DNA of 29,108 nt, taken from a virus. Under the pieces are notes generated by a model that was given only the letters and a program-made list of their open reading frames with translations, was not told the origin of the DNA and did no database searches. Position numbers and translations under genes: made by a program. The stretch covers positions 1 through 29,108 of IMG/VR virus record IMGVR_UViG_3300027852_000138; one strand, 5' to 3'. Shown here piece by piece: positions 1-29,108 of the stretch. Position 1 is the first letter of the stretch. The number at the start of each line of letters is the position of its first letter.

Positions 1-1
1 A

Positions 2-148
2 GTGATAATTGACGAAGCCAAAATGTTTGGAGAGAAGTTCAGTCTTCAAATGCGTCTCTATGGAACTGTGCTCATTATGTTTAAAATAAAGTTTTATGGA
101 GAGAAAGGCGTTTGGATTTTTGAAAGCGAAACTAAAAAGGAGATATAA
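2..148 (+). CDS. Hypothetical protein, probably 5'-truncated by the window edge
   Basis: An open frame runs from a GTG at base 2 to a TAA at 146-148 and gives 48 residues rich in charged and aromatic residues (it ends WIFESETKKEI). Its last codons contain the AAGGAG that serves the next gene, a tight packing typical of this region. The GTG at base 2 has no visible ribosome binding site because the window starts there, so the true start probably lies upstream. I do not recognise the family. It is kept as a partial gene because the frame is open, same-stranded and ends right before a well-placed start. Confidence 0.4.
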   Translation: MIIDEAKMFGEKFSLQMRLYGTVLIMFKIKFYGEKGVWIFESETKKEI

Positions 149-150
149 AT

Positions 151-387
151 ATGGAAAATGAAATGAAAATTAGAGTAACTTATTTAAGCCCGAAAGGAAC
201 ATCATATTCTGAAATTGAAGACTATGACTCTGATGAGATAGAAATAGGAGAATGGTTTGTGCCTTTTCCGAATCAGGAAGGTAATTCAACTGCTTTTGGT
301 TTTGTAGAATGTTTGATGCAATCAGATTATTGTCCACTGGCATTATATGAAGAAGGTATAATGGCTGTGAAAATTGAAAAGATATAA
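151..387 (+). CDS. Hypothetical acidic small protein
   Basis: A 78-residue protein with an acidic centre (EDYDSDEIEIGEW, residues 23-35). AAGGAG sits 8 bases before the ATG, which makes the start secure. There is no signal peptide, membrane segment or motif I recognise. It lies in a run of small same-strand genes of the early or accessory type, upstream of the ParB-methyltransferase and packaging genes. The product is probably a small cytoplasmic phage protein; function unknown. Confidence 0.7.
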   Translation: MENEMKIRVTYLSPKGTSYSEIEDYDSDEIEIGEWFVPFPNQEGNSTAFGFVECLMQSDYCPLALYEEGIMAVKIEKI

Positions 388-399
388 GAATGGAAAAAA

Positions 400-603
400 A
401 TGATAAATAAAAAACAACTAATTGAGTTAGAAGAAATAAGGGAAGAAATTTACGAATGTGCGAAGATGTTTAAAGTCTCACCAATTAGTCATCGTATTGG
501 AATTACTGCGGAAAGACTTTGGAAAATAACACACAGAAAAAAGAATCTCACATATTTTGCAAACAGATATTTGAGAAAAATATATAAGGAGGCGGGGAGA
601 TGA
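400..603 (+). CDS. Hypothetical small basic protein
   Basis: A 67-residue, Lys/Arg-rich, mostly helical protein. Residues 25-45 (FKVSPISHRIGITAERLWKI) have the look of a helix-turn-helix: a polar helix, a short turn at IGIT, then a second helix. A DNA-binding role is therefore possible but unproven. The stop TGA overlaps the start of the next gene (ATGA at 600-603), so the two are probably translationally coupled. Its 3' end carries AAGGAGG, the ribosome binding site of that next gene. The start itself has only a weak GGAA upstream. Confidence 0.6.
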   Translation: MINKKQLIELEEIREEIYECAKMFKVSPISHRIGITAERLWKITHRKKNLTYFANRYLRKIYKEAGR

Positions 604-908
604 AAAATAAATGCAAGCTGACTGATAAAAACTTATGGAAAGAGAAGTGCACGCTGGATGGCTATATAAGAAGAATTTATAAACTGGAAAATAATCGTGG
701 CTTGGTTGTGATAAATCCTTATTCTGCATTCCTAAAATCTTACCTATGGGAAATAACCGTTATAGAGAGTATTAAAAAATTGAAGAAAGCTGTTTATTAT
801 GAATACACATACGATAAAATTTTTGACGAAATGCCACGAAGATTTAGAAGCACAAAGAAAGCTAACGAATATATTGAAAAATATTTTGAGATTTTAGAAA
901 AGTTATAA
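600..908 (+). CDS. Hypothetical protein, first of a tandem paralogous pair
   Basis: A 102-residue basic protein that aligns along its whole length with the next gene. Shared blocks include KLTDKNL near residue 6, a G.IRR.Y.L block near residue 21, an YxWEI/FAYEI..I.SIK block in the middle, and a C-terminal F(R/K)(S/T)TKKAN followed by ILEKL. The conserved aromatic and charged positions suggest a small folded domain, but I do not recognise the family. AAGGAGG sits 6-7 bases before the ATG, and the start overlaps the previous stop. The pair most likely arose by tandem duplication and then diverged. Confidence 0.7.
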   Translation: MKNKCKLTDKNLWKEKCTLDGYIRRIYKLENNRGLVVINPYSAFLKSYLWEITVIESIKKLKKAVYYEYTYDKIFDEMPRRFRSTKKANEYIEKYFEILEKL

Positions 909-923
909 AAAGGAGCAAGGACA

Positions 924-1244
924 ATGAAAAAAGAAATCAAGCTGACGGATAAAAACTTACTTGAGGAAATACCTTACAGGGAAGGCGTTAGAAGATTTTA
1001 TAGATTGAACAACGGCTATGGGTTACGTGTGGATAGTGCATCTTTATACTGGTCAAAATTTTTTGCTTATGAAATAGCTATTATAAAAAGTATTAAACAA
1101 GTTGCAAAAACAAAAGAAGTGATTTACAATATAACCCACTGTAAAAAGCTTAATAACACTGGACAAGTTACAAAGCCATTCAAGACCACAAAGAAAGCGA
1201 ATAAATTTATTTTGAAAGCGTTCAAAATTTTAGAAAAATTATAA
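924..1244 (+). CDS. Hypothetical protein, second of a tandem paralogous pair
   Basis: A 106-residue basic protein, paralogous to the gene at 600-908: both open with KLTDKNL and close with a TTKKAN/STKKAN block and ILEKL. The middle is more diverged than the ends and carries a few extra residues before the C-terminal block (TGQVTKPFK). AAAAGGAG lies about 10 bases before the ATG, a clear ribosome binding site. Function unknown. Retention of two diverged copies side by side suggests two related roles, or a pair acting against variable host or phage targets; that is inference only. Confidence 0.7.
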   Translation: MKKEIKLTDKNLLEEIPYREGVRRFYRLNNGYGLRVDSASLYWSKFFAYEIAIIKSIKQVAKTKEVIYNITHCKKLNNTGQVTKPFKTTKKANKFILKAFKILEKL

Positions 1245-1259
1245 TAAAGGAGACAACTC

Positions 1260-1628
1260 ATGAAATTATCATTTATCGCGCTAAAAGAAATCGGCTTCAG
1301 CGGTTATCTCTGGTATTTGTTTTGTATCACAAGATTGAAAGTATATTTTGCGAAGATAATCGGCAAAAAAATCAACAGTGATTATATTACGCTAATATGT
1401 AAAATAATTGAACTTGATTATTCTGATATAGAAAACAATATGAGCATTGAACATGGGTTGAATTGGCTAAACATTAAATCAATTTCAATTTTGAATCAAA
1501 ATGATGTCAACGGAGTGATTTGCCGTTCGGATTCTTTTAATTGCGATAGCACTCACATTTTTTTTAAAAAAAATATTTTTGGAGAGCCTTTTAGTCGCGC
1601 TTGGATAGAAATATTTTATACGGCTTGA
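1260..1628 (+). CDS. Hypothetical protein with hydrophobic N-terminus
   Basis: A 122-residue protein with a good AAAGGAG ahead of its ATG. The first 35 residues are hydrophobic and aromatic (GFSGYLWYLFCITRLKVYF near residues 13-31), which could be a membrane-associated helix or simply a buried core. The remainder is a mix of short strands with Cys, Asn and Ser and ends in an aromatic block (RAWIEIFYTA). I recognise no family. The frame stops exactly before the next gene in the cluster. Confidence 0.6.
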   Translation: MKLSFIALKEIGFSGYLWYLFCITRLKVYFAKIIGKKINSDYITLICKIIELDYSDIENNMSIEHGLNWLNIKSISILNQNDVNGVICRSDSFNCDSTHIFFKKNIFGEPFSRAWIEIFYTA

Positions 1629-1640
1629 ATGGAGAAACAA

Positions 1641-1835
1641 ATGAAAATAAACCTCGCTGAAAAGGAAACGCAAGATATAATAAGACTAATACGAGCAGGC
1701 TGGTATAATCGGAATATTATATCTTACCTGCAAGTGTGTCCTAAAAAAGTCAATCAAGTCCGGTATCATTTATATCGAACTAAAAATAAATCGAAGGAGC
1801 TAAATTATGTCGACAAAGTATTGTCTCAATTGTGA
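1641..1835 (+). CDS. Small HTH-like protein
   Basis: A 64-residue protein. ATG 1641 is preferred over ATG 1629 because GGAG at 1631-1634 sits 6 bases before it, whereas ATG 1629 has no such site. Residues from about 8 to 45 (KETQDIIRLIRAGWYNRNI, then YLQVCPKKVNQVRYHL) read like a helix-turn-helix of the resolvase or sigma region 4 type, with an I.YLQV first helix and a KKVNQVRYHL recognition helix. A small DNA-binding regulator is the likeliest role, but the family is not certain. Its 3' end overlaps the start of the next gene by 29 bases in a different frame. Confidence 0.55.
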   Translation: MKINLAEKETQDIIRLIRAGWYNRNIISYLQVCPKKVNQVRYHLYRTKNKSKELNYVDKVLSQL

Positions 1836-2019
1836 GAGGGTAGTTGCAGCTAAAAGAGTCATCGGAGTAGGAACGTATTTAATGACTTGTCTTTCATTAG
1901 GGATGTGGCTTGTTTTTATTCCATTTTATTCAAAAAGATGTCCTATCTGCAAGGATTCTAACTTCGGGATTCTGAGCGTAAAGAATGCTCTGGACAAAAA
2001 AGTCAAGGAAGCGAATTAA
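1807..2019 (+). CDS. Small Zn-ribbon protein with a membrane-like segment
   Basis: A 70-residue protein. A CLNC pair (residues 7-10) and a CPIC pair (residues 45-48) form a probable four-cysteine zinc site. Between them lies a hydrophobic stretch (YLMTCLSLGMWLVFIPFY, residues 24-41) long enough to cross a membrane. AAGGAGC precedes the ATG by about 6 bases. The combination looks like a small membrane-anchored zinc-ribbon protein, a kind often found as an accessory phage gene. Its target is unknown. Confidence 0.65.
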   Translation: MSTKYCLNCERVVAAKRVIGVGTYLMTCLSLGMWLVFIPFYSKRCPICKDSNFGILSVKNALDKKVKEAN

Positions 2020-2187
2020 GTGACAAAAGAAGAATTAAGGAGATGGGTCTATTTGCATAATCCTAAATTTCCTCAATGTGATGAAATTGTTATGAAGTAT
2101 GATGCTGATAAAGGCAAATATTCTATAATACGCAATTTCGAAGATGAAGGTAAATCTTTTTGTGCTAAATTTAACGATGACGATTAA
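2020..2187 (+). CDS. Short hypothetical protein, GTG start
   Basis: A 55-residue frame that begins with GTG immediately after the previous stop (TAAGTG) and ends with TAA at 2185-2187. The product begins (M)TKEELRRWVYLHNPK, continues with a short beta-like block around KYSIIRNFEDEGK, and ends with acidic residues. AAGTCAAGGAAG, about 8 bases upstream inside the previous gene, can serve as ribosome binding site. The N-terminus resembles that of the 58-residue gene at 10449. Function unknown. Confidence 0.55.
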   Translation: MTKEELRRWVYLHNPKFPQCDEIVMKYDADKGKYSIIRNFEDEGKSFCAKFNDDD

Positions 2188-2216
2188 GTTTTTAGATTTT
2201 TATTTTTATAAAATAT

Positions 2217-2245
2217 TTGACAAATGAGGTATATATTATATATAC
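2217..2245 (+). promoter_or_regulatory. Probable sigma-70-type promoter ahead of the ParB gene
   Basis: A perfect -35 hexamer TTGACA (2217-2222) is followed after 16-17 bases by a TATATA/ATATAC -10 (2239-2245) in an 80-base AT-rich gap that no gene occupies. It is placed to drive the ParB, methyltransferase and terminase genes and would separate them from the small-gene cluster upstream. Recognised by sequence only. Confidence 0.55.
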
Positions 2246-2269
2246 AAGAAAACATAAGGTCAATCAGTT

Positions 2270-2836
2270 TTGAAAACTAAAAACAAAAAATTACAATTGA
2301 AAGCAATCTGCGAAACTGAAGGCAATCCAAATGTCATGTCCCCCGAAGTTTTCGGCGGGCTTGTAAATTCTATGCGTAATAAAGGTTGGTATATGGAGCC
2401 GTCAACCGTTTGGGAATACGAGCCTGAAAAATACAGAGCAATATCAGGACACAAACGTATTCAGGCGGGTATACAAGCGGGTATATTAGAGACGACCTTC
2501 CGTGTTATCTGTGATCCTGAATATACGGAGGAGCAGGCAAGACTTGATCTGATGGAGGCAAACCATCGACACGGCAAGGACGATGAGGAATTGTCGAAGC
2601 GATTTATTGAAAGCATGATTGACGATCTGGATATTGACATTGATAAAATTATTGAGAATGTTGGGATAACGGATGAGGAGATTCAGGAGATATTAAATTA
2701 TAGTATTCCAGAGTATAATGAGCTGGATGATGAGATTCCAGAGGCTAAGACTACAGATGTAAAGATAGGGGATGTATATCAGCTTGGATGTAAAATATTT
2801 TGTAATAATTGCAAAAAATGGCATTATTTGGATTGA
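2270..2836 (+). CDS. ParB/Srx-like N-terminal domain protein, 5' half of a split ParB-methyltransferase
   Basis: A 188-residue protein starting at TTG, with TAAGGT 9-10 bases upstream. Residues 8-100 form a ParB-like domain; the signature is SGHKRIQAG at 59-67, equivalent to the GxHRxxA of ParB nuclease-like domains. Residues 104-145 are helical and end in ITDEEIQEILN. The linker KIGDVYQLG (165-173) is what normally precedes HRLxCGDST in phage ParB-methyltransferase fusions. Here the protein instead continues with a CNNC pair and stops at residue 188, and the expected HKIMCGDST appears 750 bases further on in another gene. It is therefore read as the N-terminal half of a gene split by the HNH insertion. 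ParB domains in such proteins probably help binding or recognition of DNA. Confidence 0.8.
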   Translation: MKTKNKKLQLKAICETEGNPNVMSPEVFGGLVNSMRNKGWYMEPSTVWEYEPEKYRAISGHKRIQAGIQAGILETTFRVICDPEYTEEQARLDLMEANHRHGKDDEELSKRFIESMIDDLDIDIDKIIENVGITDEEIQEILNYSIPEYNELDDEIPEAKTTDVKIGDVYQLGCKIFCNNCKKWHYLD

Positions 2837-2881
2837 CTCGTGTGCGGGGATAGAATAAAATATTTACATGAAAATATGTAA
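2837..2881 (+). pseudogene. In-frame remnant resembling the methyltransferase CGD motif
   Basis: Directly after the ParB gene's TGA, the same frame reads LVCGDRIKYLHENM up to a TAA at 2879-2881. This resembles the start of a beta-class methyltransferase domain, which usually opens with a hydrophobic pair, CGD and then a helix. The intact downstream gene has its own version, IMCGDSTKLEDVEKLM. The two are similar but not identical, so this is not a simple target duplication. It may be leftover from the methyltransferase once joined to this ParB half, or flanking DNA carried in with the HNH gene. Fourteen residues is short, so chance is possible. Confidence 0.35.
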
Positions 2882-3482
2882 AATATGCGGGAACAGTTTT
2901 GATGAACATCATTTTAATCAATCTTGTTGTGGAACAGAATGTAAATTTAAAGCCAAAAGAATTTCTCAAGAGAAATATAAGAAAACAGAAAAAGGTAGAA
3001 TATCATTAGAAAAATGGGTTAAAAGTAAAAAAAGAAATGAAAATGAAAAAAGATATCGACAAAAAGACAGAGCAAAAATGTTGGCTTGTTTAAGAACAAA
3101 AAAATATAGAAAATTACATCCACTAACAGATGAGCAATTAACGGAAAAAAGAAAGACGGACAGGGAGTATGGGAAAAGCAAAAAAGGAAGAGATATAAAT
3201 AAAATAGCTCAAAAAAAATACGGGAAAACTGCAAAAGGTAAAATAACGAAAAAAAACGGAAGAGCAAAAAAACGATCACTAGAAAAAGCTGGAACAATAA
3301 AATTAAGTGAATGGCTAATTAAATTAGAAGAACATGGGAATAAATGTGTTTTTTGTGGGAGTATAGGAAATATAGAAATGGATCATATTATTCCTTTATC
3401 AAAAGGGGGTTCTCATCATATATCAAATGTTCAACCTTTGTGTAGAAGTTGCAATGCAAGAAAGGGAGCTAAAATATTATGA
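2868..3482 (+). CDS. HNH homing-type endonuclease
   Basis: A 204-residue, very Lys-rich protein. An N-terminal zinc-finger-like CKICG (residues 4-8) with further Cys at 20, 21 and 25 is followed by three copies of a Y(K/G)K(T/S)xKG(R/K) motif at about 37, 101 and 118, likely DNA-contacting. A C-terminal HNH domain has CVFCG (160-164), MDHIIPL (171-177), GSHHISNVQPLC (181-192) and CRSC (192-195). HNH enzymes of this type cleave DNA with a bound metal and are often mobile. No strong ribosome binding site precedes the ATG. The stop overlaps the next start (ATGA). Base composition is visibly more A-rich than the ParB part. It sits between the two halves of a ParB-methyltransferase, as free-standing homing endonucleases do. 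Confidence 0.85.
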   Translation: MKICKICGNSFDEHHFNQSCCGTECKFKAKRISQEKYKKTEKGRISLEKWVKSKKRNENEKRYRQKDRAKMLACLRTKKYRKLHPLTDEQLTEKRKTDREYGKSKKGRDINKIAQKKYGKTAKGKITKKNGRAKKRSLEKAGTIKLSEWLIKLEEHGNKCVFCGSIGNIEMDHIIPLSKGGSHHISNVQPLCRSCNARKGAKIL

Positions 3483-4222
3483 AAGCAAAGTGTTCTCATT
3501 GTGGGAATATTATTGAATACAATAAAAAAGATATAATTTCACACAAAATTATGTGCGGCGACTCGACAAAGTTGGAAGATGTAGAAAAGTTGATGAATGG
3601 TGAAAAGGCGGACTGTGTTTTTTCTGATCCTCCTTATGGGATAAATATTGTTAAAAAAAAAGGTAAAGGTACTTTTGGGAGAGGTGATTTATGTGCAGCT
3701 GGAACGTATAATCCGATCATTAATGATGACACTATAATTGCAGCACAAAAAATGTATGAAATAGCCTTGAATTCTGGTGTTGAAAAATTCATAATATTTG
3801 GCGGAAATTATTTTACTGAATTTTTGCCTTCTTCTCCGTGTTGGATAATCTGGGATAAAAAGGGAGATATGAATAGTTATAGTTTTGCTGATTGTGAAAT
3901 GATATGGACTAATTTTAATAAACCTGCAAGAATAATAGCCCATTTATGGCGAGGGATGATAAAGCAAGGAGAATCTGATAAAAGAGTACACCCTACGCAA
4001 AAACCTATTGATTTATTAATTAAAATTATTGAGGAATATATACAACCAGATGATATAGTATGCGATTTTTTTCTCGGCTCAGGCACAACTTTAATCGCCT
4101 GCGAGAAAACAGGGCGGATTTGTTACGGTATGGAAATCGATTCTTTATATGTTCAGGTTATTATTGATCGTTGGGAATTATACACAAAACAGAAAGCTAA
4201 AAAAATATCGGAGGGCAAATAA
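3479..4222 (+). CDS. Beta-class DNA methyltransferase, 3' half of a split ParB-methyltransferase
   Basis: A 247-residue S-adenosylmethionine-dependent DNA (amino) methyltransferase. Catalytic motif DPPYG (50-54) comes first and the cofactor motif DFFLGSGTT (196-204) comes last, which is the beta order. IIFGGNYF (105-112), CWIIWDKKGD (121-130), a target-recognition region with FADCEMIW (136-143), and KRVHPTQKP (168-176) are typical of the phage family usually fused to a ParB domain. N4-cytosine versus N6-adenine cannot be decided. The N-terminus has a CSHC zinc-like pair (5-8) and then SHKIMCGDST (21-30), where a fusion protein would continue directly from the ParB linker. It starts inside the HNH stop. 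It may methylate phage DNA to evade restriction. Confidence 0.88.
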   Translation: MKAKCSHCGNIIEYNKKDIISHKIMCGDSTKLEDVEKLMNGEKADCVFSDPPYGINIVKKKGKGTFGRGDLCAAGTYNPIINDDTIIAAQKMYEIALNSGVEKFIIFGGNYFTEFLPSSPCWIIWDKKGDMNSYSFADCEMIWTNFNKPARIIAHLWRGMIKQGESDKRVHPTQKPIDLLIKIIEEYIQPDDIVCDFFLGSGTTLIACEKTGRICYGMEIDSLYVQVIIDRWELYTKQKAKKISEGK

Positions 4223-4641
4223 TGGCGGGAGGACGACCCACAGATTTAACGCCAGAATTGCAAGAGAAAATAGTTCAAGCTATAAAAGCAGGCAACTATA
4301 TCGAGACAGCGTCAGCGTATGCGGGTATAAATAAGACTACTCTTTATGATTGGTTAAAGCGAGGCAGCAAGGAGACTGACGGTATATATGTCGAGTTCTC
4401 CAACGCAGTAGAAAAGGCGTTAGCTGATGCAGAGGTGCGGGATGTTGCTATAATAGCGAAGGCAGCCGACACTTACTGGCAGGCTTCTGCTTGGCGATTA
4501 GAAAGAAAGTTCCCTAAGCGTTGGGGCAGGAAAGACCGACTAGAGCATACTGGCAAAGATGGTGAACCGATTCAGACAACTCAAGTATCGCAAAAAGACA
4601 TAAAAAAGATGGCGGATGAGTTGGACGATATGGATATATGA
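4222..4641 (+). CDS. terS: Terminase small subunit
   Basis: A 139-residue protein starting MAGGRPTDLTPEL, a common opening of phage small terminases. A helix-turn-helix covers about residues 12-52 (GNYIETASAYAGINKTTLYDW). A helical oligomerisation region follows (FSNAVEKALADAEVRDVAIIAKAA), with a W(R)LERKFPKRWGRKDRLEH block and an acidic C-terminal tail. Its role is to recognise the viral DNA (pac or cos) and load the large subunit. Its A of ATG is the last base of the methyltransferase stop, and its own stop overlaps the large-subunit start, so the three are translationally coupled. GGAGGG lies 6-10 bases before the ATG. Confidence 0.85.
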   Translation: MAGGRPTDLTPELQEKIVQAIKAGNYIETASAYAGINKTTLYDWLKRGSKETDGIYVEFSNAVEKALADAEVRDVAIIAKAADTYWQASAWRLERKFPKRWGRKDRLEHTGKDGEPIQTTQVSQKDIKKMADELDDMDI

Positions 4642-6151
4642 AAAAATACCAGAGAGCGAGAAAAGCCTGTTTGCTGTTGGAGCAATATCTCAAGGGTGTA
4701 ATAAACCTTGATGAAAATAAAATATTGTATTATGCAAGCGAAATCCACAGGGCGAGTCATGCTTCATTTTTTTTTTCGCTAAGTATGTTTTAGGATTCAG
4801 TCTGCTTACTGAACAAACTCACAAAAAGTGGGCGGACGATTTACAGGCCAATTTTACAAAATATAACAGATTCATGAGGCTGAAGCCTCGAAAGACTTTC
4901 AAGACGACTTTATACGGTGAGGCGTTTATCCTCTGGTTATGGGCGACCGTGTCTGTAAAGTTGCATATCTTTTATACTTCCGCAAACTCTGCATTACTTC
5001 AGGAAGTATCTGCACATTTAGATCATTATTTAAAATCAGGGAATAATAGTTTATATACTTTTGTGTTCGGGATTGAGAGAGATCAAACTTTGACACCCAA
5101 TACGGCCGATGTTTTTAATATTAAGGGCAAGGACACCAGTATAAAGGGATCGAGTCTGATGTTCAGGACTGCTGGCGGGTCTGTTAACGGTGTTCACCCG
5201 CATATAATTATTGTTGACGACCCGATGGACTTGATTGACAGACGCAGTCCGTCAGTTCGGATAACTAAAAATATGTGGTTTGATTCACTAACTCCGTTGT
5301 TAATGCCTTTTGAGCACAATGGTATGTTGTTAAGTTTTTTATTAGTCATTGCGACACGATGGCACTTGTCGGACTTAATTTCTTATATTTTCGAGAAGGA
5401 TAATCAAAAAGTGGTAGAATCAGACAAGTTTAACATTGAGATTGAAAGCATATATGATAAGGACGGCAATCCTTCATATCCAGAGTTTTTTCCTGAAGAC
5501 GAAATAAGAAAAATTAAGTCTAATATATCGGATGTATTCTTTGCTTGTCAGTATCTTAATAATCCATTGCCAGAAGGCTTGCAGGTTTTCGATAAAGATA
5601 AGATGTGGTTTTTTGATCCAACTATGCTGGATTTAAAGCAAGGTCAAAACGCCTGTTTCCTTGATCCGTCAAAGGGGAAGGCTGAAAGCGATTACCCCGC
5701 TGTTATATGGGTTAATTATAATGATGGAGTTCTGCGTATATTTGACGCTATCGACAAATTGATAATGCTGGATGACATGTTAAAAATGATAGCAAAAAAG
5801 AACGATATTTACAAAATACCATTGCTTTTATTTGAGGATAATGGCACGATGTTGCTTGATAAAAATATAGTAAGAGCGCATGAGGAGATCGCCCCGAAGC
5901 TAAAAATTAAGGTTGAGGGCATACATGAGGGCAGGAATAAAAATGAGCGGATTATAAATATGCAACCGAATATGTATAACGGCAGTGTGCAATTCAGGAT
6001 GGACTACAAGGAGTCATATCCTGAGGCGATGAATCAAATTTTTTTCCACCCTGTCTGGGATTATGATGACTATCCTGATATAATTGAGAAGGCGGTTAGT
6101 TATTTCTTGAAACCGAAGTTTGTGTTTCAGCGATTTGAAAAATTTCATTAA
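4638..6151 (+). CDS. terL: Terminase large subunit, interrupted by a frame change at a T10 run
   Basis: ATG 4638 overlaps the terS stop, but its frame closes at TAG 4791-4793 after 51 residues. The protein clearly continues in the -1 frame, which is open from 4721 to TAA 6149-6151 without a usable start. Reading one base back at T10 (4767-4776) gives HASFFFFAKYVLGFSLLTEQ, a normal terminase N-terminus, and a total of 504 residues. Later motifs: Walker A-like LKPRKTFKTT just after 4874, Walker B-like IIIVDDPMD near 5205, ATRWH near 5352, and an RNase H-like nuclease domain starting at FLDPSKGKAESDYPAVIW near 5659. It is the ATPase and nuclease of DNA packaging. The shift may be programmed, transcriptional, a mutation or a sequencing indel. 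Confidence 0.85.
4767..4776 (+). other. T10 homopolymer at the terL frame change
   Basis: Ten T residues are read TCA TTT TTT TTT TCG in the incoming frame, which places a U_UUU_UUU heptamer in register for a -1 slip. The two frames overlap only between 4721 and 4793, and this run is the only obvious slip site in that interval. A run of ten is also long enough for RNA polymerase slippage and for sequencing indels. Confidence 0.7.
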
Positions 6152-6161
6152 ATAAAAATAC

Positions 6162-6191
6162 TTGACTTATTAATTTAATTTATTACATATA
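6162..6191 (+). promoter_or_regulatory. Possible promoter ahead of the portal gene
   Basis: TTGACT (6162-6167) is followed by an AT-only spacer and CATATA or TACATA around 6184-6191 at 16-18 bases. The -35 matches well, the -10 only in part. It lies in the 166-base gap between terL and portal, the longest gene-free leader in the structural region, which supports a separate transcription start for the capsid genes. Confidence 0.35.
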
Positions 6192-6245
6192 TATCGATCT
6201 TGCTTTTTTCTTTTGTGATAAGGACACAATAAAACCTTTCTGCTG

Positions 6246-6294
6246 GATACTGCGGTAGTGTATCTTCCGTTTGTCCTCACGAAACGAGGACAAA
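6246..6294 (+). promoter_or_regulatory. Two successive hairpins in the portal leader
   Basis: The stronger hairpin pairs TTTGTCCTC (6270-6278) with GAGGACAAA (6286-6294), nine perfect base pairs around the loop ACGAAAC. Just upstream GATAC (6246-6250) pairs with GTATC (6260-6264). There is no U-run after the second stem, so it is not a standard terminator. The portal ribosome binding site (6303-6309) begins 8 bases after it. It could be a processing site, a translational operator or a DNA operator. Confidence 0.5.
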
Positions 6295-6317
6295 TTGAAA
6301 TCAAAGGAGAGAATTTA

Positions 6318-7730
6318 TTGGCCGAGTCTTTAAATATTATCGCAACACGCCGAGACGCAACTCTATATAAATATGACGATGTTTACCGTATGATTGAGGA
6401 TTCCTATCTGGGAGGTCTGAATTATTATAACGGTGAATATTTAGATCAGCACCCAAAAGAGTCTGAAGTTGCCTTTAAAAAAAGGCACTTGCGATCAACA
6501 TATTACAACAATATTGCGCCGTTAGTCGATATGTTGACAGGCTTCCTTTACTCTAACGCACCTACTAGAGCCGAACTTCCAGACACAAAGTTTTTCGATA
6601 ATGCTTCAGGTGGATTGAGTTTTTCTGAAATAATGAAAACAATCTGCAAATATAGTTTGCTACTGCCGATTGGAATTTTAATTGATAATGTTGTTTTCGA
6701 TGCTGAGGAAGTTCAGTCGAAATATGATGAGGAAGTTAAGAATATCAATCCGTTTTTAGTTATATACAAGCCTTATCAGATACGAGATTTTAATTATATT
6801 GACGGTGTATTACAATGGGTGTTGCTTGATAATACTTATATTGACAAAGACGATTATTTACAAGACGCAAAAGAGATAATAGAATATCGATTATGGACAC
6901 AAGACGAATTTATCGATTATAGAATTGATGCACAAGAAAAAGTTGTCTCGGTGGTTGAGACAGATAGGCAATATCATAATTTGGGAATTGTGCCTTTCCG
7001 CATGTGTAATTGGCAGGATGACAATAATGATTTTGTTGGAGAGTCTTTTTTTGAAGACCCTTGCTGGATTGCAAAAAAGATATATAATTATATGTCGTAT
7101 ATGGATGAGATGCTGGCTTCAGGGACGTTTAAAATGTTGGCTTACCCATCGCCTGATGGAGCTGTGCCGAAGTTGTTACAGGAAGGCGGTATCGGCCCTT
7201 TAAGTTTCGTGCCATTTGATAGCACTTCTTCGCACGAACCAAAGTTCATAGGTGCTGAGTTGGGTGACATGGCGTCTTTTTTATCTGCGATAACGTTCGC
7301 TTATGAGCAGTTGATGTCGATATTTGGGCTTGAGGTTGAGGAAAATAAAAATATTGCACAGTCAGGCACTGCGAAAGAATTAAACTTTGAGAAACTAAAG
7401 TCTGTCCTGAATAATGGAGCAATCTCACTTGAAAAGACTGAAAAATGGATATTCGAGACTGTGGGCTTGTGGCGTGGTGAATCGTCAGATTATGATGTCA
7501 CATATAAAAAAGACTTTTTGACAAAGGACGTTGATGAGAAAATACGGCGATATATGGAATTAAAGCTACTAGGGCCTTATAATTATTTTAATAAAATACT
7601 GGATAAATTGATTGTAAGCACATCTTTGTCGGGCGATATTGAACCTGATGAGATGGAGAATATAATAAACGAAATTGAGTTAAGCAAGATCAAAAAAAAT
7701 GAATTAAGCAAGGGGGATGCAGATGGGTGA
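6318..7730 (+). CDS. Portal protein (DUF4055-like)
   Basis: TTG 6318 is chosen because AAAGGAG (6303-6309) lies 8 bases before it. An in-frame GTG at 6258 would start inside the leader hairpins and has no ribosome binding site. The resulting protein has 470 residues. Typical portal features are an early block with YYNNIAPLVDMLTGFLYS, a region SFSEIMKTICKYSLLLPIGILIDNV, which resembles DUF4055-type portals, and a late helix region IAQSGTAKELNFEKLKSVLNN that fits the stem or crown. Its position after terL and before scaffold and capsid genes agrees. The portal forms the dodecameric DNA channel at one capsid vertex and docks the terminase. Its 3' end overlaps the scaffold gene start. Confidence 0.8.
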   Translation: MAESLNIIATRRDATLYKYDDVYRMIEDSYLGGLNYYNGEYLDQHPKESEVAFKKRHLRSTYYNNIAPLVDMLTGFLYSNAPTRAELPDTKFFDNASGGLSFSEIMKTICKYSLLLPIGILIDNVVFDAEEVQSKYDEEVKNINPFLVIYKPYQIRDFNYIDGVLQWVLLDNTYIDKDDYLQDAKEIIEYRLWTQDEFIDYRIDAQEKVVSVVETDRQYHNLGIVPFRMCNWQDDNNDFVGESFFEDPCWIAKKIYNYMSYMDEMLASGTFKMLAYPSPDGAVPKLLQEGGIGPLSFVPFDSTSSHEPKFIGAELGDMASFLSAITFAYEQLMSIFGLEVEENKNIAQSGTAKELNFEKLKSVLNNGAISLEKTEKWIFETVGLWRGESSDYDVTYKKDFLTKDVDEKIRRYMELKLLGPYNYFNKILDKLIVSTSLSGDIEPDEMENIINEIELSKIKKNELSKGDADG

Positions 7731-8496
7731 TGAAGAAATTATTGATGTGAATGAAGGACAAAATTTTAAATTTGCGGGCGAATTTGAAACGATTATTGAT
7801 CCGCTGACAAACGACAATGTAAGAGTTCCGAAAGAGCTTGTCGGTTTGTTAGGGCATATCCGCACTACAGAAAGAAATGCAACGAACAAGAAGGCAGAGG
7901 CAAAATATCAGCCTCTACTGGATGAGTTGGAGCAATTCAAGGGTGACAACGCCGCAATATCGGCAAAACTACAAGAGATTGAGGATGCGGAGTTGACCGC
8001 AGAGCAGCGGTTAACTAAAAAACATCAAGCTATGATAAAGAGTTATGAGGATACTATTAAATCTGAACAAGATAATACTGATGTCTGGCGAAAAAAATAC
8101 GAGCACAAACAAATATTAACGGATGTTTTTGCTTCATTCGATACAATCACACAGTCGCTATGCAATACTGAACAGACGGCAGAATTATTTATCAAGGAAG
8201 GAAATGCAAGGGCGGTCGAGATACTTAACGAAGACGGTGAAGGTTCTGGGGTTTATGAAACGGTATTAAATTTAACTATAAAAGAAAAAGATGAAGATAA
8301 GCAATATGAGGGAACGGCACATGATTTATTTCCGAAATGGATAAATCAAGCCAAAAATAAGCATCATGTTGCGAGTGGGTCAACTTCTGGCGGTGGCACG
8401 CCGATTACGAGAGGCCAAAGAAACAACACAAATCCAGAATTTGAAAATCTTAATCCAGTCGAACGAATAAAAATAGCAAGACGAGGACAAGCATAA
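7723..8496 (+). CDS. Capsid scaffolding protein (probable)
   Basis: A 257-residue protein; ATG 7723 is preferred to ATG 7717 because a GGGGG stretch (7712-7716) lies 6 bases before it but directly abuts the other. The product is acidic and helical with a predicted coiled coil over roughly residues 50-130 (KAEAKYQPLLDELEQFKGD, then QDNTDVWRKKYEHKQI). A Gly/Ser linker (ASGSTSGGGTPITRG) leads to a short C-terminal helix with NPVERIKIARRG, the usual capsid-binding end of scaffolds. It lies between portal and major capsid genes. It would direct procapsid assembly and then leave. No protease gene is seen nearby. Confidence 0.7.
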   Translation: MGDEEIIDVNEGQNFKFAGEFETIIDPLTNDNVRVPKELVGLLGHIRTTERNATNKKAEAKYQPLLDELEQFKGDNAAISAKLQEIEDAELTAEQRLTKKHQAMIKSYEDTIKSEQDNTDVWRKKYEHKQILTDVFASFDTITQSLCNTEQTAELFIKEGNARAVEILNEDGEGSGVYETVLNLTIKEKDEDKQYEGTAHDLFPKWINQAKNKHHVASGSTSGGGTPITRGQRNNTNPEFENLNPVERIKIARRGQA

Positions 8497-8564
8497 TAAT
8501 AAAAAAGCAAGATTAATGTTAAAGAAAAAAGACAAGATACAATAAAAATTATGGAGATAAAAAA

Positions 8565-9494
8565 ATGTCTTTAACATTAGTGGAAGCACGGAAATTACAT
8601 TCAGGGGATGTGTTGCGGGCTGCGTATATTGAAATGTTTGCGAGAAGCACTGATATACTGCGGGTACTAACTTTTGAAACAATTACAGGTAGTGCACTTC
8701 GGTATAACAGAGAGGAAACACTTCCCGGAGTGGCATACAGAGGCGTCAATGACTCATATACCGAAAGCACGGGGGTATTAAATCCAATTACAGAACCACT
8801 GCTTATTTGTGGCGGTGAATTAGATGTGGATAAATTTATTCTCAGGACGATGGGGGAAGATCAAAGGACGGTGCAGGAGGCCATGAAAATTAAGGCCATA
8901 GGGTTGCATTATTCTTTAAAATTTATAAAGGGAGATCAAGAATCCGACCCGAAAGAACCAGATGGACTGCAAATTAGGCTTACAGGTAATCAGCTAATCG
9001 ATGCAGGTGCAACAAGTGGCGGGGATGCTTTGAGTCTAGCAAAATTAGACGAACTTTATGACGCTGTTTTGAATCCGACTCACTGGATTATGAACAAAAC
9101 AATGCGAAGACGCTTAACGGCTGCTTCAAGACTTTCTACAGTGGGCGGTTATATAACTTACGATCAAGACGAATTTGGTAGAAGCGTTACTAAATACAAT
9201 GATTTGCCGATTCTGATTATGGACGAGGATAACACAGGGACTCAAATTTTGCCGTTTACTGAAGCAAATCCTGGGGGCGGAACTGCTGCCTCAACTTCTA
9301 TTTATGCCGTGTCTATCGGTGACGGTATGCTGACAGGTATACAAAACGGAGATTTAGAGGCTGAGGATTTAGGCCAATTGGAAACGAAGCCTGCATATCG
9401 GACAAGAATCGAGTGGTATAACGGTATAGCTCTTTTCCATGGGAAAGCTGCTGCAAGGCTTCAGGGAATAACAAATGCTGCGGTAACGGTATAA
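8565..9494 (+). CDS. Major capsid protein, HK97-fold type
   Basis: A 309-residue protein following the scaffold gene, with GGAGAT 7-8 bases before the ATG. The start LTLVEARKLHSGDVLRAAYIE is a short N-terminal arm. The E-loop and spine-type region follows (RVLTFETITGSALRYNREE), and the C-terminal P-domain part contains WIMNKTMRRRLT, YDQDEFGRSVTKYNDLPI and ending strands LETKPAYRTRIEWYNGIALF. This order matches small HK97-fold capsid proteins lacking a cleaved delta domain. It would form the icosahedral shell. The family call rests on position and pattern, not on a search. Confidence 0.75.
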   Translation: MSLTLVEARKLHSGDVLRAAYIEMFARSTDILRVLTFETITGSALRYNREETLPGVAYRGVNDSYTESTGVLNPITEPLLICGGELDVDKFILRTMGEDQRTVQEAMKIKAIGLHYSLKFIKGDQESDPKEPDGLQIRLTGNQLIDAGATSGGDALSLAKLDELYDAVLNPTHWIMNKTMRRRLTAASRLSTVGGYITYDQDEFGRSVTKYNDLPILIMDEDNTGTQILPFTEANPGGGTAASTSIYAVSIGDGMLTGIQNGDLEAEDLGQLETKPAYRTRIEWYNGIALFHGKAAARLQGITNAAVTV

Positions 9495-9504
9495 GGAGGA
9501 TAAT

Positions 9505-9963
9505 ATGAGTACAGTAAGACAATCAAGAAAATATGATGTTGGTTTGCTATTTAAGGATGCAGGCCTAGTCGCTGCCAGTGCTGCTGCGCAAGTTGATAGT
9601 GCTGCAAAAATAGTCGATTTAGGCACAGGGAAATATGATGCTGAAATGGTCATTGATGCTTCAGCGGTCGAGGTTGGAACTGGGGATGAGTCATATCTTG
9701 TTTTCGTGCAGGTAAGCTCAAGCGCAACTTTTGCAAGTGATATTTTTAATGTGGCGTGTATGCCTCTTGGAGATGCTGCTGGGTTGGCAACGGCCTGCGG
9801 TGCAGGTGATGTTGATCAGGGAGTAGGTCGTTACATACTTCCTTTTAACAATCTTGTCAAGGATGGAGTGGCGAAACGATACGGTCGAATCTACACCGTT
9901 GTTGCAGGTACGATTGCAACAGGTGGCGGGATAAACTTTACTGCTTATGCAACGCAAGGATAG
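9505..9963 (+). CDS. Probable capsid cement protein (Bbp16-like)
   Basis: A 152-residue beta-rich, Ala/Gly/Val-rich protein directly after the capsid gene, with AAGGAGGA before its ATG. The segment AAKIVDLGTGKYDAEMVID followed by alternating strands and a final GRIYTVVAGTI strand fits small jelly-roll-like decoration proteins of the Bbp16 type, which trimerise on the capsid surface and stabilise it. The place in the gene order agrees. An alternative would be a head fibre or a DUF2190-like protein. Its last bases overlap the next gene by 17. Confidence 0.6.
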   Translation: MSTVRQSRKYDVGLLFKDAGLVAASAAAQVDSAAKIVDLGTGKYDAEMVIDASAVEVGTGDESYLVFVQVSSSATFASDIFNVACMPLGDAAGLATACGAGDVDQGVGRYILPFNNLVKDGVAKRYGRIYTVVAGTIATGGGINFTAYATQG

Positions 9964-10423
9964 TCGAATACTTATTATAGGAAGTGCGCCTTGTCTTCAT
10001 GCTGATTTATCATTATATGAGCATGAAGGCAAGGTCATGGCTATCAACGAGGCGGGTGTTAAATATTTGGATAATATAGATTATTGGATTACGGCGCACC
10101 CTGCTGAGTTTTCTGGATGGAAAAGGAATCGGGAATTGCAGAAAGGAAACAGCGATTATGAGACGCATACTTGTGATGACTCTGGTGAATGTGATAGACA
10201 TTGGGAATATTCAGCAAAAGGCGGGTCTGGGCTGTTTGCAATTTTAATTGCGATTGAGATGGGATTTGATAAAATAGTGATTGCAGGAATGTCGTTGGAT
10301 GGTCACTATGAGAGGTATAGAGAAGATTTTAAATATTTTGATTTGCAAGGAAAAATCAAATGCCTGTCTGGGTATCTGATGGATTGTTACGGTTTTCCCG
10401 ATGAACAATGGCTGTATGAATAA
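9947..10423 (+). CDS. Rossmann-like protein, possibly DUF115/MptE-like
   Basis: A 158-residue protein. It begins with a strand-loop RILIIGSAPCLHAD (residues 7-20), then MAINEAGVKYLDNIDYWITAHP (31-52). A glycine-rich turn GGSGLFAILIAIEMGF (92-107) is followed by the strand KIVIAGMSLDGHYERYREDF (109-128). This pattern resembles the nucleotide-sugar-like or MptE-like Rossmann fold (DUF115 group) found as an accessory gene in some phages. Substrate and reaction are unknown; surface modification or DNA-base metabolism are both possible. ATG 9947 lies within the end of the decoration gene, and there is only a weak ribosome binding site. Function confidence is low, gene confidence high. Confidence 0.65.
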   Translation: MQRKDSRILIIGSAPCLHADLSLYEHEGKVMAINEAGVKYLDNIDYWITAHPAEFSGWKRNRELQKGNSDYETHTCDDSGECDRHWEYSAKGGSGLFAILIAIEMGFDKIVIAGMSLDGHYERYREDFKYFDLQGKIKCLSGYLMDCYGFPDEQWLYE

Positions 10424-10448
10424 ATTTGTCAATCAAGAATATAATTAA

Positions 10449-10625
10449 ATGACGAAAGAAGAATTTATAAAAAAATATACTGAAGGAATAGATATTTCTG
10501 AAGTAGCTTATAATTATTTTTTTATAACATTGCCATGTAATTGCGGAGAGAGAGGCTGCGACGGTTGGGCTTGCGTGTTGAATAATGAAAATTCAATAAG
10601 AAGGCATAGAGAATTATATGGTTAA
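10449..10625 (+). CDS. Short cysteine-rich hypothetical protein
   Basis: A 58-residue frame from ATG 10449 to TAA 10623-10625. The N-terminus MTKEEFIKKYTEG resembles the MTKEEL opening of the gene at 2020. A cluster CNCGERGCDGWAC (residues 30-42) holds four cysteines spaced for a small zinc site. The ribosome binding site is weak. It fills the gap between the Rossmann-like gene and the metallopeptidase-like gene. Function unknown. Confidence 0.55.
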   Translation: MTKEEFIKKYTEGIDISEVAYNYFFITLPCNCGERGCDGWACVLNNENSIRRHRELYG

Positions 10626-10651
10626 CAAAAAAAGAAATAAAATGAGGGACG

Positions 10652-10939
10652 ATGCAGATCCCAGATAAAATAAAAATGGGTGCACATATAATAAATATAG
10701 AGCAAGTTCAGGATAAAGATATTTCTTCTGCTGGCGAATATCATGATTATTACAATTTGATTCGGTTGAGAGTGGCCGATAATTCTGAAAGTGGCATCGC
10801 TGAATGTTTTTTGCATGAGATTATTGAAGGCATTAAAGTAAAGAATCAGTTATCTCTTGACCATACACATCTAACCGTTTTGTCAGAGAATTTATTTCAA
10901 GTTTTGCGGGATAATAAATTGTCTTTTGATAAGTCATAA
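10652..10939 (+). CDS. Small metallopeptidase-like protein (HExxE)
   Basis: A 95-residue protein with a helix FLHEIIEGIK (residues 53-62), where the usual HExxH zinc motif reads HEIIE, followed by DHTHLTVLSENLFQVLRDN (70-88), which supplies further His residues. This is the pattern of small phage proteins related to zinc peptidases, with an N-terminal beta-sheet (KIKMGAHIINIEQ). The second histidine is replaced by Glu, so the ligand set may differ or the protein may be catalytically changed. GAGGG precedes the ATG. Its role in the phage is unknown. Confidence 0.6.
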   Translation: MQIPDKIKMGAHIINIEQVQDKDISSAGEYHDYYNLIRLRVADNSESGIAECFLHEIIEGIKVKNQLSLDHTHLTVLSENLFQVLRDNKLSFDKS

Positions 10940-10957
10940 GTGATATGGAGATTTAAC

Positions 10958-11129
10958 ATGTATGATTTTGATGATGAATTAGCACAAACTTACAGAGAGA
11001 GATGTAAATGTGGAAGGATAGTAGAGGTTGCAACTCAAAAAAAATCATGATTATGTTGAATATAGGGCATATATTTTTGTAAGATGCACTTGTGGAGAAT
11101 TCGTAGGATTTAATCTTCTAGTAAATTAA
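10958..11129 (+). pseudogene. Zn-ribbon protein with a frame break at an A8 run
   Basis: ATG 10958, with TGGAG upstream, gives 30 residues containing CKCGRIVEVA, then stops at TGA 11048-11050. Downstream of an A8 run (11037-11044), the +1 frame reads HDYVEYRAYIFVRCTCGEF and ends at TAA 11127-11129. The two parts together form a compact ribbon of about 56 residues with matched CxC and CxCG pairs. One base less or two more in the run would restore it. It is either a real broken gene, a slippage-expressed gene or a sequence error. Confidence 0.5.
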
Positions 11130-11144
11130 AAAAAGGAGAATCGA

Positions 11145-11297
11145 ATGGAGCGATTAAAATGGTATTTTAAACAATTATTTCCGTTAACTTATACTTCTGT
11201 TTTTCGTGAAAATGGTCAACGGAAATTATGTATTTGGAAAATGTGGCTTGCCCATAGTTATGATAAGCAGTATTTTGATTTAGCAGATAAAACATAA
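11145..11297 (+). CDS. Short hypothetical protein, basic and aromatic
   Basis: A 50-residue frame from ATG 11145 to TAA 11295-11297, preceded by AAAAAGGAG, a strong ribosome binding site. The product is rich in Trp, Tyr, Phe, Lys and Leu (for example LKWYFKQLFP and LCIWKMWLAHSYDK). No cysteine motif, signal or clear membrane segment is visible. Function unknown. Confidence 0.5.
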   Translation: MERLKWYFKQLFPLTYTSVFRENGQRKLCIWKMWLAHSYDKQYFDLADKT

Positions 11298-11308
11298 GGA
11301 GAAAAATT

Positions 11309-11518
11309 ATGGTAACATTAAAACACAAAAACGGTTCAGAGATAACAGTTCACGGCGTTGATGCAACTGAATTGCTAAAGCAAGGTGAATATGTTAGAAA
11401 AGTTGACATAGAAATAAAAGAAAAATCTCCGAAGCCTTCGGGAAAGAAAGATAAGCCTTCTGAAAAGAAGGAAGATGAAAAAGCAGGAGCAATAATCGGG
11501 AGTGCATTGGATGACTAA
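11309..11518 (+). CDS. Small charged hypothetical protein ahead of the minor head gene
   Basis: A 69-residue protein with AAGGAG 8 bases before its ATG. The first half is a compact beta-like part (VTLKHKNGSEITVHG, then LLKQGEYVRKVDIEI). The second half is a low-complexity Lys/Pro/Ser/Glu tail (SPKPSGKKDKPSEKKEDEK). Similar small proteins occur between capsid and connector genes in many phages, but their role is unclear. The last bases overlap the start of the MuF-like gene. Confidence 0.65.
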   Translation: MVTLKHKNGSEITVHGVDATELLKQGEYVRKVDIEIKEKSPKPSGKKDKPSEKKEDEKAGAIIGSALDD

Positions 11519-12527
11519 TTTGTTACAACGTGATGAGATCAATACAGAAAAGCCTTTATCCGTCAAGCGAAAGCATGAGATGAAGGACGTTGATTTATCG
11601 CGGTATAATGAATATCTGGAAGATGGAAATGAACAAGAAGCAATAGACGAATTTATTGACGATTATATCCAGACTCCTTTGGCGGAATACACTGAGATTA
11701 TCCAGAGTTATATGAGAGAGCTACAGGAAGGGGAGATCGCACGAGCAGAGCAGAATAGAGTTGAGCAAAATATAATTATGTTGACGTTGGTCGCTGTTGG
11801 TCTTATGCGAGATAATGCGAAAGTTTTTATAGGTGATGTATATGCGCCGTTTATATTTGAACAACATGGCATAACGTCAGTCAAACTCAAGCAAAGTATT
11901 TTAAAAGCAACTCTGGCACAGTTTGAGGAATTGACTTTTAATACAATGAGCAAAACACAAACAAATGTATTGACAAATGTTCGTGACATGCAGCGAAGAT
12001 TTATTGTTGAAAATCAAAAGTTGAGAAGGATGTCAACACGGCATATAAACAAAGAAATTATACGTTTTAAAAAAGAACTCAAAAAGGTCATGCCTGAATA
12101 TTATGATGCGATGCGAGAAGGCAATATTTTAAAATCAAGGACATTTGGGGCAGAAGGTGAGCGGGTTATCAGATACAAACTTGACAACTACGCTGAGATG
12201 AGTATGCGAACCACCCTCTTGAATGTCGACAGAACAGCGGTCGAGGTTGCTGAAGAAAGCAAAGGCAATGAGTTAGTCGAATACTACCAGAAAGACTTCA
12301 GAACGCTTAAATCTGGAAAAGAAAGAGAGATTTGCAAATCTATTTTAGAAAATAAAATACTTGGCAAATCTCTTTTAGCATTAAACGCCGAAGCAGCGAG
12401 CAAATATGGGGTTATGACAATTCAGGAAGCAAAAGCGCAAGGGGCGATGGGCACTTGGTGTCGGCATTCTTTCAGAGCTGTCAGTAAATCATTTATGAAA
12501 AAAATAAATTTAGCAAAGGTTGCATAA
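11511..12527 (+). CDS. Minor head protein, MuF/minor-capsid-protein-2-like
   Basis: A 338-residue protein. ATG 11511 has GGGAG 8 bases upstream and is preferred to an in-frame GTG at 11502. The N-terminal half is helical (YMRELQEGEIARAEQNRVEQ). The C-terminal third has the MuF-type pattern: MRTTLLNVDRTAVEVAEE, then EYYQKDFRTLKSGKEREICK, and finally GTWCRHSF close to the end, equivalent to the HPNCRHS seen in this family. These proteins sit inside the head near the portal and may be ejected with DNA. The last base of its stop is the A of the next ATG. Confidence 0.75.
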   Translation: MTNLLQRDEINTEKPLSVKRKHEMKDVDLSRYNEYLEDGNEQEAIDEFIDDYIQTPLAEYTEIIQSYMRELQEGEIARAEQNRVEQNIIMLTLVAVGLMRDNAKVFIGDVYAPFIFEQHGITSVKLKQSILKATLAQFEELTFNTMSKTQTNVLTNVRDMQRRFIVENQKLRRMSTRHINKEIIRFKKELKKVMPEYYDAMREGNILKSRTFGAEGERVIRYKLDNYAEMSMRTTLLNVDRTAVEVAEESKGNELVEYYQKDFRTLKSGKEREICKSILENKILGKSLLALNAEAASKYGVMTIQEAKAQGAMGTWCRHSFRAVSKSFMKKINLAKVA

Positions 12528-12967
12528 TGTTTGATGATGATTTAACAATGCAGAAAGTCAGATTTGCAATAGGCAATGACTATGCTTTTTTTGGCTATGG
12601 CAGTGCTACTGAATTTGAAAATACAATAACAACTGTTAGTGAGGAAAGTAAATTCGATTTATTGCAATATATTTCAGAAACGGAATATGACAGAATAGCT
12701 GCCTTAATTTATGCAAGTATGGACTTAGCGGATCAATATATTTTCATGGCTGAGGTTTATGGGATTGCTTCAGATGTCGTTCAACATGAGGGCAACAAAG
12801 AAAGGCAGAACAGGAAAGGACACTCTGATTCATTGTCGGTGGAAGGCTATTCGAGGTCGGTGTCTGGAATATCAGGCAAGAGTCAATCGGCGTGGTCGTT
12901 GAAAATGAAATATATGAACTATTTGCAAAGAGCGGGAGTTTATACACTCAGGCTTGAGAGGTGCTGA
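12527..12967 (+). CDS. Neck protein, probable head-tail adaptor (Ad1-like)
   Basis: A 146-residue protein immediately after the MuF gene. The first part is helical and acidic (SEESKFDLLQYISETEYDR). Ser-rich middle residues lead to a final helix with WSLKMKYMNYLQRAGVYTLR. A small helical protein at this place is normally the adaptor that binds the portal and starts the neck. The assignment depends on order (adaptor, stopper, completion protein, terminator, sheath). The stop overlaps the next ATG. Confidence 0.55.
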   Translation: MFDDDLTMQKVRFAIGNDYAFFGYGSATEFENTITTVSEESKFDLLQYISETEYDRIAALIYASMDLADQYIFMAEVYGIASDVVQHEGNKERQNRKGHSDSLSVEGYSRSVSGISGKSQSAWSLKMKYMNYLQRAGVYTLRLERC

Positions 12968-13335
12968 TGTTTTTATCGAGTGCGGACATAGTGCAGGTCA
13001 GGAAAGATTGTCATTCAGCTTGTCAGCAAGGGCAATCTGTTATTTTCAGAAATGAGGGATTAAGTTTTGACGATTTAGACTTATTGTCTTTTCCTGTTCG
13101 CTATAAACCGTTTTCACGAGAATTATATGAGCGCATAACGTGGGCGGATGATTGTAACATTATATGTTACATCGCAAAAAAGGAAATAGATGATCTGGAT
13201 GTAACAATAGAAGGCTTGAGGCGGTATGATAAGATTGTAATTGCAAAGTTAGAATATGATATTCAACATATAGTTTTACAGGGTGGTGTTGGTGATAACT
13301 TTGCTTATATTTTAGTTGGCGGAGTAAGGAAATGA
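12967..13335 (+). CDS. Neck protein, probable head-closure/stopper
   Basis: A 122-residue protein whose ATG 12967 starts on the last base of the previous stop (TGATG); the longer form from GTG 12961 is not needed. The pattern is mostly beta: RNEGLSFDDLDLLSFPVRYK, then WADDCNIICYIAKKEI and IVLQGGVGDNFAYILVGG at the end. Size and place fit a head-closure (stopper) protein that caps the filled head. No diagnostic motif is visible, so the call is positional. Confidence 0.5.
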   Translation: MFLSSADIVQVRKDCHSACQQGQSVIFRNEGLSFDDLDLLSFPVRYKPFSRELYERITWADDCNIICYIAKKEIDDLDVTIEGLRRYDKIVIAKLEYDIQHIVLQGGVGDNFAYILVGGVRK

Positions 13336-13775
13336 TTAACGGGTTTAAAAAATTGCAACGAGAGATTGATAAGACTTTCAATTTCAATGAAGGCAAGTAT
13401 AATTTACAGAGAGCGAAGCAATTTAAGTCATTTGCACAAACGAGGGCTAAAAAAGGTCAACTTGGATTGAAGCCGATTAAGCCTTCAACAATCAGGATAC
13501 AGGGATTCAATCACCCGCCATTATTCCGATACGGGAAATTTATCGATTATATGAAAGCAAAGAAACATATAGGCGGGATTGCAAGCGCTGGTTATTATGT
13601 CGGAGATGAAAAGAAATATCCAAAAGGGAAACTGACTTATTACAATCTGGCTAAAATACATACAACAGGATTCAGGAATACAGTTGCAAGGCCGTTAGTT
13701 TTCAATGCTTTTGACAGATATCATCCGAAGGAAAATAAGTTCATCAAATTTTTAACTTTAAAAACATGGAGATAA
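13332..13775 (+). CDS. Tail-completion/neck protein, HK97 gp10 or Mu gpG-like
   Basis: A 147-residue basic protein overlapping the previous stop. It opens with a helix (KKLQREIDKTFNF). The centre has KPSTIRIQGFNHPPLFRYGKF, and the C-terminal part YYNLAKIHTTGFRNTVARPLVF is the pattern (His-x-x-Gly...RPxxF) that ends gp10 and gpG type virion morphogenesis proteins. Such proteins join the neck to the tail tube or complete the tail. Confidence is moderate because only the C-terminal part is characteristic. Confidence 0.6.
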   Translation: MINGFKKLQREIDKTFNFNEGKYNLQRAKQFKSFAQTRAKKGQLGLKPIKPSTIRIQGFNHPPLFRYGKFIDYMKAKKHIGGIASAGYYVGDEKKYPKGKLTYYNLAKIHTTGFRNTVARPLVFNAFDRYHPKENKFIKFLTLKTWR

Positions 13776-13778
13776 GAA

Positions 13779-14849
13779 TTGTTCACGGAATTTGAAAATG
13801 TGGAATACACAAGAAGTTCTGAGGCAATTACTGTTGCTGATAATACTGATTTTGTTATTGATGGCACTGCGAAAAAAATAACATATACCACAGCGGGTGA
13901 GTATGTTACCGTGTCATTTGATGAAGTTGATTTGTCTGATTATGAAGAGGTTGTCTTGTATGTTTATACATCGCCGTTGTTGACTGATGAAGACTTATTC
14001 TCAATTACAATCGGCGGGACTACCTATAATTTTGAGGCACAGAATAAACGAAATCGATACCAACAATTGATATTTGATTGCAGCACATGGGGAGCGACAA
14101 GCTCGTTTGTCATTACATCATTGATCGGCGTCTTGGTATTATTCATAAACTATATTGGATACAGAAAGGTCGAGCATGAAACGGCTAATTATGATGTGCT
14201 GACGGCCTTGCAGGATCATATCAGTCTTGACTACGATGTGGCAACAACTTTGTCAATTCCTTTAACGGCTGGCGATGATGAAATAAGTCTTACGAGTAAT
14301 ACAGATATATTTGACAATACTATTCTGAAGATAACTGAAGATTCAACGACTGAATATTTGCAATTATTGTCAAGAGATGGAATATTAAAGACGACTGCAT
14401 TGAATGATTTTACCACTTCGGCGGTTGTCAGTGCGGTTTGTCAAACTAAAATTGAAACATATTCGGATATAAATGTTGATCCTGTATGTGGGATAGTAAT
14501 CGCAGGCTGGAAGGCAGGGAAAGAGGATTTCTGGGAAACACAAGTCAACGCTGTCAAGTTGAAAAGATATTTAGGTGTGTTGACTATTGTAATATATATA
14601 GAATGTTCGAGTAAGGAGAAAGCATTACAATTAGCAAGCGAATATGAGGAGTCATACGGTGACGGATTTGGATTTTTGTTGAACGGCGATAGGGTTGAAA
14701 TGTATATGACAGGCAATTCTTTTGTCAATGATAACACAGGCGAAAAGTCTAAAATAATCTATGAGTATGAATTTCAGCCATCACCATTCATAATTGAAAG
14801 CAGGATCGCTATAACAAATTTTGATATAGACGTGGAGTCGACAACATGA
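13779..14849 (+). CDS. Large neck/tail-terminator region protein
   Basis: A 356-residue protein with a TTG start; GGAGA lies 6 bases before it and no ATG is near. The first 115 residues form a beta-rich, carbohydrate-binding-like fold (ITYTTAGEYVTVSF, DYEEVVLYVYTSP). A hydrophobic helix follows (SFVITSLIGVLVLFINYI, about 108-125). Around 170-240 there is a beta module with DDEISLTSNTDIF and STTEYLQLL that resembles one in the sheath. The last 110 residues have YLGVLTIVIYIECSSKEKAL and a terminal strand. Its place before the sheath suggests a tail terminator with added domains; this is inference. Confidence 0.5.
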   Translation: MFTEFENVEYTRSSEAITVADNTDFVIDGTAKKITYTTAGEYVTVSFDEVDLSDYEEVVLYVYTSPLLTDEDLFSITIGGTTYNFEAQNKRNRYQQLIFDCSTWGATSSFVITSLIGVLVLFINYIGYRKVEHETANYDVLTALQDHISLDYDVATTLSIPLTAGDDEISLTSNTDIFDNTILKITEDSTTEYLQLLSRDGILKTTALNDFTTSAVVSAVCQTKIETYSDINVDPVCGIVIAGWKAGKEDFWETQVNAVKLKRYLGVLTIVIYIECSSKEKALQLASEYEESYGDGFGFLLNGDRVEMYMTGNSFVNDNTGEKSKIIYEYEFQPSPFIIESRIAITNFDIDVESTT

Positions 14850-15085
14850 AAGTAAAAAACGCAACAAATACAATTCAGAGTATTGAGTTTATTGATGGCA
14901 GGTTTTTAGGTGTGATGCCTAATTGCGAATGTGCCATTGACGAAAACAAAATATACGATTTTGAATTGGAAAGAGTTCTAAAAGTTTTTGATAAGGTCGA
15001 AAGCAAGAAGCCATTATTTGAAAGCAAGAAGGAAAAAGCTAATGATGTTTCAGAGGAAACAAAGTTTGAGGGAGGCATAAAATGA
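14846..15085 (+). CDS. Small hypothetical protein ahead of the tail sheath
   Basis: A 79-residue acidic/basic mixed protein. The N-terminal half is compact (VKNATNTIQSIEFIDGRF, then GVMPNCECAI), and the C-terminal half is a charged tail. It overlaps the previous gene by 4 bases and the sheath gene by 4 bases. In Mu-like phages a small protein (DUF2635) takes this place, but I do not see that signature here. Function unknown. Confidence 0.6.
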   Translation: MKVKNATNTIQSIEFIDGRFLGVMPNCECAIDENKIYDFELERVLKVFDKVESKKPLFESKKEKANDVSEETKFEGGIK

Positions 15086-16851
15086 GCTACGGTTCTTATG
15101 TAAAAAGAAAGCCTGCTGAGGGGAGTAAGGGGCTTACTGATGCAAATATAAACAAGATCGGACTGATGGGCGCAACCGAGAGGGGTGTCGCTGGCATTCA
15201 GACAGGCATATATGATTTTTCGGCATATTCCACTAAGTGCGGTCTTTACGGATCAAGTAAATACGCTGGCGTTGTTGCAAAAAGTTTTTTCGATACGCTG
15301 CTTGGAAGCGTTCAGGTAGAGATGAAAGTCTTGCCGTTCGTTGCAAGTGATTCAGTTCAGGCAACTGACGAGATCATGGACGGAGCAGGAACGCCTGTTA
15401 AAATATTCGACATAAAGGCTGGACTGAAGAATGTGGCCGATAAGTCAGCGTTTGGCAATAAGATAGCTTGGAAAAGCACACAGACTTTTAATATGACTTA
15501 CAAGCTAACAACGGACAGCGGGGCAACTCCAACAACTCTTGTATTAAATACTGTTGATAACTTAGAGATAGGTTATTATTTTAAAATTGCGGATGGAACT
15601 AACACTGAGTATGCTGTTATAACTGATATTGCTACAGCAACAAAAACAATTACGTTTGCAGCTTTAACGAATACTTATACAGCTGCATTGACTACGGTTT
15701 ATCGTGCTGACTGGAAATTGCAAGTTGCTTTAAAAGATTTCACTGGTGCATATCAGGAAGTCGAAAAGTGGGTGGATGTTCCGTTTGCGGTGTCGGATAC
15801 TCTGGGAATGCCTTTGTTAACGAATCATGTTGTGTCTGGCAGTAATTATGTTGTTGTCACGCATAATGCTTCTAATAGCTCTGCTGCTGGTGATAACTTC
15901 CCTGCTGATGTGACAACTTGGACAGCATTGTCAAGCGGTTCAGATGGCACGGCTGCGACAGATTCAGACTGGAATACTTTGGTTGCTGATTTTGTCGATG
16001 AAGATTTTATGATCTTACTGGCGCCTGAATCAACGAGCAAAACACATAACGGCAACATGACAACTTGGACGACCACTAATGAAAACGCTTGTTATTATGC
16101 ACAAGCAGCTAACGAGGCTTCTGAGGCGACACTGACAGATTTTGGGGCAACGCTGAGAGGTTCTATTAAATTTGGGATGCTGCCAACTGATAAATGGTTT
16201 GAAATAGAGAATCCTGAAGCGGTTGGGAAAAGGTCTATCCCTGCGGTTGGTCACCTTGCAGCGCATTTTTTCAATTCAGTGTCGCTTTATGGATTAAAGA
16301 AAGTGGCTGCTGGTTGGAACTACCCGATTAACACGAATGATGAGTTGTTAGACGACAACGGATTAGTCCATGATAATGACAGCGGTTCAGGGGGAATTTT
16401 GATAACTGACTACTCGGTTAATCTGGCAAGAAAAACAAAGGGAGTCGGGACAACTATAAACTCCGCAAGGACATTCAGTTCTGACGCTGGTTATCAATAT
16501 CAAAATCAGATCATGGGATGGCTGTTTATCAAAAAGTCGTTCTTGCCATATCTGCAAAGTATAGAACAAGAGCCTGCTGGTGTGAATCCACAGGAACAGC
16601 ATTTGAGAGATGCAAAGGCATTTTTCATAAAGCATTATAAGGCTGGGTTGTTTTTCGAAGGACAGAAGGTCGATGGATCAAAGACTACCTTCGAGGATGT
16701 TGTAATGATAAAGAATGATTTCAGTGTAAACACGCTTGCGGATATTCAGGCAGGTATAGAGCGAATTATCGCGCAGGTTATATTTACGCCTGTCATTGAA
16801 ACTCCAGGACTTGAGTTAGCAAGTGCTGCGGTAACAACGGTTAGGGCATAG
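15082..16851 (+). CDS. Tail sheath protein
   Basis: A 589-residue protein with GAGGG before the ATG. The C-terminal part has the typical sheath order: SARTFSSDAGYQYQNQIMGW, then FIKKSFLPYLQSIEQEP, LRDAKAFFIKHYKAGLFF, and the ending IQAGIERIIAQVIFTP with a final extended arm. The N-terminal arm (SYGSYVKRKPAEGSKGLTD) would link neighbouring rings. Between about 155 and 330 lies a beta-rich inserted region rich in Thr/Ala/Ser, likely exposed on the outside of the tail. Sheath contraction drives the tube through the envelope. The gene defines the phage as contractile-tailed. Confidence 0.85.
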   Translation: MSYGSYVKRKPAEGSKGLTDANINKIGLMGATERGVAGIQTGIYDFSAYSTKCGLYGSSKYAGVVAKSFFDTLLGSVQVEMKVLPFVASDSVQATDEIMDGAGTPVKIFDIKAGLKNVADKSAFGNKIAWKSTQTFNMTYKLTTDSGATPTTLVLNTVDNLEIGYYFKIADGTNTEYAVITDIATATKTITFAALTNTYTAALTTVYRADWKLQVALKDFTGAYQEVEKWVDVPFAVSDTLGMPLLTNHVVSGSNYVVVTHNASNSSAAGDNFPADVTTWTALSSGSDGTAATDSDWNTLVADFVDEDFMILLAPESTSKTHNGNMTTWTTTNENACYYAQAANEASEATLTDFGATLRGSIKFGMLPTDKWFEIENPEAVGKRSIPAVGHLAAHFFNSVSLYGLKKVAAGWNYPINTNDELLDDNGLVHDNDSGSGGILITDYSVNLARKTKGVGTTINSARTFSSDAGYQYQNQIMGWLFIKKSFLPYLQSIEQEPAGVNPQEQHLRDAKAFFIKHYKAGLFFEGQKVDGSKTTFEDVVMIKNDFSVNTLADIQAGIERIIAQVIFTPVIETPGLELASAAVTTVRA

Positions 16852-16861
16852 GAGGGGAAAA

Positions 16862-17269
16862 ATGTCGAGAGAAATGGTATTGCTTTATGAGTATCAAATT
16901 GACGGAAAGACTTACTATCCAATCAGTATAACAAAACCGTCAAAAAAAGAGGGCTTTATCGATGCTCCACCCGATGGAGATAAGAAATATAAAATTGCTG
17001 ATGGAATAAAAGAAATAAAAGAAATTGAGGCTAAAATCAATATGAAAACTGATTTGGTCACGTATACAGAAATGAATGCGCTTGTTTCTGGTCAGGAATT
17101 GCATGATATTTCAGTTATTGCGAGAGATCGTACTCAAGTGGCCGTATTGGAATGGTTATTGACTGATTGCGAAATAATAGACGGCGAATCAGAGACGAAA
17201 GACAGGGAATCTGTTACTAGCGAAATTGCTAATTATATATTTCTTCCTCAAGATGTTGATGAAATATAG
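16862..17269 (+). CDS. Tail tube protein (probable)
   Basis: A 135-residue beta-rich protein following the sheath, with AGGAGGGG upstream of the ATG. It has the small-tube pattern: an opening strand YEYQIDGKTYYPISITKPSK, then a GIKEIKEIEAKINMKTD pair of strands, and a C-terminal acidic loop and strand (SEIANYIFLPQD). Order (sheath, tube, chaperone, tape measure) is the main support. The tube forms the inner conduit for DNA. A small initiator or other tail protein is the alternative. Confidence 0.65.
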   Translation: MSREMVLLYEYQIDGKTYYPISITKPSKKEGFIDAPPDGDKKYKIADGIKEIKEIEAKINMKTDLVTYTEMNALVSGQELHDISVIARDRTQVAVLEWLLTDCEIIDGESETKDRESVTSEIANYIFLPQDVDEI

Positions 17270-17277
17270 GAGGTTTA

Positions 17278-18135
17278 ATGTTCCGATTATATGTCGGTCT
17301 CAAAAAAGACAAGTGGTATAACTACGCTGAAATTCAGGAGTTAAAAGGGGGCAATCTTGCTCTTTTGAAAAACTATGACAATTCCAGCGGGTCGATGATG
17401 AAGAAATTTTTATCAGGATGTATCTTGTCACTGCATACTGAAGGTGGTGACTCATATACCATGACTGAGAAAGATGTCGGTGAGCTTAAAGTTGTCGATG
17501 TCTGGAAAGTCGGCATGGAAGTTATGAAGCAATTCACAAATCAGGACAAGCCTGTTTTCGATGAGTTTTTTTATTGCTCTGTGTGTTCGTCACTGAAGAA
17601 CGAAAGATATACACTTGTCAAAGAGAATTGGAATGATCTGATAGAGCAGGGATTCGTTGATGAGATTTTTTTGAATAGTTTTGAAGATTGTCGTTGGTGG
17701 ACAGACCTGCCAAAAGGAATTGAAATAGAAGGCACTTTGCTAAATGGAACTTTTAACAGGGTGCAACAAGAATTATTGTCTATCGATCAGTTGATTTCAA
17801 TTCAGAACACACCGGGTCGACTGGATACGGATGCCGATTATGTTTACTCAGTCTGGGATGAGCAGATTTGCAAGATTGAAGGCTTTTCAGAACGGGATAT
17901 CGTGACATATATAAAGAGGGACAAAAAGCAATCTTTTTCAGAAAAGTATTTTTTACATCAAGCTGACATTGATGCGATGCAAGAATCAAAATTAAATGTC
18001 GGACTTGATGACCAATATCGATCTGTTGAATGTCGGTATTGCAATAATGAAATCGGCGGGAGGTTGGATTTCACAAATTTTTTCGGTTTCCTGTTTCCTT
18101 CTCGGAGTACCCACAAAGACAGGGCGAATATTTAG
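17278..18135 (+). CDS. Tail assembly chaperone, T4 gp26-like, zero-frame product
   Basis: A 285-residue protein with TAGGAGG 5 bases before the ATG, placed between tube and tape measure as tail chaperones are. Two Cys pairs, CSVC (100-103) and CRYC (252-255), probably bind zinc; the second lies in ECRYCNNEIGGRLDFTNFF, the typical C-terminal ribbon of gp26-like assembly proteins. The last 16 residues follow a slip site and may be a dead-end tail. The gene seems to have a longer product through a -1 frameshift, as in the G/GT system of other phages. It would hold the tape measure while the tube assembles. Confidence 0.7.
   Translation: MFRLYVGLKKDKWYNYAEIQELKGGNLALLKNYDNSSGSMMKKFLSGCILSLHTEGGDSYTMTEKDVGELKVVDVWKVGMEVMKQFTNQDKPVFDEFFYCSVCSSLKNERYTLVKENWNDLIEQGFVDEIFLNSFEDCRWWTDLPKGIEIEGTLLNGTFNRVQQELLSIDQLISIQNTPGRLDTDADYVYSVWDEQICKIEGFSERDIVTYIKRDKKQSFSEKYFLHQADIDAMQESKLNVGLDDQYRSVECRYCNNEIGGRLDFTNFFGFLFPSRSTHKDRANI
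18075..18084 (+). promoter_or_regulatory. Probable -1 ribosomal slip site with downstream hairpin
   Basis: In the chaperone frame the run reads ACA AAT TTT TTC, which contains two valid X_XXY_YYZ heptamers: A_AAT_TTT (18075-18081) and T_TTT_TTC (18078-18084). CCTGT (18090-18094) can pair with ACAGG (18119-18123), a five-pair stem extended by a U.G and a U-A, beginning 5-6 bases after the slip site. The loop is long, so the stem is tentative. Confidence 0.6.
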
Positions 18136-18362
18136 TTTATTCATCGGTTGGAGACAGGGATTATTTATACAGTAATACAGCAATGAAGCAGCGGGAGTAT
18201 TGTTTCAACAATTTACGAACAGCGTTAAGATATTATGACCATATTTGTAGAGCTTTTAGGAATGTTTATAAATGGTCGCCTAAGGTTTGCGATGAGATCG
18301 AGCTTGCAAGATTAGAACAGATTTACGATGAAACAGTAGAGGATAACACAGAACGTGGCTGA
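18085..18362 (+). CDS. Chaperone -1 frame extension (GT-like domain)
   Basis: The -1 frame is open from just after a TGA at 18048-18050 to TGA 18360-18362 and codes for about 92 residues beyond the slip site, including GEYLVYSSVGDRDYLYSNT and LRTALRYYDHICRAFRNVY. The only internal ATG (18183) has no ribosome binding site, so independent initiation is unlikely. Its last 8 bases overlap the tape-measure start. A slip at 18075-18084 would give a fusion of about 361 residues, the tape-measure-binding form by analogy with GT proteins. It is a protein-like sequence in composition, but no family was recognised. Confidence 0.6.
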
Positions 18363-19959
18363 TGTAACCGTAAAAAAAGATATTGTCGTCCGATTTATAA
18401 CCGACATGAAGAAGGCCAAAAAGGATGCTCAAATTTATGAGAATCAGGTCGGCCGTGTTGGTACAGCGTCAAGCAAGGCTAGCGGTGCTGTTAAGGGCAT
18501 GGGCGCAAGTGGCGGAATGGCGATGTCTGGTCTGGCGGGGTTGGGCGGAGCTGCTATGTCAACGGTTGCGCCGATTGCTGCGATTGGTGCTGGATTGATT
18601 GTTGTTAAAAAGGGATTCGATAAAATTATTGATGCAGGCAAGGAAGCGGAGGATGCACTGACAACGTTAGGCGTTATGTTCAAATCCGAAGCAAAGGGAA
18701 TGGAAGTCTACCAGAAAGCACTTGAGCGAAGTGTTGTCACTCCGTATGATCCGAGAGACATTGTCAAGGCAAGTGTTCAGGCACAGGGCTATATTGGCAA
18801 GGCTGGAAATGTTTTTACAAATGGGCTGTATGGCATGAAAAAGGATGCTATGACTGTTATAGCAGATATGGCAGCGTTTAGCGGGCAAACGGCGGTCGAG
18901 GCGTCTACGGCTTTGTTCAGGGCAGATTTGCAACTACTCGACAAATACGGCGCAGATGCAAGACGAGTCTATGCAATAGCAAAGACAAAGGGTGCAATCG
19001 GGACAAAGGCTTTTGTCTCTGAATTTGTTAGGGGTATGAGTGAGATTGATACTTGGGCAGGCATGAGTGAAAAAAGATCGAAAACTATGTCAGGTATTAT
19101 ATCGACAATAAAGGGTAACTTTGGATTGATTTTTACTTACTTGAGCGGGGCAACCTCTACGCAGACAACTTTGTGGACTAACTTAAAAGGTATGATTTCA
19201 GGATTTTCAGATGCCTTTGGTAAATTTGTGGCAGAAGCAAAACCATATTTGGAGATGTTCGGAGCACATGTTGGAGATATATTTGGGACAATTAAAGATT
19301 ATCTTGTTGCGATTTGGGGATTTGCATTCCCGATAATAAAAGTTTTCTTTGGTACTATATTTGTTCTTGGAAAAATTTTATGGATGACTGTAATCAAGCC
19401 AGTAATAAAAATTATTACTTTTGGGTTGAAATTGCTGAAAACATTTTTCGGCTTTCTGTTTAAGCTGGGCGGTGCTGGTTCAGAAATGAAACGCATAATG
19501 ACATGGATAGAAAATTTCACAGGGCACATGAGCACGATGTTTTTTCTGACAGATAAATTATTTTCTAGTATGCTGGAAACTTTTGACGAATGGCTTGCCT
19601 CTTTTGGAAATGTAGGGGAGAAAATAAAAGAGTTTGTTAAACCTGTGGCAGAACTCAATGAAAGTATAGGGGGATGGGTTGACGAAAAAGTAAAAGGGAT
19701 TATGAAAAAGACTGGAAGAAAACCATTGATGGAGCATTTAATCGAATCGGTTGAACCAAAAACAGACAGTACCGAATTTGAAAAGAAAAAAATTATTGAA
19801 TTAAAAGGGAAACAAGGCTCTAACATTTCAAATGACAATCGGAGATACGCAAGTAATGATTTAAGCAAAAAAAATTCTCACAATGTAATATATAATTATA
19901 ATTATTTTAGCGATTTAAATATGCAGGATGTTTTGGATCAATCAGGGATAGCAAGCTAA
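18355..19959 (+). CDS. Tape measure protein
   Basis: A 534-residue protein with GTG start; its first codons lie inside the extended chaperone frame. It has a charged N-terminus, a Gly/Ala-rich hydrophobic hairpin (GLAGLGGAAMSTVAPIAAIG near residue 60), and a second long hydrophobic region around 320-375 (LVAIWGFAFPIIKVFF, GKILWMTVIKPVIKII), typical of tape measures that contact the membrane. The middle is helical with Ala and Gly (EASTALFRADLQLLDKYGAD). About 534 residues suggests a tail tube of roughly 80 nm. It sets tail length and is ejected before the DNA. No muramidase domain is seen. Confidence 0.85.
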   Translation: MADVTVKKDIVVRFITDMKKAKKDAQIYENQVGRVGTASSKASGAVKGMGASGGMAMSGLAGLGGAAMSTVAPIAAIGAGLIVVKKGFDKIIDAGKEAEDALTTLGVMFKSEAKGMEVYQKALERSVVTPYDPRDIVKASVQAQGYIGKAGNVFTNGLYGMKKDAMTVIADMAAFSGQTAVEASTALFRADLQLLDKYGADARRVYAIAKTKGAIGTKAFVSEFVRGMSEIDTWAGMSEKRSKTMSGIISTIKGNFGLIFTYLSGATSTQTTLWTNLKGMISGFSDAFGKFVAEAKPYLEMFGAHVGDIFGTIKDYLVAIWGFAFPIIKVFFGTIFVLGKILWMTVIKPVIKIITFGLKLLKTFFGFLFKLGGAGSEMKRIMTWIENFTGHMSTMFFLTDKLFSSMLETFDEWLASFGNVGEKIKEFVKPVAELNESIGGWVDEKVKGIMKKTGRKPLMEHLIESVEPKTDSTEFEKKKIIELKGKQGSNISNDNRRYASNDLSKKNSHNVIYNYNYFSDLNMQDVLDQSGIAS

Positions 19960-21152
19960 TGAAGCCAAAATTTACAACGTGGAAATTGGAAGCCGACGGA
20001 AGGGATATTACAAAACTATATGGAAAATATGTATCAAATATTGAGGTGTCATATAAGGTAAATAGTATTCCAACAGCCACGCTGCAAATAATATCTCCGT
20101 CATATCTTGAAGACATATTCAAGGTCGGCATGGAGCTAAAAATATTCATGGGATTTGATCGAAATAATATCGAAATGTTTACAGGAAAGATCACAGCGTT
20201 ACCCGCTGGGAGTGCTGAAAGTTTAATAAAGTTAAGTGTCAAATTGGTTGATAATTCTGCAAAAATGGCAAAGATTCAAAAGAGCAGGACTTTCAAAATT
20301 CCTAAAATCTCAGCAATAGTTCAACAGATAGCTGTCGAGAATGGATACACGCCGATAACGGATATCGATGATGATATGATAGATATTTCTGATTTGCCAA
20401 TACAAATCGGACAAACTGATTTATCATTTCTTAATGAATTAGCACAAAATTCGAGTTGTGTGAATTGGTTCGATGGAAAATATTTTTATTTTTGCGATGA
20501 TTACAAGGCGCATTCGACAGGTGACACTTTCAGGACTCCTGACATTTACAACATGGATATAACTCCGATTTATAAGTTGGCTTATAGGACAGATTTTATA
20601 AAAAACAATATTGCAAATATAGAATGGAAGTTTAAACAAGCCGCTGGAAGCGCACCAGGGACAGCAGCGGTTAAGGGATTCAACGAAGCTGGGCCTAGTT
20701 CAGACTATAAAGACCATAAAAGATATTTTCAAGGCGTGACTTATCGATTTAAACCCGAAGTGTTAAAAGAACTTGAGTCTAGAAAAGGAATAACAAAATA
20801 TTGGCTTCTAGAGTGGAACGCTGGCATGAATATAGAACGTCAGGCTGATTTTATAAAGCAATACATGAAGCCTGTTTCAAGTCCGGGAAAAATCTACAAA
20901 GGCAAAAATTACGTTGCAAGTCATAAGTCTATGGGCATGGAAGCAACGATTACACTGAATCAAGGTGACCCTTCTTTGCGTCCGCCTCGAACTTGTTCTA
21001 TAACTGACGGCACATATAACCCGCAAGCGCACTCTTCTTTCTTGCCTGATTATTTGATGTCGGGAATCGGGACTACAAAGTGGTATTGTAATGAGGTTGT
21101 TACAGGTTTGCAGAATGGCATGATAAACACAAAATTGAAGGTTTCAAGATGA
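19959..21152 (+). CDS. Baseplate hub protein, gpD/gp44-like
   Basis: A 397-residue protein next to the tape measure (its A is the last base of the previous stop). The N-terminal part is DGRDITKLYGKYVSNIEVSY, then LQIISPSYLEDIFKVGMELKIFMGF; the domain near 110-150 reads ISAIVQQIAVENGYTPITD followed by DLSFLNELAQNSSCVNWFDG, the signature of gpD late-control proteins (DLxFLxxLAxxxG). Later parts form strands, and the C-terminus ends in KWYCNEVVTGLQNGMINTKL. It forms the trimeric hub that caps the tube and anchors the spike. The family is supported mainly by the DLSFLNELA block and position. Confidence 0.8.
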   Translation: MKPKFTTWKLEADGRDITKLYGKYVSNIEVSYKVNSIPTATLQIISPSYLEDIFKVGMELKIFMGFDRNNIEMFTGKITALPAGSAESLIKLSVKLVDNSAKMAKIQKSRTFKIPKISAIVQQIAVENGYTPITDIDDDMIDISDLPIQIGQTDLSFLNELAQNSSCVNWFDGKYFYFCDDYKAHSTGDTFRTPDIYNMDITPIYKLAYRTDFIKNNIANIEWKFKQAAGSAPGTAAVKGFNEAGPSSDYKDHKRYFQGVTYRFKPEVLKELESRKGITKYWLLEWNAGMNIERQADFIKQYMKPVSSPGKIYKGKNYVASHKSMGMEATITLNQGDPSLRPPRTCSITDGTYNPQAHSSFLPDYLMSGIGTTKWYCNEVVTGLQNGMINTKLKVSR

Positions 21153-21778
21153 GCGGTCATGGAATAATAATAAATCTTGGTTCTTATTTACCTTTTGTTT
21201 TTCAGTTCAATCCTGAATCGGTAGACACTGAAAAGCCTATAAACTATATTGAATTGTCTAATATCGGCGGTTCAGCAAGGGAGAAAGTTTTCACAGGGTT
21301 TGAGAATACAGTTGTTAGTTTCACGTTAGTTCTAATTGACAAAGGTGATCCGTTCGGAGTAACTGAAGAGATTGCATATTTTGAAGCACTGAGAGAACCA
21401 GACGCAGGGTTGTTGGGGATTGCAGGGAGCTTTTTCGGAAACGAAAACTACCCGCCTCCGCAAGTATTATTTAACTGGGGAACTGGTTCACTTGTGCCGT
21501 TGGTTTGGTTTGTTGATGATGTATCGATTAAAAACACAAACTTTTTTACTGATGAGATAAGCGGGATAATAGGAATCCCCTGGCGGTCTGAGGTGACGAT
21601 TTCATTATCAAAAGATGAGGATAATATTTTTAATAAAGCGAATCAGATTTCTAAAAAGGTTGCACAGATAGCAGGATCGGCCGAGTCTGTGTCTAAAGAA
21701 ATGTATACAAAAGTCAAAGGGGGCAGGCGCGAAAGGTCTGGATTCTATGGCGGTGGTATAGGGGGGTTTCGTGTTTAG
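21149..21778 (+). CDS. Contractile-tail tube/hub spacer protein (CIS-tube type)
   Basis: A 209-residue protein starting inside the gpD stop. The opening LPFVFQFNPESVDTEK (residues 14-29) with a FQFNP core and the block PPPQVLFNWGTGSLVPLVW (residues 98-116), then EISGIIGIPWRSEVTISL, matches the family that links the tube to the spike in contractile systems. The C-terminal tail is Gly- and Arg-rich. Its place between hub and LysM-like gene agrees. Its exact rank in the baseplate is inferred. Confidence 0.65.
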   Translation: MSGHGIIINLGSYLPFVFQFNPESVDTEKPINYIELSNIGGSAREKVFTGFENTVVSFTLVLIDKGDPFGVTEEIAYFEALREPDAGLLGIAGSFFGNENYPPPQVLFNWGTGSLVPLVWFVDDVSIKNTNFFTDEISGIIGIPWRSEVTISLSKDEDNIFNKANQISKKVAQIAGSAESVSKEMYTKVKGGRRERSGFYGGGIGGFRV

Positions 21779-22049
21779 ATGGCAAGCGGTTCTTGATTTT
21801 GATTTTGAGGATATGACAGTCAAGATGTATCGAGAACCTTACGAGGCCGATACTACAACGATCGTGCCGAATGAAAATATTGAGCTGGATCACTTGGCGC
21901 ATAAATATCTGGGGTCTTCTTTAATGATGTATAAAATTTTAGACACCAACTGGGTCGAGTTTATGGAGAATCGAGGGCAAGTGTCTGATATGGCAGAGAT
22001 AAAAATTCCAACGAGCGAGAAAATATGGTCGAGTATCGTAAATATTTAG
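21771..22049 (+). CDS. LysM-like baseplate protein (gp53/gpX type)
   Basis: A 92-residue protein with GTG start overlapping the previous gene by 8 bases. The block DHLAHKYLGSSLMMYKILDTN (read as DHLAHKYLG then MMYKILDTN, residues 40-59) is the LysM-like pattern found in small hub and wedge proteins. Ahead of it is VKMYREPYEADTTTI. It probably binds the tube-end and hub. Other small tail proteins (gpX) have the same pattern, so the two cannot be told apart here. It overlaps the next gene by 25 bases. Confidence 0.6.
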   Translation: MFRWQAVLDFDFEDMTVKMYREPYEADTTTIVPNENIELDHLAHKYLGSSLMMYKILDTNWVEFMENRGQVSDMAEIKIPTSEKIWSSIVNI

Positions 22050-22666
22050 GCATAGCAAAAGTTGTCGCTCCTGCGTTGGTTGATGCTCAGGCTTCGGCTA
22101 TGGGCTTAACGGCACACGAGGGGTCTATATTTGTCGCTATTCCAGAAAAGGGGATCGAGGGTGATAATTTAGTTTATTGTCGTTACGGTTTAAGTATTCC
22201 TTATTTGCGGGTGAAAGTTGATGACAAACTTTGGGTTGAGCCTACAATCGATAATCAACGCTGGGTATTTACAGCCTTCGCCGATTGTGCTGGCAGAATA
22301 GAGCCGAACACTGAAGGACTGGTTTTTGAAGATGATGAATATGAAATAACTATTGACAAAACGTCAAAAACAATGACTATCGAAATTATTGATAGTGCGA
22401 GTATTATAAATCTGGTCGTTGGGGCAAGTGGTGAGATACGATTATCAAGTGCAAGCGCAAGTGAAAAATATGTATTAGGCGACACGGCAAAGACAGAGCT
22501 TGATAAGGACGAGGATGCAATGACTGAATTACAATCGGCAATTTCAACGTGGACACCTGTTGCAACTGATGGCGGAGCAGCATTGAAAACAGCATTGACA
22601 GCATTTTTAGCAAAACCGATGGCGGATTATTCAAGTATTTTATCTAGTATTATAAAAGGCGCATAA
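22025..22666 (+). CDS. Baseplate spike/assembly protein, gpV/gp5 OB-fold type
   Basis: A 213-residue protein with an N-terminal OB-like strand region (GSIFVAIPEKGIEGDNLVYC, then PYLRVKVDDKLWVEPTI). A beta-helix or strand-repeat part follows (DDEYEITIDKTSKTMTIEII, IINLVVGASGEIRLSSA), and the C-terminus is helical (TAKTELDKDEDAMTELQSAI). This is the usual order of gpV-like spike proteins. It would form the membrane-piercing tip. The start has a weak ribosome binding site and overlaps the previous gene, so coupling is likely. Confidence 0.7.
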   Translation: MVEYRKYLGIAKVVAPALVDAQASAMGLTAHEGSIFVAIPEKGIEGDNLVYCRYGLSIPYLRVKVDDKLWVEPTIDNQRWVFTAFADCAGRIEPNTEGLVFEDDEYEITIDKTSKTMTIEIIDSASIINLVVGASGEIRLSSASASEKYVLGDTAKTELDKDEDAMTELQSAISTWTPVATDGGAALKTALTAFLAKPMADYSSILSSIIKGA

Positions 22667-23037
22667 TGTACGAAGCGAATTTAGCAGCTATTTTAAATTA
22701 TGACGAAGGCCGAACAAATGCTGAAATTGAAACAGATTTATTTACTGTTTTTCTTGACCAGAGGGAGACTGCGCACTATGCGAGAGATCGTGGTGGGAAC
22801 TTCCGAGACTTAGAGCAAGCGCCTTACAGTCAAGCGACAATGTTTTTGATTTATATGTTTTTCATTGAGTCGGTTTATATGCTGAATGAAAACAGGAATT
22901 TTGATCCGTTTGTCGTGGTTGGATATAGTGACATACAACAATATGACGATGACGGTCAGCCAGTGATAAAAGTGAATTATAGATTATTACAAAATATAGA
23001 AATTTCAGGTAGTTTGAACACAGGTTTATTAAAATGA
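22666..23037 (+). CDS. Baseplate wedge protein, gp25/gpW-like
   Basis: A 123-residue protein between gpV-like and gpJ-like genes, the position of gp25 or gpW. The block LFTVFLDQRETAHYARDRGG (26-45) followed by NFRDLE resembles the T.xGE...d.G..L start of gp25-like domains. It ends with FVVVGYSDIQQYDDDGQP and strands to KVNYRLLQNIEISGSL. The stop overlaps the next gene's start. It would be part of the wedge that nucleates the sheath. Confidence 0.6.
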   Translation: MYEANLAAILNYDEGRTNAEIETDLFTVFLDQRETAHYARDRGGNFRDLEQAPYSQATMFLIYMFFIESVYMLNENRNFDPFVVVGYSDIQQYDDDGQPVIKVNYRLLQNIEISGSLNTGLLK

Positions 23038-24521
23038 CAATACCTTTTAATCATAACGCAAGAAGTTATTATGATGTGTATAACGCTTTCAAGACACATT
23101 ATCCGAATAAACCAGACTGGCTATTCACTGAATATTCAGGCGGGTTTGAATTTTTATCTGAATTACAAAATCGAATAGCTTGGGACATTATGAATCCGAC
23201 AACCAGAGAGTCGGCTTATTTTTTCGCCTCTCTTTGCGACTATGATCCGATTGAGGCTGATGGGCATACTGGCACAGCGACAATAACTTTGACAGGTGCG
23301 ATGGCGAAAACTTTAACTACTGACTATCAGCTATCAGGCTTGTCATCTGCAACAAATGAGTTGTTGATTTATGAATTGACTGCCGATGCTTCGTCAGGCG
23401 GAACAGATACTATCTCCGCAAGTGTTAAACAGAAATTGTCATATACGGATGTCAACATCGGGACGGTAGAGTCAAGTAGTGCTTTTTCTGAAATGCCGTT
23501 GACTGGATATTTGAAAATAATTAAAAGCTCTATTTCTTTGACTATCAATAGCCTTGCTTGGACGAGAGTTGACAACTTTGACAATTCACTATCAACGGAT
23601 CGACATTTTATTTTAATTTATCAGAGCAACGGCAAGGCAACAATTTTATTTGGCAACGATACGACCGGGGCCATCCCACCTCTTGGTTATTCTGTGTTAG
23701 TGAGTTTTGAGATTACAACAGGATTGAGCGGGTTACTCGAAATTGGAGAACTAAACATAAATCAGGGCGCAGATACTGATATATCAAGCGTAACGAATGC
23801 GGCAGCCACGTCAGGCGGTGTTGATGCTGAGGGTGTGACAAGTATCGTCAGGAATGCAAGGGCGAATGTCAGATTGAAAAACATGATCTGGTCAGTTGAG
23901 GATATTCAAATTGCAGCGGTATCGGTGTCAGGAGTTCTGAAGGCGCAAGGAATAACAGGACTGGGGACGATGGGTTGTTATATCATCCCTGAAGGTGGTG
24001 GAACGCCGTCAAGCGGATTAAAAACGTCAGTCGATACCTATGTGACAAGTTTGACTCAGTTTGGATTAGTGCCTGTTACTGTCAGCGATCCTGTATATAT
24101 TTCGACGAACATAGCAGCAACCTTGACAGTCAGGTCTGGATTTACATCGGCGACAGTATTGGATTTGTGTGAGTTTGCCTTAACGTTGGCATCTTCAGCA
24201 ATTGATGATGAAATAATATCATATTATAGCGATAATGGAATTGATGCTTGCAGGACAGTAAAAATAAATACTATTTGGTCGTGGGCGTTTGCTTCGGATG
24301 AGAATGAAGCACTCGAATTTATAATAAACAAATGGCAAGACTTATTGGGTACAAGAGATTACCGAGAGTGGGGACAAGACTTAGAGGTTGGGGACTTGTG
24401 GATCATTGGCAATTCGCTCTATGACTTTGGCGGTGATGAATTTGCATTGACCACTCCGACAGCCAACGTTACAATAAGTTCAATACAGATTAGTGATACT
24501 GGAACTATGGCGGTTACATGA
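23034..24521 (+). CDS. Baseplate J-like protein
   Basis: A 495-residue protein containing the baseplate J signature: ATILFGNDTTGAIPPLGYSV near residue 202, which corresponds to the FGDGxxGxxPPxG motif, followed by a strand VLVSFEITTGLSG. The N-terminal 80 residues are helical and aromatic (RIAWDIMNPTTRESAYFF). A region near 290-340 has SVEDIQIAAVSVSGVLKA, as in other J proteins. It polymerises the wedge ring around the hub. ATG overlaps the previous stop (ATGA). Confidence 0.85.
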   Translation: MTIPFNHNARSYYDVYNAFKTHYPNKPDWLFTEYSGGFEFLSELQNRIAWDIMNPTTRESAYFFASLCDYDPIEADGHTGTATITLTGAMAKTLTTDYQLSGLSSATNELLIYELTADASSGGTDTISASVKQKLSYTDVNIGTVESSSAFSEMPLTGYLKIIKSSISLTINSLAWTRVDNFDNSLSTDRHFILIYQSNGKATILFGNDTTGAIPPLGYSVLVSFEITTGLSGLLEIGELNINQGADTDISSVTNAAATSGGVDAEGVTSIVRNARANVRLKNMIWSVEDIQIAAVSVSGVLKAQGITGLGTMGCYIIPEGGGTPSSGLKTSVDTYVTSLTQFGLVPVTVSDPVYISTNIAATLTVRSGFTSATVLDLCEFALTLASSAIDDEIISYYSDNGIDACRTVKINTIWSWAFASDENEALEFIINKWQDLLGTRDYREWGQDLEVGDLWIIGNSLYDFGGDEFALTTPTANVTISSIQISDTGTMAVT

Positions 24522-25069
24522 GTAATTTATTTTATAATTATACTATTCCGACTTTTCAGGATAAATACGGTGACGACTGGGACGGCTTCCAGACGGTCAT
24601 GGACGACAACTGGGATTATGCTTTTAGAAAGGCATGGGAGTTTTATCATCTTATTGACATAAATAGAATGCTGAATCGTGTTGTTGAATATCAGCTAGAT
24701 TTAAGATCGATTGACTTTTCGTCCAGCGACACTGTTTTGACGAAGCGGATCAATTTAAGAAATTTTGTTAATAAATATATAAATAAGGGTTTGTCAAGCA
24801 TATATTTGGACATAGCCGAAGGCGTGACAGGTTCGGTTGGAGATTTGTATTTAGATTATAATTTGACTGGTTGGGAATGGGATACCTCTGAATGGAATTT
24901 TTCATGGCAGGCAGACGAGTCTTTATTTATAGTTTTATTTGATGTTAAGACAACGGATAGCGGGGAGCTTGATGAGATACAATTATTATTACAGAATGAA
25001 TCTGTCAAGCCTGCTTATTACAAAATAATTTTAATAGATAGTTCATTTAATATATTGAGGGCAATATAA
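24518..25069 (+). CDS. Tail protein I-like (gpI/DUF2313 type)
   Basis: A 183-residue protein directly after gpJ. The block LNRVVEYQLDLRSIDF (residues 52-67) followed by LTKRINLRNFVNKYINKG (74-91) is the conserved part of gpI-like proteins. The rest is beta-rich and acidic (WEWDTSEWNFSWQADESLFI). It joins J to the fibre or completes the wedge. Its last base is shared with the next ATG. Confidence 0.65.
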   Translation: MSNLFYNYTIPTFQDKYGDDWDGFQTVMDDNWDYAFRKAWEFYHLIDINRMLNRVVEYQLDLRSIDFSSSDTVLTKRINLRNFVNKYINKGLSSIYLDIAEGVTGSVGDLYLDYNLTGWEWDTSEWNFSWQADESLFIVLFDVKTTDSGELDEIQLLLQNESVKPAYYKIILIDSSFNILRAI

Positions 25070-26196
25070 TGAAATTTACAAACATCTTTGGCGATACTGA
25101 GGTCGGTGGATATTCCCCTGATGCTTTAGGCGATTATTATAAAATTACAGACATGCAGACGGATCATAATTACTGGCAAGAAAAGATCGTATCAGCTTTA
25201 CAGGGGTTATCATTAGCACATACGACTGATTGCCAAATTATCTACGGTGGGGCTGTCACCGATGGAGGATCGGGGACAATTGATATATCGGCTGGTTTAG
25301 CAATGGGCAAGGACGCAAGCGGAAACATAAGGCTTGTAACAATTCCAGCTTTAACGGCTGTTAGCTTGCCAACTGGATGGAATGATGACCGTCAAATTTG
25401 GGTGGTCGGGACGTATGAAGATAGTTTAGAATCGTCCACAAGAACACATAAATTGGCATTAACAAGTTATCATTATATCGCGGAAGATAATTACTTAGGC
25501 AATGCTGACAGTGATGATCTATTTGTTGACAGTGATCCGAACAGCGTGGCGGATACCGTTGTTTGTTGGGGATCGTTCAAGATGAACGGCACTACCTTTG
25601 CAGCAGACACTGGGCGGACTGATAATATGGGGCTGTCTTTGCACGATACTGAAATAAATGAATATGGAATCGGGATTGGTGGAGCGACAGCCGATGTAAC
25701 TTATGCGTTAGATGTTACTGGTGGCGGTCGAGTTAGTGGTGATTTTATTGCTCAAGATACAAGTATAAATGAATATGGCATCGGTGTGAATGGGGCAGTG
25801 GCGACTGCGTCTTATGCTTTTAAAGTAACGGGTCATATTTTGACAACTGGTGGGATAACGACAGGTGGGTCAGGGGCTCCTCTAGCGTGGAAAGTAATTG
25901 AGATCGGGACTTGGGATATGGATACAACTTCCACGAAAGCTGTTACACATGGGATAACAGCTTGGCAAAATATTCGAATGATTTCTATTATGATAAGGTC
26001 AGATACTGATAGCACTCTCTATAATTTTGAAAGTTTTAATGTGGGAGGGGCTGAAGAATTAGCCCAACAAGTATCAGTTGACAGCACGAGCATCACTATG
26101 ATAAGAGACTTAGATGGTTTGTTCGATAGCAATGTTTTTGATACTATGGGTGATGACGGCAATCGAGGCTGGATCACAGTCTGCTATGAGGTATAA
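25069..26196 (+). CDS. Tail fibre/collar-like protein with internal repeats
   Basis: A 375-residue, Gly/Thr/Asp-rich protein after gpI, as fibre genes are placed. The N-terminal part (FTNIFGDTEVGGYSPDALG) would attach to the baseplate. In the middle is a beta block with IDISAGLAMGKDASG. Residues 193-219 and 230-255 are two copies of a DTxINEYGIGxxG...Y(A)xxVTG repeat. The C-terminal domain begins at WKVIEIGTWDMDTTSTKAVTH and ends with DGNRGWITVCYEV, a typical short knob ending. It probably takes part in host binding. Confidence 0.7.
   Translation: MKFTNIFGDTEVGGYSPDALGDYYKITDMQTDHNYWQEKIVSALQGLSLAHTTDCQIIYGGAVTDGGSGTIDISAGLAMGKDASGNIRLVTIPALTAVSLPTGWNDDRQIWVVGTYEDSLESSTRTHKLALTSYHYIAEDNYLGNADSDDLFVDSDPNSVADTVVCWGSFKMNGTTFAADTGRTDNMGLSLHDTEINEYGIGIGGATADVTYALDVTGGGRVSGDFIAQDTSINEYGIGVNGAVATASYAFKVTGHILTTGGITTGGSGAPLAWKVIEIGTWDMDTTSTKAVTHGITAWQNIRMISIMIRSDTDSTLYNFESFNVGGAEELAQQVSVDSTSITMIRDLDGLFDSNVFDTMGDDGNRGWITVCYEV
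25645..25833 (+). repeat. Two-copy internal repeat in the fibre gene
   Basis: Two units of about 80 bases (25645-25725 and 25756-25833) encode DTEINEYGIGIGG...YALDVTGG and DTSINEYGIGVNG...YAFKVTG. The DNA is also similar (ATAAATGAATATGG in both). Such units are shaft or trimerisation modules in fibres and are prone to copy-number change. Confidence 0.7.
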
Positions 26197-26197
26197 A

Positions 26198-26560
26198 ATG
26201 AAAATAACTCTACAAGATTTAGAATTAGCCTGTATCGGATTGCAGGATATAAAAACAAACAAACTGAATATAAATAATATTATTGCAATAACAAATATGC
26301 TTGATTATTTTGATAGTAAGATGAAGAATTACTTTCAGGAAAAGAAAAAAATATTTGAAAAACATGAAACTATAAAAGGGTCGCTGAGGGTTGATCCTGT
26401 TACGCCTGAATTTGCGAAAGAACTGATGGATTTACAGCAAGTCGAAATTGAAATTGAAGAACAGATCAAGCCTGTTTTCACAGAGGCGGATCGTAATAAG
26501 TTAGAAATTTTATCAGAGAGCTTTCAGAATACTAAGGACTTTGTTGATTGGGGTTTGTGA
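26198..26560 (+). CDS. Hypothetical helical/coiled-coil protein after the fibre
   Basis: A 120-residue protein. The true start is taken as ATG 26198, one base after the fibre stop, and not an upstream in-frame ATG at 26114 inside the fibre gene. Nearly the whole protein is helical: a first helix (TLQDLELACIGLQDIKTNK), then heptad-like KMKNYFQEKKKIFEKHETIK, then a pair VEIEIEEQIKPVFTEADRNK. It resembles small fibre-associated proteins or an assembly chaperone, but no family was recognised. Its stop overlaps the next ATG. Confidence 0.6.
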   Translation: MKITLQDLELACIGLQDIKTNKLNINNIIAITNMLDYFDSKMKNYFQEKKKIFEKHETIKGSLRVDPVTPEFAKELMDLQQVEIEIEEQIKPVFTEADRNKLEILSESFQNTKDFVDWGL

Positions 26561-26646
26561 TGGCGAGCGATAAAATTATAGATTATCGTTTTTATATAAT
26601 TTTGGGGTTAGGGTTTATTTGGGTATTGCTGGTGTTGGTGTGTTAG
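26560..26646 (+). CDS. Tiny single-span membrane protein
   Basis: A 28-residue frame from ATG 26560 (inside the previous TGA) to TAG 26644-26646. After a polar start (MASDKIIDYRF) the rest, YIILGLGFIWVLLVLVC, is a single hydrophobic helix. It sits just before the holin-like gene. A tiny lysis or membrane protein is plausible; no ribosome binding site other than coupling is seen. Confidence 0.45.
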   Translation: MASDKIIDYRFYIILGLGFIWVLLVLVC

Positions 26647-26676
26647 GAGTCATTTAAAAAAATTACAGGAGGACTG

Positions 26677-26865
26677 ATGGATACTTTTAAAAGAATCATT
26701 GAGAGATTAGGAATGAGGGTAACAATGGTTGCGGTAGGCTTAGCCAATATCTACTGGGTTATTGCTGGAAAAGAGGGCAATGCTGGTCTGATTGAGGCTG
26801 TCTTGCTTGCAATTGTTGTATTGGTGGGTGTATTCCCGAACATGGTCAAGAAGTGGCGAGACTAA
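26677..26865 (+). CDS. Holin-like membrane protein
   Basis: A 62-residue protein with AGGAGG 6 bases before its ATG. Two predicted membrane helices are visible, MRVTMVAVGLANIYWVIAG (13-31) and IEAVLLAIVVLVGVFPNMV (39-57), separated by KEGNAG, with charged ends (KRIIER at the start, KKWRD at the finish). This is the outline of a class II holin that forms membrane holes. It could also be a superinfection or other small membrane protein. A terminator follows. Confidence 0.6.
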   Translation: MDTFKRIIERLGMRVTMVAVGLANIYWVIAGKEGNAGLIEAVLLAIVVLVGVFPNMVKKWRD

Positions 26866-26895
26866 TTTAAAAATAATTTAAATTTTAAAAAGTAG

Positions 26896-26923
26896 GGCGG
26901 GTGAAATTCCCGCCTATAATTTT
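26896..26923 (+). terminator. Probable intrinsic terminator
   Basis: GGCGGG (26896-26901) pairs perfectly with CCCGCC (26909-26914) around the loop TGAAATT, followed by TATAATTTTA. The stem is GC-rich in an otherwise AT-rich region and lies directly behind the holin-like gene, but the U-run is short and broken. It probably ends or reduces transcription from the tail operon. Confidence 0.65.
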
Positions 26924-27103
26924 ATGAAAAAAAAAGAACCACCACCGTTCCCACGAGACTGGAAATTAGCAATCCCGCATCTATTTTTTTATAGATCGAA
27001 AGAGATATTATTATTTATTATTATTATTCTGGCGGTGGGGATGGCTTGTTTGTGGAAGTTCCCAGACGAAGTTGTTGCAATAATCAAGGAGCTTAAGAAA
27101 TAA
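26924..27103 (+). CDS. Small membrane protein
   Basis: A 59-residue frame from ATG 26924 to TAA 27101-27103. A basic proline-rich start (MKKKEPPPFPRDWK) is followed by one membrane helix (EILLFIIIILAVGMACLW, residues 27-44) and a charged amphipathic end. It could be a lysis accessory or a spanin-like protein, but no lipobox is seen. The last base is shared with the next ATG. The ribosome binding site is poor, and the ATG lies just after the terminator. Confidence 0.5.
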   Translation: MKKKEPPPFPRDWKLAIPHLFFYRSKEILLFIIIILAVGMACLWKFPDEVVAIIKELKK

Positions 27104-27369
27104 TGGAAGCAGTATCTACTTTGGTTGTTGGTGGAATCTTAACTCTTATGATAACAATATCTGGAATATTGGCAAGGAATGCACTAAGTAATGTGAAGGA
27201 TGTAATAAAAGAACACACGAACATTTTAAAGTGTATTGAAAATAAATTAAGCGACTTGCGGGTTGAAATTGCAAAAGAATACGTGAGAACTGAGGATAAA
27301 GACAAATGTCAAGGATCAAATAACGCAGCTCATGCTGAACTCAGGAAGGAAATAAGGGGTGTGGTATAA
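27103..27369 (+). CDS. Membrane-anchored coiled-coil protein (lysis-type accessory)
   Basis: An 88-residue protein with one N-terminal membrane helix (TLVVGGILTLMITISGIL, residues 6-23), followed by a heptad-like coil KDVIKEHTNILKCIENKLSD. The C-terminal part YVRTEDKDKCQGSN and ELRKEIRG is charged. This is the pattern of small phage proteins near holins. AAGGAG lies 12 bases before the ATG. Role: possibly lysis or membrane regulation; not certain. Its stop TAA shares its last base with the next ATG. Confidence 0.55.
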   Translation: MEAVSTLVVGGILTLMITISGILARNALSNVKDVIKEHTNILKCIENKLSDLRVEIAKEYVRTEDKDKCQGSNNAAHAELRKEIRGVV

Positions 27370-27467
27370 TGGGATTTTCCATAACACAGAGCATTGAACT
27401 GAAGCCCTCTCAACTGAGCCAATGGGGGATTGCTCTTAACGTTATGGGGGATTCCAGAGGAAAATAA
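27369..27467 (+). CDS. Possible short peptide inside a structured RNA
   Basis: A 32-residue frame from ATG 27369, overlapping the previous stop, to TAA 27465-27467. AGGGG (27355-27359) sits 9 bases before the ATG. The peptide (begins MGFSITQSIELK, ends NVMGDSRGK) matches nothing I know. The whole frame lies within the long hairpin described separately, so it may be a leader peptide or a chance frame. Confidence 0.35.
   Translation: MGFSITQSIELKPSQLSQWGIALNVMGDSRGK
27370..27456 (+). ncRNA. Long + strand RNA hairpin of unknown function
   Basis: The outer arms 27370-27385 and 27441-27456 pair over 16 positions: 12 Watson-Crick and four G.U pairs (27373.27453, 27376.27450, 27377.27449, 27378.27448). 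After an internal loop of AC opposite TAAC there is a further six-pair stem, AGAGCA (27388-27393) with TGCTCT (27431-27436). The apical region is 37 bases, with TTG/CAA able to pair. On the other strand the G.U pairs would be A.C mismatches, so the structure is specific to + strand RNA. No known family recognised. Confidence 0.55.
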
Positions 27468-27468
27468 A

Positions 27469-27627
27469 ATGAATACAGAAATAAGAGAATGTGTTTGTTG
27501 CGAACATTTAAGATTATTTACGGATGATAATGACGTATGTGAAAATTGTGGGATTGAATATCATAGTGATGAAACTGACACATATGTAAATGTGTTAGAG
27601 ATGATGGATGCGATGGAGAGGATATAA
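27469..27627 (+). CDS. Small Zn-ribbon protein
   Basis: A 52-residue protein from ATG 27469, with AGAGG about 8 bases upstream; an in-frame earlier start at 27430 would lie in the RNA hairpin and is not preferred. CVCC (8-11) and CENC (24-27) pairs give a typical treble or ribbon zinc site. An acidic tail follows (DETDTYVNVLEMMDAME). Possibly a regulator or an inhibitor of a host protein; unknown. Its 3' end holds the GGAGAGG that serves the next gene. Confidence 0.6.
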   Translation: MNTEIRECVCCEHLRLFTDDNDVCENCGIEYHSDETDTYVNVLEMMDAMERI

Positions 27628-27628
27628 A

Positions 27629-27802
27629 ATGATAACTGTAGGATTTTGTCCACATTGTGGCGCACCTATTTATGCGCCTTCTGTATGGCATGGAATTACA
27701 CCTCCACCGTCAACTTATTCTTGTATGTGTAGCAACGGCAACACTTCTGTTGGGATAGTTACAACCTCATCTACAGCACCAAATATTTCATACAGGAAAT
27801 AA
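27629..27802 (+). CDS. Small Zn-ribbon-like protein
   Basis: A 57-residue protein; ATG 27629 is preferred to 27608 because GGAGAGG lies 7 bases before it. It starts with MITVGFCPHCGAPIY, a classical CPHCG knuckle, and has a second pair CMC at residues 32-34, so the zinc site may be incomplete or of a variant kind. The remainder is Ser/Thr-rich. Function unknown; its neighbours are accessory proteins near the adhesin. Confidence 0.55.
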   Translation: MITVGFCPHCGAPIYAPSVWHGITPPPSTYSCMCSNGNTSVGIVTTSSTAPNISYRK

Positions 27803-27803
27803 T

Positions 27804-28139
27804 ATGGCACAGTTAGTATTAATAAATCATTTAACATACAGAGAAGGAATAAACGAAGTCGATGACTTTGTTGGTGTTTTTTCAGATAAGCATATTTTTA
27901 GTGAGCATGAAAAAAATATTTTTAATATAATTCCAGTGGTGGGGTCGGTCGAGTCGGTAAAAGCTGCTGCAAAAGCTGTTGAACCTAAACAAGCAATATG
28001 TTATAAACATACTGACGGCAAATGGTATGAATTAGCGAAAGATCCAAAATTTCCTGTGAGGTATCAAGACGATTGGTTTAAATCTAATATAAGACGATAT
28101 ACTGAAAACAATAACCTAATGGTGGATAAAAGTGGCTGA
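27804..28139 (+). CDS. Hypothetical protein adjacent to the adhesin
   Basis: A 111-residue protein from ATG 27804, one base after the previous stop region. The opening LVLINHLTYREGINEVDDFVG followed by FSDKHIFSEHEKNIFNI is a pattern I associate with small proteins near phage fibre genes, though I cannot name the family. It ends with a basic, aromatic block (YQDDWFKSNIRRYTEN). The stop overlaps the adhesin start (GTGGCTGA). It may be an adhesin or fibre accessory protein. Confidence 0.55.
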   Translation: MAQLVLINHLTYREGINEVDDFVGVFSDKHIFSEHEKNIFNIIPVVGSVESVKAAAKAVEPKQAICYKHTDGKWYELAKDPKFPVRYQDDWFKSNIRRYTENNNLMVDKSG

Positions 28140-29108
28140 AATTCCTATCTGCATCTATCCAAGCGGATACACGTTATCGGAAGGAGAGCTGTCTCGTTAT
28201 GGGGCAACTCATCGCTATACAACGCAGGCAACGATGGAGTCTGGGGAGGAAGGCGACTGGGTTACTGCTACTGATAATCCGTTAGTTGAGGTGCTTGGAG
28301 GTGACGGCACATATAACTGGGATGGCAGCCCTGACTCTACCAATGTGACTTATAACGGCTGGACATTAAGTGCAACTTACAATCTCGTTGTTAAAACAAT
28401 CGGAACGGCAAAACCCGATTATTCCAGTGGATTTGACAGCACGGCTTATGTATGCGCAAAAATAACACTTGGCGCAAGCAATACAATGCACTGTCATTTT
28501 AACGGAATACAAGTAAATGTTGCAGGCACTTGTTTGTTAATGTCCGATCCTATTGTAAATGCTGAATTTGGAAATTGCTGGTTTAAAGCTACAGGAGACA
28601 CGGCGAACAATGTATGGGTGACAAGCACAAGCACTGCAACTATTAGAATGTGGAATAGCGTAATAGAGAATGGCACACATGGAGTGAAATTTTCGGCAGC
28701 TTCAATATCGATGTATATGTATCATTGCATTGTAACGAATACCTCAGACGATGCGATTGAGACTGATAATAATGATTTATTTCCAATAAATAGTATATCG
28801 TTTAATAACGTTGATGACTGGCGCGACCCATTCCCATCGGGATATCCGAATTATTGCGCAAGTGATGACAACGACACTGGGTCAAACGGAATTGATATAA
28901 GCCCTGGGGCAACTGAAGCGGATGATTGGGATTTAGCATTTACTGATTATTCTAACAGTGATTTTAGTATTCTTGATACTGACAGCCCATTGTATGATGC
29001 AGGTCTTGATTTGGGAACAGAATTTACTGACTTGACAGGTGAAACTGACCCACTTGGAACTGATATATGTGGCGAAACAAGGACTACTTGGGACGTTGGA
29101 GCCTATGC
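28132..29108 (+). CDS. Beta-helix-like adhesin/depolymerase-type protein, 3' end outside the window
   Basis: An open frame from GTG 28132, overlapping the previous stop, to the window end: 325 residues without a stop. The sequence is rich in Asn, Thr, Gly, Ser and Asp, with strand repeats such as MWNSVIENGTHGVKF and MYMYHCIVTNTSDDAIETDN, typical of right-handed parallel beta-helix proteins. Near the end, FSILDTDSPLYDAGLDLG and CGETRTTWDVGAY correspond to the DFRL...SPAIDAG and R...DIGAY motifs that close such domains. It is probably a virion adhesin or carbohydrate-degrading fibre. A catalytic residue cannot be chosen from sequence alone. Confidence 0.65.
   Translation, partial: MAEIPICIYPSGYTLSEGELSRYGATHRYTTQATMESGEEGDWVTATDNPLVEVLGGDGTYNWDGSPDSTNVTYNGWTLSATYNLVVKTIGTAKPDYSSGFDSTAYVCAKITLGASNTMHCHFNGIQVNVAGTCLLMSDPIVNAEFGNCWFKATGDTANNVWVTSTSTATIRMWNSVIENGTHGVKFSAASISMYMYHCIVTNTSDDAIETDNNDLFPINSISFNNVDDWRDPFPSGYPNYCASDDNDTGSNGIDISPGATEADDWDLAFTDYSNSDFSILDTDSPLYDAGLDLGTEFTDLTGETDPLGTDICGETRTTWDVGAY

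Follow-up and report, generated by a model that had tools for sequence, protein, structure and literature searches.

A predicted RNA hairpin that coincides with a 32-codon frame between two small genes of an uncultured tailed phage

Genes and features at the locus

The window analyzed here is a virus record of 29,108 bases, taken at its full length and possibly a fragment, and it encodes a baseplate J protein, a portal protein, a scaffold protein and a GP7-type major capsid protein, which together identify it as the DNA of a tailed phage. A gene for an HNH endonuclease is found at positions 2868-3482 (Pfam HNH_5, E 4.8e-13), upstream of the terminase gene, which is a usual place for a packaging-associated HNH endonuclease.

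The features described below lie between two small genes on the + strand. The upstream gene is an open reading frame at 27103-27369 that encodes an 88-aa protein with an N-terminal hydrophobic segment followed by a charged tail. The protein is holin- or spanin-like by appearance only, and its comparison with PHROGs returned only weak matches, the best of which was phrog_462 'lipoprotein' (E 0.003). The downstream gene, at 27469-27627, encodes a 52-aa protein with two CxxC pairs that is zinc-binding by appearance, for which we found no Pfam match and a weak match to phrog_31214 (E 0.0012). Its Shine-Dalgarno sequence, AGAGGA, is located at 27456-27461 (+ strand). Two features, both on the + strand, occupy the interval from the stop codon of the 88-aa gene to this Shine-Dalgarno sequence: a predicted RNA hairpin at 27370-27456 and a 32-codon frame, MGFSITQSIELKPSQLSQWGIALNVMGDSRGK, at 27369-27467, which runs on beyond the hairpin to 27467.

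In the gap before a gene for a 59-aa membrane-type protein, a terminator-like stem, GGGCGGG..CCCGCC, is found at 26895-26923 and is followed by ATAATTTTAT. On the - strand, too, a stem with a T-rich tail can be read, and the MFE of this gap has a z score of -2.45.

Predicted fold of the hairpin and its stability

An earlier note on this DNA had described a hairpin at 27370-27456 with a 16-pair outer stem that includes four G.U pairs, an asymmetric internal loop and a 6-pair inner stem, all of which were recovered on refolding. In the computed fold, 27370-27385 pairs with 27441-27456 in 16 uninterrupted pairs, of which 27373-27453, 27376-27450, 27377-27449 and 27378-27448 are the G.U pairs. An internal loop of 2 nt / 4 nt separates this outer stem from the 6-pair inner helix, beyond which the MFE fold also has a 5-pair terminal helix. 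The MFE of the 87-base hairpin is -32.0 kcal/mol on the + strand, and the hairpin remains the MFE structure when it is folded within 141, 221 or 528 bases of the surrounding sequence. By these predictions, the hairpin is able to form in RNA as described. The statement of the earlier note that only the + strand folds in this way is correct in kind (-32.0 vs. -24.0 kcal/mol), but the - strand of the same interval retains a shorter version with an 8-pair stem. The outer stem begins at 27370, the base right after the upstream TAA, and ends at 27456, where the next Shine-Dalgarno sequence begins. AGAGGA thus follows directly after the stem with only its first base paired, and its mean unpaired probability in the free fold is 0.83.

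Comparison with shuffled sequences gave different answers at different scales. Dinucleotide shuffles of the 87 bases had a mean of -20.6 kcal/mol, so that the hairpin has a z score of -4.2, with 1 of 200 shuffles being as good; in a larger run, 21 of 10,000 dinucleotide shuffles matched its stability. Window-wide, in contrast, 13 of 16 block-shuffled copies of the 29-kb sequence contained a + strand 90-mer at about -32.0 kcal/mol or lower. Uninterrupted stems of at least 16 pairs, counted on both strands, were expected 0.5 times per shuffled window vs. two seen. The real window also contains 90-mers that are more stable than the hairpin (at 18493 and 9967) or about equally stable (at 9769), all of them within coding sequence. 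When the comparison was restricted to the eight gaps in our own gene map that are at least 40 bases long, the gap with the hairpin was the most significant (9 of 3000 shuffles, or ~0.02 after correction for eight). Because the site was picked from 29 kb, because folds of this stability are common across the window and because this gap is nevertheless the best of eight, support for a structure under selection is moderate.

The most serious rival to a functional structure is a chance fold, in which a mini-gene or an untranslated spacer happens to fold well and the structure has no function. The equally stable 90-mers in the block-shuffled windows, the expected number of long stems and the two more stable 90-mers within coding sequence all point to it, whereas the local rarity of the fold, its corrected significance among the gaps and the exact coincidence of its two ends with the upstream stop codon and the downstream Shine-Dalgarno sequence argue against it. 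We regard a chance fold as unlikely but well worth keeping in mind; it ranks second after a mini-gene with a structured start, which explains most.

A compact strong hairpin is also predicted at 9988-10035 on the + strand, about 40 bases into a gene for a 158-aa protein (9947-10423); its 21-nt arms are 86% complementary, are separated by 4 nt and form 16 uninterrupted pairs with G.U pairs included. The longest gap in the gene map, at 10940-11144 (205 bases), has an ordinary fold (z -0.6).

The 32-codon frame and its fit to the neighboring genes

The ATG of the 32-codon frame shares its A with the TAA of the 88-aa gene (27367-27369), giving TAATG at 27367-27371, and this start codon is located at the foot of the stem. 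The frame's own TAA ends one base ahead of the ATG of the 52-aa gene. A Shine-Dalgarno-like AAGGGG, read from the sequence at 27354-27359 (+ strand), precedes the frame and is about half accessible in the predicted fold. The frame had been mentioned before as overlapping the hairpin; it does exist, but overlap is too weak a term, since the hairpin sits inside the frame. Equally snug placement of a frame was found in 1.2% of shuffled gaps. Junctions of -4, -1, 0 and +1 are usual among the other genes of this phage, and this interval would be the largest gap of the tail-to-adhesin region if the 32-codon frame were absent. The predicted fold, the frame and the exact fit of both to the flanking genes are what the sequence shows, and the support for the frame is no weaker than that for the hairpin.

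As coding evidence, the codon usage of the frame is equivocal. It scores in the lowest 2% of 31-codon stretches known to be coding and within the upper 14% of open frames other than a gene's own, which corresponds to a likelihood ratio of 0.29, mildly against coding; the accepted neighboring gene at 27608-27802 scores about as low. When the fit and the codon usage are combined informally, coding is perhaps favored by about four to one, which is a judgement rather than a computed probability. Recoding of the peptide with the codon usage of the phage gave a mean of -17.1 kcal/mol and reached -32.0 kcal/mol in none of 3000 trials, while permutation of the frame's own synonymous codons gave a mean of -20.9 kcal/mol and reached -32.0 kcal/mol in 35 of 3000. 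Because recoding rarely or never yields the observed stability, codon choice contributes to the fold, which is more than a by-product of the peptide. This contribution would be expected if the RNA is under selection, but equally if the sequence is non-coding in origin.

If the origin were non-coding, the frame would be accidental, and the intercistronic hairpin, as a cis element, would serve to protect the polycistronic mRNA, to process it or to tune the 52-aa gene. The slight lean of the codon usage toward non-coding sequence is consistent with such an element, as is a stem that stops at the first base of the next Shine-Dalgarno sequence and leaves it open. The exact fit of the open frame to both neighbors argues against it, however, and no relatives were found in which conservation of the stem could show. 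A purely non-coding cis element is, in our view, rather improbable, but more likely than the explanations taken up at the end.

Possible translational coupling

We tentatively propose that the 32-codon frame is a small gene of a late operon whose genes are closely packed, that the intercistronic hairpin masks its start and that ribosomes translating the upstream gene open the stem; we give this reading somewhat less than an even chance. In the fold predicted for free RNA, pairing in the stem begins with the U and G of the mini-gene AUG, whose unpaired probabilities are 0.16 and 0.00, respectively. As long as the 88-aa gene is untranslated, the start of the mini-gene would be held closed by the stem. 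A ribosome ending at the UAA of the 88-aa gene would sit over roughly ten bases at the start of the 5' arm and open the stem, after which the mini-gene could start by re-initiation at UAAUG. When 27350-27380, the assumed rough footprint of a ribosome at the upstream stop, was blocked, the outer stem was lost and the predicted energy of the 191-base context changed from -45.5 to -26.5 kcal/mol, a cost of ~19 kcal/mol. We infer both that the 32-codon frame is translated and that its translation is coupled in this manner. Two marks of coupled gene pairs are found here: the downstream start overlaps the upstream stop (TAATG), and the RNA structure includes the downstream start in the predicted fold.

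Coupling of this kind would belong to the RNA-unfolding or re-initiation type. Similar hairpins at coupled starts are found in other phages, such as those of the filamentous phage f1 VII/IX and MS2 coat/lysis gene pairs (reviewed in PMC12548453). The f1 VII/IX hairpin is proposed to keep the downstream start closed for as long as the upstream gene goes untranslated (PMC12548453). The present locus resembles f1 VII/IX in that a long hairpin lies where two small, closely spaced phage genes meet (PMC12548453), but differs in that the hairpin follows the upstream stop and extends over nearly the whole 32-codon frame; the two are likened by arrangement and not by sequence. As in MS2 coat/lysis, the start of a small gene would lie in an RNA structure that is opened by the ribosomes of the upstream gene (PMC12548453), which is a prediction here, whereas the MS2 genes overlap by 50 nt and those described here by one base. 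Opening of the MS2 structure need not occlude the downstream RBS (PMC12548453).

The direction of the effect may also be the opposite. Structure right after the upstream stop is reported to have reduced coupling in a screen (PMC12548453), so the hairpin could also damp coupling. The Shine-Dalgarno sequence of the 52-aa gene is largely open (0.83), which counts against the hairpin as an off-switch for the CxxC gene. A leader that controls the Zn-ribbon and adhesin genes had been suggested earlier: control of the adhesin gene, which is ~0.7 kb and three genes downstream of the hairpin, is unsupported, with nothing to link the two. The hairpin may act on the start of the mini-gene itself and perhaps also on the Zn-ribbon gene that follows. 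That the locus represents an undescribed phage RNA element, in which one sequence is both the 32-codon frame and a regulatory hairpin and forms a switch, controlled by translation, that lies between lysis-type and adhesin genes, strikes us as quite improbable.

Should the proposed coupling be true, this locus would add one more case of structure-controlled re-initiation of a very small phage gene. Its main use would then be to recall that strong hairpins in compact operons should be tested against the reading frames they overlap. The present evidence opens no new class.

Search for relatives and remaining explanations

No Rfam family had a match anywhere in the window at the gathering threshold, and in lax mode the region around the hairpin gave only chance-level scores, for T-box (11.7 bits; threshold 93) and snoZ247 (14.4 bits; threshold 38), in agreement with the earlier note, which had recognized no known class. 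No homologue of the hairpin interval was found in IMG/VR, phage or plasmid records, nor was any homologue of the 32-codon peptide in any of the collections searched, and an exact search with the pattern of the 5' arm found no relatives of the hairpin. A back-translated SQWGIALN pattern gave six matches, which were rejected as chance: three were one identical stretch and two another, and their frames contained stops.

The same note had offered a small RNA, or an RNA to which a protein of the phage or its host binds, as explanations. The + strand bias of the fold and the lack of an Rfam class are in keeping with these, but promoter-like matches in the region are no more frequent than in shuffles, and no second copy or relative was found in this record or in the collections searched. 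An intrinsic terminator, with a G+C-rich stem followed by a U run, is not present at 27370-27456 either, where GAGGAAAATAAAATG comes after the stem. A stand-alone small RNA and a protein-bound RNA thus both appear very unlikely; a novel RNA class is possible, with no positive evidence for it. A frameshift or readthrough element was also considered and rejected, as reading by eye showed no X XXY YYZ site ahead of the UAA, and frame 0 runs for four codons until it is closed again. Least credible of all is a mobile or recombination hairpin (an integron attC-like site, a palindromic repeat or an insertion) between the two genes: the element fills the gap exactly and the stem break after ..AAC / GTT.. 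superficially resembles an R box, spacer and L box, but the 7-mers CCATAAC/GTTATGG do not match the attC consensus RYYYAAC/GTTRRRY, the stem runs nine pairs further and no second copy was found in the record or the collections searched.

Searches with the flanking and tail proteins covered the neighborhood more widely. Those with the 88-aa and the 52-aa CxxC proteins found no copy of the hairpin, the peptide or the CxxC protein, and neither did those with the baseplate J protein (alone and as an alignment) and a tail-fiber-like protein. A search with a 111-aa protein found one 54% match, in record L002, in a different neighborhood, and no relative turned up when genomes were scanned with the baseplate alignment and with the terminase. 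The closest records, L003 and L004, share 55-59% in the baseplate J protein; beyond the tail fibers they have different genes, with no detectable copy of the 88-aa, 52-aa or 32-aa proteins. The most stable folds downstream of the baseplate gene in L003, L004 and L006 include no similar hairpin. The window's 375-aa tail protein begins with ~190 residues that are found twice in L003 and six times in successive tail-fiber genes of L006 (9501-18579).
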